A stretch of 64,000 nt of DNA, taken from Bacteroidales bacterium (GTDB taxonomy: Bacteria > Bacteroidota > Bacteroidia > Bacteroidales > Azobacteroidaceae). The DNA lies in the NCBI GenBank assembly GCA_003851245.1, contig BHEP01000006.1:1-64000 (forward strand). Direction: 5' to 3'. The position numbers and the translations under genes are program-made. How positions within the stretch are numbered: the stretch's first letter is position 1; the number at the start of each line of letters is the position of its first letter. Of this stretch, positions 1 through 64,000 are shown in pieces. The notes under the pieces were generated by a model that saw only the letters and a program-made list of their open reading frames with translations, made no database searches and was not told the DNA's origin.

Positions 1-272
1 TATAATAATTTTGCAAAGATATATAGTATATTTTCCTTGTAATAATTCTTCTTGTCAAATAAAAAAACATTTGTTTGAAAGATGATTTTATCTCCTAATT
101 TATTGGCTGTTTGTGTCGCCGTGTAAGTCTGCAGGACACTATTTTATTCATTCTTGTCCGCATTGCGGAAACAATTATATTTTCAAGTCGAAAAAAATTG
201 TTGTGATGAAAAATTGTTGTACTTTTGGGAGTTGAATTACGCAAACAATAAACTATTTTTAAAACTTATTTT
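1..272. other. Left-edge intergenic region
   Basis: No gene is supported here. Two AT-rich stretches flank a small hairpin at 157-169 (arms TCCGC and GCGGA, loop ATT) that could end a transcript from outside the window, but it has no clear T-tract. Overlapping -7-like motifs occur at 6-13 on the plus strand (TAATTTTG) and 14-21 on the minus strand (TATCTTTG), so a divergent gene may start just left of the window. The strong promoter for the first gene is listed separately. Confidence 0.4.
198..227 (+). promoter_or_regulatory. Promoter of the CCC-motif membrane protein gene
   Basis: The sequence has TTG at 198-200, a 19-base spacer and TACTTTTG at 220-227. This matches the Bacteroidota housekeeping consensus TTG-N19-TAnnTTTG exactly. 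Transcription should begin near 232, giving a leader of about 40 bases. Confidence 0.75.
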
Positions 273-704
273 ATGCAAGAAATTTTGGACGACAATTTAG
301 AAAAGACAGATCATGCAAATGAGAGTCAGCACGTAGAAAAAGAAGTGGCAAATTCAAATTTTCAAAACGACATTCAAGCGCCTGTACCCAATGCAGATTT
401 GGTTTTAGTGTTTGGAATACTTTCCATAGTGGGCTGCTGCTGCTACGGAATACCAGGAATTATTTTTGGTGTCATTTCCCTAGTTTTTGCCAAGAAAGCT
501 TCTGATCAATACGCGGCAAATCCACAAGGCTACCAAGCCAGTTCTATGAGCAGTGTGAATACAGGTCGCATTTGTGCCATCGTTGGCTTAATTCCCTCAA
601 TTCTCTATCTGCTACTAATAATTCTAATGATTATGATATTTGGCTTCACAGCTCTTATCGACCCAGGCTATTGGTCTAACTACAGCCAAAATAATTTCTA
701 CTAA
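273..704 (+). CDS. Small two-helix membrane protein with CCC motif
   Basis: This 143-residue protein has a polar, acidic N-terminal 40 residues and then two hydrophobic segments, about residues 43-73 and 99-127. The first carries three consecutive cysteines (55-57) followed by YGIPGIIFGVISL. This resembles the DUF4190-like proteins that databases call CCC-motif membrane proteins and that are common in Bacteroidota. Their function is unknown. The linker between the helices is polar and the C-terminus is short and rich in Asn and Tyr. The ATG at 273 is the first in frame after a consensus promoter. It is monocistronic or weakly linked to purM, which has its own -7 element. Confidence 0.75.
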   Translation: MQEILDDNLEKTDHANESQHVEKEVANSNFQNDIQAPVPNADLVLVFGILSIVGCCCYGIPGIIFGVISLVFAKKASDQYAANPQGYQASSMSSVNTGRICAIVGLIPSILYLLLIILMIMIFGFTALIDPGYWSNYSQNNFY

Positions 705-729
705 AACCTCCTTCTCGGCACAATTTTAG

Positions 730-737
730 TACTTTTG
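730..737 (+). promoter_or_regulatory. -7 element upstream of purM
   Basis: TACTTTTG matches TAnnTTTG and lies 29 bases before the purM ATG. No TTG is found at the expected -33 distance, so only half of the consensus is present. Confidence 0.5.
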
Positions 738-765
738 TGGCTTAAATAATTACAATAATTTGTCA

Positions 766-1935
766 ATGAACGATCAACGATACCAGCATCGCGGAGTTTC
801 GGCTTCCAAAGAAGACGTACACAATGCCATAAAGGATATAGATAAGGGCATATTTCCTCAGGCTTTTTGCAAAATAATTCCCGATATTTTGGTAGGTGAT
901 GCCGACTACTGCAATATTATGCACGCCGATGGTGCTGGCACAAAATCTGCTCTGGCCTATGTATATTGGAAAGAAACAGGCGATTTGTCGGTATGGAAAG
1001 GCATTGCACAAGATGCCCTGATAATGAATATCGACGACCTGCTGTGTGTGGGGGCTTCCGACAATATATTGCTATCTTCCACCATTGGAAGAAACAAGCA
1101 CCTAATACCTGGAGAAGTGATTGCGGCCATCATTAAGGGCACAAATGAGCTCTGTGACGACTTGCGCAAGCTTGGGGTAAACATATTTCCTACAGGGGGA
1201 GAAACTGCCGACGTGGGCGATATTGTGCGCACTATAATCGTTGACAGCACCGTAACCTGCCGAATGAAACGCTCTGAAGTAATCGACAATGCCAACATAC
1301 AGGCGGGCGATATTATTGTAGGATTATCGTCGAGTGGGCAAGCCTCATACGAAAACGAATACAATGGCGGCATGGGTAGCAATGGGCTGAGTTCTGCCCG
1401 CCACGATGTTTTTGCCAACTACTTGGCGATCAAATATCCTGAAAGTTTTGATGCTGCCATACCTGCTAGCTTGGTATATTCTGGACAAATGAAATTGACA
1501 GACCAAATAGCCAATTTAGGCATTAATGCTGGTAAGCTAGTGCTCTCGCCCACGCGAACTTATGCTCCCATCATCAAGAAATTGCTGGGAGCCTTGCGCC
1601 CACAAATTCATGGAATGGTGCATTGCTCAGGAGGAGCTCAAACCAAGGTTCTACATTTTGTAGATAAGCTAAAGATTACCAAGAATAATATGTTCGCCCT
1701 TCCTCCTCTTTTCAAATTGATACAAGAGCAGTCCAATACCAGCTGGAAAGAGATGTACAAGGTCTTTAATATGGGTCATCGCATGGAGATTTATCTGCCA
1801 GCAGAATTTGCCCAAGAAGTAATTGCCATCTCCCAATCTTTTGGGGTAGATGCGCAGGTAGTTGGCTTTGTAGAGAAGGCCGACAAGAAACAGCTGGTGA
1901 TAGAGGATGCCAATGGGCGCTATGAGTATGAATGA
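766..1935 (+). CDS. purM: Phosphoribosylformylglycinamidine cyclo-ligase (AIR synthase)
   Basis: PurM closes the imidazole ring of the purine precursor: FGAM plus ATP gives aminoimidazole ribonucleotide. The 389-residue protein has the PurM/SelD ATP-binding architecture, with HADGAGTKS at residues 53-61, an AQDALIMNIDDLLCVGA stretch near 81-97, PTGGETADV near 142-150 and a Gly-rich GGMGSNGLSS near 201. It is longer than the roughly 345 residues of proteobacterial PurM but matches the Bacteroidales form. A TTG two codons upstream (760) is in frame; the ATG at 766 is preferred. No other purine gene adjoins it, so it is an isolated pathway gene. Confidence 0.93.
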   Translation: MNDQRYQHRGVSASKEDVHNAIKDIDKGIFPQAFCKIIPDILVGDADYCNIMHADGAGTKSALAYVYWKETGDLSVWKGIAQDALIMNIDDLLCVGASDNILLSSTIGRNKHLIPGEVIAAIIKGTNELCDDLRKLGVNIFPTGGETADVGDIVRTIIVDSTVTCRMKRSEVIDNANIQAGDIIVGLSSSGQASYENEYNGGMGSNGLSSARHDVFANYLAIKYPESFDAAIPASLVYSGQMKLTDQIANLGINAGKLVLSPTRTYAPIIKKLLGALRPQIHGMVHCSGGAQTKVLHFVDKLKITKNNMFALPPLFKLIQEQSNTSWKEMYKVFNMGHRMEIYLPAEFAQEVIAISQSFGVDAQVVGFVEKADKKQLVIEDANGRYEYE

Positions 1936-1973
1936 TATAAGGCAAGTAAAAGCTAGTAAATTAAATACCAGAA

Positions 1974-2870
1974 TTGAAACAAAATACATACCGTGAATTT
2001 GGAGATTTTCTAAGTGAAATATTTCCTTACAAGGTACAGAAAATATCTATTAATGCCGGATTTACCTGTCCCAATAGGGATGGTAAAAAAGGTTTTGGAG
2101 GATGTACCTATTGCAACAACCAGTCCTTTAGCCCTCAGTATAGTGGACCAAAAAAATCTGTAAGTCTGCAGTTGGAAGAGGGCATACAATTTTTCTCTAA
2201 GAAGTATAGCGAGATGAAATATCTGGCTTATTTTCAGGCATACACCAACACCTACGACGATATAGACAAGCTTCTTGAAAAATACAATGAGGCTCTGAAC
2301 TATCCGCAGGTTGTGGGACTTATCATAGGCACTCGCCCCGACTGCATGCCCAACGAGCTCCTCGATGCCCTGCAAGAGATTTCTAAAAAGCACTTCCTTT
2401 TGGTAGAGTATGGTGCCGAATCAACCCACAATAAAACGCTAGAATATATCAATCGTGGGCATACTTATGAAGAAACGGTAGAAACTGTATGGCGCACACA
2501 TGCCAAGGGCATACGCTGTGGACTGCACCTCATACTGGGACTTCCTGGCGAAAGCAGGGAAATGATACTATCGCATGCCGACAAGATTTCTGAATTGCCT
2601 CTCACAACGGTAAAGTTGCATCAGCTGCAATTGATACGGCACACAAAGATGGCTAAGCAGTTTGCAGCAAATCCCGAGAAATTTAATCTATATACTGTCG
2701 ATGAATATATAGATCTTTGTGTAGAGTTCTTAAAACACCTAAACCCCAATTTTGTGATCGAACGATTCGTTTCCCAATCGCCCAAGGAATTGCTTATTGC
2801 CCCCGATTGGGGACTCAAAAACTATGAATTTACTGACAAATTGCACAAAAGACTTTGCGAAAGGGCATAA
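1974..2870 (+). CDS. YhcC-type (TIGR01212) radical SAM protein
   Basis: This 298-residue protein belongs to the radical SAM family typified by E. coli YhcC. Three cysteines for the 4Fe-4S cluster are visible: C32 in TCPNRDG, and C44 and C47 in GGCTYCNNQ. The wide spacing before the final CxxC is typical of this family. The motif LGLPGES near residue 190 fits the SAM-binding barrel. The substrate is not established. The start is a TTG at 1974: an in-frame stop lies at 1962-1964 and the next in-frame ATG is about 80 codons inside, beyond the cluster motif. The gene follows purM by 38 bases and converges on the Na/Pi cotransporter gene. Confidence 0.85.
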   Translation: MKQNTYREFGDFLSEIFPYKVQKISINAGFTCPNRDGKKGFGGCTYCNNQSFSPQYSGPKKSVSLQLEEGIQFFSKKYSEMKYLAYFQAYTNTYDDIDKLLEKYNEALNYPQVVGLIIGTRPDCMPNELLDALQEISKKHFLLVEYGAESTHNKTLEYINRGHTYEETVETVWRTHAKGIRCGLHLILGLPGESREMILSHADKISELPLTTVKLHQLQLIRHTKMAKQFAANPEKFNLYTVDEYIDLCVEFLKHLNPNFVIERFVSQSPKELLIAPDWGLKNYEFTDKLHKRLCERA

Positions 2871-2896
2871 GGCATTGCCCCTTTGATTATTGCTTT
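2860..2896 (+). terminator. Possible terminator at the 3' end of the radical SAM gene
   Basis: An imperfect hairpin has arms AAAGGGCA (2860-2867) and TGCCCCTTT (2876-2884) with one bulged C. It is followed on the plus strand by a T-run at 2891-2896. It spans the stop codon and lies between two convergent genes. Confidence 0.4.
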
Positions 2897-4698
2897 TTTC
2901 TAGTGCCTTTAGGCATATATGCCTCAATTACGTTCATCACATAATCGCCCAATTTTTCGCATTCCGAAATAAAGTCCATATAATAAACTCCTACTTGGTA
3001 GTCATATTTTTTGGCATCCACATCCTCCATATTATTTGCCTTTAGCTGTGTTCTGAGGATGTTTATCTCATTTTCAATATTATAAGACTCGCTAGGATCC
3101 ATGGGAGTACTATTGGTGACTTTAAGATAGGCAATCATGCGCAATAGGGCCTTGTCGACAAGTTCGCACATGGTGTCGATATTGTCCTGTAGTTCGGGAG
3201 TAAATACTGATTTGGCATCATTGCGTTTTTTTATTGTTTGCGCTAAATTGTAAAGAGAGTCTCCTATACTTTCAATCTCAGTTACCGCACGCAGGCTATC
3301 TCTTGTCATCTCCTTACTTTGAGAGCTCAGCCTGCCTTCAGAAACCTTGTTCAGATAATTGCCGATTTCAATTTCCATGCGATCACATATCTGCTCATAT
3401 TTCTCTATACGCCCATAAAGCTTGAGAAAATTATTTTCGTCGCTCATGGTATTCAGTTCTTTCACCATACCAAACATGCGTAAAGTTCGCTCAGCATAGA
3501 CTGTAACCTCATTTTTTGCTTCCATGATAGACAGTTCTGCTGTAGAAAGCATTCCTGAAGAAATGAAGCGTAGGTGAAACTCCTCGTCCGTAGCACTACT
3601 CTTTATCAAGCGGGTACAGATATTGACATATACGTTTACAAACCAAATCATGATACATATATTGAGTATGTTGAACATGGTGTGAAACAATGATAAGGCA
3701 TAAGAAACAGAAGTTTGCATCGCCAATAGCTGATCTTGCAAGCCTATTAAGTGAGGGTCGGTCAAGACCTCGCGGCTGGTGATGGCGCGTATGGTTTCGG
3801 AATCCAGACTCGACAAAAACTGTGTGATGGCGTGTGGATCGCCAGGGCCTATACTTGTCACAATCGATGAAACCATGCGAGTAAAAGGGAAAAATAGTGC
3901 CAGCATCCAAAGAACACCAAACACATTGAACATCATATGCGCCATCGCTGCTCTGCGGGCAGAGACGTTGGCAGAAAATGCTGCAACATTGGCAGTAATG
4001 GTAGTCCCTATATTTTCGCCCAGCACCATGGCTGCGGCAATCTCGAAAGTAATCCACCCCTGACTACACATTATCAGCGTGATGGCAACCGTAGCACTCG
4101 AAGACTGCACCATCACGGTGAGCAAAGAGCCCACCAGCATAAATAGAAAAACAGAAGTATAGCCTAAATCAGTGTATTTTTGCAAGAACGAGAGCATCTC
4201 CGGATTGCTCTGTAAGTCGGGAACAGCAGCCTTCAAAAAATCAAGACCCATAAAGAGAAAGGCAAAGCCAATTAGAAATTCTCCCCATGATCGCTTTTTA
4301 TTCCTTTTTGAAAAAAGAAGAGGTAGGGAAAGTCCTATTAGAGGCAATGAAAACGCACTAATATTGACCTTGAATCCAAAAATTGAGATTATCCAAGCCG
4401 TTACCGTAGTACCCACATTGGCTCCCATAATGACACTCACAGACTGAGTGAGCGAAAGAAGTCCAGCATTAACAAAGCTGACGACCATCACCGTGGTTGC
4501 TGATGAGGATTGCACCAAGGCGGTAATCATTACTCCTGTAAAGACTCCCATAACTCTGTTGGTGGTCATTGCAGAGAGAATACCTCGCAATTTATCGCCT
4601 GCCACCTTTTGCAGGCCCTCACTCATCACCTTCATCCCATAAAGGAATAAGCCTAGTGAACCTAGCAGCTTCAGAAAATCGTAAAATGAATATTCCAT
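2887..4698 (-). CDS. Na/Pi cotransporter family protein with PhoU-like C-terminus
   Basis: This 603-residue inner-membrane protein has two Na_Pi_cotrans repeats. The diagnostic QSSSA motifs are at residues 63-67 and 198-202, each followed by a GANVGTT or GENIGTT signature. The first 350 or so residues contain many hydrophobic helices. The last 230 are polar and helical, as in the cytoplasmic PhoU-like domain of YjbB/NptA proteins. The likely role is sodium-coupled phosphate movement. The gene is read away from the zinc ABC genes with a 148-base gap and converges on the radical SAM gene. The ATG at 4698 is the first in frame before the first helix. Confidence 0.9.
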   Translation of the reverse strand: MEYSFYDFLKLLGSLGLFLYGMKVMSEGLQKVAGDKLRGILSAMTTNRVMGVFTGVMITALVQSSSATTVMVVSFVNAGLLSLTQSVSVIMGANVGTTVTAWIISIFGFKVNISAFSLPLIGLSLPLLFSKRNKKRSWGEFLIGFAFLFMGLDFLKAAVPDLQSNPEMLSFLQKYTDLGYTSVFLFMLVGSLLTVMVQSSSATVAITLIMCSQGWITFEIAAAMVLGENIGTTITANVAAFSANVSARRAAMAHMMFNVFGVLWMLALFFPFTRMVSSIVTSIGPGDPHAITQFLSSLDSETIRAITSREVLTDPHLIGLQDQLLAMQTSVSYALSLFHTMFNILNICIMIWFVNVYVNICTRLIKSSATDEEFHLRFISSGMLSTAELSIMEAKNEVTVYAERTLRMFGMVKELNTMSDENNFLKLYGRIEKYEQICDRMEIEIGNYLNKVSEGRLSSQSKEMTRDSLRAVTEIESIGDSLYNLAQTIKKRNDAKSVFTPELQDNIDTMCELVDKALLRMIAYLKVTNSTPMDPSESYNIENEINILRTQLKANNMEDVDAKKYDYQVGVYYMDFISECEKLGDYVMNVIEAYMPKGTRKKQ

Positions 4699-4846
4699 TC
4701 TATAATGAATATTGTTATCGTTTTGTTATTCTAATTGAGACTGCGAAATAACACAAAAAAATGTTAATTTCCTAAGGATATCCTTATATTGTTGAGAAAG
4801 GGTCAATTTGCCCTCTCAAATGAATACTTTTGAGGGGTTTATCGGC

Positions 4847-5590
4847 CTAATCGTCATGATCCTTCAAGATTCTATGTGGTATTTTGCCATGCCCTACAAG
4901 TTCAAAAGGACAGGCTAAATGCTCTTCCAGCCAGGAGCTATCAACGTCATTGCCTGCATGAAAATGTAAATTTTCGTTTACACAGGCAATATTTTTGACA
5001 GTAGAAATAACTGTTCCCACATCGTGAGAAACTAAGATGATGGCTGTTTTTTTGTTAATTTCTTTTAGCTGCTCATAAAATTTTGCCTCAAAACGCTTGT
5101 CTACATAGGTGCTTGGCTCGTCTAGCACCAATAGCTTGGGCTTGTTTGCAATAGCCCGGGCCAATAGTACCCTCTGCATCTGCCCTCCCGATAAGTTTCC
5201 AATTGCCTTATTGGCAATTTCTAGCAAGCCCATTTCCTGCATTAGCTCTTGCACTCGCAAACACTCTTCCGATTTATTCAAACCAGAGGCATAGAGGCCA
5301 GACAAGACAACTTCCGACACAAGAATTGGAAATTGCTTGTCAATATTATTTATTTGTGGCATATAGCCAATACCCTTATCGACATTGTTGGCAAAGCTTA
5401 TGGTGCCTTTATAGGGCTGTAAGAGGCCTAAAATAATTTTCAAAAGCGTTGTCTTTCCGCCCCCATTTGGGCCTATTATACCAAGAAAATCGTTTTCCTC
5501 TATGCTCAAAGAAACATCCTTGAGCACCGACCTTCCCTCATAACCTGCACTTATATTTTTTAGCTCCAATAAATTTTTGCTCATATTCAT
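4847..5590 (-). CDS. Zinc/manganese-type ABC transporter ATP-binding protein
   Basis: The 247-residue protein is a complete ABC ATPase. Visible motifs are Walker A GPNGGGKTT near residue 40, the Q-loop in GYMPQ, signature LSGGQMQR, Walker B LLVLDEP and the switch His in SHD. Sequence type and the neighbouring substrate-binding lipoprotein place it with ZnuC/MntB-like metal importers. No membrane permease gene lies next to it or elsewhere in the window, so its partner must be encoded elsewhere or be lost. Two ATGs, 5590 and 5584, are equally plausible starts. A 96-base gap separates it from the upstream lipoprotein gene. Confidence 0.85.
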   Translation of the reverse strand: MNMSKNLLELKNISAGYEGRSVLKDVSLSIEENDFLGIIGPNGGGKTTLLKIILGLLQPYKGTISFANNVDKGIGYMPQINNIDKQFPILVSEVVLSGLYASGLNKSEECLRVQELMQEMGLLEIANKAIGNLSGGQMQRVLLARAIANKPKLLVLDEPSTYVDKRFEAKFYEQLKEINKKTAIILVSHDVGTVISTVKNIACVNENLHFHAGNDVDSSWLEEHLACPFELVGHGKIPHRILKDHDD

Positions 5591-5686
5591 TATTTATTCA
5601 TATTGAAAATTACTCCAACATTATATATTTAAAGATACTACTAAGTTTTAGAATAATGAAATTAATAAGTCACAATCGCTTAGATT

Positions 5687-6565
5687 TTAATTCTCCGATA
5701 ATGCTTTGGCAATATTAATCATTTCTGTATGCCAATCATATGATAGAAGGTCTATTACATACATCTTACTTTTGGTTTCCTTTGCCATAATTTCAGCATT
5801 TTTTTGGTCGAACTCTTGTTGTATAAACACGGTTTTTATCCCCTCTTTTCTTGAAGTATCTATCAGTCGAGCCAACTGATCGGGGGAGGGTTCTTTGCCA
5901 TCTATTTCTATGCTGAACTGCTTTAGCCCATAGTAGTCGGCAAAATAGCTCAATGCAGGATGAAAAATAATGAAAGACTTCTGAGATCCACTACGCAGCA
6001 AACCACTGATGGTACTATCCGTGTCTACTATTTTTTTCTCTAGCTCCACCAAATTTGCCTCGTAGATAGATTTGTGATCTGGATCCAAATCTATAAGTTC
6101 CTTACACATATTCTGAGCAAGCAGCTTTGCCTCCCTAGGAGAGCTCCATATATGCGGATCTACCCCTCCTGCATGCGAGTGGTCGGTGCACTCGTGATGC
6201 TCGTCAGAAGTGATAAGTGCAATCCCTTCGCTATTGTCGAATATCCTTAAGTTTGGATGATTTTCTGCAATCTTGTCCATCCATACCTCTTCAAAAGCAA
6301 TGTGGCCGATACGAAAATAGGCAGTGCTCTGCTCTAACTTCATCATTTGCAGGGGCGAGGGGTCATAATTTTCGGGGCTAGAACCAGCAGGCACCATAGT
6401 TTGCACCACAAAAAAGGAATCTGCCAATTGCTCTAAAAAATATTTTTGAGGCTCTATTGTCACACTTATTATGGGCTTGCTCTCATTGCTTGAAGAACAG
6501 CCAAAAGTAATGAAGAAACTCCCCAAACAGAGGAGGAGGTATAATAATTGATATGTTTTAGTCAT
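5687..6565 (-). CDS. Zinc ABC transporter substrate-binding lipoprotein (ZnuA-like)
   Basis: This 292-residue protein starts with a lipoprotein signal; the lipobox ends FGC at Cys23. The rest is a cluster A-I metal-binding protein. It has a His-rich stretch DEHHECTDHSH near residues 121-131, followed by VDPHIW and later FHPALSYFADYYGL, which supply the usual second and third His ligands. At the first ligand position, where many ZnuA proteins have PHxYEP, this one reads PENYDP, so metal coordination may differ. Its ATG overlaps the end of queG by 8 bases, implying co-transcription. The ATPase gene follows after 96 bases. Confidence 0.82.
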   Translation of the reverse strand: MTKTYQLLYLLLCLGSFFITFGCSSSNESKPIISVTIEPQKYFLEQLADSFFVVQTMVPAGSSPENYDPSPLQMMKLEQSTAYFRIGHIAFEEVWMDKIAENHPNLRIFDNSEGIALITSDEHHECTDHSHAGGVDPHIWSSPREAKLLAQNMCKELIDLDPDHKSIYEANLVELEKKIVDTDSTISGLLRSGSQKSFIIFHPALSYFADYYGLKQFSIEIDGKEPSPDQLARLIDTSRKEGIKTVFIQQEFDQKNAEIMAKETKSKMYVIDLLSYDWHTEMINIAKALSEN

Positions 6566-7505
6566 CGTAATTGTTGTTGAGTTTTAATATATTGAAATTT
6601 CTTTTTAGTTGTGCTAAGCCTATGCGTTTTATTACTGATCTTGAGAAAACTTGCTTGAAGTCCTCCTCATCCATTTGCATAAGATCATTAGCCCTAAATC
6701 CTAAAACGGCGGCAGATCTATTAAATTCTTCGACCTTTGTAGGGCGTGCAAATTTATTCCACGGACAAATTTTATTGCATATATCGCAGCCATAGATATA
6801 AGGCGACATATCAAGTTTTTTTCCTCCAACAATGAGGGGCATCTCTCCCTTGTATTCTATACTTAGGTATGCCAAACATGAGCGGGCATCCAAAATCTTG
6901 GGAGCTACAATAGCCTTTGTAGGGCATGCCTCCATGCATAGCTTGCAAGTGCCGCATAGATTTTTTATTGGCAAATCATAGTGCAATGGCAAATCAATAA
7001 CAAGCTCGCCAAGAAAGAAGTAACTACCCTTATTCGGGATTATAAGTTGCGTATGTTTGCCAATCCAGCCCAATCCAGCTTTTTGGGCATGATATTTTTC
7101 CAATATGGGAGCAGTATCACAAAATACCCTCCCTTCTATTGGCTGTATTTCTTGATATATAAACTCATAAAGGAGTTTTAATTTTTTTTTCATCAGTTCG
7201 TGATAATCATCAGCGTAGGCATAATATGCAAATTGAGGTTCAATTGGGTCTTGCTTCTTTGCGGGAAAATAATTTAGTGCCACCACTACCACCGATTTCG
7301 CTCCATGGACCAATAAAGAAGGATCTTTGCGCTTCTCAATATTCTTTGCCATATAGGACATTTCTCCATGGTAGCCATTTTCTAAATATTTATCAAGAAA
7401 GATAGCCTGATTCCCAACATGCGAGGCCTCACAAATACCACAAGCATCAAAGCCTATTTCTAGGGCTTTTTGTTTGATTATTTCGGATGCTTCTAAGGGC
7501 TTCAT
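6558..7505 (-). CDS. queG: Epoxyqueuosine reductase
   Basis: QueG reduces epoxyqueuosine to queuosine in the anticodon of tRNAs with GUN anticodons, using cobalamin and two 4Fe-4S clusters. The 315-residue protein has the expected ligands: C184, C187, C190 and C194 in CGTCKLCMEACP, and C210, C240, C243 and C247, the last three within CDICNKICPWN. Asp130 in CDTAPILEK fits the catalytic acid. The length is normal for forms without the extra C-terminal repeats. It lies 19 bases downstream of the deacetylase gene and overlaps the ZnuA-like gene, which suggests one long transcript from the DUF2723 promoter. Confidence 0.93.
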   Translation of the reverse strand: MKPLEASEIIKQKALEIGFDACGICEASHVGNQAIFLDKYLENGYHGEMSYMAKNIEKRKDPSLLVHGAKSVVVVALNYFPAKKQDPIEPQFAYYAYADDYHELMKKKLKLLYEFIYQEIQPIEGRVFCDTAPILEKYHAQKAGLGWIGKHTQLIIPNKGSYFFLGELVIDLPLHYDLPIKNLCGTCKLCMEACPTKAIVAPKILDARSCLAYLSIEYKGEMPLIVGGKKLDMSPYIYGCDICNKICPWNKFARPTKVEEFNRSAAVLGFRANDLMQMDEEDFKQVFSRSVIKRIGLAQLKRNFNILKLNNNYDD

Positions 7506-7524
7506 TGGTATGTTTGTAAAATTG

Positions 7525-8139
7525 TTAGATATTGATCGATTGAAATGTATAGCCCTGAGCTAATAGCCACTCTATTGAGAGCGGCAACGCCACTTTTATA
7601 CGCTCCTTAGCCTTTAGGGAATCGTGAAAAACTATGATAGAACCATTTCTGGTCTTCTTCTTCACCACATTAAATACCCCTTGAGCTGTCATTCGCTTGC
7701 TGTAGTCTCGCGTCACCACGTCCCACATTATTACCTTGTAGCGTTTTCTCAACTTAAAATATTGAGAAAATCTTAAGTGTCCGTGAGGAGGTCTAAAATA
7801 TTCGCTCTTTATATAGTGTTCGGCCTTAATTACGTTGTCCATATACGACTTGCTACTCATAGGCAATCCTTGCACATGACTGAATGTATGATTGCCTACT
7901 GTATGCCCCCTATCGAGAATCATTTGATAAATCTCGGGATGCTTTCTGACATTGTCGCCTACACAAAAAAAGGTGGCTTTTATTTGGTAGCAATCTAATA
8001 TATCCAATACCCACGGGGTTATATGGGGTATAGGTCCATCGTCAAAAGTAAGAAAAACGTTCTTAGCAGATGAATCTATACGCCATATAGCCCCAGGAAA
8101 AAATGCCCTATAAAGTAAGGGGGGCTGCTCAATAAGCAT
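7525..8139 (-). CDS. Polysaccharide deacetylase family protein (NodB domain)
   Basis: The 204-residue protein is one NodB-homology domain. It shows TFDDGP with the metal/catalytic Asp pair at 33-34, HTFSH with zinc ligands H84 and H88, and RPPHG further on. Such enzymes remove N-acetyl groups from cell-wall or surface polysaccharides. No signal peptide is obvious at the N-terminus, so the substrate may be cytoplasmic or the protein may be exported in another way. The gene begins 3 bases after the DUF2723 gene ends. Confidence 0.85.
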   Translation of the reverse strand: MLIEQPPLLYRAFFPGAIWRIDSSAKNVFLTFDDGPIPHITPWVLDILDCYQIKATFFCVGDNVRKHPEIYQMILDRGHTVGNHTFSHVQGLPMSSKSYMDNVIKAEHYIKSEYFRPPHGHLRFSQYFKLRKRYKVIMWDVVTRDYSKRMTAQGVFNVVKKKTRNGSIIVFHDSLKAKERIKVALPLSIEWLLAQGYTFQSINI

Positions 8140-8142
8140 AAT

Positions 8143-11100
8143 TTATTGATTGGCTCCTCCTTTTTGCGCCATTTTTTGGTATCGTGTTACAGTTGTCGAA
8201 AACTCTTTTGCATATTGCTCTGCAAGGGCTGGATTTAAGCTCTGATAAATTGACAATAGCTCCTGAGCAAGATACAGATCATTTTGAAGATCCCTCAATG
8301 AGGCAAATTGCTTGTCGTCCAATCTATTGTACCACCTCAAATTACCTATCACATTTTCTGCAATTTTATCACATGCCAAAAGAGCCTTATCGTTCTTATT
8401 TGCACTGATATATGCACGCACTATAGACATTGAAGAGTAGTCATAGATTACAGCTGTAGAAGGAATTACCTTCTGGCTATAGTCTGCTACCTGTTCTGCT
8501 TTTTCAATTTTACCTTCGGAGATCAATGCGTTGATCAAAGAAGAAAACATCATTCTAAATGAGCGAGCCATGCGACTTGAGTTTTCGTCCATATAGACTT
8601 TAGGGTTTTCTATGCCTCCCCATTTATATTTGTTCATCATATTGTCAAACATAATATCTGTATCTACATTCTGATTTGTAGCATGCGTATCAAAAGGCAT
8701 TATGCGATAGGCTATACCATCTTGTCGGAAATGACGACTTATTCCCAAAAATTGATCAGAATTCACTGTGGTAGCATAATAGAAAGGACGCTTCCAATCT
8801 TTGTTATTTGCCAGCATATTCAAGATAATCATCTCGTGCTTTCCTATATATGTTTTTTCGCTAAAGTCGAAAATTATTGCCTCAGGAATTATAGAGTCAA
8901 GTCCCTGTTTTACAAGACCAGAAGCCATTACCAAATCCTTATCTATGGGAAGATAAAGTTTCTGTGAGGGTATGATGTCTAATTCCCCGCTATAGCCTGA
9001 CAACTGTTTCTTTCTTTTATCGTCAGACCTTGCATAGTCCAAGGCCTTTTCTAGATCAAAAGGTTTATCATTTTTGTTGTTTATGTATGCCGCGTCTCGT
9101 GTTCCCTGAATATAATCTGACTTTTTCCAGCTAATTGGTAGGGGGCTAGATTCGTAGGACTGCAGCTTCATCTGATCTATATACCAATCTGTTTGCAAGT
9201 AGCTCAAATTACACACCCTCACATCGGTTCTATATCCTTCAACCTCTTGGGCATACCATAGGGGGAAGGTATCATTGTCGCCATTTGTAAAAATAACGGC
9301 ATTGGGCTCACAGGTGGTGAGGTAGTTGAAGCCAAAATCTCTAGCCACAAATCTATCCGACCTGTCGTGATCGTCCCAGTTTTGGCCACACATTTGTATG
9401 GGAATAATTAGGCACAATGCACTTGCAGCTATAGCGGCAGGTAGTTGAGGCACCTTAAGTATGCGCTGAAATAGAGCAGCCAAACCTGCAACTCCTATGC
9501 CAATCCATATGGTGAAGGCATAAAACGAGCCTGCATAGGCATAATCTCGCTCCCTAGGCTGGTAGGGCGTTTGGTTGAGATAAATAACAATTGCCAATCC
9601 TGTCATAAAGAACAAGATAAAAGTCACCCAAAATCCCTGAGCTCCCTTCTTGCCAGAATAAGCCTGAAAGAGGATGCCCAAAATACCTAATAATAAGGGC
9701 AGCATATAATATTTGTTATTACCCTTGTTTTGGGTAATATTTATGGGCAAATCTTCCTGAGGCCCCACCAAGAACTTATCAATAAATTTAAATCCTGTAA
9801 TCCAGTTGCCATTATTAATTTCCCCGTGGCCCTGTATGTCGTTTTGTCGTCCCGAAAAATTCCACATAAAATATCGCCAGTACATAAAATTCACCTGGTA
9901 GTTGAAGAAAAATCGTATGTTCTCCCCAAATGTCGGCTTAACAGCAGTTTGTGTTCTTCCGCAAATATTATATCTTACAGTTCGCCCCTTAATGCTGGCC
10001 CAAGATTTGTAGGAGGCTATATGATCTTTATTTGTGCTATACATCCTTGGGAAAATCATGTTTAGCTCATCCACCATCACAGGTCGCGATTTGGTGTTGG
10101 ACACGAAATAGGCATCCTTTTCTGAGGGGTCTTGCTTTATTGCCCTACTCCATACCGGACCTTTCTCCACAAGAATAGGGCCGCAATCTGCATCATCTCT
10201 ATCAATCTCAGACACATAAGTTTCACCGTAGAATAGGGGGGTGTTTCCATATTGCTCACGAGTAAGATAGTCTCTGAGAGTAAAAATATCCTTTGGCGCA
10301 TTTTGATCCATCGGAGGGTTGGCTGCCGAGCGAATCATAATAAGGGCGTAAGAAGAATATCCAATGGTAATGACAAACAAACTTATTAGAATTGTATTGA
10401 GCGTCACCACGTTTATTTTCTTGTAGAAATATAAGAAAAGTATCATTCCTGCAATGATGAGTATGCCCAAAAGGTATCCAGAGCCAATAAATGGGATGCC
10501 AAGCAAAACTACAGAAAGCACAAATGATATTTTAACGCGTAGGGCATTAGGATTGTCTTGCATGCTTTCCCAAATTCCCCAAGCCATAATTGCAAAAACG
10601 GAGACTATATATATTATAACTCCACTATTGTAAGGCATTCCCAGCACGTTTACAAAGAAAAGTTCAAACCATCCGCATACTTCTACTAGTCCTTGAATGA
10701 TACCATAAAGAATGACTCCCACCAAAACAAAAGAAAGAAGTAATGCCATAATAGCGCCTTTCAATGTGGGTTTTGGGTATTTCTTAAAGTAATAAACCAG
10801 CACTATGGCAGGAATACAGAGCAAATTCAAGAGGTGGACAGCAATTGAAATCCCCATAAGATAGGCTATTAAAACAAGCCACTTATTGGCATGTGGCTGA
10901 TCTGCCACATCTTCCCACTTGAGGATAAGCCAAAAAACTAGGGCTGTCATTAGGGAAGAATATGCATAAACCTCCGCCTCAACGGCCGAAAACCAAAAAG
11001 TATCCGAAAAAGTATATACCAAAGCACCCACCATACCAGAGCCCATGATGGTGACAAGTTGTCCCAAGGTCATATCCTTTTTATCATCCCAAACGAGTTT

Positions 11101-11406
11101 TTTGGTGAGATGAGTAATAGTCCAAAATAAGAACAAGATAGTGAGGGCACTCAAGATGGCAGACATGCAATTTACCATCATCGCTACCTGAGAGGGTTCG
11201 CTAGCTAGCTGTGTAAACAAATTGGCAGTAAGCATAAAAATAGGATTTCCAGGAGGATGCCCTACTTCCAACTTGTAGGCGGAGGCAATAAACTCTCCAC
11301 AATCCCAAAAACTTGCCGTAGGCTCTATGGTCATAAAATACACGAAAGCAGCAACTGCAAACGCAAACCAAGCTAGAGCATTATTTACTAAGCGATAATT
11401 CTTCAT
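8143..11406 (-). CDS. DUF2723 membrane protein (putative GT-C-like glycosyltransferase)
   Basis: This 1087-residue protein has about a dozen hydrophobic helices in the first 650 residues and a long polar C-terminal region. The N-terminal signature TIEPTASFWDCGEFI (about residues 26-40) and the following GHPPGNP are hallmarks of the DUF2723 family. Its topology, with an acidic motif in the first periplasmic loop, resembles GT-C glycosyltransferases such as protein O-mannosyltransferases. The exact reaction is not established. A longer reading frame begins at a TTG (11430) and an ATG at 11418. The ATG at 11406 (MKNYRLVNN) is preferred because it sits directly before the first helix. Confidence 0.82.
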   Translation of the reverse strand: MKNYRLVNNALAWFAFAVAAFVYFMTIEPTASFWDCGEFIASAYKLEVGHPPGNPIFMLTANLFTQLASEPSQVAMMVNCMSAILSALTILFLFWTITHLTKKLVWDDKKDMTLGQLVTIMGSGMVGALVYTFSDTFWFSAVEAEVYAYSSLMTALVFWLILKWEDVADQPHANKWLVLIAYLMGISIAVHLLNLLCIPAIVLVYYFKKYPKPTLKGAIMALLLSFVLVGVILYGIIQGLVEVCGWFELFFVNVLGMPYNSGVIIYIVSVFAIMAWGIWESMQDNPNALRVKISFVLSVVLLGIPFIGSGYLLGILIIAGMILFLYFYKKINVVTLNTILISLFVITIGYSSYALIMIRSAANPPMDQNAPKDIFTLRDYLTREQYGNTPLFYGETYVSEIDRDDADCGPILVEKGPVWSRAIKQDPSEKDAYFVSNTKSRPVMVDELNMIFPRMYSTNKDHIASYKSWASIKGRTVRYNICGRTQTAVKPTFGENIRFFFNYQVNFMYWRYFMWNFSGRQNDIQGHGEINNGNWITGFKFIDKFLVGPQEDLPINITQNKGNNKYYMLPLLLGILGILFQAYSGKKGAQGFWVTFILFFMTGLAIVIYLNQTPYQPRERDYAYAGSFYAFTIWIGIGVAGLAALFQRILKVPQLPAAIAASALCLIIPIQMCGQNWDDHDRSDRFVARDFGFNYLTTCEPNAVIFTNGDNDTFPLWYAQEVEGYRTDVRVCNLSYLQTDWYIDQMKLQSYESSPLPISWKKSDYIQGTRDAAYINNKNDKPFDLEKALDYARSDDKRKKQLSGYSGELDIIPSQKLYLPIDKDLVMASGLVKQGLDSIIPEAIIFDFSEKTYIGKHEMIILNMLANNKDWKRPFYYATTVNSDQFLGISRHFRQDGIAYRIMPFDTHATNQNVDTDIMFDNMMNKYKWGGIENPKVYMDENSSRMARSFRMMFSSLINALISEGKIEKAEQVADYSQKVIPSTAVIYDYSSMSIVRAYISANKNDKALLACDKIAENVIGNLRWYNRLDDKQFASLRDLQNDLYLAQELLSIYQSLNPALAEQYAKEFSTTVTRYQKMAQKGGANQ

Positions 11407-11469
11407 ATTTGTAAACATATTTAATTTCAATATTTTCTAAATAGATTTCGTTTTGTATATATTTTGTGG

Positions 11470-11499
11470 CAAAGATAAAAAAAAAAATTAAGACTTCAA
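11470..11499 (-). promoter_or_regulatory. Promoter of the DUF2723-deacetylase-queG transcript
   Basis: On the minus strand, TTG (11499-11497) is followed by 19 bases and TATCTTTG (11477-11470), a perfect match to TTG-N19-TAnnTTTG. The leader to the ATG at 11406 would be about 58 bases. Confidence 0.78.
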
Positions 11500-11611
11500 G
11501 TATACATGCCTTTTGTCTTGCATACCGACGACAAAGCGCATACATTTTTCTCCATTTAGACCACAATTAATTATTTTTAACACTTCAAAGCAGGAATAAG
11601 TCGAAAAAGCT

Positions 11612-11641
11612 TTGAATTAAGGATAAAAAAGTTTAATTTTG
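11612..11641 (+). promoter_or_regulatory. Promoter of rimP-nusA-infB
   Basis: TTG at 11612-11614, a 19-base spacer and TAATTTTG at 11634-11641 match the Bacteroidota consensus exactly. The predicted start near 11647 gives a leader of about 70 bases that contains the hairpin at 11662-11683. Confidence 0.8.
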
Positions 11642-11661
11642 CAGTCGGACTATTCAATAAT

Positions 11662-11683
11662 GGAGGGGGCAAGAGTCCCCTCC
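11662..11683 (+). promoter_or_regulatory. Leader hairpin upstream of rimP
   Basis: Arms GGAGGGG (11662-11668) and CCCCTCC (11677-11683) pair perfectly over 7 GC-rich base pairs around an 8-base loop. The hairpin lies about 15 bases after the predicted transcription start and 33 bases before the rimP ATG. A short TTT follows it. It could be an attenuator or a stabilising 5' structure. Confidence 0.6.
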
Positions 11684-11716
11684 TTTCATTTATAAATTTG
11701 TTGTTAAATATTTTAT

Positions 11717-12184
11717 ATGATAGAAAAATCGCTGGTTAAACAAATTGCAGAAAAATATCTTGCTGACAAAGAGCATTTTATAGTTAGCATAGATGTCAGG
11801 CCTGGCAATATCATTGTTGTTGAGATAGATAATGACAGCTCTATAAATATAGAAGATTGCATGGCTTTGAGCAAGCATATTGAATCTCAATTTGATAGAG
11901 AGCTTGAGGATTTTGAGTTGGAAGTTGGTTCGGCAGGTATTGGACAGGCTTTTAAAGTCTTGCGACAGTATCAAAAAAATATTGGCAATGAGGTAGAAGT
12001 TCTTACCAAAGAGGGCAAAAAAATGAGTGGCTTATTGAAGTCGGTTGATGAAAGCCACTTGGTTCTTACCATAGAAAAGATGGAAAAGCCCGAAGGATCC
12101 AAACGAAAAGTAGTTGTCGAAGAAGACTTGACATTTACTTACGAAGAGTTAAAATATACAAAATATCTAATAAGATTCAAGTAA
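11717..12184 (+). CDS. rimP: Ribosome maturation factor RimP
   Basis: RimP assists 30S subunit maturation. The 155-residue protein has the two RimP domains: an N-terminal alpha/beta domain with IVVEIDNDSSINIEDC around residues 34-49 and ELEVGSAGIGQAF around 67-79, followed by a small SH3-like C-terminal domain. It is the first gene of the conserved rimP-nusA-infB order and ends 6 bases before nusA. Confidence 0.93.
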   Translation: MIEKSLVKQIAEKYLADKEHFIVSIDVRPGNIIVVEIDNDSSINIEDCMALSKHIESQFDRELEDFELEVGSAGIGQAFKVLRQYQKNIGNEVEVLTKEGKKMSGLLKSVDESHLVLTIEKMEKPEGSKRKVVVEEDLTFTYEELKYTKYLIRFK

Positions 12185-12190
12185 TATAAT

Positions 12191-13444
12191 ATGGCGAAGA
12201 AACAAGAAACGATCAGCATGATCGACACGTTCGCAGAATTTAAGGAGCTAAAAAACATAGACAGGACCACTTTAATAAGTGTTTTGGAAGAGTCTTTTCG
12301 TAATGTCATTACCAAAATGTTTGGCAGTGACGAAAATTATGATGTCATCATCAATCCCGACAAGGGAGATTTTGAAATTTGGAGAAACCGCATCATTGTG
12401 GCAGACCAAGACTTGGAAGATTCAAATTTGCAGATTAGCCTCACTGAAGCAAGAAAGACAGATCAAGATTATGAAATTGGCGAAGAGATTACCGACGAGG
12501 TAAATTTTGCGGGATTTGGCCGTAGGGCTGTTTTGAATCTTCGCCAAGCACTATCTTCTAAAATTTTAGAACTTCAAAAGGATAGTCTTTACAATAAATA
12601 TAAAGATAAGGTAGGACAAATTATTTCGGCTGAGGTATATCAGATTTGGAAGAAAGAGATTTTGCTCCTTGACGACGAAGAGAATGAAATTCTCCTCCCC
12701 AAAACGGAGCAAATACCTGGAGACTTTTTTCGCAAAAATGAAATGCTTAGAGCTATTGTCGTAAAAGTAGACAATCAAAATAATAATCCTAAGATAATTA
12801 TCTCTCGCACCTCAAATATCTTTATGCAACGCCTTTTTGAGCTCGAAGTGCCCGAAATAAATGATGGACTCATCACCATAAAGCGCATAGCGCGAATCCC
12901 TGGAGAGAGAGCCAAGGTTGCCGTAGAGTCCTACGACGAGAGGATAGATCCTGTAGGAGCTTGTGTGGGAATGAAAGGAGCAAGAATTCATGGTATTGTC
13001 AGAGAACTTCGCAATGAAAATATTGATGTTATCAATTATACCAGCAACACATCCCTGTTTATTCAGCGTTCACTGAGCCCCGCCAAAGTTTCTTCTATCA
13101 AACTAAATGAAGAGGAAAAAAGGGCAGAAGTTTATCTTCGTCCTGAAGAGGTTTCTCTCGCTATAGGGAAAAATGGCTTAAATATAAAGTTGGCAAGTAT
13201 GCTTACTGAATATACCATCGATGTATTTCGTGATGTAGATATTGATGGAGAAGATATATACATGGATGAATTTTCAGATGAAGTAGAAATGTGGGTAATT
13301 GATGCTCTCAAAAGTGCTGGTTGCTACACTGCAAAGAATGTGCTTGCCCTAAGTAGAGAAGAAATTATGGAAAAAGCAGATCTGGAAGAAAGTACAGTCG
13401 ACGAATTACTTTCCATCCTAAATGATGAATTTGAAGCCGAATAA
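12191..13444 (+). CDS. nusA: Transcription termination/antitermination factor NusA
   Basis: NusA binds RNA polymerase and nascent RNA and modulates pausing, termination and antitermination. The 417-residue protein has the N-terminal polymerase-binding domain, an S1 domain (around residues 135-200) and two KH domains: GACVGMKGARI near 257 and LAIGKNGLNIKLA near 325. A short acidic C-terminal tail follows. It lacks the two acidic repeats of the longer E. coli protein, as is usual in this phylum. Confidence 0.95.
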   Translation: MAKKQETISMIDTFAEFKELKNIDRTTLISVLEESFRNVITKMFGSDENYDVIINPDKGDFEIWRNRIIVADQDLEDSNLQISLTEARKTDQDYEIGEEITDEVNFAGFGRRAVLNLRQALSSKILELQKDSLYNKYKDKVGQIISAEVYQIWKKEILLLDDEENEILLPKTEQIPGDFFRKNEMLRAIVVKVDNQNNNPKIIISRTSNIFMQRLFELEVPEINDGLITIKRIARIPGERAKVAVESYDERIDPVGACVGMKGARIHGIVRELRNENIDVINYTSNTSLFIQRSLSPAKVSSIKLNEEEKRAEVYLRPEEVSLAIGKNGLNIKLASMLTEYTIDVFRDVDIDGEDIYMDEFSDEVEMWVIDALKSAGCYTAKNVLALSREEIMEKADLEESTVDELLSILNDEFEAE

Positions 13445-13470
13445 TTGTTGTATTTCCCTAATAAAATTGT

Positions 13471-16400
13471 ATGTCCATTAGATTAATAAAAGTAACAAGA
13501 GACTTGAATGTAGGATTAACCACGGTGGTTGACTTCTTACAAAAAAAGGGATTTGCTCCTGAGGCTGATCCTAATGCAAAAATTAGCGATGAGGAATACA
13601 CGCTTCTTGTCAAAGAATTCAGCAAGGATAAAAACCTTAAATTGGAGTCAGAGAAGATTAGCTTAGATAGACTCTCGAAAGAAAAAAATGAAAGTGTTGC
13701 TGTAGAAGGTTACGAGAAAGAAAAAAAGAAGGTTGAGAACTTGAAAACAGAAGTTCCCGACGATATGGTGCCGAAGATAGTTACAAAGGGCAAGATTGAT
13801 CTCGACGCACTCAATAAGCCCAAGAAACAAACTCCTGCTAAGCCTAAAAAAGAAAAATTGGCACAGGAAATTAATCAAGAGCTTAATATTACGCCCAAAG
13901 TTGAGGATACACCTCTTCCTATTGTTGATGTAGAAAAACCAATAATTTCTCACGAAGAGCCCGCACAAACTACGGCTACAGAAGTTCTTGAAAAGCTAGC
14001 TTCTCAAAAGCCAGTTCTTCAAGAAGAAAATGAGCCTGATGTGAAAGAAGAAGTACAAAGTGCTATCTTAACACCAGTTCAAGCAGAGATTGAGGATAAG
14101 GTTTTGCCGCAAGAGACTATTGTCGAAAATGATATAACAGAGGCTATAGATGAGCCTGCCGACACAAATAGCAGTGAGGAAGATAATGTTTTTAGGCTCA
14201 ACAAGCCTATTATTGAATCAAACATAAAGGTTACAGGCATGATAGATTTAACTTCTATCAACCAAACTACAAGGCCCAAGAAAAAATCGAAAGAAGAAAA
14301 AAGGAAAGAACGCGTAGAGAAGAAACCTCTAGCGTCGAGTTCTTCTCCCATCATACCTGCAGCAGCCTCTTCGCTGGGTCTCAAGAAGGCAGTTCCTGAA
14401 GATCCCAATAGGCCCAAACCCGTATTAACTAAAAAAGGGGACTTGGATAGTGAGGAAGCCAAGAAGAAAAAAAGAAGCCGCATAAAGAAAGAAAAAGTTG
14501 ATGTCAATAAGGGTGCGAATGCGCAGCCTAAGCAAGAAACTTCAGGACTGAGATTAAGAAAGCCTGGCAAAGGGTCGACAGGGGGAGCTGGCACAGGGTC
14601 TAGCGATGCCGACGTACAAAAGCAAGTGAGAGACACTCTAGCTAGACTAACCAGCAAGGGACAAAAGAAAGGCTCCAAATACAGAAGAGAAAAAAGAGAT
14701 GCCGTTTCTCAGCGTCAGCACGAACAAGACGAAAATGCTGAAATGGAAAGCCGCACAATCAAACTTACAGAATTTGTTACCGCAAATGACTTGGCAAGTA
14801 TGATGAACGTTCCTGTAGTTCAAATTATCTCTACGTGTATGAACATTGGTATGATGGTTTCTATAAACCAACGCCTAGATGCTGAAACAATAAATATTGT
14901 AGCCGAAGAGTTTGGCTTCAAAACAGAATATGTAAGTGCCGAAGTAATAGAGGCAATAGCAATGGAAGAAGACAGGGAAGAGGATATGGTTCCTCGTTCT
15001 CCTATTGTAACTGTGATGGGCCACGTAGATCATGGAAAGACCTCTCTTCTTGACTACATCCGCAGCGCAAATGTGATAGCTGGTGAGGCTGGAGGAATTA
15101 CACAGCATATTGGAGCCTACAATGTAAAGATTCCTGACGGTCGTCATATAACCTTCTTAGACACCCCTGGTCACGAAGCCTTTACTGCCATGCGTGCTCG
15201 TGGTGCCAGCGTAACAGATATAGCAATTATTTTGGTTGCTGCCGACGACAATGTGATGCCTCAAACAGTAGAAGCCATCAACCATGCCTCGGCTGCAGGA
15301 GTGCCTATAATATTTGCCATAAACAAGATAGATAAGGCAGGAGCCAATCCTGAAAAAATAAAAGAAACATTGGCAGGAATGAACTACCTCGTTGAAGACT
15401 GGGGAGGAAAATACCAATCGCAGGATATTTCTGCTAAAAAGGGTATTGGAATGACCGAGCTTTTGGAGAAAATTGTTTTGGAAGCAGAGATCCTTGAACT
15501 TAAGGCCAACCCAAACAAGAGAGCTATGGGTTCTGTTATAGAATCTTCGCTGGATAAGGGCAGAGGCTATGTTGTCACCATGTTGGTACAAGCAGGCACA
15601 CTTAGGGTAGGCGATATAGTATTGGCAGGAACGCAGTACGGACGTGTAAAAGCAATGACAAACGAAAGGAATCAAAAAATTACTGAGGCTGGGCCTTCCG
15701 TTCCCGTACAAATTTTGGGAATCAATGGAGCTCCACAAGCGGGTGATACCTTCCATGTACTAGAAACGGAACAAGAAGCCAAAGAGATTTCAAACAAGCG
15801 CGAGCAACTTCAAAGAGAGCAGGGACTTAGAACTCAAAAACTACTTACCCTCGATGATATTGGTAGGCGTATTGCAATTGGAAACTTCCAACAGCTGAAT
15901 ATAATTATTAAGGGAGATGTAGATGGATCTGTAGAGGCACTTTCAGACTCACTTATCCGCTTGTCTACCGAAGAAATTCAGGTCAATGTCATTCATAAGG
16001 GCGTTGGTCAAATATCAGAGTCTGATGTTACGCTAGCTGCCGCTTCTGATGCAATAATTTTGGGCTTCCAAGTCCGACCTTCACAGGCTGCAAGAAAACT
16101 TGCAGAAAAAGAAGGGGTAGACGTTCGTCTTTATGCCATCATATATGATGCAATAGAAGAAGTTACCGCAGCTATGGAAGGCATGCTTTCTCCTGAGATA
16201 AGGGAAGAAATTACCTCCAATGTTGAAATTATTGAAGTATTCAAAATTACCAAGGTCGGTACTGTTGCTGGATGTATGGTAAGAGAAGGAAAAATCAAGC
16301 GAGGAAATAAAATTCGTGTCATCAGAGATGGTATCGTTATCTACACTGGGGAATTGGGATCTCTAAAACGCTTCAAAGAAGATGTGAGAGAGGTAGCAAA

Positions 16401-16500
16401 TGGCTACGAGTGTGGACTGAACATACACAACTTTAGTGACCTCAAAATAGGCGATATGATTGAAGCTTTTGAAGAAACAGAGGTAAAGAAAACATTATAA
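13471..16500 (+). CDS. infB: Translation initiation factor IF-2
   Basis: IF-2 is the GTPase that positions initiator tRNA on the ribosome. This 1009-residue form begins with an IF2_N-like domain ([20 protein letters not shown]). A long Lys/Glu-rich linker of about 350 residues follows, then a second IF2_N domain. The G domain has GHVDHGKT near residue 516, DTPGHEAF and NKID near 617. Domains II to IV complete it. The length is normal for Bacteroidota. A strong intrinsic terminator follows the stop codon. Confidence 0.96.
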
Positions 16501-16548
16501 AGTTTCATTATAAAATTTCAATATAAGTTTGAAATTGAAAATTATATT

Positions 16549-16588
16549 AAAGACCTATCTGATGTTTCTATCTGGTAGGTCTTTTTTT
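16549..16588 (+). terminator. Rho-independent terminator of rimP-nusA-infB
   Basis: Perfect 9-bp arms AAAGACCTA (16549-16557) and TAGGTCTTT (16576-16584) are followed directly by more T residues, giving a run of eight (T 16582-16588 overlaps the arm). A second, AT-rich hairpin just upstream has arms AATTTCAA (16514-16521) and TTGAAATT (16529-16536). Confidence 0.85.
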
Positions 16589-16692
16589 ACAAAAGTTTAG
16601 CTTTTATTAGCAAACTTCACTAAAACATTATACCGAAATATACGTTATTACTTATTCAGTAGTATAGTCGGGAGCTTCTTTTTTTGCGCAAT

Positions 16693-16700
16693 TATATTTG
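16693..16700 (+). promoter_or_regulatory. -7 element of the suf operon
   Basis: TATATTTG matches TAnnTTTG and lies 38 bases before the sufB ATG. No TTG sits at the -33 position, so the upstream half is non-consensus, which may reflect regulation. No obvious operator palindrome was seen. Confidence 0.5.
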
Positions 16701-16738
16701 TTTCAAAGAAGAGCCCCGTCAAATTAATAAATATTCAA

Positions 16739-18184
16739 ATGGACGATTCAAATAAAATTTTAGATCAAGTCACCACAGGCGAATACAAATACGGCTTCTC
16801 CACCGATGTAGAGACAGAGTATTTTCCTAAGGGAGTGAATGAAGATATTGTAAAAGCCATATCGGCAAAAAAAAATGAACCTGAGTGGATGCTTGAATTT
16901 CGACTCAAGGCCTTTCGCTATTGGCAGACCTTAGAAATGCCCCAGTGGGCACATCTCAAAATGCCTGAAATAGATTTTCAAGACATCATCTATTATGCTG
17001 CTCCGAAAAAGAAAGGTGGCCTTAAAAGTTTGGATGAAGTGGATCCCGAGTTATTAGCGACTTTTGCAAAGCTTGGAATACCCCTACATGAGCAAAAGAT
17101 TTTCTCAGGCATTGCTGTCGATGCGGTTATTGATAGCGTTTCTATCAAGACTACTTTCAAAGAAAGCCTTGCCGAAAAAGGCATTATTTTTTGCTCCTTT
17201 AGTGAGGCTGTTGAACATCACCCCGATCTCATTAAAAAATATATGGGTTCAGTTGTTCCTTACAAAGACAATTTTTATGCAGCCCTCAACTCTGCTGTTT
17301 TCAGTGATGGATCTTTCGTTTACATTCCCAAAGGCGTAAGATGCCCTATGGAATTGTCAACCTATTTTCGTATCAATGCCATCAATACTGGGCAATTTGA
17401 ACGCACCCTGATAGTGGCCGATGACGATTCGTATGTTAGCTACCTTGAAGGATGTACAGCTCCCATGCGCGATGAAAACCAGCTGCATGCTGCCATAGTA
17501 GAAATCGTTGCCATGGATAGGGCTGAGGTAAAATATTCGACTGTACAAAACTGGTATCCAGGCAATAAACAAGGCAAGGGGGGAGTGTATAATTTTGTTA
17601 CCAAAAGAGGTATATGTAAGGGCGAAAGCTCCAAAATTTCTTGGACGCAGGTAGAAACGGGTTCCGCCATCACATGGAAATATCCCAGCTGCATACTCAA
17701 AGGCGACAACTCTGTTGGAGAGTTTTATTCTGTTGCGGTTACCAACAATCACCAGCAGGCCGATACAGGCACAAAAATGATCCATATAGGAAAAAATACC
17801 AAAAGCAGAATCGTTTCTAAAGGGATATCGGCCGGATTAAGCCACAACTCCTACCGAGGACTCGTGAGGGTGATGAAAGGCGCAGAAGGTGCTCGCAACC
17901 ATTCGCAATGCGATAGCCTGCTGCTTGGAGACAGATGTGGCGCACATACATTTCCTTATATGGACATCCACAACGAAACTGCCGTGGTAGAACATGAGGC
18001 TACAACCTCCAAAATCAGTGAAGATCAGGTGTTTTACTGCAATCAAAGGGGTATTTCTCCTGAAGATGCCGTGGGCCTTATCGTCAATGGATACGCAAAA
18101 GAAGTACTCAATAAACTGCCCATGGAATTTGCTGTAGAAGCGCAAAAACTCCTACAAATAAGTCTCGAAGGTAGTGTGGGCTAA
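16739..18184 (+). CDS. sufB: Fe-S cluster assembly protein SufB
   Basis: SufB is the scaffold subunit of the SufBCD complex, on which iron-sulfur clusters are built. The 481-residue protein shows conserved segments such as [40 protein letters not shown] and the C-terminal [15 protein letters not shown]. The Cys in the last segment is a candidate cluster ligand. It is the first gene of sufBCDS-rnhB. Confidence 0.96.
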
Positions 18185-18235
18185 TATATGCTGAGAGAGA
18201 CCCTAGGTTTAAATAAACAACAATAATAAAAAACA

Positions 18236-18982
18236 ATGAAGAACTTACTAACAATAAAAAATTTACACGCTTCCATCAACGGAAAAGAAATATTAAAGGG
18301 AATTGACTTAGAAGTAAATAAGGGAGAAATTCATGCCATCATGGGGCCCAATGGCTCTGGCAAAAGCACCCTCGCCTCGGTGCTTGTAGGACATCCTGCC
18401 TTTGAAGTGATGCAGGGAGAGGTGCTCTACAAGGGCAAAGATTTGTTGGAGCTGTCGGCAGAAGAACGCTCCTGGGAGGGGCTGTTTCTTAGTTTTCAGT
18501 ATCCTGTAGAGATCCCTGGAGTGAGCATGGTAAATTTTATGCGAACAGCCATCAATGAGCAGCGCAAATACAAGGGCTTAGAGCCCGTTTCGGCCACCGA
18601 TTTCCTGAAACTGATGCGTGAAAAGCGAGCCATAGTAGAGCTAGACAGTAAACTTGCCAATAGAGCCGTAAATGAAGGCTTCTCGGGGGGAGAAAAAAAG
18701 CGCAATGAAATTTTTCAAATGGCTATGTTAGAACCCTCCCTCGCCATTCTTGACGAAACAGATAGCGGACTGGATATAGATGCCCTAAGAATTGTTGCCA
18801 AGGGAGTAAACGCACTGAGAACCTCAGAGAATGCCTGCCTGGTTATTACTCACTACCAGCGCCTACTCGACTACATCAAGCCCGACAAGGTACACGTGCT
18901 CCACAATGGCAAAATTGTGAAGTCGGGGGGGGCTGAGCTTGCCCATGAATTGGAAGAAAAAGGATACGACTGGTTAAAATAA
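18236..18982 (+). CDS. sufC: Fe-S cluster assembly ATPase SufC
   Basis: SufC is the ABC-type ATPase of the SufBCD complex. The 248-residue protein has Walker A GPNGSGKST near residue 36, the Suf-specific signature FSGGEKKRNEIFQM, Walker B LAILDETDSGLD and the switch His in ITHYQR. The first three are the SufC forms that distinguish it from transport ATPases. It starts 51 bases after sufB and ends 11 bases before sufD. Confidence 0.96.
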   Translation: MKNLLTIKNLHASINGKEILKGIDLEVNKGEIHAIMGPNGSGKSTLASVLVGHPAFEVMQGEVLYKGKDLLELSAEERSWEGLFLSFQYPVEIPGVSMVNFMRTAINEQRKYKGLEPVSATDFLKLMREKRAIVELDSKLANRAVNEGFSGGEKKRNEIFQMAMLEPSLAILDETDSGLDIDALRIVAKGVNALRTSENACLVITHYQRLLDYIKPDKVHVLHNGKIVKSGGAELAHELEEKGYDWLK

Positions 18983-18993
18983 CGATTTTATTT

Positions 18994-20334
18994 ATGCAAC
19001 AATATATAGATTTTTTCCTGACATATCAGGAAGCCATATCAAAGCCATGCGCAGCGGCATTAAACGCTCCTCGGCAATTGGCATTTGAAGTTTTCAAAGA
19101 AATAGGGTTTCCGAAATTTAATTCGGAAGAATACCAACACACAGATATTTCGTCTCTGCTAGAATCAGACTTGGGCTTGAATATCAACAATCTAAAAATA
19201 CCCATCAATCCTTATGAGGTCTTTAAGTGCGATGTTCCCAATTTGTCGACAAACCTCTACTTCATGGTAAATGAAAGGTTTTATGCACAAGAGGAGGTTA
19301 AATTATCTCTGCCGCAAGGCGTTTTTTCGGGGAGCTTAAATACCTTCGCAGAACAATATCCGTCTATCTTTTCCAAATATTATGGGCAGTTGGCAAAATC
19401 CGACAAAGATGGATTGGTAGCTTTCAATACCCTATTTGCCCAAGATGGTTATGTGCTATACGTCCCCAAAAATGTGGTCGTGGAGCAAGCCATTCAGCTT
19501 GTAAACGTGCTTAGAGGAGACACTGACACCCTGGCAAATCGCCGATTATTAATTATCATTGAAGAAGGAGCACAAGCCAAACTGCTTGCTTGCGACCATA
19601 CTTTCGACGAAAAGCCCAAATTTGTAGCTAGCCAGGTATGCGAAATTTTTGTAGCAAAAAATGCGCTGTTTGATTACTACGAACTCGAGGAAAGCTCCGA
19701 AAATACGGTTAGGCTAAGCTCTACTTTCGTGAAACAGGAGGCTTCGTCCAATGTGGTATGCAATACAATTACCTTGCTCAATGGCGTAACACGCAACAAC
19801 TACCATATATCCTTGGATGGAGAGCATGCTGAAACCCATCTTTATGGAATGGCAATTGCTGATAAGAAGCAAAAAGTAGATAACCATACCAATATTGCAC
19901 ACAATGTGCCCAACTGTTTGAGCAACGAGCTTTTCAAATATGTGCTAGACGATCAGGCTGTAGGTGCTTTTAGTGGTAGAATACTCGTGGCAATAGATGC
20001 ACAGAAAACCCTCGCATATCAAAATAATCGCAACCTATGTGCTAGTAGGGAATGCCGGATGTTTGCAAAGCCGCAGCTAGAGATTTATGCTGATGATGTG
20101 AAGTGCTCGCATGGACTTACCACAGGGCAGCTCGATGAGACTGCCTTGTTTTATATGCGTTCGCGCGGTATCTCTGAAGAAGAAGCCCGCATGCTCCTCA
20201 AGTTTGCTTTTACCCACGATGTAATAGAAGGCATACGACTGGAAGCTCTAAGAGACAGACTCAAACTACTGGTGGAAAAGCGATTTAGAGGGGAACTTAT
20301 GAAATGTGCTGGATGCTGCAGTAATGACAAATAA
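18994..20334 (+). CDS. sufD: Fe-S cluster assembly protein SufD
   Basis: SufD pairs with SufB in the scaffold complex. The 446-residue protein has the conserved C-terminal core shared with SufB, including FSGRILVAIDAQKT, QNNRNLC and KCSHGLTTGQLDETALFYM, and a divergent N-terminal half. It is separated from sufS by only 3 bases. Confidence 0.94.
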   Translation: MQQYIDFFLTYQEAISKPCAAALNAPRQLAFEVFKEIGFPKFNSEEYQHTDISSLLESDLGLNINNLKIPINPYEVFKCDVPNLSTNLYFMVNERFYAQEEVKLSLPQGVFSGSLNTFAEQYPSIFSKYYGQLAKSDKDGLVAFNTLFAQDGYVLYVPKNVVVEQAIQLVNVLRGDTDTLANRRLLIIIEEGAQAKLLACDHTFDEKPKFVASQVCEIFVAKNALFDYYELEESSENTVRLSSTFVKQEASSNVVCNTITLLNGVTRNNYHISLDGEHAETHLYGMAIADKKQKVDNHTNIAHNVPNCLSNELFKYVLDDQAVGAFSGRILVAIDAQKTLAYQNNRNLCASRECRMFAKPQLEIYADDVKCSHGLTTGQLDETALFYMRSRGISEEEARMLLKFAFTHDVIEGIRLEALRDRLKLLVEKRFRGELMKCAGCCSNDK

Positions 20335-20337
20335 ATA

Positions 20338-21570
20338 ATGAATAGTAAACTAACAAACGAGGCTGTAAATAAAATTCGCCAAGATTTTCCCATACTCCAA
20401 CAAATGGTATATGGGAAACCTCTTGTCTACTTAGATAATGGAGCTACAAGCCAAAAACCCATTCAGGTAATTAAAAAAATTGAGGAAGTTTATTCCACCA
20501 TCAATGCCAACGTGCATCGTGGTGTGCATTTCTTAAGCCAGCAGGCCACGGATGCCCACGAAGCGGCACGCAGAAGTGTTCAGGCTTTTATAAATGCTCC
20601 AAAATCCGAAGAGATTATTTTTACCCGAGGCACAACTGAATCTATCAATCTTGTGGCCTCAAGTTTCTGTAGAAAATTTTGTAAAAAAGGAGATGAGATA
20701 ATTATTTCAGCCATGGAGCATCATGCCAACATAGTACCTTGGCAGATGCAGGGCGAGATAAGTGGTGTGAGAATAAGAGTTATCCCTATCAATGACAAGG
20801 GCGAACTTATTCTAGAGGAATATCAGAAATTGTTTAACGAAAAAACAAAACTCGTATCAGTAATGCACATATCCAATGGGCTGGGCACTATCAATCCAAT
20901 CAAGGAGATGATAGAGCTTGCTCATAAAAATGGTGTGCCTATCATGATTGATGCAGCGCAATCCGCTCAGCACATGGTAATTGATGTGCAGGCATTGGAC
21001 TGCGATTTTCTCGCCTTCTCTTCTCACAAGCTCTACGGCCCTACTGGTATTGGCGTGCTTTATGGGAAAGAAAAATACTTAGAACTTATGCCTCCCTACC
21101 AAGGAGGAGGAGAAATGATTGCCACTGTTTCGTTCGATAAAACAACTTTCAATGAGCTGCCTTTCAAATTTGAAGCCGGCACTCCTGACTATGTAGGCAC
21201 CATTGCGCTTGCTGAGGCAATAAAATATATTTCTGCCATTGGTTTGGATGCCATAAAAAACTATGAAGACGAACTTTTGAACTATGCCTCTGAACAATTG
21301 ATGCAAATAAAGGGCATGCGATTTTTTGGAACTGCGAGCAAAAAGAGCAGTCTAATATCGTTTCAAGTAGGCAATATTCATCACTACGATATGGGCATGT
21401 TGCTTAACAGGCAAGGTATAGCTGTGCGCACAGGTCACCATTGTGCTCAGCCATTAATGAAGGTGCTAGGCATTGAAGGCACTACCCGAGCGTCTATGGC
21501 TTTCTACAATACTAAGCACGAGATAGATATGCTGGTAGGAGGTATTGAGCGAGTAGCAGGAATGTTTTAA
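20338..21570 (+). CDS. sufS: Cysteine desulfurase SufS
   Basis: SufS is a group II, PLP-dependent desulfurase that removes sulfur from cysteine as a persulfide and passes it to the scaffold. The 410-residue protein has the PLP lysine in [10 protein letters not shown] near residue 230 and the catalytic Cys369 in RTGHHCAQP. No sufE or sufU gene adjoins it, so the persulfide acceptor must be encoded elsewhere. The stop codon overlaps the rnhB start as TAATG. Confidence 0.95.
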
Positions 21571-22160
21571 TGTTAAAATCCTTCCTCCATAGGCATCTTA
21601 TAGAAGCTGGCTGCGACGAAGTTGGGCGAGGCTGTTTGGCTGGTCCAGTTTTCGCCGCAGCTGTTATTCTCCCTAAGAATTTTCTTTGCCAAGAGCTCAA
21701 TGACTCCAAGCAGCTGAGCGAAAAAAAACGCTTGAAACTCAGACCAATTATAGAGAAAGAAGCCATTGCTTGGGGTCTAGGAATTGTGTCGGCTGCCGAA
21801 ATTGATGAGATAAATATTCTCAATGCTTCTTTTCTTGCCATGCACAGGGCTATAGATCAACTTAAAATATGTCCCGAACATCTCCTTATCGATGGCAATC
21901 GCTTCAGTATATACAAAAATATTCCTCACACCTGCATAATTAAGGGTGATGCAAAATTTCTTTCTATTGCAGCAGCTTCCATATTGGCAAAAACCTATAG
22001 AGATGCTTATATGCAAAGCATACACTGCGATTTTGAAGCCTACAATTGGTTGAGTAATAAGGGCTACCCCACAAAAAAACATAGAAATGCCATAGAAATT
22101 TATGGCATTACCCATCACCACAGAAAAACATTTAGACTGCTGGCCCAAGAGAAGCCCTAA
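21570..22160 (+). CDS. rnhB: Ribonuclease HII
   Basis: RNase HII cuts RNA in RNA-DNA hybrids and removes single misincorporated ribonucleotides. The 196-residue protein begins its catalytic core at [15 protein letters not shown] (acidic pair D16-E17). [11 protein letters not shown], a DGN motif near residue 109 and the [11 protein letters not shown] segment follow, as expected of family RnhB. The ATG shares a base with the sufS stop, so it is translationally coupled to the suf operon. Confidence 0.94.
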
Positions 22161-22198
22161 AAATTAAAATAGCTCTAAAGCTGATGGCTCAAAAATAC

Positions 22199-22966
22199 CT
22201 ATTTATTTTTGTGAACAATAGTTGCCGTAGCCTGCTTGGTAGGCATAACGAGTATTTCTGCAATTTGTATGTGGGGAGGTGTATTTGCCACATAGCTGAG
22301 TATTTCTGCAATATCTTCGCCAGTCATGGGTTTAATACCTGCATATACTTGATCAGCCTTAGCTTTGTCTCCCCTAAAGCGACAGACGCTGAAATTTGTT
22401 TCTACCATACCGGGCTTGACATTACACACCCTCAAGGGAGTGTCTACAAGGTCTATGCGCAAACCATCGCTTAAGGCCTTTACGGCAGCTTTTGTAGCGC
22501 AATAAACACTTCCGCCAGGGTATGCTCCTTCACCTGCAATGGAACCAATATTGATAATCTGCCCTTTTTGATGCTTCAACATCAGTGGCACCACCAAACG
22601 GGTAATATTTAAGAGCCCTTTTATATTGGTGTCAATTACAATGTCCCATTCGTCTAAGTCACCTTCAAACTCCTTTTCAATGCCAATTACTAAGCCTGCA
22701 TTATTGATTAAAACATCTATTGCTTGCCAGTTGCTTGCGAGGTCTTCGATTTGTTTTTTTGCTTCTGCCCTATCCCTCACATCAAATAATAGAGGCATTA
22801 TATCGGCAGCAAATTCTTTTTCCAGATGTTTTTTAAAAGCATCTAGCTTCTCCTTATTTCGGGCATTTAGTATCAATCGAGCTCCCTGAGTCGCAAATTT
22901 AATGGCACAAGCTTCACCAATGCCACTCGTTGCCCCTGTAATAAAAACTATTTTATCTCTCATCAT
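22199..22966 (-). CDS. Short-chain dehydrogenase/reductase (YdfG-like)
   Basis: This 255-residue protein is a classical SDR. It shows the cofactor motif TGATSGIGEA near residue 11, NNAG near 89, the catalytic Ser in NIGSIAGEGAYPGG and YCATKAA with the catalytic Tyr and Lys. It resembles the YdfG/serine 3-dehydrogenase subgroup, which acts on 3-hydroxy acids and related compounds. The exact substrate cannot be read from the sequence. It converges on rnhB with a 38-base gap. Confidence 0.88.
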   Translation of the reverse strand: MMRDKIVFITGATSGIGEACAIKFATQGARLILNARNKEKLDAFKKHLEKEFAADIMPLLFDVRDRAEAKKQIEDLASNWQAIDVLINNAGLVIGIEKEFEGDLDEWDIVIDTNIKGLLNITRLVVPLMLKHQKGQIINIGSIAGEGAYPGGSVYCATKAAVKALSDGLRIDLVDTPLRVCNVKPGMVETNFSVCRFRGDKAKADQVYAGIKPMTGEDIAEILSYVANTPPHIQIAEILVMPTKQATATIVHKNK

Positions 22967-23014
22967 GTTTTAATCCTTTATTTATTTGCCCTTGTTGCTG
23001 CCTCAAGCAATTAT

Positions 23015-23887
23015 TCATTCTCTTATATCCCTTCCCCAGAAGAGTTTATCTCTTAGAGTTTGATAAAATGTTTGATTTTTACGTTTGATTATTTTTGTTG
23101 TAAAATCGGCCTTTTTTATTGAAAATTTTGCGCCTGAAGAAAATACCTCTGAGCGACCATCCATAGACACCAAAAAATTGCCCCCTCTAACCTCTACCTC
23201 AAAATTCATATCGTAGTCGTCAGGAATAACTAAGGGTCTGACGTTGAGAGAATGGGGAGCAATAGGGCTAAGAACAAAACTCTTGGCCTGAGGCACCAAT
23301 ATCGGCCCATTTACACTTAGAGAATAGGCCGTAGAGCCAGTAGGGGTAGATACTACTAAGCCATCGGCTAGGTAGGTTGTCAAATATGCCTCGTTGATAT
23401 AGGTGTGGATGCTAATCATCGAAGAGGTCTCTCTCTTGAGTATAGCAATCTCGTTTAGGGCATAAGTATATGGATTTACCAAATACTCTGCGGTCTCTAG
23501 TTTCAATAAACTGCGATCTTCTACTAAAAAATCTTTATTGAAAATTTCTTCTAGCGTATTTTCTATTTCATCGGCATGTATATCTGCCAAAAAACCCAGT
23601 CTGCCGGTATTGATGCCTATTATGGGGATGCCCTTTCTTCCTATAAAGGTTGCCGTACGCAAAAAAGTACCATCTCCCCCCAGGCTAAGCGCAAAGTCGA
23701 GATCAAAATTTGCATCTGTAATTAAACCTACAAAAGGAGGATTGTAATTTAGTTCTTGACGCAGGTATTCATAAAATTCTTGCTCAATCCATACTTTGGC
23801 CTGCCCAGTTTTGAAAATATCAAACACCTGTACAATACTTTCTTTTGCCTTCTGCTGACTGTTACTTCCAAAAACACCTACCTTCAT
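23015..23887 (-). CDS. nadK: NAD kinase
   Basis: NadK phosphorylates NAD to NADP. The 290-residue protein has the family motifs GGDGTFLRTA near residue 71, NTGRLGFLAD near 94, and NEIAI followed by TPTGSTAYSLSVNGP in the C-terminal beta domain. It begins 3 bases downstream of the CBS-domain gene and is probably co-transcribed with it. Confidence 0.95.
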   Translation of the reverse strand: MKVGVFGSNSQQKAKESIVQVFDIFKTGQAKVWIEQEFYEYLRQELNYNPPFVGLITDANFDLDFALSLGGDGTFLRTATFIGRKGIPIIGINTGRLGFLADIHADEIENTLEEIFNKDFLVEDRSLLKLETAEYLVNPYTYALNEIAILKRETSSMISIHTYINEAYLTTYLADGLVVSTPTGSTAYSLSVNGPILVPQAKSFVLSPIAPHSLNVRPLVIPDDYDMNFEVEVRGGNFLVSMDGRSEVFSSGAKFSIKKADFTTKIIKRKNQTFYQTLRDKLFWGRDIRE

Positions 23888-23890
23888 ATA

Positions 23891-24550
23891 TTATATGTCT
23901 AAGTAATACATCAATTCATCAAGACTCTTTCTTTGATTATCATCTATCAGTTTTTCTTTTTGAAAATAGTACAAAATAGAATAATTGAAGCGCTCTAAGC
24001 TGCGCAGCACTGCCGAAATATCTTCCAGGTCTATTTTAAGAAGAACGACCATTTTTGCTGTGTCAGCAATAGGATAGGTAAACAAGCTCAATATTTTTGC
24101 ATTATTAGACTCTGCGAGGTGCACAATATTTGATAAATCGTAATCCTGGCTATTGAGTTCTAAGGCTATAATGGATCCATTGGAAATGGCATTGGTCATT
24201 TCTGCCAGTTTGTCTCTCAATATACCAGCTGTTATAACTCCCAGATAGCGCCCTTTTTCATCAACAACAGGGAGCAACATTTTTTTTTCTATGCTAATGG
24301 TGCGCAAGACTTCCAAGAGAGGTGTGTCTTCTCTGGCATATGGGGCATAGATACTAATACTTCCCAAGGCTTGACCTAAATCCTGCATTGCAAAAATATC
24401 TTTTTCCGAAACCAAGCACAAATAAATCCCATCTTGCACCATGGGCAAGTCTTGCACCTTATAATCTTCCATCAATGAAAGGGCAAAACTGCCTTTGTCA
24501 CTAGGTTTTAGATGTGGAAATTTTTTCGTTAAAAATTCTTTACTTAACAT
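23891..24550 (-). CDS. CBS-domain protein
   Basis: The 219-residue protein has a tandem CBS pair in the first 130 residues (for example LPVVDEKGRYLGVIT) and an ACT-like alpha/beta segment after it (SIIALELNSQDYDLSNIVHL). CBS pairs usually sense adenosine nucleotides. The position immediately before nadK suggests a link to nucleotide cofactor state, which is inference. Its promoter would lie in the 99-base gap shared with divergent pdxJ. Confidence 0.8.
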   Translation of the reverse strand: MLSKEFLTKKFPHLKPSDKGSFALSLMEDYKVQDLPMVQDGIYLCLVSEKDIFAMQDLGQALGSISIYAPYAREDTPLLEVLRTISIEKKMLLPVVDEKGRYLGVITAGILRDKLAEMTNAISNGSIIALELNSQDYDLSNIVHLAESNNAKILSLFTYPIADTAKMVVLLKIDLEDISAVLRSLERFNYSILYYFQKEKLIDDNQRKSLDELMYYLDI

Positions 24551-24575
24551 AGCGTGTTTATTGAAGTAAATCTAT

Positions 24576-24583
24576 TAATTTTG
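24576..24583 (+). promoter_or_regulatory. -7 element of pdxJ
   Basis: TAATTTTG matches TAnnTTTG and is followed by GCA, a common start context here. The -33 position reads GTG instead of TTG. The leader would be about 60 bases. Confidence 0.45.
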
Positions 24584-24625
24584 CATTATCATTCTGCATC
24601 ATCATGGCAGGATCAAAGCAATAGA

Positions 24626-24633
24626 CAAATGTA
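24626..24633 (-). promoter_or_regulatory. -7 element of the CBS gene-nadK transcript
   Basis: On the minus strand TACATTTG matches TAnnTTTG. A TTG lies 21 bases further upstream, slightly longer than the usual 19-20 spacing, inside the pdxJ start region. Confidence 0.4.
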
Positions 24634-24649
24634 GTTATTTATTTCAATA

Positions 24650-25363
24650 ATGACCAAATTAAGCGTTAATATAAATAAAATTGCCACGCTCAGAAATGCG
24701 CGAGGAGAAAACAATCCCAATCTGCTAAGGGTAGCTTTGGATTGTGAGCTTTTTGGTGCTGAAGGTATAACAGTGCACCCTAGACCCGACGAAAGGCATA
24801 TTCGTTACAAAGACGTGTATGATCTGCGCCCACTTTTAAAAACTGAAATGAATATTGAAGGCTATCCTACGCCCTCATTCATAGATCTTATTTTGAAAAC
24901 AAAGCCCGCACAAGTAACATTGGTGCCAGATGCTCCAGATGCTATTACTTCCAATGCCGGTTGGGACATTAAGACTCATAAATCGTTTCTAACAGATCTG
25001 ATAGATAGCTTTAAAGAAGCGGGGGTCAGAACTTCTCTTTTTGTTGACACCAACATTTCCAACATAGAGATGGCAGCAGATACGCATACCGACAGAATAG
25101 AGCTATATACCGAACCTTATGCCCGTCTTTATCCTAAAGACAAAGAAGCCGCCGTGAGGTCTTTTGTGCTAGCCGCAGAATTTGCAAAGTCGCTAGGAAT
25201 AGGAGTAAATGCGGGGCACGATCTAAGTTTGGAAAATCTTTCCTTCCTATCCAACAATATTCCTTTCTTAGAGGAAGTCTCCATAGGACACGCCCTGATA
25301 TGCGATGCCCTATATAAAGGCTTGGAACACACAATAAAATCATACAAAAGCTGTTTAAAATAA
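24650..25363 (+). CDS. pdxJ: Pyridoxine 5'-phosphate synthase
   Basis: PdxJ condenses 1-deoxyxylulose 5-phosphate with 3-amino-2-oxopropyl phosphate to form pyridoxine phosphate. The 237-residue protein begins [16 protein letters not shown] and has [13 protein letters not shown] around residue 42, the conserved VTLVPD segment and NAGHDLS near 188. These are standard PdxJ features. It is followed after 13 bases by exbB, so the vitamin B6 gene and the transport-energising genes appear to share a transcript. Confidence 0.95.
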
Positions 25364-25376
25364 AAATATATTAAAT

Positions 25377-26090
25377 ATGAGTATACTACTTACAATTCAG
25401 GATGGAGTAGCACAGGCAATTCAAACAATGCCAGAGCTATCACAAGTTGCATCAGAGTCCCAAGAAGCCTCGCTAAACGTATTTGACCTAGCTCTAAAGG
25501 GAGGGTGGATTATGATACCAATTGCGGTATTGCTATTTGTTTCTATCGCTGTATTTATAGAGCGCGTCATGGTAATAAAGAAGGCTGCAAAAGAAGACAC
25601 CTCCTTTATGAATAGGATAAAAGATTATATTCATGAAGGGAAAATAGATGCTGCACTCAATCTTTGCAAGAGCACCAATACTCCATATGCGAGAATGACT
25701 GAAAAGGGAATTTCCCGACTCGGCAGACCCATGAACGACATATTGGTAGCGGTAGAAAATGTTGGAAATATTGAAGTCGCCAAACTGGAAAAAGGATTTA
25801 GCCTAGTAGCTACAACAGCTGCAGGGGCTCCTATGTTGGGTTTCCTAGGAACTGTAACAGGCATGATAAAGGCCTTTTTTGATATGGCAAACGCTGGAAG
25901 TAATGTAGATATATCCTTGCTGTCTTCTGGAATATATGAGGCTCTGGTAACAACCGTTGCCGGTCTTATTGTTGGTATCATTGCACTATTTGCCTACAAC
26001 TATCTGGTAGCTGAGCTAAATGGAGTAATCAATAAAATGGAAACCCGCTCAATGGAATTTATGGATTTATTGAACGAACCAAGCAATTAG
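25377..26090 (+). CDS. exbB: MotA/TolQ/ExbB proton channel protein
   Basis: This 237-residue inner-membrane protein has one hydrophobic helix near residues 42-62 and two near the C-terminal part. The conserved TAAGAPMLGFLGTVTGMIKAF and the EALVTTVAGLIVG segments are diagnostic. ExbB forms the proton-conducting pentamer that, with ExbD, powers TonB-dependent outer-membrane uptake. ExbD starts 5 bases after its stop. A TolQ assignment cannot be excluded, but the TonB-like protein downstream favours ExbB. Confidence 0.9.
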   Translation: MSILLTIQDGVAQAIQTMPELSQVASESQEASLNVFDLALKGGWIMIPIAVLLFVSIAVFIERVMVIKKAAKEDTSFMNRIKDYIHEGKIDAALNLCKSTNTPYARMTEKGISRLGRPMNDILVAVENVGNIEVAKLEKGFSLVATTAAGAPMLGFLGTVTGMIKAFFDMANAGSNVDISLLSSGIYEALVTTVAGLIVGIIALFAYNYLVAELNGVINKMETRSMEFMDLLNEPSN

Positions 26091-26095
26091 GAAAT

Positions 26096-26503
26096 ATGGC
26101 ATTAAAAAGGAAAAAGAAAATAACGGCCGAATTTAGCATGGCATCCATGACGGATATGATATTCTTGTTGCTCATATTTTTTATGATAACCTCTACGGTG
26201 GTTATTCCAAACGCAATAAAAGTTGTATTGCCACAAAGCCAGAAGCAAACAGCAGCCAAGCCTCTCACGCGATTGACCATAGATGCACAGCTCAATTATT
26301 ATGTAGCTTTTGGAAAACAAAAAGAGAAACAAATAAGTTTTGAAGAAATTGCCCCATTCTTACAAGAATGCTATGCCAAGGAGCCCGAGATGTATGTTGC
26401 TCTGTATGCCGACGAAACAATACCATACAGAGAAGTGGTAAAAGCATTGGATATTGCCAATCAGAATCAATTCAAAATGGTATTAGTTACCAGACCCAAC
26501 TAG
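26096..26503 (+). CDS. exbD: ExbD/TolR biopolymer transport protein
   Basis: The 135-residue protein has one membrane helix near residues 18-40, with the functionally essential Asp in MTDMIFLLLIFFMITS. A periplasmic alpha/beta domain ends in YREVVKALDIA and VLVTRPN. It is the ExbB partner. A 59-base gap before the TonB-like gene contains a small hairpin (26507-26522, arms TAGCAA and TTGCTA) and a repeat element. Confidence 0.9.
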   Translation: MALKRKKKITAEFSMASMTDMIFLLLIFFMITSTVVIPNAIKVVLPQSQKQTAAKPLTRLTIDAQLNYYVAFGKQKEKQISFEEIAPFLQECYAKEPEMYVALYADETIPYREVVKALDIANQNQFKMVLVTRPN

Positions 26504-26523
26504 AAATAGCAAGATATTGCTAG

Positions 26524-26553
26524 TTGACAATTCATAATTCATAATTCATAATT
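26524..26553 (+). repeat. AATTCRTAATT leader repeat, copy upstream of the TonB-like gene
   Basis: TTGACAATTC is followed by three 7-base units of the form ATAATTC/ATAATT. A closely related element occurs on the minus strand upstream of upp (37448-37470), and a variant occurs upstream of the flippase gene (35706-35733). The repeat ends 9 bases before the GTG start. Confidence 0.7.
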
Positions 26554-26562
26554 ATTTAATTA

Positions 26563-27396
26563 GTGAATATAACAAAAGAAAAAATATTCGGAACCATAGG
26601 ATCCTCACTTTTCTGCCTATTACTATTGCTTTTGATGCTTTTTACCTACCTTACAACGGTAGTCAGCGACGAAGAAGAGGGTATATTGGTTAGTTTTGGC
26701 AATGTGGATCTTGCCGCTGGCACTTTCGAGCCCGCCTCCGTAGGCGTAGACGAGGTGGTGAGCCCAGAGGTCATTCCTACTCCTGCACCACCTACTGTAG
26801 CTCCTACCGAAGATCCAAATTTAAGTCAAGATCTTGAGGCCTCAATACAAATTGAAGAGCAGAAAAAAAAGAGAAAGGAAGAGGCTAGACAAGAAGAAAT
26901 AAAGAGAAAGGTAATAGAAGAAGAAAGAAAAACCGCCCTAGCCCTAGAAAAGAAAAAAGAAGAAGAGCGCAAGCGACAGCAGGCTATAAGCAATCAAGTA
27001 GCTGGAGCATTTGGCGCAGGCACTACCTCTGCAGCCAACAGGGGCAGCGAGAGCGAGGGAGCTGGAAGTCAGGGGAGCTCCGAAGGCACATCATCGCAAG
27101 GAGCAAACTCGGGCACTGGAGGCTATGGAGAATTTTCTTTGTCTGGACGTTCCATCGGCGCTGGAGGACTTCCACGCCCAGTATATACTGTGCAAGAAGA
27201 GGGCAGGATAGTTATTAATATAACTGTAGATTCCAAAGGAAATGTAATTGCATCGGCTATTGGAAGAGGCACTAATATCGATAATGCTAGCATGAGAACC
27301 TCGGCCCTGAATGCTGCAAAAAAAGCTAAATTCAATACTATTGCAGGAACAAATAATCAGACAGGAACAATTACATATAGGTATTTCCTAAAATAA
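26563..27396 (+). CDS. TonB-like energy transducer
   Basis: The 277-residue protein has the layout of a TonB protein. One N-terminal membrane helix spans about residues 12-34. A Pro-rich periplasmic segment follows near 66-86, then a charged Glu/Lys-rich coiled-coil stretch near 93-142 and a Gly/Ser-rich linker. The C-terminal domain begins near 190 (VYTVQEEGRIVINITVDSKG). It would carry proton-motive energy from ExbB/ExbD to outer-membrane receptors. The start is GTG at 26563, just before the helix; no in-frame ATG precedes the helix. Confidence 0.82.
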   Translation: MNITKEKIFGTIGSSLFCLLLLLLMLFTYLTTVVSDEEEGILVSFGNVDLAAGTFEPASVGVDEVVSPEVIPTPAPPTVAPTEDPNLSQDLEASIQIEEQKKKRKEEARQEEIKRKVIEEERKTALALEKKKEEERKRQQAISNQVAGAFGAGTTSAANRGSESEGAGSQGSSEGTSSQGANSGTGGYGEFSLSGRSIGAGGLPRPVYTVQEEGRIVINITVDSKGNVIASAIGRGTNIDNASMRTSALNAAKKAKFNTIAGTNNQTGTITYRYFLK

Positions 27397-27424
27397 CAAG
27401 AAACTTTAAATAACAAGAAACTTA
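27391..27424 (+). repeat. 17-base tandem duplication across a gene junction
   Basis: Two adjacent 17-base copies (27391-27407 and 27408-27424) beginning AAATAACAAGAAACTT differ only in the last base. The first copy contains the stop codon of the TonB-like gene. The second ends at the first base of the DJ-1 ATG. Confidence 0.8.
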
Positions 27425-27960
27425 TGAAACAAGTATTCATCTTTCTAATAGATGGTTTTGAAGAAATAGAAGCCATTGCAACTATCGACATTTTGCGAAG
27501 AGCAGATATAAACATTCAGTCCGTTTCACTGACTGGCAACAATCTCGTTGTGGGAGCTCATAAGGTAGGCATTACCTGCGATCTCCTATTTGAAGAAGCT
27601 GCCTACTTGCAAGCCCAGTTGCTTATTATACCTGGAGGGACAGTTAAATTTAACGAACACGAGGCTCTTAAAAAAGAACTTCTAGCGTTTTATGCCACAG
27701 GCAAAACAATTGCAGCAATATGTGCAGCTCCTGCGGTACTGGGAGGATTGGGCCTGCTGAAAGGCAAAAATGCTACCTGCTACCCCGGATTTGAGAGCTA
27801 TCTCGAAGGAGCCAATTTTCAAGACCAAGCGGTAGTAGTAGATGGCAACATCATTACAGCAAAAGGTCCAGGCTTAACTATGGATTTTGCCCTAAAAATT
27901 GTTGAAGTCCTCGAAGGCAAAGCAAAGAGTAAGGCAGTTGCCGCAGATCTGCTATTGTAG
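27424..27960 (+). CDS. DJ-1/PfpI family protein
   Basis: The 178-residue protein matches the DJ-1/ThiJ family. It has GFEEIEA near residue 11 (acidic residue E16) and the nucleophile-elbow Cys100 in AAICAAPAVLGGLG. TAKGPGLTMDFAL near the C-terminus completes the pattern. Members act as glyoxalases, protein deglycases or oxidative-stress proteins. Which activity applies here cannot be decided. It follows the TonB-like gene with 27 bases between, made of the tandem duplication. Confidence 0.88.
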   Translation: MKQVFIFLIDGFEEIEAIATIDILRRADINIQSVSLTGNNLVVGAHKVGITCDLLFEEAAYLQAQLLIIPGGTVKFNEHEALKKELLAFYATGKTIAAICAAPAVLGGLGLLKGKNATCYPGFESYLEGANFQDQAVVVDGNIITAKGPGLTMDFALKIVEVLEGKAKSKAVAADLLL

Positions 27961-28010
27961 TTAGCTGCATGCTACAAGATAATAATCGTACATTTACGTT
28001 TCAAAAGTAC

Positions 28011-28018
28011 TAATTTTG
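28011..28018 (+). promoter_or_regulatory. -7 element of the ATPase-DUF4276 pair
   Basis: TAATTTTG matches TAnnTTTG, 34 bases before the ATPase ATG. No TTG stands at the -33 position. The element overlaps the left arm of a palindrome at 28015-28035. Confidence 0.5.
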
Positions 28019-28035
28019 TATCTTTAGGATACAAA
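28015..28035. promoter_or_regulatory. Palindrome over the ATPase promoter (candidate operator)
   Basis: Arms TTTGTATC (28015-28022) and GATACAAA (28028-28035) are perfect 8-bp inverted repeats around a 5-base centre. They cover the end of the -7 element and the predicted transcription start. This could be a repressor site or a 5' mRNA hairpin. Confidence 0.5.
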
Positions 28036-28051
28036 TATAATACAACTTATA

Positions 28052-29254
28052 ATGAAGATAGAGAAGGTAAGAATAAAAAACTTCAAGGTCTACCTAGATA
28101 CAGAAATTAAGGACTTGCCTAATTTCTGTGTGTTTTTGGGTGCCAATGGCTCTGGTAAATCTACCTTATTCGATGTTTTCGGCTTTTTAAGCGATGCCTT
28201 AAAAAATGACGTAAAAACAGCCCTAGGCAGAAGAGGGGGTTATAAGGAGGTTTATTCAAGAAATGGCAGTGGAGACATTATGATAGAAATCAAATTTAGG
28301 AACTCTGACATTGATGGAAAAAAACAGCCACTGATTACTTACGAACTTTCCGTTGGTCTGAATGATGCCAATATGCCAATCGTGACCAAGGAGATATTAA
28401 GCTACCGAAGAGGAAGGAACGGGCGACCGTATAAATTCCTAGAATTTTCTAAGGGCAAGGGCTCCGCAATAGTAAACGAAAGTGAATTTGAGACTAAAAA
28501 GCAAGAATTTAAGGATCAAAGAGAGGAACAAACTTTGGATAATCCCCATATCTTGGCGATAAAAGGCTTGGGTCAATTCCAGAAATTTCACGCAGTTAGC
28601 TCGTTTCGGCGATTGCTGGAGAATTGGTATATATCTAATTTTCAGATTCAAGCAGCACAAAACAGTGGAGATACCGGACTAAGCAAACACCTATCAACAA
28701 CGGGCGACAATTTGGCGCAGGCCACAAAATATATCTATGAGAATCATCCTGCAGTTTTCCAAGGTATTCTGGATAAAATGAAGGAAAGGGTTCCTGGGAT
28801 AGAGAAAGTTGAAGCCCAAGAAACAATAGATGGTAGAATTATTCTCCAATTTAGTGATGGCAGTTTCAAAGACCCTTTTACCTCAAGATTTGTCTCTGAT
28901 GGAACTATGAAAATGTTTGCCTACTTGATATTGTTAAACGATCCAGAACCACACCCTCTTTTATGTATTGAAGAGCCTGAAAATTATTTGCACCACGACC
29001 TTCTAATGGAGCTTGCTGAAGAGTTTAGAGAATACTCCGATAGGGGAGGGCAAGTCTTTATATCCTCCCATTCGCCCGATTTCGTTAATGCCTTAGAACC
29101 TCAAGAGCTTTTCTGGTTGGAAAAGAAAAATGGCCACACATCCATAAAAAGAGCCTCCGACGACCCAATGATTATGGCTCTTTCAAAAGAAAATCAATTA
29201 GGATACCTATGGAAGCAAGGCTATTTTATTGGAAGCGGTCCTAATACGAAATGA
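28052..29254 (+). CDS. AAA_21-type ATPase (OLD/RecF-like), first gene of a putative defence pair
   Basis: The 400-residue protein is an SMC/ABC-fold ATPase. Its features are an N-terminal beta strand KVRIKNFKVY, Walker A GANGSGKST (residues 30-38), a signature-like SDGTMKMFAYLILL from residue 282, Walker B LLCIEEPENYLHH (303 on) and the switch His340 in ISSHSPDF. It lacks the nuclease domain of one-piece OLD proteins. The next gene, one base downstream, supplies a TOPRIM-like DUF4276 protein. ATPase plus separate TOPRIM gene is the layout of several antiphage systems such as PARIS, but assigning defence here is inference. A palindrome overlaps its promoter. Confidence 0.8.
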   Translation: MKIEKVRIKNFKVYLDTEIKDLPNFCVFLGANGSGKSTLFDVFGFLSDALKNDVKTALGRRGGYKEVYSRNGSGDIMIEIKFRNSDIDGKKQPLITYELSVGLNDANMPIVTKEILSYRRGRNGRPYKFLEFSKGKGSAIVNESEFETKKQEFKDQREEQTLDNPHILAIKGLGQFQKFHAVSSFRRLLENWYISNFQIQAAQNSGDTGLSKHLSTTGDNLAQATKYIYENHPAVFQGILDKMKERVPGIEKVEAQETIDGRIILQFSDGSFKDPFTSRFVSDGTMKMFAYLILLNDPEPHPLLCIEEPENYLHHDLLMELAEEFREYSDRGGQVFISSHSPDFVNALEPQELFWLEKKNGHTSIKRASDDPMIMALSKENQLGYLWKQGYFIGSGPNTK

Positions 29255-29255
29255 T

Positions 29256-29843
29256 ATGGCAAGAATAGAAATATTAGTAGAAGAAAAGTCGATGAAAGAG
29301 CTACTTTGTGTGCTACTACCAACAATAGTATCTCCCAATTGGCTTATTAATCAAAACTATTTTATTAGAAGTTTCGAAGGTAAAGCCGATTTACAAAAAA
29401 ATATACCCTCTAGGGTTAAAGTTCTTTGAAACTGGACAAATGAAGCTACTGGTCTTATTTTGCTGCAAGATCAGGACAGCTCTGACTGCAAGGTATTAAA
29501 ACAAAAACTAATTAATCTTTGTGATAGTAATCGAGATTGTCGGATACTTGTTAGGATTGTCTGCAGAGAATTAGAATCTTGGTATATTGGAGATTTTGAA
29601 GCAATTGGGGCAGCATATCCTCAATTCGACCCATCAAAATATAAGGATAAGGCAAGATTTAAAAACCCTGAGACTTGCCATGCTTCTGCCGTATTGAAAA
29701 AAATTCTGCCAGGGTTTCAAAAAGTTGCTTCTGCAAAAAAAATAGCTCCTTTCCTTAATCCCGAAACCAATAGATCTCAAAGTTTTAAGCAAACTATCTT
29801 AGGTATTAAAAATTTCTTTGATGCTGTAGAACCTCATTTATAG
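29256..29843 (+). pseudogene. DUF4276 (TOPRIM-like) gene interrupted by an in-frame TGA
   Basis: Reading from the ATG at 29256 gives IEILVEEKSMKELL, then an in-frame TGA at 29427-29429. The same frame then continues without a frameshift through NWTNEATGLILLQDQDSSDC to a stop at 29843. Total length would be about 195 residues, normal for DUF4276. The N-terminal EE pair and the DQD motif look like the two acidic motifs of a TOPRIM fold, and the TGA falls between them. A point mutation of CGA or TGG is the simplest explanation. A sequencing error or readthrough is possible. A TTG at 29460 could start a C-terminal fragment. Confidence 0.75.
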
Positions 29844-29907
29844 TTTTACAACAATTTTCCTTATACGCTCTTACACTACCATTGTATTGCGTTGCTATTG
29901 TATTTGG

Positions 29908-32058
29908 CTATTCGTCGCAATTGATTAACAACTCATCCAAGAGTCTTTCACTTTTCCCCCACTTTTCCATTATAAACAAGACATATCTAATATCTACTCC
30001 GATTGTTTTTTGCACCTCGGGCTCGAATACGATATCTCCGCTCATGGCTTCCCAGTTGCCATCAAAAGCGAGTCCAATTACTCTTCCTTTGCCGTCAAAC
30101 ATGGGGCTACCAGAGTTGCCACCGGTGATGTCGTTGTTGGAAATAAAACAAACATTGAGGTCTCCATCTTCATTAGCATATCTTCCAAAATCTTTTTTCT
30201 TGAAAAGTTCGAGTATCTCAGGCTGCAAATGAAATTCGGAATCATCTTTTTTGTACTTCTCAAATATTCCTTTGGTGGTGGTATAATAATCATACCAAGC
30301 ACCATCAAAAGGTTTGTAGGGGCTCACAGACCCATAGCTCATGCGCATACTAGAATTGGCATCTGAAGGGAGGTTTTTTTCTGGGTACATCTCTCGCAAT
30401 CCAGCAAAAAAGAGCCTTTCACCTTTGAGTATGTCGTAGCTAAATAGGCCGCTTGCAATGAAACTTGCATCCAGAGATTCACGTATCGATGCTGCCAAAA
30501 GGTAGGCAGGATCATTCTTGAGTTTCTTTGCTTTTTTGGGATTGAGCAATGCCTCTTCCAATTTATCTGGATATGGCACAACAGACGTGCTAAAAACATG
30601 GGCAGCATATTTTTCCATATCCCCCTTATATTTTTTCTCTATATCTTTGAATATCTGCGGCAAAAACACCGGAGAAATTCTTTTTTGTGCCACTTGCAGC
30701 ATTGCTGCTAGCACCTTTTGGTCTAGTTTGGCATCATAATTCTTGTATGCAGGAAGTATCTCTTCATTAAAAAAAGTAGCCTGCTCTTGAGCGGTATCAT
30801 CAAAATTTAGAGACATGGCAGCAAAGGCGAGCCTTGTAATCTCGGTGCCTACAGTAATCGTTTCATAGAGATATGTGAGAGCTTCCTGTATTTCTGTTGA
30901 TGCGGTGTAAGCCTCTTTTACAAGCGGAAGAGCTTCTCCATAGAGCTCTTGTTTTTCAGCCGATTGCGCATCCAGCCAGTCAGAAAAATCTTTTTCTAAG
31001 GACTCTTTGCGCTCCACTACCTGCATTTTTTCTATTCCTCGGTTCATCCCTATAGAATTTTTCCAATAATTGGAGCTGCGTGCATATTTTGAGGCATATT
31101 TTATTCGGGTAGCATCGTCCCTTAGCATAGCTTCTTTCCAGAGTTCTTGTTTGATGCCCCTCGCCTCTATGCGAGGCATATTGCTACTATTCACCCTTTG
31201 GCTTATTCCCCACGAAGAGAGGTAGCGGTTGGTTCTACCAGGAAATCCAATGGTCATGCAGAAATCATTTTCATTGTAGCCATTTAAAGATATGGGAGCC
31301 ACATTTTTGGGTTTGTAGGGGCTATTGTCGGCACTATAATTTGCAGCCCTATTGTCGGCATTGGCATAGACCCTGAAGGCGCTAAAATCGCCAGTATGCC
31401 TGGGCCACATCCAATTGTCGGTATCCCCACCAAATTTACCCACCGATGAGGGGGGAGCAAAAACCATCCTTATATCCTTGAATACCTCATAAATGTTTAT
31501 ATAATATTCATTCCTATCAAAATATGAAGAGACTTCAGCAAGGATAAATTCTTGGTCTTTATTGATAGAATCTTCTATTGCGATGCTCATGTCTGTAATG
31601 ACTTTAAGTCGCTCGTATTCATCACTAATGGAGTCTACGGCTGCCATTATTTGCGGAGTAATATTCTCTGTTTTAATCAAATATCGAATAATCATATTGG
31701 GTATGGCTATTTCGTCGGTAAAATTTGCAGCAACAAATCCATCTTTCAAGTAGTCATGCTCCAATGAACTTTGGGATTGAATGGCATCAAAACCACAGTG
31801 GTGGTTGGTAAAAATCAAACCCTTATTGGACACACTTACACCGGTGCAGCCTCCATCAAAATGAACAATAGCATCTTTGAGAGAACTTTCTTGGGAGCTG
31901 GAGAGCTCGTCGGGCGAAAGGCTAAATCCCAGTTTGCGCATGGCATCCCAATTGTCAGCTTTCAAGTTGTTGAGCATCCACATGCCTTCATCGGCACTTG
32001 CTGAGAGGGTGGAAAGTAAAAAAAAGAGGAATAGGGGTAATTTTTTTAGATGAGCCAT
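29908..32058 (-). CDS. dpp7: S46 family dipeptidyl-peptidase, DPP7-like
   Basis: This 716-residue serine peptidase has a cleavable signal peptide (hydrophobic residues 6-21, then SADEG). It shows the catalytic triad of family S46: TNHHCG near residue 85, GGDTDNWMWPRHTGDF for Asp, and Ser649 in GGNSGSP. The residue 18 positions after the catalytic Ser is Gly667 (AFDGNW). In the family, Gly here marks DPP7, which prefers hydrophobic P1 residues, and Arg marks DPP11, which prefers acidic ones. The protein would release dipeptides in the periplasm for use as nutrients. It converges on the broken DUF4276 gene. Confidence 0.92.
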   Translation of the reverse strand: MAHLKKLPLFLFFLLSTLSASADEGMWMLNNLKADNWDAMRKLGFSLSPDELSSSQESSLKDAIVHFDGGCTGVSVSNKGLIFTNHHCGFDAIQSQSSLEHDYLKDGFVAANFTDEIAIPNMIIRYLIKTENITPQIMAAVDSISDEYERLKVITDMSIAIEDSINKDQEFILAEVSSYFDRNEYYINIYEVFKDIRMVFAPPSSVGKFGGDTDNWMWPRHTGDFSAFRVYANADNRAANYSADNSPYKPKNVAPISLNGYNENDFCMTIGFPGRTNRYLSSWGISQRVNSSNMPRIEARGIKQELWKEAMLRDDATRIKYASKYARSSNYWKNSIGMNRGIEKMQVVERKESLEKDFSDWLDAQSAEKQELYGEALPLVKEAYTASTEIQEALTYLYETITVGTEITRLAFAAMSLNFDDTAQEQATFFNEEILPAYKNYDAKLDQKVLAAMLQVAQKRISPVFLPQIFKDIEKKYKGDMEKYAAHVFSTSVVPYPDKLEEALLNPKKAKKLKNDPAYLLAASIRESLDASFIASGLFSYDILKGERLFFAGLREMYPEKNLPSDANSSMRMSYGSVSPYKPFDGAWYDYYTTTKGIFEKYKKDDSEFHLQPEILELFKKKDFGRYANEDGDLNVCFISNNDITGGNSGSPMFDGKGRVIGLAFDGNWEAMSGDIVFEPEVQKTIGVDIRYVLFIMEKWGKSERLLDELLINCDE

Positions 32059-32117
32059 ACTTAATATATCCTTAATTTTAATTTATGAAAGTCACTAAGA
32101 CTATCAATTCTTTTGCA

Positions 32118-32125
32118 CAAAAGTA
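32118..32125 (-). promoter_or_regulatory. -7 element of the S46 peptidase gene
   Basis: TACTTTTG on the minus strand matches TAnnTTTG about 60 bases before the ATG. The nearest upstream TTG is 21 bases away. Confidence 0.42.
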
Positions 32126-32371
32126 GTCCTAATAAGTCAAAATTCCCAATGTTTTGCCAAAATTCCCTATAGAGCCGCCAGCCCATCCCCTAGACTGCCT
32201 GAGACATGGAGGCTTTTGTAATCAAAAACAATACATATGGTAGGCTATAGACTCAGGCAAAAGTTGGATTTAGGCAAGGAGGTCGATTGAGCTCATTTCT
32301 TACAAGGTTTGATCGATAGAGCCTGAAATGATAAGTCTTGGAGTCTTGTTTCTTTTATTAATTATTTTTTG

Positions 32372-32379
32372 TAACTTTG
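32372..32379 (+). promoter_or_regulatory. -7 element of the PDDEXK_9 ATPase gene
   Basis: TAACTTTG matches TAnnTTTG, 67 bases before the ATG. A TTG lies 23 bases upstream, outside the usual spacing. Confidence 0.42.
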
Positions 32380-32446
32380 TAAGATGGCAGGCAGCAATTG
32401 GGCATAGACCTTTTGCTAATAATTTTAATATTTTATTTTCAATGCG

Positions 32447-34204
32447 ATGATAACAAAGCAAATACCATACGGCATCAGCGACTACGAGCGAGTGATCAAG
32501 GAAAGCTACTACTATGTAGATAAGACCATGTATATAGAGAAGATAGAGCAATCGCCCAGTTTCCTCTTTCTCATTCGCCCCCGTCGTTTTGGCAAGAGCC
32601 TACTTCTTTCGATGCTGTCGGCTTACTACGACATCAATTATGCAGATCGCTTTGAGGAGCTCTTTGGCAATCAATATATTTTCAATCAGCCCACCAAAGA
32701 CAGGGGTAAATATCTTATTCTAAGTTTCAATTTCTCATTGATAGATGCAGACCCTAAATTGGTGAAAGCCTCGTTTGAAGGGCATTGCAAAGAGCGGTGT
32801 GATGATTTTGTTAGTAATTATGAGTATCTATTCCCTCCCAATTTTAAGGTAGAATATCAAAGTCGACTTAGCACAGATCTACGACTTCAATACCTTGCAA
32901 GATTGGCATCGGAACACAACTTAGCCATCTATATCCTTATTGACGAATACGATAAGTTTACCAGTACCATACTAGCCTCTCATGGCAAGAAACTATACAA
33001 CGACATGACCCATGGTGCAGGGTTTTATCGCTCCTTTTTTTCTGTACTAAAAGGCATGACGACTGGCAATGCTGCTGCCGTGCAGCGAATGTTTATAACT
33101 GGAGTTTCGCCCCTGACGATGGACGACCTCACCAGTGGATTCAATATAGGAAGCAATGTGACATTAAAACCTCAATTCAACGACATTATAGGCTTTAGCG
33201 AACAGGAATTGCGAACCATGCTCGGCTATTTCAAGGCACAGGAAAAGATACCACATACAGTAGAAGAAATTATTGATACCATACGGCCTTGGTACAACAA
33301 CTATTGTTTTGCCGAAGAGTGCATAGGCAACAATATGTACAACTCAGATATGGTATTATATTATTTGGATGCTTATTTCGACAAAGGCGAAATAGTGCTG
33401 CAAGAAATGATAGACCACAACATCAAAACCGACTACAACCAGCTCAACAGGCTGGTTAAGCTAGATGCCGCCTTGGGCAAGAACTTCTCCGTCATTCAGG
33501 AACTTGCAGAAACTGGGCAGACCATAACGGCAATAAAGAGAGCCTTCTCTGCCGAAGAGCTTGCCAATACGTCCAACTTCAAATCGCTACTTTTTTATTT
33601 TGGACTGCTCAGCATTGCCGGCACCTTTAGGGGTAAGTCGGTTTTGCGCGTCCCCAATCTGGTAGTCCGCGATCAGCTGTTTCATTATTTGATAGAAGGC
33701 TACAAAGACCGCTTCAACAAATCTATAGACATAGATGAGATCGAAGAGGCGATGGAAGACATGGCATATCAAGGAGGGTGGAAGCCAGCATTTGAGCTCT
33801 TTGGCAAGCGTCTTGGCGATGCCAGTGTTGTCAGGGAGTTTATAGAAGGCGAGGCCCACGTAAAGGGCTTTATGCTTGCACACATGAGCCAGACAAATCA
33901 CTACATCATATATCCAGAATATGAGATGGCAAAGGGCTATGCCGATTTTTATTTTCAGCCCAATATATACCTGCATCCGGATATGCTTTACAGCTATATC
34001 GTGGAAATAAAATATCTCAAAAGGGATGCCAAGGATATAGATATTGCCAATATGCGTAGTGAAGCCAGCGAGCAGCTACGCCGATATGCTGCCGACCCCA
34101 AGGTGGCGGCATCATTAGGCAGCACCCAACTGAGATTGGTAGGCGTGATAATGAAGGGATGGGAGGTGATAGATAGCTTTGAGCTGCCGCCTTTCAAAGA
34201 ATAG
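32447..34204 (+). CDS. AAA-ATPase-like protein with C-terminal PDDEXK_9 domain
   Basis: The 585-residue protein starts with the typical AAA-ATPase_like opening: PYGISDYERVI, YYVDKTMYI, then a P-loop RPRRFGKSL at residues 44-52. It ends with a PDDEXK_9 nuclease-like domain containing YPEYEMAKGYADFYF and YIVEIKYLKRD, which give the acidic and Lys residues of the fold. The family is abundant and often multicopy in gut Bacteroidota and its role is unknown. Suggestions include defence or mobile-element functions. The 3' end overlaps the convergent flippase gene by 11 bases. Confidence 0.85.
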   Translation: MITKQIPYGISDYERVIKESYYYVDKTMYIEKIEQSPSFLFLIRPRRFGKSLLLSMLSAYYDINYADRFEELFGNQYIFNQPTKDRGKYLILSFNFSLIDADPKLVKASFEGHCKERCDDFVSNYEYLFPPNFKVEYQSRLSTDLRLQYLARLASEHNLAIYILIDEYDKFTSTILASHGKKLYNDMTHGAGFYRSFFSVLKGMTTGNAAAVQRMFITGVSPLTMDDLTSGFNIGSNVTLKPQFNDIIGFSEQELRTMLGYFKAQEKIPHTVEEIIDTIRPWYNNYCFAEECIGNNMYNSDMVLYYLDAYFDKGEIVLQEMIDHNIKTDYNQLNRLVKLDAALGKNFSVIQELAETGQTITAIKRAFSAEELANTSNFKSLLFYFGLLSIAGTFRGKSVLRVPNLVVRDQLFHYLIEGYKDRFNKSIDIDEIEEAMEDMAYQGGWKPAFELFGKRLGDASVVREFIEGEAHVKGFMLAHMSQTNHYIIYPEYEMAKGYADFYFQPNIYLHPDMLYSYIVEIKYLKRDAKDIDIANMRSEASEQLRRYAADPKVAASLGSTQLRLVGVIMKGWEVIDSFELPPFKE

Positions 34205-35702
34205 GTTTAGATTTTTTGCTAAAATAAGCACCCAATTTTACATCTCTTTTCAGAGCTATAGCTACATAAATAAGAAAGAGGCAGGAGCCTAAGGCAAGGC
34301 GGGCAAAAACATTGTCCAGATTGATACATACAAATGCGTAGTATAGTGCAAGGCTTAGTCCAAAATACAGCCCAATGGTTTTGAGGTCATAGGCTACAGG
34401 AAATTTTTTCTGCCCCACAAAATAAGAGATTGTCATGATGAGGAAGTTGCCAATAAAAGAAGCCCAAGCACAGGCCATAAATCCATATATGGGAATGAAT
34501 ATAATATTGATGGCTACAATAAGAAGGCATCCGATGATAGAGAAAATAGCTCCCCAATGTGTTTTATCTGTAAGTTTATACCAAAGTGATAGGTTGAAAT
34601 ATATGCCAAAAAACAACTCTCCCATCATTACGATAGGCACTACAGGGAGTCCGTCATAATAACTTGGTGCCACAAAATACTTGATGATGTCCATATAAAA
34701 CATTACTCCTAAAAATATAGCAAGACCAAAGATAATAAAATATTTCATTGCATCGGCATAAGCTTTCTTATCGTCTTTATCCTTATTTTTCCCGAAAATA
34801 AAGGGCTCGTAAGCATACCTAAAAGCCTGGGTAAACATCACCATCACAACGGCTATTTTGAAACAGGCCGAATAAATGCCTAATTGCACAAATGCCTCAT
34901 CCTGATCGGGATATACACGGGGAAAAATAATCTTGTCGGCCGTTTGGTTCAACATTCCCGCAATGCCAAGGATAAGCAGGGGCAGGGAATACTTTAGCAT
35001 CTTATTCAGTAGTTTTCTGTCGAATCTGTATTTGAAACCCGTCAATTCGGGTATAAGGAAGCAGCTTTGTATAAGGGTAGCAATAAGATTTGCGATAAGC
35101 ACATAAGCAACTTCCTGATTGGGCGAGTAGAACCAATTTACTAGCGAGGGATTTGTTTCCAGCAACTTGGGGCATAGCAGTAAAAAGAAAAGGTTGAGAA
35201 GTATGTAAAGGGCAATAAATAATAATTTGAGGGAGGCAAATTTGAGGGGCCTCTTTTTGTGGCGTAGATAAGCAAAAGGAATACAGGCGAAGGCATCTAT
35301 GCTTAAGACTATTATTATCAGCAATATGTAGTTTTGGGGTATGCGTGGGTCGATGACAATTGCCAGCGGTTTTAGAAAAATAAGTGCTAAAACCAGAAAT
35401 ATCAAGACTACAGTACCCACAGCAATTAGGGTGGTTGAATAAACCAAATTGTCGTCATATTCGTTTTTATTGTCACCATCTTTTTTGTTGGCAAAACGAA
35501 ACAGGCCTGTCTCCATTCCAAAGGTAAGAACGACTATCATTAGGGCAGCAAAAGCATAGAGATTGGTCATGATGCCAAATTCTCCCTGCGAATGGAAGGT
35601 ATAGGCATAAAGGGCAGTGAGCAGCCAGTTAAGCGTTTTGCCAACAATGCTACTTCCGCCATAAATAGCAGCATCTTTGGCCAAAGATTTCATTCCAGAC
35701 AT
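34194..35702 (-). CDS. Polysaccharide flippase (Wzx/MATE-like)
   Basis: The 502-residue protein has about 14 hydrophobic helices and begins with an amphipathic segment (KSLAKDAAIYGGSSIVGKTLNW) typical of lipid-linked oligosaccharide flippases of the MOP superfamily. It likely moves a polyprenyl-linked glycan across the inner membrane for surface polysaccharide or glycoprotein assembly. Two starts, 35702 and 35693, are three codons apart. Its leader contains two exact copies of a 14-base repeat ending 3 bases before the ATG. It follows ruvB in the same direction with a 54-base gap. Confidence 0.82.
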   Translation of the reverse strand: MSGMKSLAKDAAIYGGSSIVGKTLNWLLTALYAYTFHSQGEFGIMTNLYAFAALMIVVLTFGMETGLFRFANKKDGDNKNEYDDNLVYSTTLIAVGTVVLIFLVLALIFLKPLAIVIDPRIPQNYILLIIIVLSIDAFACIPFAYLRHKKRPLKFASLKLLFIALYILLNLFFLLLCPKLLETNPSLVNWFYSPNQEVAYVLIANLIATLIQSCFLIPELTGFKYRFDRKLLNKMLKYSLPLLILGIAGMLNQTADKIIFPRVYPDQDEAFVQLGIYSACFKIAVVMVMFTQAFRYAYEPFIFGKNKDKDDKKAYADAMKYFIIFGLAIFLGVMFYMDIIKYFVAPSYYDGLPVVPIVMMGELFFGIYFNLSLWYKLTDKTHWGAIFSIIGCLLIVAINIIFIPIYGFMACAWASFIGNFLIMTISYFVGQKKFPVAYDLKTIGLYFGLSLALYYAFVCINLDNVFARLALGSCLFLIYVAIALKRDVKLGAYFSKKSKPIL

Positions 35703-35705
35703 AAA

Positions 35706-35733
35706 ATTAATTACGAATTATTAATTACGAATT
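35706..35733 (-). repeat. Leader repeat upstream of the flippase gene, two 14-base copies
   Basis: The plus strand reads ATTAATTACGAATT twice in tandem (35706-35719 and 35720-35733). In the sense of the gene this is AATTCGTAATTAAT. The same 14-mer recurs at 37445-37458 upstream of upp. Confidence 0.8.
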
Positions 35734-35756
35734 ATTTTTTTTTGGGCATAAATTAT

Positions 35757-36782
35757 TCAAAAAAGGTATCCTTGTTGTACATCTCTTATGCGTCCTAAAT
35801 GCTTGTAAGCAAGATCAGTGACCTCTCTTCCTCGGGGAGTTCTTTTCATAAATCCCTCTTTTATGAGGAAGGGTTCGTATACCTCTTCTATTGTGCCAGC
35901 ATCTTCGCCCAAAGCGGTGGCAATGGTAGTGATGCCAACAGGGCCCCCTTGAAACTTGTCGATAATGGTGCACAATATCTTGTTGTCTATTTCATCGAGT
36001 CCATATTTATCAATATTGAGGGCTTCGAGGGCAAAACAAGCAATATCAGTATCAATTTTGCCCGTTCCTTTTACCTGCGCAAAGTCTCTGACTCGTCGGA
36101 GCAAGGCATTGCAAATACGGGGAGTTCCACGACTTCGCGAGGCAATTTCTTTGGCAGCGGTGAGGCTGCAAGGAATATTTAATATTGCAGCAGAGCGTTC
36201 CACAATGCGCTGAAGGGTTTTTACGTCGTAATATTCTAGGTGTAGGTTGATGCCAAAACGTGCACGCAAGGGCGCTGTGAGGAGTCCGCTGCGGGTGGTT
36301 GCTCCTATCAGCGTGAACGGTTCTATTTCTATCTGTATAGATCTTGCACTGGGCCCCTTGTCTATCATGATATCTATGCGATAATCCTCCATAGCGGAAT
36401 AAAGGTACTCTTCTACAACAGGGCTAAGTCTATGAATTTCGTCAATAAAAAGGACATCGTTTTTTTCTAGCGAGGTCAATACTCCTGCCAAATCACCGGG
36501 CTTGTCGAGTACGGGGCCGGAGGTAATTTTGAAACCTGCTCCCAGCTCGTTGGCAATGATATTTGATAGGGTAGTCTTCCCCAATCCAGGAGGCCCATGA
36601 AGTAGCACATGATCCAATGCTTCTTGGCGCATAGCAGCAGCGGCAACAAAAATTTTAAGGTTTTCCACCACTTTTTCTTGTCCACTAAAACTCATAAAAC
36701 TTAGGGGTCTCAGTGCATTTTCGTACTCCTGCTCTTTGGGTATAAGCTCCCCTTCCTGCCTTATATCGAAATTGTCATCCAT
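35757..36782 (-). CDS. ruvB: Holliday junction branch migration DNA helicase RuvB
   Basis: RuvB is the hexameric AAA+ motor that drives branch migration with RuvA. The 341-residue protein has Walker [10 protein letters not shown] at residues 63-71, Walker [11 protein letters not shown], sensor GATTRSGLL and the C-terminal winged-helix segment [17 protein letters not shown]. The length is normal. Its ATG shares a base with the upp stop codon (TAATG), so the two are translationally coupled. No ruvA or ruvC lies in the window. Confidence 0.96.
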
Positions 36783-37441
36783 TATATTTTAGTTCCATAA
36801 GCCAAATCGCCAGCATCACCGAGTCCGGGTACGATATAGGCCTTATCATCTAATTCGGGGTCAATTGCCGCCGTCCAAATACTTGTTTTTCCTTTGGGAA
36901 ATACTCCTTTGATGGCTTCTAAGCCCTGCTTGCTGGCTATTGCTGCGGCAACATGCACGTGTGCGGGCTCTCCTCTTTTTAGCAGTGCTCGATAAGCCAA
37001 TTCGAGTGATCCTCCTGTTGCCAGCATGGGGTCGATGATGATCAATGTTTTGCCCTCAATGCAAGGAGACGATAGATATTCAACAATAATTTCAAAATGC
37101 GTATGATCGGCATTGTATTGGCGTGAGGCGGAAACGAAGGCATTTTCGGCCTTATCGAAAAATTGCAAGAATCCTTGGTGCAGGGGGAGTCCTGCGCGCA
37201 ATATGGGAGCTAGCACAATTTTTTCCTCGCAAATGGGGCTGTCAATATATCCTAAGGGAGTTTGTATGGTTTGTTTTTTGTACGATAGTGTCTTACTTAT
37301 TTCGTAAGAAAGGATTTCCCCTATTCGTTCTACATTTTTGCGAAAGCGCATGCTGTCTTTATGTATATTTACGTCGCGGAGTTCGGCTACAAAATGATTG
37401 AGAATACTGTTTGTTTCGGAGAGATTGTTTACTGTCATCAA
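36782..37441 (-). CDS. upp: Uracil phosphoribosyltransferase
   Basis: Upp salvages uracil with PRPP to UMP. The 219-residue protein has the PRPP-binding loop in [12 protein letters not shown] and a C-terminal uracil-binding segment ending [12 protein letters not shown]. Two adjacent ATGs (37441 and 37438) follow a leader repeat. A near-consensus promoter is placed at 37487-37517. Confidence 0.93.
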
Positions 37442-37447
37442 TGAATT

Positions 37448-37470
37448 AATTACGAATTACGAATTGTCAA
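37448..37470 (-). repeat. AATTCRTAATT leader repeat upstream of upp
   Basis: In the sense of upp the sequence reads TTGACAATTC followed by GTAATTC and GTAATT. It aligns without gaps to the copy before the TonB-like gene (26524-26553), differing by G for A at each R position. It ends 6 bases before the start codon. Confidence 0.8.
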
Positions 37471-37486
37471 TTGTTTTTTGAACAAG

Positions 37487-37517
37487 CAAAATTAAGAATA
37501 AAAAATGGAATGGGCAA
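37487..37517 (-). promoter_or_regulatory. Promoter of upp-ruvB
   Basis: On the minus strand TTG (37517-37515), a 20-base spacer and TAATTTTG (37494-37487) closely match the Bacteroidota consensus. The leader of about 40 bases consists mostly of the AATTCRTAATT repeat. Confidence 0.65.
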
Positions 37518-37677
37518 AGTATCTAAACATAAAAAGATATATTTCTAGTTTTATAAGCGCCCTCTAATGCTTGTAAATATTTGATGACTCTTGGAAGTTG
37601 TATACCACACATATAGAGTCTGAATATACAGGGTCTTAATAACTCACTGGATAAGGAGCTATGTTAAATAATAATAT

Positions 37678-37685
37678 TAACTTTG
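37678..37685 (+). promoter_or_regulatory. -7 element of the DUF1003 gene
   Basis: TAACTTTG matches TAnnTTTG and is followed by CA. It lies 73 bases before the ATG at 37759. No -33 TTG is seen at the expected distance. Confidence 0.45.
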
Positions 37686-37758
37686 CACTAATAAGTTTAT
37701 TAATAAATAACAATGATGAAACTTAATGTTTATTTCACGATGATATTTACTATTACCT

Positions 37759-38511
37759 ATGGATATTGTGTGGCTAAGTATGAGTCAAATCAAAAAAATG
37801 CTTAGGATGAAAGAATTTATTAGCGACATTTCTACGAAAAAATTTTCACTTGCCGACAAAGTAGTAGGGGAGTCTATTCGTCCTACACTCCTGAACTTTA
37901 TTCAAAAAGAATATCCAGACTTTTGTTTGAGTAAATCTTTGTCCGTCAGCGAATTAAACTTCTTTAGAGGCAAGTACGTTTCCAATTATCTTATTCAGGA
38001 AATTGGAGAATTGGGCGAGCTGGAAAATACTGTTTTGACATCTCTGGAAAACCAGTCTACAATTACCAATAAAGTAACTGAGTTGGACGTAGTCAAACCC
38101 TCTTTTGGGCAAGCTTTGGCTGACAAGGTTGCTTCTTTTGGAGGGAGCTGGAGATTTATCGTCATTTTTGTGACTTTTATGGCTTTTTGGATTCTGCTCA
38201 ATATATTATTTCTAGTCGACAAGGGTTTTGATCCTTATCCTTTTATTTTGCTAAACCTCATACTCTCGTGTTTGGCTGCTCTACAAGCTCCCGTAATTAT
38301 GATGAGCCAAAACCGACAAGAAGAGATAGACAGGGAACGAGAAAGGAAGGATTATATGATCAATCTAAAATCAGAATTGGAATTGCGAATGCTACATGAA
38401 AAAATTGACCATCTGATGCTGAACCAACAGCAAGAGCTTATTGATTTACAAAAAGCTCAGTCAGAAGCAACTAATAAAATTTGGACTCTGCTCGAACGAA
38501 CAAGCAAATAG
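37759..38511 (+). CDS. DUF1003 inner-membrane protein
   Basis: The protein (up to 250 residues) has an N-terminal polar region. The DUF1003 core follows: ADKVASFGGSWRFI, a helix pair around residues 133-175 with GFDPYPFILLNLILSCLAALQAP between and within them, and MMSQNRQ. The C-terminal tail of about 60 residues is charged and probably coiled-coil. The function is unknown. Four in-frame ATGs (37759, 37780, 37798, 37807) are possible. The last, MKEFISDISTKKF, best resembles family starts as I recall them, so the first 16 residues are doubtful. Confidence 0.82.
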   Translation: MDIVWLSMSQIKKMLRMKEFISDISTKKFSLADKVVGESIRPTLLNFIQKEYPDFCLSKSLSVSELNFFRGKYVSNYLIQEIGELGELENTVLTSLENQSTITNKVTELDVVKPSFGQALADKVASFGGSWRFIVIFVTFMAFWILLNILFLVDKGFDPYPFILLNLILSCLAALQAPVIMMSQNRQEEIDRERERKDYMINLKSELELRMLHEKIDHLMLNQQQELIDLQKAQSEATNKIWTLLERTSK

Positions 38512-38583
38512 GTGGGTGTTTGAAACAAAAAAATATTTGCTTACTTATTGGCAATTTTTTTTCGCAAATCAAATAAAAACGTA

Positions 38584-38591
38584 TAAATTTG
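38584..38591 (+). promoter_or_regulatory. -7 element of the scramblase-like gene
   Basis: TAAATTTG matches TAnnTTTG, 45 bases before the ATG. No TTG occurs at -33. Confidence 0.4.
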
Positions 38592-38635
38592 CAGAGTTCA
38601 GAATTGCAAAATAAAATTACGAGTTAAAATAAAAA

Positions 38636-39235
38636 ATGACAAATCAAATTCCTGTTTTCTTTGAGAAAGACGAGTTTCTGATCAATCAGAAGGTGAATTT
38701 CTTAAAATTTGAGTGTGAGTATAAAATATTTGATCTTGAAGGAGTACAAGTAGGTATTGTAAGGCAAAAAATGAGTGTGTCAAAAAAAATTTTGACTCTC
38801 TTTATTGGGAAAGCTATGCTCCCCTTCTTCATGGAAATAATCGATATGGAGGGAAAAACGCTGGCTTCCATTTCCAGACCTTGGGCTTGGTGGATAGCCA
38901 AAGTTTCTGTAAGAGATGGTGATGGTAATCTTATAGGACATATCAAGCATGTATGGAAATTTTTGAAGCCAACGTTCAAGATATTTGATAGCCAGTGGCA
39001 AGATATAGGTGAAATAAGTGGGGACTGGAAGGCGTGGAATTTCAAGATAAGCGCAACTGATGGTTCTAATATTGGTAATATAACAAAGAAATGGGCTGGG
39101 GTAATGAAAGAGGTGTTTACTTCTGCCGACAACTATAGGGTGTCTATAAATCCAGAATATGCCGAAGATACCAATAAGATTGTTCTTGTTTCGGCAGCCA
39201 TCACCATTGATATGGTGCTCAAAGAAAGCAAATAG
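38636..39235 (+). CDS. Phospholipid scramblase/LURP-one-like protein
   Basis: This 199-residue soluble-looking protein has repeated beta-strand pairs of the form YKIFDLEGVQVGIV, MEIIDMEGKTLASISRP, FKIFDSQWQDIGEISGDW and FKISATDGSNIGNITKKW. This pattern is typical of the Tubby-like/scramblase (LURP-one-related) fold. No membrane anchor or signal peptide is evident. The role in bacteria is unknown. It follows the DUF1003 gene by 124 bases with its own -7 element and converges on the methyltransferase gene with 13 bases between. Confidence 0.72.
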   Translation: MTNQIPVFFEKDEFLINQKVNFLKFECEYKIFDLEGVQVGIVRQKMSVSKKILTLFIGKAMLPFFMEIIDMEGKTLASISRPWAWWIAKVSVRDGDGNLIGHIKHVWKFLKPTFKIFDSQWQDIGEISGDWKAWNFKISATDGSNIGNITKKWAGVMKEVFTSADNYRVSINPEYAEDTNKIVLVSAAITIDMVLKESK

Positions 39236-39248
39236 ATTGGCTATATTG

Positions 39249-40457
39249 CTAGGGCTTGGTACAGGATATTAAGACCTTTCTGCCATCTGCCAATATGGTA
39301 GCAAACAAATAGATATTTCCCCCTTCTTTGATGGATAGTTTTTTCCTTAATTCATCGACAGAAGCGGGAAAATTTCGTACGCTAAGGTTGGCTTTTGCTA
39401 TTCCTCGCATATGTTCTCGCAAGTCTGTTTTGTTAAAAGAAGAATGCGACTCTATCACAAATTTTCTGCCAGGAAAATTGCATACAAATTTTTCACTTGT
39501 ATACAGGTGACTGTCTACATGCAACTTCTTGAGCCCATAAATGCTTGCCAAGCTTTTAAATGCACCAGCCTTGAGTATTGAGGCATTGGGCTCGTACAAA
39601 TATTTCTGCAAGTGGGCAGTGTATTCAATTTGGAGTCCTTTTTCTTGCGACTTAAAGAAGCTAAAAATATCGCTGGGAGCATTTTTGTGCAAGTCTACAC
39701 AAAAAATCTGAGGCTCAAGGCCTCCTTTGTCCTTGTGCTCCTGCCGATCTTCTTCTAAAAGGAATAAAAGCTCTTTGCATTCATTCTCTAGGCTCACTAC
39801 ATGTATTTGGCTTGTATTGCTAAGGGTTTCCAATGCCAAGGATATGTCCAGCATGGGAGATAATTTCACCAAAATATTTTTTGATTTTTCTCTTAATTTA
39901 TCAATTATCACGCAGAGGTTTGGTTCACAGTCTGAAAGTGCATATACTTTCTTTCCTGCCGACGATCGGCGCGCAGGGTCAATATAGATACAATCGACTT
40001 GGCGACTCATAGAATTTAAAAAATCTATGGCATCCTCATTGACCACTCTTATAGGCTTAGAGCTTAGGAGCGAGAAATTATTTTCGGCTATCTGGCACAA
40101 GTTTTCCTGCCTTTCTACATAGGTGGCAGACACAAAATTATTTGATAAGGAGAGGCAATCAACACCCAAACCACCGGTAAGATCTACCATATCGTGCCCA
40201 CAGACTAGGCTTGATTTGTAATTTGCAGTCTGTGCTGATGATGATTGCTCCAAGGAAATTTGCTCAGGAAAAATCACCTCTAAATTTGCACACCAGTAGG
40301 GCAATTTTTCGGCCATCGCCTTGCGCGCATGTATCTGCGACAATGCAAGGCGAATATCTACACCTCCTGCTTTTTGAGCATACTTATATGCCAGTAGATG
40401 AGTATCTTCGCCTTGATGATCAAGGATGAATTTTTTAGTTTCTTCCGATAATTTCAC
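39249..40457 (-). CDS. PG_1098-like class I SAM-dependent methyltransferase
   Basis: The 402-residue protein has a Rossmann methyltransferase core. MVDLTGGLGVDCLSLS around residue 90 is the SAM-binding motif, and IYIDPARRSS and LVKLSPMLDIS are further motifs. The C-terminal region resembles the THUMP-like and ferredoxin-like extensions of Porphyromonas PG_1098, a family restricted mainly to Bacteroidota. The target, probably an RNA, is not established. It lies 10 bases downstream of the NigD-like lipoprotein gene. Confidence 0.78.
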   Translation of the reverse strand: MKLSEETKKFILDHQGEDTHLLAYKYAQKAGGVDIRLALSQIHARKAMAEKLPYWCANLEVIFPEQISLEQSSSAQTANYKSSLVCGHDMVDLTGGLGVDCLSLSNNFVSATYVERQENLCQIAENNFSLLSSKPIRVVNEDAIDFLNSMSRQVDCIYIDPARRSSAGKKVYALSDCEPNLCVIIDKLREKSKNILVKLSPMLDISLALETLSNTSQIHVVSLENECKELLFLLEEDRQEHKDKGGLEPQIFCVDLHKNAPSDIFSFFKSQEKGLQIEYTAHLQKYLYEPNASILKAGAFKSLASIYGLKKLHVDSHLYTSEKFVCNFPGRKFVIESHSSFNKTDLREHMRGIAKANLSVRNFPASVDELRKKLSIKEGGNIYLFATILADGRKVLISCTKP

Positions 40458-40467
40458 TTCTATAATT

Positions 40468-41238
40468 TCACTTAATCTCTACCTCGTCTATCGTTGTGAT
40501 GTCTGAGCCTTTCACCTCTTTTTTGTCTCCCTCAGCTTTTTCAGTTTCTTCAGTTTCTTTATATTTATAAGTAACCTTATAATCTTTGTATACTGTGTCA
40601 CTCTCTCTGAACTTGATAATAAAATTAACAGAATCTACCCCTTCTTTTCTAAAAGGTTTCAAGTCAAAACATGCTGTAGAATTTGCTTTGCTATTGGCTG
40701 GCTGCTTGTAAGCATTGTGGCGAAATTCTAAATGTATCTTTCCATCAGTAGGCTTCTCAGCATCGGTGGTATTATCTACTAAGTTTATAAAATGGGGTCT
40801 ATCTCCATAAGCATAAAGGAAAGAAAAATTTACATTCAGAAAATCTCCTCCACTCCACATATCGGAGACTTCTACCTTATCACTACCTATGCTATCGGCG
40901 TTTGCAGCAGTTAGTTCGACGACCTGCTTAGTCAATATTTCTCTTACCCCATTGAGTCTTATGGAATGGTCATAAGTGCCTGTTTCATCTCCCAAGATAG
41001 TGAAGTTAATAATTGCTCGCTCGCTCTTTGGCTTATAATATCCATTTGTAGCTGCTACAAACAATTTTGTGCCATCGTCCAAACGGAAGTGGTATCTATT
41101 GCCATCCTCTTCTACCACGCTTGCCCTTGCCTGCCAATATTTGTCTAAAGAATATCCATCATCATCACTGCACGAACTAAAATAGATAAGAGAGCAAAGC
41201 CCAAATACCAACATCAAAAATAAACTCGACTTTTTCAT
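40468..41238 (-). CDS. NigD-like lipoprotein
   Basis: The 256-residue protein has a lipoprotein signal with Cys23 in FSSCSDDDGYSLD, an acidic stretch after the lipid Cys as in surface-exported Bacteroidota lipoproteins. A beta-rich body includes RYHFRLDDGTKLFVA and KIHLEFRHN, which fits the NigD N- and C-terminal domains. The C-terminus is Glu/Lys-rich. NigD was first named from a Prevotella bacteriocin locus, but most homologues have no known function. No -7 element was found in the 120-base gap upstream, so it may be read through from murI. Confidence 0.8.
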   Translation of the reverse strand: MKKSSLFLMLVFGLCSLIYFSSCSDDDGYSLDKYWQARASVVEEDGNRYHFRLDDGTKLFVAATNGYYKPKSERAIINFTILGDETGTYDHSIRLNGVREILTKQVVELTAANADSIGSDKVEVSDMWSGGDFLNVNFSFLYAYGDRPHFINLVDNTTDAEKPTDGKIHLEFRHNAYKQPANSKANSTACFDLKPFRKEGVDSVNFIIKFRESDTVYKDYKVTYKYKETEETEKAEGDKKEVKGSDITTIDEVEIK

Positions 41239-41358
41239 TGTAAAAAAAATTAATTGTTAAAACATCTCTAAAATCCTTGTTTTATGAAATTGTTTTCTAA
41301 ACAAAGATTCAAATTCAAAACGCAGAATGCATAAAAACGTTGCACAAGAATCGTAAAA

Positions 41359-42189
41359 TTATAAATAATTAAGAGTATCTATATGCTCTGCCTCTATTTC
41401 TTGCCTAAGAAACAAGGATGCCATTGCCGAAAATTTCGATGCAGAGCCCGTTGTAAGGTAGGTGCAGCTGCCTTGCTCAGAACAGTTGTAGGCTATTTCG
41501 GGGTGTCTTTGCAAATAATTTTTAAGACTTTCTGCCACATAGCTTCCCTGCGACATGAGTCTTACTTGAGGGGCTGTAAATTTTAATATATTGTGTATCA
41601 AGAGAGGATAGTGAGTGCAGGCCAAGATTATTGTATCTATCAGTGGGTCTTTGTTCATTATGTTATGTACATGTTGTTGCACAAAATAATCGGCTCCAAT
41701 ATTATTGATTTCGTTGTTTTCGACCAAGGGCACCCACATGGGGCAGGCTTCCGCACTTACGATGAGTTCGGGAAAAAATTTACTTATCTCCAACTCATAA
41801 GAGCCCGAGAGAATGGTGCCTTCGGTACCAAAGATGCCAACATGCCCCGACTCACTGATGCTCCCCAAGGCTTCTACGGTAGGACGAATAACGCCCAACA
41901 CCCGCTTGTGTGCACCCATATGTGGTAAATCTCTTTGCTGAATGCTGCGCAGAGCCTTGGCAGAGGCGGTGTTGCAAGCCAAAACAACCAAGTGGCAGCC
42001 CATATCAAACAGGGCACGCACCGACTCTAGGGTAAAGGCGTATACCAATTCAAAAGAGCGCGAGCCATAAGGCGATCTCGCATTGTCGCCCAGATAGAGA
42101 TAATCATATTGGGGAAGAGTTTCGCGTATTTTTTCTAAAACGCTCAATCCTCCATATCCAGAATCAAAAATGCCGATGGGAGCTTTCAT
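41359..42189 (-). CDS. murI: Glutamate racemase
   Basis: MurI converts L- to D-glutamate for peptidoglycan. The protein, 276 residues from the ATG at 42189, has IGIFDSGYGGLSVL at the N-terminus, Cys72 in VLACNTASAKAL and the second catalytic Cys in ILACTHYPLL. A reading frame from a TTG at 42207 is six codons longer, but that TTG lies in a hairpin arm and the ATG directly before the conserved start is better. It is the last cell-envelope gene of the bamA cluster and is preceded by two perfect hairpins. Confidence 0.94.
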   Translation of the reverse strand: MKAPIGIFDSGYGGLSVLEKIRETLPQYDYLYLGDNARSPYGSRSFELVYAFTLESVRALFDMGCHLVVLACNTASAKALRSIQQRDLPHMGAHKRVLGVIRPTVEALGSISESGHVGIFGTEGTILSGSYELEISKFFPELIVSAEACPMWVPLVENNEINNIGADYFVQQHVHNIMNKDPLIDTIILACTHYPLLIHNILKFTAPQVRLMSQGSYVAESLKNYLQRHPEIAYNCSEQGSCTYLTTGSASKFSAMASLFLRQEIEAEHIDTLNYL

Positions 42190-42206
42190 AAAAAAGATGT
42201 AAAACA

Positions 42207-42237
42207 AAGAAAGGCAAACAATACTGCTGCCTTTCTT
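42207..42237 (-). terminator. Perfect 10-bp hairpin just before murI
   Basis: Arms AAGAAAGGCA (42207-42216) and TGCCTTTCTT (42228-42237) flank an 11-base loop. On the minus strand the hairpin is followed by TGTTTTAC and then CTTTTTT. It therefore looks like an intrinsic terminator or attenuator that ends 17 bases before the murI ATG. Confidence 0.6.
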
Positions 42238-42268
42238 AATATTATGAAAAATAGTTTTTTATAGTTTT

Positions 42269-42294
42269 CCTTAGGTTTTATGCAAAACCTAAGG
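42269..42294. repeat. Perfect 11-bp hairpin between skp and murI
   Basis: Arms CCTTAGGTTTT (42269-42279) and AAAACCTAAGG (42284-42294) enclose a 4-base loop. Neither strand has a T-tract immediately after the stem, so it is not a standard terminator. It may stabilise the upstream mRNA or be a protein site. Confidence 0.65.
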
Positions 42295-42305
42295 ATCTAC
42301 AGGAT

Positions 42306-42812
42306 TTATTTTAATCCCAATTTGGCCTTTACAAAAGGAGTAGCATCGATAGCCTTGGGCGATATATATAAGAATGCGCCAGCCTCCATCATGTGAGTAA
42401 AACCTTGCTCGTCACCTACAGCCTTTATTGCATTTTGAATTTTTTGTACTATAGGGGCATTGAGCTCTTGGGTTTTTGTTTTAATATCTTGATCGGCACT
42501 TTCATAAAAAGTTTGAATGCGCTCTCTCAGGTCATTCACTTCTTGCATTCTTCTAACCTTGATACTCTGGGTCAAAGAATCTTGCTGCTGATAAAATTCC
42601 GTAGATTTCTTCCTATACTCCTCTTCCATTGTTTCCAATTCGGTGCGAATAGACTGGTTCATATTGGCTATTTCAGTTTCTGCAGTTCCCGTTTCTGGCA
42701 TAGCATTAAATATTTCCATGGAGTTGACATGGGCCAACTTTAGGTGATTGTCTTGTGCAAAGCCAGCCATAGGAAGGGCTAAAAAAGCAAGGATTACGAT
42801 TTTCTTGAACAT
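42306..42812 (-). CDS. OmpH/Skp family periplasmic chaperone (second copy)
   Basis: The 168-residue protein has a signal peptide (MFKKIVILAFLALPMAGFAQ) and then the short conserved strand LKLAHVNSMEIFNAMPE. A long Gln/Glu-rich helical hairpin follows, and the C-terminus returns to the body domain (GFTHMMEAGAFLYISPKAIDAT). Skp proteins form trimers that hold unfolded outer-membrane proteins on their way to BamA. It lies 74 bases from the first copy and has its own -7 element. Confidence 0.88.
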   Translation of the reverse strand: MFKKIVILAFLALPMAGFAQDNHLKLAHVNSMEIFNAMPETGTAETEIANMNQSIRTELETMEEEYRKKSTEFYQQQDSLTQSIKVRRMQEVNDLRERIQTFYESADQDIKTKTQELNAPIVQKIQNAIKAVGDEQGFTHMMEAGAFLYISPKAIDATPFVKAKLGLK

Positions 42813-42873
42813 AATTATATAATTTTAAATTGTTTTTTTTTGTTTTTAAAATCTAATTGCACTAAAAAGCGCA

Positions 42874-42881
42874 CAAATTTA
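42874..42881 (-). promoter_or_regulatory. -7 element of the second skp gene
   Basis: TAAATTTG on the minus strand matches TAnnTTTG, 62 bases before the ATG. There is no TTG at -33. Confidence 0.35.
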
Positions 42882-42886
42882 AGCAA

Positions 42887-43399
42887 TTATTTTGAATAAC
42901 CTAATTTTGCCAGCACTTCATTGCTCACATCTATCTTTGGCGACGCAAAAATAATACTCATTGCCGAGCCCCTATCTACAATTACGTGGTAGCCTTTTTC
43001 TTCGGATAGCTGTTTTACAGCATTGTATATCTCGTCTTGAATGGGCTTAACGAGGCTTTCTCTTTTCTTAAAGAGTTCGCCCTCTCCGCCAAAATACTTG
43101 CGCTTTAGTTCTTGTGCCGACTTCTCTTTTTCAACAATTTCTGTTTCCTTCTTTACCTTCATCTCTGGCGACAAGAAAACTATGTCGGCCTGATATGATT
43201 TGTACAAGTTTTGTGCTGTTTGTTGTGCTGCTTCTACCTCTCCCTGCCATTTTTTTGAAATGGTATTGAGCTGTTCGTTTGCCATTTCATAGGCGGGAAT
43301 ATTTTCCAAAATATATTCCATATCTATAAGTGCAAATTTTTGAGCCTGCGCTCCTAGCGAAAATATTGCTACAAACGCAAATAATAACATTTTTTTCAT
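42887..43399 (-). CDS. OmpH/Skp family periplasmic chaperone (first copy)
   Basis: The 170-residue protein has a signal peptide ending near LGAQAQ, the strand KFALIDMEYILENIPAYE, a coiled-coil hairpin rich in Lys, Glu and Gln, and a C-terminal GYHVIVDRGSAMSIIFASPKIDVS. It is paralogous to the next gene but not identical in length or detail. It follows bamA by 19 bases, as in most Bacteroidota, which supports a role in delivering beta-barrel proteins. Confidence 0.9.
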   Translation of the reverse strand: MKKMLLFAFVAIFSLGAQAQKFALIDMEYILENIPAYEMANEQLNTISKKWQGEVEAAQQTAQNLYKSYQADIVFLSPEMKVKKETEIVEKEKSAQELKRKYFGGEGELFKKRESLVKPIQDEIYNAVKQLSEEKGYHVIVDRGSAMSIIFASPKIDVSNEVLAKLGYSK

Positions 43400-43418
43400 G
43401 ACTTTTAAATTAATTGTT

Positions 43419-46070
43419 TTAGAACTCTTGACCTAGTATAAAGTGAAATTGCGATCCTGAGACACGTGTTTCTGGTCTGTCGTTTGCCTTGTCAAAACCA
43501 TAGGCCCAGTCTATACCCATCATTCCTATCATAGGAAGGAATATGCGTACTCCCGCTCCTGCCGATCGCTTGAGGCTGAAAGGATTGAATGAGGTGATAT
43601 TTTTCCAAGAATTGCCGGCCTCAGCAAATACCAATCCATAGATGGTAGATGTAGGTTCCAGAAGAAAGGGGTAGCGCAGCTCCATTGCCAAGCGCGAATA
43701 GGCATGGCCCTCATCGCCAGAGCCCATGTTGAGGCTTCCGTTTTCGTATCCACGTAGCCCAATAGTTTCGGTAGCATAGGTGCTCGAATAGCCTGTCATT
43801 CCATCACCTCCCATGCGGAAGGTCTCGAAAGGAGAGCGCTTGTTGCTATTGTACGACCCTACAAAGCCATATTCTATTCTACTCATCAATACGGGTGTGC
43901 GTTTTACTGTTTCGGGGTTTGCTAGGGGAAGGAATACCTTGCCCTTGAATTTCCATTTGTGGTATTCTACCCACTTATGCTTTTCTCCATCATAATCGCC
44001 CATGGCGGCATAATTTACATTGTCCCACAAGGAATATGGGGGAGTGAGGCTCAGTGAGGCCGAAAACTGTGAGCCACTACGGGTGTAGGTGGGGTTGTCT
44101 ATAGAGTTGCGCTGCAGGGTGAGGTTGAAACTTATATTATTGCAATCGCCATTATTGATAATAAAATAGGGCCATTCCTTGAGCATATAGCGCTGGTAGG
44201 AGAGTTCCCCAGAGAGTTGAAAATAATCGTCGGGCCAGGTAAGGCGCTTGCCATAACCTACCGAGAGGCCAAGTATTTTCATAGATTGATCGGGATTGTA
44301 GGTAACGGCAAACTGATCCATTCCGCCACCCATTCCACCGCCCATTCCGCCGCCCATTCCACCATAGTTGTTGTAGCTTCCAAATCCTCGAGAGTCAATA
44401 TTGGACTGCACCATATAGTATGCTCCTACCGAGAGGGAGTTTGGTCTTTTCCCTCCGAACCAAGGATCCATAAAGGAGACGCTGTATGATTGATAATACT
44501 TACCATTGGTTTGCCCGCTAAGAGTGAGTGTTTGTCCATCGCCCTGCGGTATTATACCCTTGTAAGTTCCTGGATTCACCAAATTGCGCAGCGAGAAGTT
44601 GGTAAATTTAAGACTTAGCCTACCAATAACTCCCGTTTGTCCCCATCCAGCAGAAAACTCCACCTGGTCGTTGGCTTTGGACACCAAGTTGTAGGCAATG
44701 TCTACGGTTCCAGTTTCGGGGTCTGGCTGCACATCGGGGTTGAGATTTTCGGGGTCGAAATGTCCAATTTGTGCCAGCTCGCGTAGGGAACGCATCAGGG
44801 CATCCTTACTAAATAGCTGCCCCGGCTTGGTGCGCAGTTCGCGGCGAATGATGTCTTCGTAGAGCCTGTCATTGCCATTGATAACAATCTTATTGATTGT
44901 AGCCTGAGGGCCTTCGCCCACCCTGATTTCTATTTCTACAGAATCGTTTTCTACATTTATCTCTACAGGATCCATGCGCGAAAATATGTATCCATTATTG
45001 TAATATACATTGGCTACAGCATCATCGTCGGCACTGAGGCGCTGGTTTAGTTTCTTTTGATTGTACACATCGCCCGCCTTCATGTTGAGTATCATCTCTA
45101 GCCTATCGGTAGGATAGAGGGTGTTGCCCACCCATTTAATATTTTTTATATAATATTTCTCTCCCTCATCGATTTTTATGTAGATATCTACTCTCTTGTC
45201 ATCAATTTTTGCAACGCTATCGTAGAGAATGCTAACATCGCGGTATCCCATTTCGTTGTATTTGAGGATGATATTTTCCAAGTCATTTTCGTATTCCGCG
45301 TTAACGAATTTTTTTGTGCTAAACAGTTTTTTGAGGCTCAGCAGGAAGTTGTTTTGGAAGTCGGAGGCCTCATTAGTTTTTTTCATTGACTTTTTGAGGT
45401 CGTCATCGCTAAGGTGACTGTTGCCGTCGAAATATATCTTATGGATTTTTGTTTTCTCATTTTTGTCAATCTCTACTTCGAGAAAAACCTTTCCCTCGTT
45501 TGCGAGATCATCTTTTTGCTGAATATCTATGCCCACATTGCTAAAGCCTTTTTCTTCAAAATATCTTGTAATCACTGTCTTGGCACGGCTAATAAGGTTT
45601 GGAGTCACCTGACTGCCTTTTGCCATTCCTATCTTGCCTTCAATATCTTCGCGCTCTCCTTTTTTTACGCCCTTAATATTTATTTCTGAAATGATGGGTC
45701 TTTGTTTCAGTGCAATTTCCAGCCACACCTTGTCGTCGCTCATACGGGTGGCCAATATCTTAACATCAGAAAATAGACCATGTTTCCAAAATCTTTTTAT
45801 AGCATCTGTTATCTCCGTTCCGGGAATATCAACCTTGTCGCCTACCGAAAGACCCGAAAATCCTATGAGCACAAAATCTTCATAATTGCTGGCTCCAGTG
45901 ACCTTTATTTCGGCTATCTCATATTTTTTGTGATTGAAGGTGTATGTAATCTCCGGCACTATTCCTTGCTCTGTGCTATCAGAAACGCTTTGCTCCCCCT
46001 CGCTCTCTTGGGCAAAGACAATATTAGCCAATAAAACCATTAAGCAAAGAATTAAGTTTTTTTTGTACAT
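43419..46070 (-). CDS. bamA: Outer membrane protein assembly factor BamA
   Basis: BamA is the Omp85 barrel that inserts outer-membrane proteins. The 883-residue protein has a signal peptide, five POTRA repeats in roughly residues 45-450 (for example IAEIKVTGASNYEDFVLIG and IKNIKWVGNTLYPTDRLEM) and a C-terminal barrel. The barrel has the conserved MRIEYGFVG-like and GLVFAEAGNSW segments and ends FHFILGQEF, with a terminal Phe as expected. A Gly/Met-rich MGGG repeat lies in one barrel loop. It starts 1 base after uppS ends and is followed by the two skp genes. Confidence 0.95.
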   Translation of the reverse strand: MYKKNLILCLMVLLANIVFAQESEGEQSVSDSTEQGIVPEITYTFNHKKYEIAEIKVTGASNYEDFVLIGFSGLSVGDKVDIPGTEITDAIKRFWKHGLFSDVKILATRMSDDKVWLEIALKQRPIISEINIKGVKKGEREDIEGKIGMAKGSQVTPNLISRAKTVITRYFEEKGFSNVGIDIQQKDDLANEGKVFLEVEIDKNEKTKIHKIYFDGNSHLSDDDLKKSMKKTNEASDFQNNFLLSLKKLFSTKKFVNAEYENDLENIILKYNEMGYRDVSILYDSVAKIDDKRVDIYIKIDEGEKYYIKNIKWVGNTLYPTDRLEMILNMKAGDVYNQKKLNQRLSADDDAVANVYYNNGYIFSRMDPVEINVENDSVEIEIRVGEGPQATINKIVINGNDRLYEDIIRRELRTKPGQLFSKDALMRSLRELAQIGHFDPENLNPDVQPDPETGTVDIAYNLVSKANDQVEFSAGWGQTGVIGRLSLKFTNFSLRNLVNPGTYKGIIPQGDGQTLTLSGQTNGKYYQSYSVSFMDPWFGGKRPNSLSVGAYYMVQSNIDSRGFGSYNNYGGMGGGMGGGMGGGMDQFAVTYNPDQSMKILGLSVGYGKRLTWPDDYFQLSGELSYQRYMLKEWPYFIINNGDCNNISFNLTLQRNSIDNPTYTRSGSQFSASLSLTPPYSLWDNVNYAAMGDYDGEKHKWVEYHKWKFKGKVFLPLANPETVKRTPVLMSRIEYGFVGSYNSNKRSPFETFRMGGDGMTGYSSTYATETIGLRGYENGSLNMGSGDEGHAYSRLAMELRYPFLLEPTSTIYGLVFAEAGNSWKNITSFNPFSLKRSAGAGVRIFLPMIGMMGIDWAYGFDKANDRPETRVSGSQFHFILGQEF
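44320..44364 (-). repeat. 12-base tandem repeat inside bamA encoding MGGG units
   Basis: Three full 12-base copies of ATTCCRCCRCCC on the plus strand (44320-44355) and a partial fourth encode GGGM repeats in a predicted extracellular or periplasmic turn of the barrel. All copies stay in frame. Confidence 0.85.
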
Positions 46071-46071
46071 A

Positions 46072-46851
46072 TTATTTTTTAGTGTTACTTTCTATTTTTA
46101 CCTCTGTTTGTAGCTGCTCTCCTGTTTTTCCAAACCGTCTTTCTCGCATTTGATAGTCTAAAATGGCTTGATATAAATTTTCTTCTCTAAATACGGGCCA
46201 GTATATTTCTGTGAAATAAAGCTCAGAATAAGACAGCTGCCAGGTCAGGAAATTGCTTATTCGGCATTCTCCACCAGTTCTTATAAGGAGATCGGGGTCG
46301 GGAATACCATTTGTCGTAAGATAAGAATCTATGAGCTTCTCGTCAATATCTGCGGCACTGTACTCTCCTAAAGACACTTGCTGCGTTATTTTTTTTACGG
46401 CCTCCACTATTTCCCAGCGCGAAGAGTAGCTAAGTGCCAAAACTAGGGAAATACCTGTGTTGTTTTTCGTTTGCTCCATACATGCTGTGAGGTTGTTTTT
46501 GGTATTGGCAGGCAATCTATCTATGTCGCCAATGGCCAACAGCCTCACTCCCTGCTTCATAAGGTCTTCCGTTTCTTGTTTTATGGCCATTACCATAAGA
46601 TCCATCAAGGCTTCGACCTCTTCTTGAGGACGCTTCCAGTTTTCGGTAGAAAAAGTATAGAGCGTAAGATATTCTATGCCCAATGCTCCCGCGGCTTCCA
46701 CTATTTTGCGTACGGATACAACGCCCTCCTGATGGCCAAAGAACCTATCTTTGCCATTTTGTTTTGCCCAACGCCCATTGCCATCCATAATTATAGCAAT
46801 ATGGGAGGGCAACTTTGAGAGGTCTATTTTTTCTTTCAACGACATTGACAT
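46072..46851 (-). CDS. uppS: Isoprenyl transferase (undecaprenyl diphosphate synthase type)
   Basis: UppS makes the polyprenyl carrier lipid used for peptidoglycan and surface glycans. The protein (259 residues, or 257 from the ATG at 46845) has the catalytic [12 protein letters not shown] near residue 21, [20 protein letters not shown] and the C-terminal [20 protein letters not shown]. The length is normal. It is between the DUF6089 gene and bamA; a short hairpin (46865-46883, arms CTAGGC and GCCTAG) precedes it. Confidence 0.95.
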
Positions 46852-46899
46852 AACATTATATTTCCTAGGCCTTCAAAGCCTAGCTATTTTCTACATTTA

Positions 46900-47616
46900 T
46901 TATTCTATATTTGTGCATTTCCTGTTGTTGGGACCAAAATCCCAAGTGAGGCTAAACATAAAAATAGAATACCAATCATTGTTCTTAAGCGATGAACCCC
47001 CCAAGCCATAGGGATCATTTAAGTTGAAACCATCCTTGTTGGGAGCATCAAAACCATCGCCAAAGAGCTTCCTAAACGAATATTCTGCTCCAAGATTGAT
47101 CCTGTTCTTGAGTTTGTATTTCATTCCCACGCCCAAGGGAAAATTCAATCCCGCAAACGTTTGGTTTTCTCCCGGCGCAATGGTAAATCCCAATCCTGCA
47201 AGCAGATATGGTGATAATCTACTGGTTTGCAGGTAGGCAAATTTATCGGAGTAGGGCAAGAAATTAAATTCCATTTGGCCGCCCAGCTCATAAAAATTTC
47301 TGTCGAATTGCGACTGTCCATTCTCGGGAAACACATTGTCCATGCCCTGAGTAGACCCGCCAACCTTGCCAAACAATAGATTGCCTTTTATGGCCCATCT
47401 AAAATTTGAATTTTTCCGGAAAATGAGGCCTCCCGCTGGATGCCATCCTTTGAAAAAAGAGTTGTTGTTGGCATCGCCCATATACATAGACATGCCTGCC
47501 ATACCTCCTATTTCATATTTATATTCTTGCGAAAACATTTTTTTGCAAGATAATATTCCTATCAATTGAACCAAGAGAAAGAATTGGATGTAGTAGAGCT
47601 TTGTTGCTGACTTCAT
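46900..47616 (-). CDS. DUF6089-type outer-membrane beta-barrel protein
   Basis: The 238-residue protein has an N-terminal hydrophobic export signal followed by KYEIGGMAGMSMYMGDANNNS. Alternating aromatic strands typical of a small 8-stranded barrel follow (KYKLKNRINLGAEYSFRKLF; WYSIFMFSLTWDFG). Its position directly before uppS and bamA is conserved in this group, and homologues are annotated as DUF6089. The function is unknown; a structural or assembly role at the envelope is inference. Confidence 0.8.
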   Translation of the reverse strand: MKSATKLYYIQFFLLVQLIGILSCKKMFSQEYKYEIGGMAGMSMYMGDANNNSFFKGWHPAGGLIFRKNSNFRWAIKGNLLFGKVGGSTQGMDNVFPENGQSQFDRNFYELGGQMEFNFLPYSDKFAYLQTSRLSPYLLAGLGFTIAPGENQTFAGLNFPLGVGMKYKLKNRINLGAEYSFRKLFGDGFDAPNKDGFNLNDPYGLGGSSLKNNDWYSIFMFSLTWDFGPNNRKCTNIE

Positions 47617-47725
47617 AAATAAAATTTATTCTAATTTAGTTTTAGAACTCTTCGTATTTATGAAAACGAAAAAAATTCAGCTAAAGTATATACCATATAA
47701 ACTATTCATTCTGCTATAAAAAAAC

Positions 47726-49069
47726 TTACTTAAATGAAAGTCTATTCAGTCGAGACTTCCAAATATCGCCCACAGGATTTTCATTGACTCCACCAAAAGT
47801 ATAAATAAAATTGTCTTTGTCAACGACTACCGAGGCATTGCGCCTGCCAATAAATTCAGAGGTGTAAAATATCTTTTGAGCAGCCAATTGCCAGGTGATA
47901 CCTCCATCCAATGATTGGTAGGTCTTCTTATTATACGATCCTCCATGCAACTGTCCGTTCATGGCATAAAGCATATTGTTGTATAAAAAAACATTTGAGC
48001 CCTTGAGTAGAGGCAAGGACATGCTGTCAACAGCGTCGTGGCTCAATTCTGCCCACGAAAGCCCGGCATCGCTGGTAGACCAAACGGTTTGTAGATCCTG
48101 CTTTTCATTGGATATTCCGCCAACTAGGGTAAGTCTTTCTCTAAGCACAGATTTTTGAGAGATGGAAGAAAATCCCAAAATTGGGAAGTTGTCGGGAACA
48201 ATATGATTGTCGGTATCCCAGTCCTTTACGTTGGTGGTAGAGGCAAACATCAACTTACCAGACTTGCGGATTATGCACAGTAAGCGGTCACTTTTATTTA
48301 CAAAATCATTCTTTGCTATTCCCAATACTGCCATTACAGGGTGATTGAGGTTCATTTCATACCATACCATACCATCGAGGGAAACATAAAAACGTCCTTC
48401 GGGAGTGTTGCAAAAAAATGTTTCCTTAAATACTTGAATACTTTTTATATTTACATTAATGGAGTCGGGGAGGGTTCCGATCAAACTCTTTTCCCATTGT
48501 AGGGCATCGGTCGAAGTATATAAAAATACTCCTTCGGGCGTTTGGGCATAGCAATAAAGCAAATTATTGTAGGAAAATACATTCGTCTCTTTGTAGTTGA
48601 GACATTCTAAGTCTGATGCCAAAAGATAATGACTCATAGAGTCGGGGTCTGTCTGATGTACATTGATATGTACTGTATAGTTTTTTGTTGTTGCATAATC
48701 GTAGGCATATGAACGAAGCTTCAGGGGCTTGGTGATGTCTACCGAATCTGTGCCTATATATGCCGAATCGCCATCGGCAGCATTGCTTATGTTCATTACC
48801 CCTAGGGAGGCTGTAAGGCTAACGATTACCTTTTCGGGCAAGATTGTTCCATATCTGATGGAGTCCTTATTGAAAATAAGGCCATTTATCTGGTCTATAT
48901 AAAATACCGTGCTATCCAGTACTTTTACAGAATCATTCTTTATAGAGAATGAAAATATTTGTGCATCGGTATGCTCTATGCCTTCTGCTATACTTTCGCT
49001 ATTCAGACAGGAGGTGCAAAGCAGTACCAGAAGTATGAATGCAGCGATTATAGGATTCTTTAAATTCAT
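47726..49069 (-). CDS. DUF6242 lipoprotein with beta-propeller-like body
   Basis: The 447-residue protein has a lipoprotein signal (LLCTSC, lipid Cys21). An immunoglobulin-like N-terminal region follows (VIVSLTASLGVMNI, TKNYTVHINVHQTDP). The rest is a propeller of repeated strands with YTSTDALQWEKS, YVSLDGMVWYEM, WSTSDAGLSWAEL and YQSLDGGITWQL, which resemble Asp-box or sialidase-like blades. It matches DUF6242 proteins of gut Bacteroidales, of unknown role, probably surface-exposed. It is followed by DUF6089 after a 109-base gap. Confidence 0.82.
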   Translation of the reverse strand: MNLKNPIIAAFILLVLLCTSCLNSESIAEGIEHTDAQIFSFSIKNDSVKVLDSTVFYIDQINGLIFNKDSIRYGTILPEKVIVSLTASLGVMNISNAADGDSAYIGTDSVDITKPLKLRSYAYDYATTKNYTVHINVHQTDPDSMSHYLLASDLECLNYKETNVFSYNNLLYCYAQTPEGVFLYTSTDALQWEKSLIGTLPDSINVNIKSIQVFKETFFCNTPEGRFYVSLDGMVWYEMNLNHPVMAVLGIAKNDFVNKSDRLLCIIRKSGKLMFASTTNVKDWDTDNHIVPDNFPILGFSSISQKSVLRERLTLVGGISNEKQDLQTVWSTSDAGLSWAELSHDAVDSMSLPLLKGSNVFLYNNMLYAMNGQLHGGSYNKKTYQSLDGGITWQLAAQKIFYTSEFIGRRNASVVVDKDNFIYTFGGVNENPVGDIWKSRLNRLSFK

Positions 49070-49107
49070 CTACGCAATAATTATGGATAAAGATTCTTTT
49101 TGAAATG

Positions 49108-49115
49108 CAAAAGTA
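49108..49115 (-). promoter_or_regulatory. -7 element of the DUF6242 gene
   Basis: TACTTTTG on the minus strand matches TAnnTTTG, 39 bases before the ATG. No TTG at -33. Confidence 0.45.
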
Positions 49116-49146
49116 GGAAGATTTTTCACTTTATCTGCTATATTAA

Positions 49147-50211
49147 CTAATAATTATATTTTTTTAGGGTATTATACCTATTCTTGTATATGTCAAACGC
49201 CGCCTTTCCTCTTGTATCCGACATGATTCTCTTGCCTCTAATGCAGGGAGCAAGGATTCCATCTTCCAAGCAAATGGGAGAAATTTCTATATTCGCCTCA
49301 TCCCATAAATCGGCATTAATAAAGCTATTTAGAAGCTTTGACCCACCCTCCACGATCAAAGAGAGTATTTTTTTTTGATATATTGTTTCTAATACTTGCT
49401 CCAAAACATTAGTTTCAGAATCCAATAATACATAGGGTGCCGACTTCATATTTTTATTCTCGGTGAATATCAATGTATTATCTTTCGTGCTTCGCAATTT
49501 GTGCTTGCGAGGAATTTCTCCCTGCCTATCAATAGCAATGCGCAAGGGATTTTTTCCTGACCAATACCTAACATTCAAAGAAGGATTGTCTAGCAGGGCT
49601 GTGCGTGTACCTACCATTATTGCATCCTCCTCTGCCCTTAGTTTATGTACGCGCATTCGCGAAAATTCGTCCGAGAATATAACTGGCAATTGCCCATCGC
49701 CCATGATTCTTTTTTTATCCATAAATCCGTCGGCCGACTGTGCCCACTTAAGAATAATATATGGCCTTTGCTGAGTGTGGTAGCAAATAAATCTTTTGTT
49801 GAGTTCTCTACACGCATCCTCCAATACGCCACACACAACGTCTACTCCTGCTGCCTTAAGCATACCAATACCTCTTCCTGCAACTTGCAAATAGGGGTCT
49901 TGCTGTCCAATCACCACGCGGGGAATTTTTTTTCTGATAATAAGATCGGCACATGGAGGCGTTTTGCCATGATGCGAACAGGGCTCTAAATTGACATAAA
50001 GCGTAGAGTGCTGTAGCATATTCTGGTCTTTTACAGATGCTATTGCATTGACCTCCGCATGTGGCTCCCCATAAGCTATATGATAGCCCTCGCCAATAAT
50101 TTTATTGTCGCAAACCACTACAGCCCCAACCATAGGATTGGGCGAAACTAAGCCCCTCCCATTTTCTGCCATCTGAAGGCATCGACGCATGTACTTTTCT
50201 TCTGTCTTCAC
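49147..50211 (-). CDS. ribD: Bifunctional riboflavin biosynthesis deaminase/reductase RibD
   Basis: RibD deaminates and then reduces the pyrimidine intermediate of riboflavin synthesis. The 354-residue protein has the zinc deaminase domain with HAEVNAI (H51, E53) and PCSHHGKTPPCADL (C78, C87), then the RibD C-terminal reductase with WAQSADG and VEGGSKLLNSFI. The ATG at 50211 is only 5 bases from a -7 element, which would make a leaderless mRNA. The ATG at 50193 (MRRCLQMAENG) is a good alternative. No other rib gene is nearby and there is no room for an FMN riboswitch. Confidence 0.93.
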   Translation of the reverse strand: MKTEEKYMRRCLQMAENGRGLVSPNPMVGAVVVCDNKIIGEGYHIAYGEPHAEVNAIASVKDQNMLQHSTLYVNLEPCSHHGKTPPCADLIIRKKIPRVVIGQQDPYLQVAGRGIGMLKAAGVDVVCGVLEDACRELNKRFICYHTQQRPYIILKWAQSADGFMDKKRIMGDGQLPVIFSDEFSRMRVHKLRAEEDAIMVGTRTALLDNPSLNVRYWSGKNPLRIAIDRQGEIPRKHKLRSTKDNTLIFTENKNMKSAPYVLLDSETNVLEQVLETIYQKKILSLIVEGGSKLLNSFINADLWDEANIEISPICLEDGILAPCIRGKRIMSDTRGKAAFDIYKNRYNTLKKYNY

Positions 50212-50215
50212 GGTA

Positions 50216-50246
50216 CAAATCTATCAATTTTATTTTAATTGCGCAA
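50216..50246 (-). promoter_or_regulatory. Promoter of ribD
   Basis: On the minus strand TTG (50246-50244), a 20-base spacer and TAGATTTG (50223-50216) match the consensus. The predicted transcription start falls at or beside the first ribD ATG. Confidence 0.6.
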
Positions 50247-50259
50247 AGTTCGCAATTAA
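50235..50259. promoter_or_regulatory. Inverted repeat between ribD and trpB promoters (candidate operator)
   Basis: Perfect 9-bp arms TTAATTGCG (50235-50243) and CGCAATTAA (50251-50259) flank a 7-base centre. The repeat covers the -33 element of ribD and the spacer just upstream of the trpB -7 element, a good place for one regulator to control both genes. Confidence 0.5.
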
Positions 50260-50263
50260 TTTT

Positions 50264-50271
50264 TATCTTTG
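50264..50271 (+). promoter_or_regulatory. -7 element of trpB
   Basis: TATCTTTG matches TAnnTTTG, 27 bases before the ATG. The nearest TTG is 22 bases upstream, inside the palindrome. Confidence 0.5.
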
Positions 50272-50297
50272 TATCATTGATGATAAACATTTAAATA

Positions 50298-51665
50298 ATG
50301 GAAAAAACAAAGAAATTTATTCTTTCTGAAAAAGAAATTCCCACGCAATGGTATAATATTGCTGCCGAAATGCCTAATAAACCTATGGATATATTGCATC
50401 CTGGCACAAAAAAACCCATGACCAGTGAGGATCTTTCGCCGATTTTTGCGGTAGAGCTTGCCAAACAAGAGCTCAATCAAACAGATTCGTGGATAGATAT
50501 TCCTGATGAGGTGCGCGAGCAATATAAAATTTATAGACCTACTCCCTTGGTGCGTGCCTATTCTTTGGAAAAGGCGCTGGATACTCCTGCACACATATAC
50601 TTCAAAAATGAAAGTGTGAGTCCCGTAGGCTCTCACAAACTAAATTCGGCATTGGCACAGGCCTATTATTGTAAAAAAGAAGGGCTCACCAATATTACTA
50701 CCGAAACTGGTGCGGGACAATGGGGAACAGCACTCTCCTTTGCGGCAAAAATTTTTGGCTTGGAGCTTGCCGTATACATGGTAAAAATCAGCTATGAGCA
50801 AAAGCCCTATAGACGATCACTCATGCAGGCCTGGGGAGCGCAGGTTATTGCATCGCCTAGCATGTCGACCAAGTCGGGGAGAAAAATGATTACCGAAAAT
50901 CCCAATTATCAGGGAAGTTTGGGCACCGCTATCTCTGAGGCCTTGGAGCTGGCAATGCAAACAAAAAATTGCAAGTACACTCTGGGCAGCGTGCTCAACC
51001 ACGTATCACTGCACCAAACGGTGATAGGTCTGGAAGCAGAAAAGCAGATGGCAATGGCGGGAGAATACCCTGATATTGTGATTGCTTGTTTTGGAGGAGG
51101 CTCCAATTTTTCGGGCATCTCATTTCCTTTTTTGCGTCACAATATTAATAAGGGTCTTAAGACTCGTTTTATTGCCGCCGAACCCGCTTCTTGTCCAAAG
51201 CTCACCAGGGGCGTTTTTCAATATGATTTTGGCGATGAGGCAGGATACACTCCCCTGCTGCCTATGTATACACTAGGGCATAATTTTGCCCCTGTCAACA
51301 TTCACGCAGGAGGCTTGCGCTACCATGGTGCCGGAACCATTGTAAGCCAACTAAAAAAAGACAACTTGATAGAAGCTGTCGACATCAAACAAATAGATTC
51401 CTTCAAGGCGGGAGTTCTTTTTGCTCAAACTGAGGGTATTATGCCCGCTCCAGAGTCTTGCCATGCCATTGCGGCAGTGATTGACGAAGCCCTGATTGCA
51501 AAAGAAGAGGGCAGGGCAAAAACTATTCTATTCAACCTCTCTGGACATGGACTGGTAGATATGGCGGCTTATGACCAATATTTTGCTGGCGATTTGGTAA
51601 ATTACCAATTGTCGGATGAGGATATTGCGAAAAATATAGACAAATTGGAAAAAATTATTCAGTAA
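50298..51665 (+). CDS. trpB: TrpB-like PLP-dependent enzyme (TrpB2 type)
   Basis: This 455-residue enzyme is the long TrpB2 form of tryptophan synthase beta. It has RPTPLVRAYSLE, the PLP Lys114 in GSHKLNSA, TETGAGQWG and the glycine-rich phosphate loop ACFGGGSNFSG. The RPTPL and KLNSA variants and the N-terminal extension distinguish it from TrpB1. No trpA or other trp gene is next to it. TrpB2 proteins act on indole and serine without a partner, and a tryptophan-salvage role is plausible. A divergent palindrome precedes it. Confidence 0.88.
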   Translation: MEKTKKFILSEKEIPTQWYNIAAEMPNKPMDILHPGTKKPMTSEDLSPIFAVELAKQELNQTDSWIDIPDEVREQYKIYRPTPLVRAYSLEKALDTPAHIYFKNESVSPVGSHKLNSALAQAYYCKKEGLTNITTETGAGQWGTALSFAAKIFGLELAVYMVKISYEQKPYRRSLMQAWGAQVIASPSMSTKSGRKMITENPNYQGSLGTAISEALELAMQTKNCKYTLGSVLNHVSLHQTVIGLEAEKQMAMAGEYPDIVIACFGGGSNFSGISFPFLRHNINKGLKTRFIAAEPASCPKLTRGVFQYDFGDEAGYTPLLPMYTLGHNFAPVNIHAGGLRYHGAGTIVSQLKKDNLIEAVDIKQIDSFKAGVLFAQTEGIMPAPESCHAIAAVIDEALIAKEEGRAKTILFNLSGHGLVDMAAYDQYFAGDLVNYQLSDEDIAKNIDKLEKIIQ

Positions 51666-51693
51666 TACCATACATGAATACAATATATGGCTT

Positions 51694-52578
51694 ATGCAAA
51701 TAATATCTAAGCACATCAAGGCTAAATTAAGCACAATTTATCCTCCCGAAGAGGTAAGGCAATTGGCTCTCATGATTCTTTGCCATGCCTGTAAGTTGGA
51801 GCCTTACCAGATATTAGCCTACAAAGATAGGGCGGTATCCAAAGAAGCACTTGATGAGGTAGAAGATATTATTGCTCAAATATGCCTACACCGCCCCATA
51901 CAGTACATTTTGGGCACTTGCGAGTTTTTTGGACTCTCATTCTTTGTAAGTGAAGATGTTCTTATTCCACGTCCCGAGACAGAGAGCTTGGTAGAGCTAA
52001 TTCTTAAAAGCCTTGCAAAGGCAGAGGCAAGCAAGGCCGCAGATAAAAAAATACGCATCCTTGACATTGGCACTGGGAGTGGGTGCATTGCTATTGCCCT
52101 GGCAAAAAATATGCCCCAAGCCCAGGTTTATGCCTTAGACATTTCGGCAAAGGCATTGGAGATTGCAAAAAAAAATGCTAAGCAAAATGATGTTCTTATT
52201 CATTGCTTGTGCTGCGATATTTTAAAAAGCCAATCGCAAGACATATCTGGCGAAAAATTCGACATCATTGTGAGCAACCCTCCCTATGTGACAGAAAAAG
52301 AGAAGAGCAATATGAGTTTGCATGTTTTGAATAGCGAGCCTCATTTGGCTCTTTTTGTTCCAGATGAGGATCCGCTATTGTTTTACAACAAGATAGCCAG
52401 TCTTGGACTTGAGCTATTGAATGATGGGGGCTGGCTATACTTCGAGATCAGTTCCATTTATGGCAAAGAGAGCTGCGAACTACTATTGCATAAGGGATAT
52501 ACAGAGGTGCAGCTATTGCAAGACTTGAGCAAAAAAGACAGGACGCTAAGAGCAAAAAAACCGAGATTACAGATTTGA
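51694..52578 (+). CDS. prmC: Release factor glutamine methyltransferase PrmC
   Basis: PrmC methylates the glutamine of the GGQ motif in peptide release factors. The 294-residue protein has the helical N-terminal domain, then RPIQYILGTCEFFG and IPRPETESLVEL, the SAM site ILDIGTGSGCIAIALA and the substrate-binding NPPYV. All are typical of PrmC. It follows trpB by 28 bases and is followed by recX after 13. Confidence 0.94.
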   Translation: MQIISKHIKAKLSTIYPPEEVRQLALMILCHACKLEPYQILAYKDRAVSKEALDEVEDIIAQICLHRPIQYILGTCEFFGLSFFVSEDVLIPRPETESLVELILKSLAKAEASKAADKKIRILDIGTGSGCIAIALAKNMPQAQVYALDISAKALEIAKKNAKQNDVLIHCLCCDILKSQSQDISGEKFDIIVSNPPYVTEKEKSNMSLHVLNSEPHLALFVPDEDPLLFYNKIASLGLELLNDGGWLYFEISSIYGKESCELLLHKGYTEVQLLQDLSKKDRTLRAKKPRLQI

Positions 52579-52591
52579 TAGTGAAAATTTA

Positions 52592-53107
52592 ATGATAAAA
52601 ACGATAAGTCCCGAAAAAGCCCTGCACCTATTGGCAGCCTATTGCAGCAATGCCGAGAGGTGCGAAGATGAGGTGCGCAAAAAAATGGTGCGCTGGGAAA
52701 TATCTCAAGAAAGCCAAGAAAGCATCCTATCTCATCTGCAAAAAGAAGACTTCCTCAATGAGGTGCGCTTTTGTAAGGCTTTTGTAAACGACAAACTGAG
52801 GTTCAATAAATGGGGAGCCAAAAGAATTTACTACGAACTTGCAAGAAAGAAAATTTCTCCTAAGCTGATAAAAATGAGCTTAGAGGAAATTGATGGCGAT
52901 GAAAATGAAAAAATATTGATGCAGATACTTACTTCAAAGCAGAAAGTGACAAAAAGTAAAAATTCATATGACTTACATCAAAAACTCTTTAGATTTGCCC
53001 TAGGAAGGGGTTTTGATTGCTCCTTGATCAATGCTTCTTTGAAGAGGATTTTTGAGGATTTTGAGTATATGGAGTCTGACAATCTTTCTTCTGATGAGAT
53101 GGATTAA
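52592..53107 (+). CDS. recX: Regulatory protein RecX
   Basis: RecX binds and limits RecA filaments. The 171-residue protein has the three-helix repeats of the family. AERCEDEVRKKM, FLNEVRFCKAFVNDKLRFNKWGAKRI (conserved core) and FRFALGRGFDCSLI can be seen. It ends 7 bases before the ComF start. recA is not in the window. Confidence 0.9.
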   Translation: MIKTISPEKALHLLAAYCSNAERCEDEVRKKMVRWEISQESQESILSHLQKEDFLNEVRFCKAFVNDKLRFNKWGAKRIYYELARKKISPKLIKMSLEEIDGDENEKILMQILTSKQKVTKSKNSYDLHQKLFRFALGRGFDCSLINASLKRIFEDFEYMESDNLSSDEMD

Positions 53108-53114
53108 GGCATAT

Positions 53115-53804
53115 ATGCTGAGTATTTTAAGAAATATTCTCGGACTTTTCTATCCTTTTTCATGTGTAGTATGCCAAGAAAATCTCATTAAAGACGAAAA
53201 ATATATCTGCCTGCATTGCATCTTGAAATTGCCAAAAACAAACTACCACCTGCAAGCGAGCAATATAGCACTAGATAGACTAGAAAATAAAATACCTTGC
53301 CAAAAAGCCAGCGCCTACCTATATTATAGTAAGGATGGCGACACCTCCAAAATCATACAGAGCATAAAATACAAAGAAAATACAAGGCTTGCATACTGGA
53401 TGGGCGATTATATGGGCAGAGATATGATAAAATCGGATTTTTTTGAACACATAGATTTTCTTGTGCCCATACCCCTGCACGAGAGCAAATTTAAAAAAAG
53501 AGGGTTTAACCAAGCCGAAGAAATATGCAAGGGGCTTGCCATGGCAACAGGCATCCCCATAGAATCGGAGTGCCTCTTTAGAAAAATTGCCAATCCTACA
53601 CAAACCAAGAAAGATTCATTTGAGCGGTGGATAAATACACGAGGTATTTTTGAAGTTCGCAACAAAACAATGTATCGCAACAAACACATATTGCTTTTTG
53701 ATGACGTTCTTACCACCGGAGCTACCCTGGAAGCCGCCGTAATAGCATTGAAGCAGGTGCCAGGAATAAAGATAAGTGTGCTTTCTTTGGCTATTTCTTC
53801 CTAA
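53115..53804 (+). CDS. ComF family phosphoribosyltransferase-like protein
   Basis: The protein, 229 residues from the ATG at 53115, starts with a zinc-binding four-Cys segment (PFSCVVCQENL and YICLHCIL). A type I PRTase domain follows with FLVPIPLHESKFKKRGFNQAEEI and the PRPP loop LLFDDVLTTGAT. This is the ComF/GntX pattern, linked to DNA uptake or damage response in other bacteria. Longer frames from 53052 or 53094 overlap recX; the ATG just before the zinc motif is preferred. Confidence 0.87.
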   Translation: MLSILRNILGLFYPFSCVVCQENLIKDEKYICLHCILKLPKTNYHLQASNIALDRLENKIPCQKASAYLYYSKDGDTSKIIQSIKYKENTRLAYWMGDYMGRDMIKSDFFEHIDFLVPIPLHESKFKKRGFNQAEEICKGLAMATGIPIESECLFRKIANPTQTKKDSFERWINTRGIFEVRNKTMYRNKHILLFDDVLTTGATLEAAVIALKQVPGIKISVLSLAISS

Positions 53805-53823
53805 GAAATAAGAAAATAACTTA

Positions 53824-53869
53824 TTTTAATCTGTTTTAATCTGTTTTAATCTCTTTTACTCTGTTTTTT
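53824..53869. repeat. Helically phased T-tracts upstream of the pyrE promoter
   Basis: A 10-base unit CTGTTTTAAT and near-copies recur at 53831, 53841, 53851 and 53861, with a related TTATTTTAAT before them. T4 or longer tracts therefore begin at 53824, 53834, 53844, 53854 and 53864, exactly one helical turn apart. Such phasing bends DNA. It abuts the -33 element. Confidence 0.75.
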
Positions 53870-53898
53870 GATTCTAATTCATTATTTTTGTAACTTTG
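53868..53898 (+). promoter_or_regulatory. Promoter of pyrE
   Basis: TTG at 53868-53870, a 20-base spacer and TAACTTTG at 53891-53898 match the Bacteroidota consensus closely. The leader to the ATG at 53944 is about 40 bases. Confidence 0.7.
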
Positions 53899-53943
53899 TT
53901 TGCAACACTAGTCTGTAATTACTCATTCATAAAAAAATATCAA

Positions 53944-54585
53944 ATGAAGATTCTTGAGAAGCTAATCGCTCATAACCTACTCAAAGTAAAAGCTGTAAAA
54001 CTTCAGCCTGCCAATCCCTTCACCTGGGCCTCGGGATGGAAGTCTCCCATATATTGCGACAATCGTAAAACGCTTTCGTATCCCGCCATTCGCAACCTAA
54101 TCAAAATTGAGCTGGCAAGAGTTATTCTTGAAAAATTTGAGCATGTCGATGCCATTGCTGGTGTAGCAACTGGAGCCATTGCTCAAGGAGCCTTGGCAGC
54201 AGACGAACTAAATCTTCCCTTTGTATATGTGCGTGCAATGCCCAAGGATCACGGACTAGAAAACCTCATAGAAGGCGATCTCAAACCGGGCTCCAAAGTT
54301 GTGGTGATAGAAGATTTAATCTCCACTGGCGGCAGTAGCTTGAAGGCAATAGAGGCCATCAGAAATGGTGGCTGCGATGTGATAGGAATGGTTGCTATAT
54401 TTACTTATGGGCTTGAAATTGCCGAGAAGAGATTCAAAGATGCCAAGGTAAATTTGATTAGCTTGTGTAATTATGATGCCGTCTTGGAAGAGGCTGGCAG
54501 AATAGGCTACATCCAAGAGGAGGAAATAAAAACCCTACAAGACTGGCGAGTGGATCCTGCCAACTGGACTCCCCAATCAAAATAA
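53944..54585 (+). CDS. pyrE: Orotate phosphoribosyltransferase
   Basis: PyrE converts orotate and PRPP to OMP in pyrimidine synthesis. The protein, 213 residues from the ATG at 53944, has FTWASGWKSPIYCDNR near residue 24, ATGAIAQGALAADEL and the PRPP loop VVVIEDLISTGGS. A longer frame starting at 53896 overlaps the -7 element and is rejected. The SRPBCC gene follows after 53 bases and argH after that. Confidence 0.95.
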   Translation: MKILEKLIAHNLLKVKAVKLQPANPFTWASGWKSPIYCDNRKTLSYPAIRNLIKIELARVILEKFEHVDAIAGVATGAIAQGALAADELNLPFVYVRAMPKDHGLENLIEGDLKPGSKVVVIEDLISTGGSSLKAIEAIRNGGCDVIGMVAIFTYGLEIAEKRFKDAKVNLISLCNYDAVLEEAGRIGYIQEEEIKTLQDWRVDPANWTPQSK

Positions 54586-54592
54586 ATAAGCG

Positions 54593-54600
54593 TATCTTTG
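54593..54600 (+). promoter_or_regulatory. -7 element of the SRPBCC gene
   Basis: TATCTTTG matches TAnnTTTG, 39 bases before the ATG. There is no TTG at -33. Confidence 0.42.
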
Positions 54601-54638
54601 GTATCAATAGTATTAATATAAATTTATCTCTGTAAAAT

Positions 54639-55073
54639 ATGAAAGAATTTGTAAGCGAAATAAAAACAATTCCATTTTCGGAAGAGCTGGTTTATAAGGC
54701 CTTGTCAGATCTAAGAAACCTTGAGCGAGTACAAGATAAAATTCCTCAAGACAAGGTCTCTGATTTTGAATTCGATCAGGATTCTTGCTCTTTTGCGGTG
54801 AAGCCTGTGGGAAAGGTAAAGTTCTCAATCATTGAGAGAGAGCCTTTCAAGACAATAAAATTTACCGCCAATGAGGCGCCCATAGAAATATTGCTATGGA
54901 TTCAAATTAAAAAAATAGAGGATAATATTTGCAAACTCAAGCTAACAGTCAAAGCCAAGCTCAATCCTTTTATCAAGCCCATGGTGTCTAAACCATTAAA
55001 AGAGGGTATAGAGAAAGTTGCGGAAGTGCTGGCAAATCTTCCTTACAATGAAATAATGATAGACAAGGAATAA
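54639..55073 (+). CDS. SRPBCC (START-like) family protein
   Basis: The 144-residue protein has the helix-grip pattern of SRPBCC/CoxG-like proteins: an N-terminal FVSEIKTIPFSEELVYKALSDLRNL, a curved sheet (KVKFSIIEREPFKTIKFTA) and a long C-terminal helix (MVSKPLKEGIEKVAEVLANLPY). These fold around hydrophobic ligands. The ligand here is unknown. It sits between pyrE and argH, 18 bases before the latter. Confidence 0.75.
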   Translation: MKEFVSEIKTIPFSEELVYKALSDLRNLERVQDKIPQDKVSDFEFDQDSCSFAVKPVGKVKFSIIEREPFKTIKFTANEAPIEILLWIQIKKIEDNICKLKLTVKAKLNPFIKPMVSKPLKEGIEKVAEVLANLPYNEIMIDKE

Positions 55074-55091
55074 TATATTTAATCTAAAAAA

Positions 55092-56432
55092 ATGAAACTC
55101 TGGGAAAAGGGCGTACCTATAGATAAAAAAATTGAGCGTTTTACTGTTGGCAAAGACAGAGAAATGGATCTTTATTTGGCAAAACATGATGTGCTGGGTT
55201 CTATGGCACACATCATTATGCTGGAAAGTATTGGCTTGCTAGAAAAAAATGAGCTAGATTTGTTGCTCAAAGAATTGAGGCTACTTTACAAACTTGCAGA
55301 AAAAGGAGAGCTCCTTATTCAGGATGGTGTGGAGGATATTCATTCGCAAGTGGAGCTTATGCTGAGTCAAAAGCTTGGCGATGTAGGTAAGAAAATACAC
55401 AGCGGGCGATCACGCAACGATCAGGTATTGCTCGACCTCAAGCTTTTTACGAGAGAAGAGATTCAAAATATAGCCCACAATACATCCTCATTGATTGATG
55501 AGCTGCTAGCACAAAGCAATCGCTACAAGGAGGTGTTGATGCCAGGGTACACACATTTGCAGGTGGCTATGCCTTCGTCTTTCGGACTATGGTTTGGAGC
55601 CTATGCCGAAAGCCTCACCGACGACCTACAAATATTGCTAGCTTCGTACAAGATTTGCAATAAAAATCCCCTGGGCTCGGCGGCGGGTTATGGATCGTCT
55701 TTCCCTCTCAACAGGCAGATGACAAGCGATCTACTGGGCTTCGACACGCTCAACTACAATGTGGTGTATGCGCAGATGGGACGGGGGAAAATGGAGAAAA
55801 TAGTTGCCTTTGCTCTTTCTTCAATTGCCGCTACCTTATCCAAACTTGCATTTGATGCTTGCTTGTTTAACAGCCAAAATTTTGGATTTATCAAACTGCC
55901 AGATCAGTTCACCACGGGCTCTAGCATTATGCCTCACAAGAAAAATCCCGATGTTTTTGAGCTCACTCGTGCCAAGTGCAATAAAATACAGTCCCTCCCC
56001 CAGCAAATAACACTCATTACCAACAATCTGCCTTCTGGATATTTTAGAGACTTACAAATAATTAAGGAGCTGTTTCTTCCAGCATTTAATGAACTTGCCG
56101 AATGCCTCGAAATGGTAGCCCTTATGATCAATGAGGTGCAAGTGAACGATAAAATTCTTGAAGACGAAAAATACGCCATGCTCTTTAGTGTGGAAAAAGT
56201 AAATGCCTTAGTGCTCAAGGGAATGCCGTTTAGAGATGCTTACAAACAGGTAGGAAAGGATATAGAAGACGGAAAATTTATGGCCGACAGTAGAGTGCAG
56301 CATACCCATGAGGGAAGTATTGGCAATCTCTGCAATGAGGAAATTCGCTTGATGAAAAATGAGATCATCGCTGAATTTAATTTCGGAAAATCCATGGAGG
56401 CTACCAAGAAATTAATTGACAGGTCCTTGTAA
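55092..56432 (+). CDS. argH: Argininosuccinate lyase
   Basis: ArgH splits argininosuccinate to arginine and fumarate. The 446-residue protein has the superfamily motifs: HSGRSRNDQ near residue 102, GYTHLQVAMP, PLGSAAGYGSSFP and the signature loop GSSIMPHKKNPD. The start MKLWEKGVPIDKKIERFTVGKD is typical. No other arg gene adjoins it. A hairpin at 56494-56515 probably ends the transcript. Confidence 0.95.
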   Translation: MKLWEKGVPIDKKIERFTVGKDREMDLYLAKHDVLGSMAHIIMLESIGLLEKNELDLLLKELRLLYKLAEKGELLIQDGVEDIHSQVELMLSQKLGDVGKKIHSGRSRNDQVLLDLKLFTREEIQNIAHNTSSLIDELLAQSNRYKEVLMPGYTHLQVAMPSSFGLWFGAYAESLTDDLQILLASYKICNKNPLGSAAGYGSSFPLNRQMTSDLLGFDTLNYNVVYAQMGRGKMEKIVAFALSSIAATLSKLAFDACLFNSQNFGFIKLPDQFTTGSSIMPHKKNPDVFELTRAKCNKIQSLPQQITLITNNLPSGYFRDLQIIKELFLPAFNELAECLEMVALMINEVQVNDKILEDEKYAMLFSVEKVNALVLKGMPFRDAYKQVGKDIEDGKFMADSRVQHTHEGSIGNLCNEEIRLMKNEIIAEFNFGKSMEATKKLIDRSL

Positions 56433-56493
56433 ATACTTACACTTATTTTACTTTCTAATGGACTAATGTTTATTATTTAGAATGAAAAACAAA

Positions 56494-56515
56494 TCTAGGG
56501 ACATGAACCCCTAGA
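56494..56515 (+). terminator. Hairpin downstream of argH
   Basis: Arms TCTAGGG (56494-56500) and CCCTAGA (56509-56515) form 7 base pairs around an 8-base loop. Flanking AAA and a later TTTATTA allow slight extension, but the T-tract is weak. Confidence 0.45.
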
Positions 56516-56566
56516 ATAGATTTATTACAAAGAATGATGCCGGATGAGCTTGCAATATAAAGAAAC

Positions 56567-56574
56567 TACATTTG
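56567..56574 (+). promoter_or_regulatory. -7 element of the aldo/keto reductase gene
   Basis: TACATTTG matches TAnnTTTG, 22 bases before the ATG. No TTG at -33. Confidence 0.4.
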
Positions 56575-56595
56575 GCAATTTAATTATTATTTATT

Positions 56596-57555
56596 ATGGT
56601 GAAATACAATTTTTGTGGCAATAGCGGTTTACAGCTGCCGCAGTTATCTTTGGGCTTATGGCACAATTTTGGAGATGTAGACGATTTCTCGACGGCCAAA
56701 GCCATGGTTTGCAAGGCTTTTGAACTGGGTATAAGCCATTTTGACCTAGCGAATAATTATGGGCCTAGTCCGGGAAGTGCCGAGATTAATTTTGGTAAAA
56801 TACTCAATTCGGAGCTTAAAAACCACAGAGACCAGATGATTATTTCGTCTAAAGCCGGTCATCTTATGTGGTCGGGACCTTATGGCGACGGGGGTTCTCG
56901 AAAATATATGATGGCAAGTCTCAATCAGAGTCTCAAGCGCACGGGATTGGACTATTTCGATATTTTCTACAGCCACCGCCACGACTCTCAAACACCCATA
57001 GAAGAGACCGTGCAGGCACTCATAGATATGGTGAAGCAAGGAAAGGCTCTATACATAGGTTTGTCGAAATATCCTGCTGCGGAGGCTAATTTTGCCTGCC
57101 AGATGATGAGGGAGCAGCATGTGCCATGCCTGATATATCAAGACAAATACAATCTCTTGCATCGCAATATAGAGGAAAATCATACAGCTTTTATTGAGGA
57201 ACAAAAAGTTGGATTTATTGCTTTTTCTCCTTTGGCTCAGGGCTTGCTTACTGCTAAATACTTACACGGAATACCCCCCAACTCTAGGGCTGCCAAGGCT
57301 CATGGCTTTCTTAAATCGGAAGAAATCACGCCTGAACTGCTGCAGGGTATTGCAAAGCTCAATGAAATGGCCATTCAAAGAGGGCAGAGTCTCTCGCAAA
57401 TGGCACTCGCATGGGTATTAAAAAATCCTTTGGTTAGCTCTGTAATTGTTGGTACGAGCTCCGTAGAACAGCTTATTGATAATATTGATGCCTTGAAAGT
57501 TCCTGATTTTTCGGACGAGGAATTGCAAAAAATTGACCTCATTACAAATTTTTAA
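56596..57555 (+). CDS. Aldo/keto reductase (YghZ/GpR-like)
   Basis: This 319-residue TIM-barrel oxidoreductase resembles E. coli YghZ, which reduces L-glyceraldehyde 3-phosphate and methylglyoxal. Visible are GISHFDLANNYGPSPGSAE with the catalytic Asp and Tyr, IISSKAGHLMWSGPYGDGG with the catalytic Lys, YSHRHD, FSPLAQGLLTAKYL and the C-terminal VSSVIVGTSSVEQL that binds NADPH. The segment WSGPYGDGGSRKY is characteristic of this subgroup. It appears monocistronic. Confidence 0.9.
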   Translation: MVKYNFCGNSGLQLPQLSLGLWHNFGDVDDFSTAKAMVCKAFELGISHFDLANNYGPSPGSAEINFGKILNSELKNHRDQMIISSKAGHLMWSGPYGDGGSRKYMMASLNQSLKRTGLDYFDIFYSHRHDSQTPIEETVQALIDMVKQGKALYIGLSKYPAAEANFACQMMREQHVPCLIYQDKYNLLHRNIEENHTAFIEEQKVGFIAFSPLAQGLLTAKYLHGIPPNSRAAKAHGFLKSEEITPELLQGIAKLNEMAIQRGQSLSQMALAWVLKNPLVSSVIVGTSSVEQLIDNIDALKVPDFSDEELQKIDLITNF

Positions 57556-57609
57556 TTGCCCCAAAGGTATTTAAAAATGCAGCCTCACGGCGCATGATAA
57601 TTTATTTGT

Positions 57610-58062
57610 ATGAAAGGAAAAAAATATAAAGCAAGAGAAATTGTCGCACTTCTTACTATCTGCATTCTAACATTTACTTGTAGCGACGACCAGGTCAACA
57701 ATATTTACAACTTTCCTGTAAACTTGAAATTCGATCTGCTAGACGAGAGAGACAAGGTGCTTTCTGGTGCCAATGGCTACAAGGAGTTTGTTGCTCAAAG
57801 ACTGGAAACTGACAGGTTAGGACTTGGGGGCATACTGGTGTATAACACGGGAGTCGAGCTTCGTGCCTACGACCTAGCATGCCCAGTAGAACGACAGGGA
57901 GATGTAAGAGTCAAGCCCAATAGTAAACTGCAAGTTGTATGTCCTAAGTGTGGAGCCGTTTTTAGCATGGAAACGGGGAATGCGCAATCGGGATCAAAGA
58001 CTGGCCTGCAAAATTATCATGTTGTAGGAGAGTCGCCCTATGTACACAGAGTAATGAGGTAA
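57610..58062 (+). CDS. Rieske-like lipoprotein with altered metal ligands
   Basis: The 150-residue protein has a lipoprotein-type signal (ILTFTCSDD, lipid Cys24). Its body looks like a Rieske domain: GILVYNTGVELRAYDLACPVE, a spacer, then VCPKCGAVFSMETGNAQSG. In a true Rieske centre these segments read CxH and CPCHG. Here the histidines are replaced (CPV and CPKCG), leaving three cysteines. A 2Fe-2S centre of the classical type is unlikely; a zinc site or a purely structural role is possible. It follows the aldo/keto reductase by 54 bases. Confidence 0.7.
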   Translation: MKGKKYKAREIVALLTICILTFTCSDDQVNNIYNFPVNLKFDLLDERDKVLSGANGYKEFVAQRLETDRLGLGGILVYNTGVELRAYDLACPVERQGDVRVKPNSKLQVVCPKCGAVFSMETGNAQSGSKTGLQNYHVVGESPYVHRVMR

Positions 58063-58096
58063 GTTATTGGAGGTAAGTTATTGCAGCACAATAATA

Positions 58097-58795
58097 TTAA
58101 ACGCCTCTTTTGTTTCCATATATGACTATATGTACTCTTTCGCAATAGCAAAACCCTTCACGGATACAAATATCGGCTAGCATTTTCCGCTTTCCTTGAA
58201 GTTCTTTCTCGCAGGTGCCTTCAGGCATAAGATATACATTTCTATTATTGGCTTTTAATATATCAAGGACTTGCTTGATTTCTGTAATATCATTGGGATG
58301 GCTTACTACAAATTTTAGCTGGTAACTTTTTGCCATCATCATCCACTTTTGGATGCTCTCGGTATTGATACGCGTATTTTCATGCTTCTCTTTCCAGTGA
58401 GTGTCGTCGGGAGTGGAGTTGGAAAGTTTGGGAGAGATGGATACCAGATCAATCATTTTCATGGCATTTTCAGCAATCAGCAGCGTGCCGTTGGTTTCAA
58501 GAGTTATCAGCTTATTTTTGCTGCTGCAAATATTTATTAGGTCCTCAAGTCCAGGATAAATGCAGGGTTCTCCACCACTGATTATCACCTCTTTTATTTG
58601 GGGATTGCTCTCTAATACAGGCGCTACATCTTGGTTTGTATAGCTCCCTTTCTCCACATGCCAAGAGGTAAAAGGCGTATCGCACCAGCTACAGCGCAAA
58701 TTGCAGCCCAGGCTGCGAATGAGAATACTCGGGACTCCTACTCTGGAGCCTTCTCCTTGTATGCAAGGATATATTTCAGAAATTCCTTTTGTCAT
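58097..58795 (-). CDS. queE: 7-carboxy-7-deazaguanine synthase QueE
   Basis: QueE is a radical SAM enzyme that makes the 7-deazaguanine core of queuosine from the product of QueD. The 232-residue protein has EIYPCIQGEGSRVGVPS, the cluster cysteines C31, C35 and C38 in GCNLRCSWCDT, and ISGGEP for SAM. The longer frame from 58870 adds 25 unconserved residues inside queD and is rejected. The ATG at 58795 overlaps the queD stop in an ATGA, so the two are coupled. Confidence 0.94.
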   Translation of the reverse strand: MTKGISEIYPCIQGEGSRVGVPSILIRSLGCNLRCSWCDTPFTSWHVEKGSYTNQDVAPVLESNPQIKEVIISGGEPCIYPGLEDLINICSSKNKLITLETNGTLLIAENAMKMIDLVSISPKLSNSTPDDTHWKEKHENTRINTESIQKWMMMAKSYQLKFVVSHPNDITEIKQVLDILKANNRNVYLMPEGTCEKELQGKRKMLADICIREGFCYCERVHIVIYGNKRGV

Positions 58796-59379
58796 TTTAT
58801 TTGGAGAGGTATATGTGGGTTTTCGATCATTTTTCCCTTGTGTAGCATGTTTAGAAATTGCTCGGGCCATTCTTCTCGAATACCTTCGCTAAAAATTATG
58901 TCTTCTAATAAGTAGTTTGGAAGCCAAATATTTTCATAATCCGTTTGATCGGCTTCGGCATAACCTGTGGCTGTTTCATGATAGCGAACCGACAAGACCT
59001 GTACCTCACCCTCGCCATTAGAGAACACCGTATGTTCGATGATGTGCTTGGCATATGCAAAAAACATCAGCGATAGCATTTCCGCCGTAGGGTTAAAAGG
59101 TAGGATTATCCATCGTTCGTTTTCTTCTTGAAAAAAATCTAGTATATGCTTAGATTCTTTATTCCACATGTCATGGGCGTGATCGAAGCTGTCAATCAAT
59201 TGCCTGATAGCTCCCATTAATCCAAAATCCATAACCATCCCCGCATTGTCTAGTGCCGAGGCATAAAATTTTATTTCAATAATTGCTGAGTGCCCGTGAA
59301 TAGAATGGCTACATCGGCGAGAGGCACAATTGCGTACCACATGGCTGCCTTCGTATCGAAGTTTTTTTCTTATAATCAT
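58792..59379 (-). CDS. queD: 6-carboxytetrahydropterin synthase QueD
   Basis: QueD converts dihydroneopterin triphosphate to 6-carboxytetrahydropterin, the step before QueE. The 195-residue protein has H13, H28 and H30 (in SIHGHS) as zinc ligands and Cys23 as the catalytic residue. MVMDFGLM and DHAHDMW are family motifs. It is longer than the roughly 120-residue E. coli QueD, with a C-terminal extension (LPNYLLEDIIFSEGIREEW). It is translationally coupled to queE. Confidence 0.92.
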   Translation of the reverse strand: MIIRKKLRYEGSHVVRNCASRRCSHSIHGHSAIIEIKFYASALDNAGMVMDFGLMGAIRQLIDSFDHAHDMWNKESKHILDFFQEENERWIILPFNPTAEMLSLMFFAYAKHIIEHTVFSNGEGEVQVLSVRYHETATGYAEADQTDYENIWLPNYLLEDIIFSEGIREEWPEQFLNMLHKGKMIENPHIPLQIK

Positions 59380-59413
59380 TATTGTATGTTTTGGCGAAGT
59401 AAAATATGAAATA

Positions 59414-59421
59414 CAAAATTA
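59414..59421 (-). promoter_or_regulatory. -7 element of queD-queE
   Basis: TAATTTTG on the minus strand matches TAnnTTTG, 35 bases before the queD ATG. No TTG at -33. Confidence 0.42.
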
Positions 59422-59474
59422 CAAAAAAAAAAGTATTATGCTAGTATTTTTATTTATTTGAGCAATTTATTTCC

Positions 59475-59482
59475 TACCTTTG
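59475..59482 (+). promoter_or_regulatory. -7 element of the ABM-domain lipoprotein gene
   Basis: TACCTTTG matches TAnnTTTG, 27 bases before the ATG at 59509. No TTG at -33. Confidence 0.45.
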
Positions 59483-59508
59483 GGCGATTATTAATATTTA
59501 TCGTACTT

Positions 59509-59925
59509 ATGAAAAGAGTAGTATTAGGCGCAATGTGCGCAGCAATGATGCTTGCATCCTGTGGCAACAATTGTGGAGCAAAGGCAGAGGATTCGTCGTG
59601 TATTGCCAAGAAAGATTCGGCAGAAGTGGTCTTAAACATTCCTGTGAAGATAAAGCCAGAGTTTGTTGCTGCCTACAAAGTGGCTTTTAATAAATGCCAA
59701 GCCGGCACCTTGCAAGAAGATGCATGCTTGGAGTATGAAATTTTCCAGTCTTATGCCGATAGCACAGAGTTTCATATCTTCGAGAGATGGCACAACAAGG
59801 CAGGACACCTCTTTCATATGACGACAGAGCATTTCAATGTATACATGGAAGAAACCAAGGGTATGAGCGAGCAAGCAAAAACAAAGATGCTTGAAACTTA
59901 TGTCTGTCCGCTTATGAATGATTAA
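59509..59925 (+). CDS. Lipoprotein with antibiotic-biosynthesis-monooxygenase-like domain
   Basis: The protein, 138 residues from the ATG at 59509, has a lipoprotein signal (MMLASC, lipid Cys18). A single ABM ferredoxin-like domain follows: LNIPVKIKPEFVAAYKVAF, CLEYEIFQSYADSTEFHIFERW and HMTTEHFNVYMEET. This resembles YgiN-type quinol monooxygenases, usually cytoplasmic and about 100 residues. Here the domain appears to be membrane-anchored outside the cytoplasm. The longer frame from 59458 overlaps the promoter and lacks the signal context. Confidence 0.78.
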   Translation: MKRVVLGAMCAAMMLASCGNNCGAKAEDSSCIAKKDSAEVVLNIPVKIKPEFVAAYKVAFNKCQAGTLQEDACLEYEIFQSYADSTEFHIFERWHNKAGHLFHMTTEHFNVYMEETKGMSEQAKTKMLETYVCPLMND

Positions 59926-59936
59926 AATTTTATGCA

Positions 59937-60719
59937 ATGACAAAATCTCTCAAGAGTCTGGCTTTTAAAGTATTAAGCACGGAAAACTATTTGAGACTAC
60001 TTCAAAGGGGGTATTTTTTTTCTTATCGCATGGGTTTATTAAAAAATAATCCAGATTACGCCTATCATTATTTTGTCAAAAATTTGATAGACAAGGGCGA
60101 CACTGTTCTTGATATAGGAGCTAATTTAGGATATTATTCAAAACTATTTTCGCAGTGGGTTGGTGCAAAGGGTAGCGTGTATTCGGTAGAGCCTATAAAG
60201 TTGTACAACAAGATTTTTAATGAGGCAACAAAATCAAGTAGGAATATTATTTTATTGCCTTATGCCCTAGGCTTGGAGGAGAAAAAAATACAGATGGTTA
60301 GTACCACCAGCACGGGATACCTAAATACTGGACTCCCACATGTGTATGATGCAGAGAGTGATGGAGAAATAGATGCGCAAGATTTTAGCTTTGACGCAGA
60401 AATGAAGATTCCCGCCAAATTGTTTGCCGATATTGATAGGATTGATTATATAAAGTGCGATATTGAGGGTTTTGAAGATGTGGTAATTGTGAATATGAAA
60501 GATATTATTGCCAAGCATTTGCCCTTTATTCAGATAGAACTTTGGGGAAAAAACGAAACTGTAGTTTCTGAATTGCTTCATTCTTTGGGCTATAAGGCTT
60601 ACAGATATTCAGCATCCGAGCAGAAGTTATCTTCAGACAGCGATCTTATTAAAAACGGGAAAGGCGATTTTATCTTTGTGCATAGAGACAATGCCAAGCA
60701 TCAAGAATTTATATTGTGA
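59937..60719 (+). CDS. FkbM family methyltransferase
   Basis: The 260-residue protein has the FkbM pattern: VLDIGANLGYYSKLF near residue 58 for SAM binding, VYSVEPIKLYNKIF, IDYIKCDIEGFEDVVI and the C-terminal region with PFIQIELWG. Members methylate O-linked groups on sugars or other small molecules. The acceptor is not predictable. It begins 11 bases after the ABM lipoprotein gene and ends 1 base before the convergent M23 gene. Confidence 0.88.
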   Translation: MTKSLKSLAFKVLSTENYLRLLQRGYFFSYRMGLLKNNPDYAYHYFVKNLIDKGDTVLDIGANLGYYSKLFSQWVGAKGSVYSVEPIKLYNKIFNEATKSSRNIILLPYALGLEEKKIQMVSTTSTGYLNTGLPHVYDAESDGEIDAQDFSFDAEMKIPAKLFADIDRIDYIKCDIEGFEDVVIVNMKDIIAKHLPFIQIELWGKNETVVSELLHSLGYKAYRYSASEQKLSSDSDLIKNGKGDFIFVHRDNAKHQEFIL

Positions 60720-60720
60720 T

Positions 60721-62433
60721 TTACCAGCTTATATTGGCTTTATAGCTTTGCTCATTTCCACAGGCATCAAAAACGTGGAGTTCTAATTTTTGTTTGCCTA
60801 TAGACATCCTTTTGGGGTCAAATTCACAAAAAAGAAGGGCTTTCTTTGCGTCGTATTCAAAAAGGACGAACTCCCCATTGAGCGTGCCCTTCCATTGTGC
60901 AATACCACTTAAGTTGTCAGATATTTTAAATGATATTTTTTTTTCTATCGCCCATTTATTTGGAAGTATGGGTAGTATTTTAGGAGAGGTAGTATCAATA
61001 CTTACAGTATAAGCTCCTAGTTCTCGGATGTTGGTTTTTATTGTACCATTTTGGTACACACCCCCTATCCAGGATATTTTTTTTTCACCAATGGCAGTGA
61101 TTCCATATTTCTCTTTGTCGGGAAACGAATCATTGCAGAGTGTTATTTCTAGTGGGCAGTCCTTGTGCAAGGGCCATCGTTTGTGAAGCTTATACAAATG
61201 GGAGTAGGGCGTATAGTTTTTAAGCATAGAATAGGTAAAATAAATGTCGGTGTAAAGATTTCCCTTTGGAATGGACAATTTTACTCCATCTCGCTCTGTT
61301 ATATTGTCTTTGGAATGCGCGTAGTAAGTTCCAAAAGGCTTAAACGTGGGGATGTCTTGTTTTTGTCCTACAACTTCAAATTCTAAGATGGAGGTATTGT
61401 CATACAAATCCTTTAGAGCGTATTTAAAATTATAGCTTCGCTCTTCCTCTATATTTATGATGCCATTGTTTGAATCAGCATCTTTCTTCACATAGCAATT
61501 CAGGAGATTTCCGGGCTCTATAACAGATTTCATATAAAACTTTCGACTAAGTATCCATTCTTCCCAGTCGACGAAAGAATTGAGGTATCTTGTTTGCGCA
61601 AAAGAAAATCTATCTAGTATGTAGTGGAAAACAATTTTATCATCTACCGATAAGGATAGCTCCCTTACGCCATAAATATTTGTGGCATCATTCATCGCAT
61701 CGTATGCCTTGATGCCCATTGCTATTTCTCCCCAGGCATTAATTGGGGTTTGCACAGTATCCTTTCCGGCCTTGTCTTTGGATATTTTTAGCACCTGTTT
61801 TTCTGTTTTCCCATTTACTATTCCCTTTCCCTCTTGAGGATATATCATCATAGCCCTTATTTGAGGTTTGCGTGTATCCTTGATTTGTGTCTTGAAGAAA
61901 GGCAAGGGATCTATTGGCTCGTTGGTTTGGGTATCTCTGATCTCAAAATGCAGGTGTGGACCTCCCGAACTTCCCGTATTGCCTCCATATCCAATTATTT
62001 GTCCTGTTTTGATATGAAATATTTCCTCCGACAGGCTCAAGTCTACAGGAAAACTTTCTTTTATATACTGGCTGTCTCTCACAAAATTTTCTATGGGCGC
62101 AGCAAAGGAATTTAGATGGGCGTAAACGCTTGTTGTGCCATCGGGATGCTGGAGGTATAATGCGCGACCATAGCCTCTGGGGCTAACAGATATGCGAGAA
62201 ACAAAGGCTTCTTTAACAGCTCTTATGGGGAGTCCTATCCTTCCTTGGGTCTTGAAATCTATTCCCGAATGGAAGTGGTTGGAGCGCAATTCTCCAAAAT
62301 TTCCGCTCAAAATAATTGGTATATCCAGGGGGGAGGGTAGCTTCTGCGAAGAAACGGTGGTATAAGAAAATATCAGCAACATGTAGAAACACATTTGTCT
62401 GTAGCAGGAGATTATAAATTTACTATTTCTCAT
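60721..62433 (-). CDS. M23 family metallopeptidase
   Basis: The 570-residue protein has an N-terminal export signal and an M23/LytM domain in about residues 40-170. Zinc ligands are H55 and D59 in HSGIDF and H162 in GPHLHFEIRD; H106 in YAHL and H160 complete the site. The remaining 400 residues are beta-rich without a recognised family and may be Ig-like domains. It probably cuts or remodels peptidoglycan peptides. It starts directly after the nuclease-fold gene ends. Confidence 0.88.
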   Translation of the reverse strand: MRNSKFIISCYRQMCFYMLLIFSYTTVSSQKLPSPLDIPIILSGNFGELRSNHFHSGIDFKTQGRIGLPIRAVKEAFVSRISVSPRGYGRALYLQHPDGTTSVYAHLNSFAAPIENFVRDSQYIKESFPVDLSLSEEIFHIKTGQIIGYGGNTGSSGGPHLHFEIRDTQTNEPIDPLPFFKTQIKDTRKPQIRAMMIYPQEGKGIVNGKTEKQVLKISKDKAGKDTVQTPINAWGEIAMGIKAYDAMNDATNIYGVRELSLSVDDKIVFHYILDRFSFAQTRYLNSFVDWEEWILSRKFYMKSVIEPGNLLNCYVKKDADSNNGIINIEEERSYNFKYALKDLYDNTSILEFEVVGQKQDIPTFKPFGTYYAHSKDNITERDGVKLSIPKGNLYTDIYFTYSMLKNYTPYSHLYKLHKRWPLHKDCPLEITLCNDSFPDKEKYGITAIGEKKISWIGGVYQNGTIKTNIRELGAYTVSIDTTSPKILPILPNKWAIEKKISFKISDNLSGIAQWKGTLNGEFVLFEYDAKKALLFCEFDPKRMSIGKQKLELHVFDACGNEQSYKANISW

Positions 62434-63480
62434 TTAATTGGCTTTTGTTTTCACAGAAAAATCGACAATAATGGGTAGGTGGTCACTAAATCCGGCCTCA
62501 TATTTCATTCCGTGGTAGGATTTTTTTGGTCGTTTGCCCCCATTAGATTTATCGTCGGTCAATAAAAAGCTGCGGCTGTATATCTCTGCAGTTTCGGGGC
62601 GTACAAAAAATAAGCGCTTGCGGTCGAGCAAATTGCCAGAGACTATCATTTGGTCCAATACATTCCATTGAGCCCTAAATTTGTAAGAACCTTTATCTTC
62701 AGGCTTTTCAAAGCCGTAAAATAAATTGTATAAGCTCTTGCTTTCCGGCTTTCCTTTTATGGGCTTTGCGTCTAGTGCTACACGCATGCTTTTATTGCTA
62801 GGCTCATCATTGAAATCGCCCATAATTAAGATATTACAATTCCTCCTTTTTCTCATTAGGCTGTCGACTTTAGATTTCACAAGGCTAGCAGCAAGCAGCC
62901 TGTCGGGTTCTGACCTCTGTTCTCCTCCTCTTCGGGAAGGGAAATGGCATACAAATACATCAAGGGTATCTCCACTCATTAGCTGACCCGAAACATGCAA
63001 TACATCGCGACTCCTCTTTTGCGACCTTGCGGGGAAAGGCAGCCTGTAGGCATTGTGTGCCAATAGTTTGAATTGATCTCTTTGATACATCAATGCTACA
63101 TTGATGCCCCTTCTATCCAAAGACTGGGTGATGATATATTTGTAGCCTTGCGATTTTAGGGAGCTATATTTTGTTAGATCCGTCATCACCTTGTCGTTTT
63201 CTACCTCGCACAGTCCGATTAAGGCGGGGCTACCCCATTCACCCACAGAGCTAATGACCTTGGATATATTTTCTATCTTGGTCTTGTATCGCCCATAAGT
63301 CCAGCGCTTGCTTCCTTCGGGAAGGAAGTCGGCATCGTTGGTATTGGGAGAATCTTCGGTGTCGAATAGATTTTCAACATTATAAAACATTGTCCTAAAA
63401 TTTGCCTGGCTATGAGCATTTGGTATGGCATATGCCACAAATAACAAATATAGTAGGCTGAGGTGTTTCTTTGTTTTCAT
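62434..63480 (-). CDS. Endonuclease/exonuclease/phosphatase family protein, secreted
   Basis: The protein, 348 residues from the ATG at 63480, has a signal peptide (hydrophobic residues 7-18, then NAHSQ). An EEP fold follows: FYNVENLFDT, GLCEVEND with the catalytic Glu, FVCHFPSRR, IMGDFNDEP and SDHLPIIVDF. Substrates could be nucleic acids, phospholipids or other phosphoesters outside the cytoplasm. A frame eight codons longer begins at 63504, but the signal peptide fits the later ATG. That ATG overlaps the upstream stop as TGATG. Confidence 0.88.
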   Translation of the reverse strand: MKTKKHLSLLYLLFVAYAIPNAHSQANFRTMFYNVENLFDTEDSPNTNDADFLPEGSKRWTYGRYKTKIENISKVISSVGEWGSPALIGLCEVENDKVMTDLTKYSSLKSQGYKYIITQSLDRRGINVALMYQRDQFKLLAHNAYRLPFPARSQKRSRDVLHVSGQLMSGDTLDVFVCHFPSRRGGEQRSEPDRLLAASLVKSKVDSLMRKRRNCNILIMGDFNDEPSNKSMRVALDAKPIKGKPESKSLYNLFYGFEKPEDKGSYKFRAQWNVLDQMIVSGNLLDRKRLFFVRPETAEIYSRSFLLTDDKSNGGKRPKKSYHGMKYEAGFSDHLPIIVDFSVKTKAN

Positions 63481-64000
63481 CAGGGGGTTTTGCTTGGCAC
63501 CCATTCGTAAGCACCCATGTCTGGGCCTTCGTCAGTAGTTCTTGATTCTCCATTGATATCGAATGCTAGAAGGGCTGCTATACTCTTGTCGGCTACGTTG
63601 CGCATGGGAGAAATGGAATCCAGACGGAGATCTAAATTTAAATTTCGGTTTATTGTGGTGGATATGAATTTTGGATATTTGTCGAAAAAACATTCTTTAA
63701 TCTTGTCGCCATCATTATTTCGCTTAGATAATTTTAGAGAGCAAAAATGAAATTGAAATAGGGAATCCACCGCAGGATGGGTCTCGGGATTTAAGAAATT
63801 GAAAACTATATCTTTATTTCCATAAATGATGCTATTAAAAAAATCGGCTTGCAACAAGGGGCGCAGACCAATATTGGAGGGAGCTAAAGAATCTATTTCT
63901 TGATTTGATAGATACAGTACCGTTCTGCTACCACGCACATCTCCTCGGCTCATATAGTTGGCAATGGTGCAATGGATGAATTTATAAGCTCCTCCGGCAA
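63480..64000 (-). CDS. C-terminal part of a beta-helix / choice-of-anchor Q protein
   Basis: The frame is open at the right window edge, so the start is missing. The visible 172 residues include AYKFIHCTIANY, a rung of a right-handed parallel beta-helix, then LFQFHFCSLKLSK and a C-terminal DEGPDMGAYEW. The DxGAYE ending with a preceding aspartate-glycine pair is the hallmark of choice-of-anchor Q proteins, which are secreted surface proteins. An apparent ATG at 63953 is internal. It is coupled to the EEP gene downstream. Confidence 0.8.
   Translation of the reverse strand, partial: AGGAYKFIHCTIANYMSRGDVRGSRTVLYLSNQEIDSLAPSNIGLRPLLQADFFNSIIYGNKDIVFNFLNPETHPAVDSLFQFHFCSLKLSKRNNDGDKIKECFFDKYPKFISTTINRNLNLDLRLDSISPMRNVADKSIAALLAFDINGESRTTDEGPDMGAYEWVPSKTP

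What the first reader, a model, noticed from the sequence alone, without database searches (positions are those of the whole stretch)
28052..29843. ATPase plus TOPRIM-like DUF4276 pair, with the effector gene split by one TGA
An AAA_21 ATPase gene is followed one base later by a DUF4276 gene whose visible acidic motifs (VEEKS and DQDSSDC) look like a TOPRIM active site. This is the general layout of two-gene antiphage systems. The second gene has a single in-frame TGA (29427) between the two motifs and no frameshift. The pair may be a defence module whose toxic effector was recently disabled, or a case of readthrough or phase-like switching.
Basis: partly seen in the sequence, partly recalled or inferred. 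Interest (0 to 1): 0.6.

Follow-up and report, generated by a model that had tools for sequence, protein, structure and literature searches.

The report
Antiphage gene pair, effector gene broken
This is a two-gene bacterial module, probably antiviral, made of an ATPase and a predicted OLD-type TOPRIM nuclease whose nuclease gene is cut by one stop codon; in cyanobacterial relatives the nuclease gene is often the only one broken, which suggests the ATPase restrains a costly nuclease.

Summary
An intact ATPase gene (28052-29254) is followed one base later by a DUF4276 frame (29256-29843) with one in-frame TGA (29427-29429) and no frameshift. The pair matches PADLOC's candidate system HEC-01 (E 1e-172 and 2e-45). 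AlphaFold2 models the read-through DUF4276 protein with high confidence. Its best structural match is the TOPRIM-plus-helical nuclease region of Class 2 OLD proteins (Z 12.7); AriB is weaker (Z 8.0). All invariant acidic residues persist on both sides of the stop, so the lesion looks recent. I call it an acquired, probably antiphage, split-OLD module whose nuclease is disabled. The pair sits behind pfpI only in this genome. Relatives lie in a P2/186-type E. coli prophage between cI and int, in type I restriction operons, in an Hma-like cluster and on Synechocystis PCC 6803 pSYSM. New here: in 386 cyanobacterial genomes searched both ways, 12 loci keep the ATPase but have a broken or missing DUF4276. 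None clearly shows the reverse (one borderline). That fits an ATPase that restrains a costly nuclease. Readthrough as a designed switch and phase variation have little support. An assembly error at 29427 cannot be excluded without reads. Antiphage activity is untested.

The parts
28052..29254 (+). ABC/SMC-type ATPase gene (AAA_21), intact, 400 aa; HEC-01 ATPase component
   Evidence: AAA_21 E 3.6e-32; PDLC04144 E 9.8e-173; 54% identical to an E. coli prophage ATPase
28139..28165 (+). Walker A, GANGSGKST (residues 30-38)
   Evidence: read from the translation
28958..28975 (+). Walker B-type strand, LLCIEE (residues 303-308)
   Evidence: read from the translation; aligned with the E. coli homologue
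29256..29843 (+). DUF4276 (OLD-like TOPRIM nuclease) reading frame, 195 codons plus stop, interrupted once
   Evidence: PF14103 E 1.8e-12; PDLC04143 E 2.1e-45
29280..29285 (+). TOPRIM glutamate motif E9-E10, invariant in 33 aligned sequences
29427..29429 (+). in-frame TGA, codon 58, in a variable column at the end of helix 43-58
29469..29477 (+). TOPRIM DxD motif D72-Q-D74
   Evidence: D72 and D74 invariant
29568..29576 (+). ELE motif E105-L-E107, proposed counterpart of T506-x-E508 (metal B) of Class 2 OLD
   Evidence: E105 and E107 invariant; OLD residues from PMC6755086; the equivalence is inferred
27424..27960 (+). upstream neighbour pfpI (DJ-1/PfpI), end of the conserved exbD-tonB-pfpI order; not part of the module

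Best explanation
This is a laterally acquired HEC-01-type (split OLD-like) module. An ABC-type ATPase senses infection and holds or gates a separately encoded TOPRIM nuclease (DUF4276) that would cut nucleic acid with a two-metal site (E9/E10, D72/D74, E105/E107). In this genome the nuclease gene carries one recent nonsense codon between the first and second motif, so no full nuclease is made except by trace readthrough, and the ATPase is left intact. Shown: the pair, the stop, the fold prediction, the conserved residues, the lineage-specific insertion and the excess of nuclease-only breakage in cyanobacterial relatives. Inferred: antiphage role, nuclease activity, sensing and restraint by the ATPase.
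For: Gene pair and stop. HEC-01 models match both genes. Fold: pLDDT 93.3, pTM 0.89; the top four solved structures are Class 2 OLD C-terminal regions, Z 11.9-12.7 over 169-173 residues, AriB Z 8.0 over 153. Fourteen invariant residues are kept; 0 of 10 and 3 of 27 conserved columns deviate before and after the stop, within the range of intact relatives. The pair follows pfpI only in this genome, not at the 19 relatives' pfpI loci read. Defence or mobile context of relatives: between cI and int in P2/186-type E. coli prophages, next to hsdM/hsdS/Uma2 and hsdR, pSYSM of Synechocystis PCC 6803 beside toxin-antitoxin genes and a phosphorothioation-associated methyltransferase, SNF2-ATPase-DUF4276-methyltransferase in Aeromonas. 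Asymmetric breakage: 12 loci with ATPase intact and DUF broken or absent, 0 the reverse, 31 both intact.
Against: No antiphage assay of this family was found in the open library searched. Window neighbours (exbB, tonB, pfpI, S46 peptidase) are housekeeping, and many relatives have ordinary neighbours too. Plain Foldseek gave no E below 0.02 and ranked unrelated folds first; the OLD match rests on the second aligner, whose background of unrelated folds reaches about Z 8-10. The draft assembly has 118 contigs and the reads are not available.
Confidence: 0.72

Rival explanations
1. The TGA is a sequencing or assembly error and the effector is intact in the living strain.
For: Draft assembly (118 contigs); a single base; all other codons and conserved residues intact; nearly all other Bacteroidota pairs read here are intact.
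Against: The assembly is rated 99.68% complete with 0 contamination. Breakage limited to this gene is common in relatives, including in chromosome-length assemblies.
Confidence: 0.15
2. The ATPase is kept because it has a use without its nuclease (partner of another effector, regulator, or immunity against a related system), and the nuclease was discarded.
For: ATPase intact while DUF broken in 12 cyanobacterial loci, two of which have lost DUF4276 completely (L055, L056). The window genome has a second, intact but distant ATPase+DUF4276 pair on C67.
Against: Retention can equally reflect recent breakage. The two pairs of the window genome share only 22% ATPase identity, so cross-talk is doubtful. 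Selection on orphan ATPases was not measured.
Confidence: 0.2
3. The stop is read through at a useful level, giving a deliberately small dose of nuclease.
For: The stop is followed by A, a context recalled (not tested) as leaky for UGA in E. coli; codon 58 lies in a variable column, so an inserted residue could be tolerated.
Against: None of the 32 aligned relatives has a stop there; the nonsense codons in relatives lie elsewhere (residues 20, 102, 167, 193); no tRNA-Sec above cut-off; TGA ends 7 of 54 window genes.
Confidence: 0.04
4. The pair is not a defence module but an ordinary DNA-repair-like ATPase with an accessory TOPRIM protein.
For: Housekeeping context in the window and many relatives; the ATPase is distantly similar to Rad50/SMC heads.
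Against: Patchy distribution (6 of 392 other genomes in the order sample), prophage cI-int location, restriction-operon and pSYSM contexts, frequent breakage.
Confidence: 0.1

Closest known systems
HEC-01 (Hma-embedded candidate 01, PADLOC)
   Same: Both genes match HEC-01 models, adjacent and in the same order; a distant Aeromonas relative is flanked by an SNF2 helicase and a methyltransferase, as in Hma.
   Different: The window copy is not embedded in Hma and its nuclease gene is broken.
Class 2 OLD nuclease (GajA type), C-terminal region
   Same: Closest solved fold, covering the TOPRIM and helical parts (Z 12.7); conserved Glu, DxD and a further E-x-E suggest the same two-metal site.
   Different: ATPase and nuclease are separate genes; no gajB helicase seen next to the pair; no sequence-level match to OLD chains in the PDB.
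PARIS (AriA/AriB)
   Same: Two genes, ABC ATPase then TOPRIM nuclease; AriA holds AriB inactive until triggered (PMC12409363); AriB is structurally similar (Z 8.0).
   Different: The nuclease is DUF4276 and has no AriB model match; the fold is nearer to OLD than to AriB.
AbiL (AbiLi/AbiLii)
   Same: ATPase with TOPRIM partner; weak AbiLi match of the ATPase (E 8e-26).
   Different: No AbiLii match of the DUF4276 protein.

Membership tests
HEC-01 (PADLOC candidate) | ATPase gene matching a HEC-01 ATPase model | tested here: met
   PDLC04144 E 9.8e-173, residues 1-397 of 400
HEC-01 (PADLOC candidate) | adjacent DUF4276 gene matching a HEC-01 partner model | tested here: met
   PDLC04143 E 2.1e-45 for the frame read through the stop
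HEC-01 (PADLOC candidate) | intact partner gene, that is, a complete system | tested here: not met
   TGA at 29427
TOPRIM / OLD-type nuclease | TOPRIM fold with the OLD helical extension | tested here: met
   model pLDDT 93.3; 6nk8_A Z 12.7 over 173 residues; prediction only, and Foldseek alone was not significant
TOPRIM / OLD-type nuclease | conserved Glu after strand 1 and DxD after strand 3 | tested here: met
   E9/E10, D72, D74 invariant in 33 sequences, placed at the ends of strands 2-8 and 64-72
TOPRIM / OLD-type nuclease | metal-dependent nuclease activity | not testable with these tools
   needs purified protein
Gabija / Class 2 OLD | ATPase and TOPRIM in one protein | tested here: not met
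   two genes
Gabija / Class 2 OLD | adjacent gajB helicase gene | tested here: not met
   neighbours are pfpI and an S46 peptidase
PARIS | AriB-type effector | tested here: not met
   no AriB model among the matches at E up to 1
AbiL | AbiLii partner | tested here: not met
   no AbiLii model among the matches at E up to 1
Antiphage defence system | protects cells from phage | not testable with these tools
   context evidence only

The most novel reading that the evidence does not exclude
In the HEC-01/DUF4276 family the ATPase is an antitoxin-like restraint on an OLD-type nuclease. The nuclease is repeatedly and independently lost while the ATPase persists, and loss of the ATPase alone is not tolerated, so orphan ATPases mark past abortive-infection systems that were switched off.
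Probability: 0.4. Interest if true: 0.55.

Novelty: new member of a known kind. Interest (0 to 1): 0.4.

Why it matters
HEC-01 is a database candidate for which I found no dedicated study in the open library. This report links its DUF4276 partner to the OLD-type TOPRIM nuclease fold, identifies intact homologous pairs in E. coli prophages and in Synechocystis PCC 6803 where it can be tested, and gives sequence evidence on which gene is the costly one. If the asymmetry holds, the ATPase of split-OLD systems acts as a restraint as well as a sensor.

Tried and rejected
Alternative code or selenocysteine: TGA ends 7 of 54 window genes; the best tRNA-Sec hits are below the cut-off, and the two checked are ordinary tRNA-Ser and tRNA-Leu. 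Cassette switching: only one copy of this DUF4276 type in the genome. Sequence-only search for solved relatives of DUF4276: nothing useful with the single protein or the profile. Foldseek in the PDB: no match with E below 0.02; top rows are Arf GTPases and designed or Rossmann folds, rejected as common arrangement. Viral contigs: no relative of the ATPase. Reinitiation at TTG 29460 giving a working protein: rejected because that product lacks strand 1 and E9/E10. E. coli as a strain-level test of decay: only 6 of 5426 genomes carry the pair, all annotated as both genes present, too few. Aeromonas plasmid pair against E. coli DNA: no match. Phage RCS47 ATPase: distant (25%), with no DUF4276 annotated next to it.

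Full report
Observation. The ATPase gene runs 28052-29254 and ends in TGA. One base later an ATG at 29256 opens a frame that ends at 29843 and holds one internal stop, TGA at 29427-29429, codon 58. Pfam names the two AAA_21 and DUF4276; the DUF4276 match spans the stop.

Identity. PADLOC-DB assigns both genes to HEC-01: PDLC04144 for the ATPase (E 9.8e-173) and PDLC04143 for the DUF4276 frame (E 2.1e-45). HEC stands for Hma-embedded candidate, put forward through guilt-by-embedding; some HECs, including HEC-06, have shown antiviral activity (PMC12988326, PMC10855318). I found no dedicated study of HEC-01 or DUF4276 in the open library.

Fold. I aligned the read-through protein with 32 intact relatives taken from loci found by the ATPase or the DUF4276 query. 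Invariant positions include E9, E10, G42, D72, D74, R100, E105, E107, D113, S174 and S176. AlphaFold2 gave pLDDT 93.3 and pTM 0.89. The order of strands and helices puts E9/E10 after strand 1 and D72-x-D74 at the end of strand 3, as in TOPRIM. VIA-align 2 placed four Class 2 OLD C-terminal structures first (6nk8_A Z 12.7, 173 residues, rmsd 3.8), then PH0156 (Z 10.2); AriB reached Z 8.0. Unrelated designed and lumazine-synthase folds lie at about 8 to 10, so the OLD match stands above background and covers nearly the whole protein. Foldseek alone did not give a significant match, so this remains a prediction. In Bp OLD the metal ligands are E400, E404, D455, D457, T506 and E508, with K562 also needed (PMC6755086); I propose E105-x-E107 as the counterpart of T506-x-E508, by inference from order and spacing.

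The stop. Residue 58 lies at the end of the helix 43-58, in a variable column. No relative in the alignment has a stop there. P0002 departs from the consensus at 0 of 10 conserved columns before the stop and 3 of 27 after it (L111I, R136K, D139E, all mild), no worse than intact relatives from diverse phyla. The lesion is therefore recent, or an error. TGA is used as a normal stop in 7 of 54 window genes, and no tRNA-Sec passes the cut-off. I saw no simple repeat at the site, and the genome has only one copy of this DUF4276 type; a diverged, intact second pair lies on contig C67.

Acquisition. The order exbD-tonB-pfpI is conserved in the family, but the ATPase follows pfpI only in the window genome; none of the 19 relatives' pfpI loci read here (about 1.5 kb each side, where the contig allows) carries it. 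Only 6 of 392 other genomes sampled in the order have the pair, all with both genes intact. The module is a lineage-specific insertion.

Context of relatives. In E. coli the pair (ATPase 54% identical to the window's, DUF4276 30%) sits between cI and the integrase gene of a P2/186-type prophage in the two genomes inspected; six of 5426 genomes carry the pair. In Leptolyngbya, Nostoc and Tychonema loci it lies in the order hsdM-hsdS-Uma2-pair-hsdR (L015, L036, L041), with partial versions in L035, L038 and L042. On Synechocystis PCC 6803 pSYSM it lies beside toxin-antitoxin genes and a phosphorothioation-associated methyltransferase gene. In an Aeromonas plasmid a diverged pair lies between an SNF2-type gene and a methyltransferase gene. 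Many other relatives have ordinary neighbours. The defence role is thus well supported by context for some members and inferred for this one.

Asymmetric breakage. In the scan that found loci by their ATPase, many DUF4276 genes were interrupted by different lesions (L016, L018, L020, L021, L026, L031, L033, L038, L039, L050, L051). Because that set was chosen by the ATPase, I searched one set of 386 cyanobacterial genomes with each gene separately, fetched 49 loci of the nearest subfamilies and scored each gene as intact if one frame without stops covered 90% of its best query. Result: 31 both intact; 12 ATPase intact with DUF broken or absent; 0 DUF intact with ATPase broken; 6 with both damaged or missing (one of these, L074, is an assembly gap). 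The 12 are L055-L058, L060, L061, L063 and L068-L072; the lesions are nonsense codons at residues 20, 102, 167 and 193, frameshifts, insertions with stops, an internal deletion, a C-terminal truncation and two complete losses. L069 (stop at 193 of 200) is a mild lesion, and L096 may have an ATPase damaged at its N-terminus, so a cautious count is about 11 to 1. The DUF gene is half as long as the ATPase gene, so with equal tolerance ATPase-only breakage should be about twice as common; 12 of 12 has a binomial probability of 1.9e-6 at 1/3 and 2.4e-4 at 1/2, and 12 of 13 gives 1.7e-5 and 0.0017. These figures treat loci as independent; the lesions differ, but no tree was built, and the coverage rule is harder on the faster-evolving gene.

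Mechanism. By analogy with PARIS, where AriA holds AriB inactive until a phage trigger arrives (PMC12409363), the simplest model is an ATPase that senses infection and restrains an OLD-type nuclease. Losing the nuclease removes a cost; losing the ATPase alone would free it. The breakage pattern fits this, but it does not prove restraint, since an independent use of the ATPase would leave the same trace. In the window genome the module is then a disarmed one: sensor kept, nuclease lost.

Verdict. A correctly observed, broken member of a known candidate defence family. The novelty lies in the OLD-like fold assignment for DUF4276 and in the asymmetric breakage, both testable in laboratory strains.

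Noticed in passing
L001:389-1480 and 1501-2166 (own genome, contig C67): A second, intact and strongly diverged ATPase+DUF4276 pair in the same genome, with an EGESE motif in place of VEEKS.
   Followed up: partly
L033:3094-3297, L060:1400-1700, L051:7185-7619: DUF4276 copies from different phyla with internal deletions that keep the reading frame; L033 and L060 lack the whole catalytic middle, all keep the first strand and the C-terminal SxSF-type helix.
   Followed up: no
L065 (G530:C56:115000-118000): One deletion joins ATPase residues 1-329 in frame to DUF4276 residues 127-180, giving a single fused frame.
   Followed up: no
PADLOC models PDLC04143 and PDLC04144: Their names appear swapped relative to the other HEC-01 models: 04143 'HEC-01A' matches DUF4276 and 04144 'HEC-01B' matches the ATPase.
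   Followed up: partly
window 27950-27966 and 29893-29909: A 17-base imperfect direct repeat (15 of 17) brackets the pair; similar-quality repeats occur inside the genes, so it may be chance.
   Followed up: no
window 32447-34204: AAA-ATPase_like plus PDDEXK_9 protein (PF09820, PF08011) close downstream, another possible mobile or defence-type gene.
   Followed up: no
L138 and L139, E. coli P2/186-type prophages, cI to int interval: The cI-int interval carries the ATPase+DUF4276 pair; a possible cargo hotspot.
   Followed up: partly
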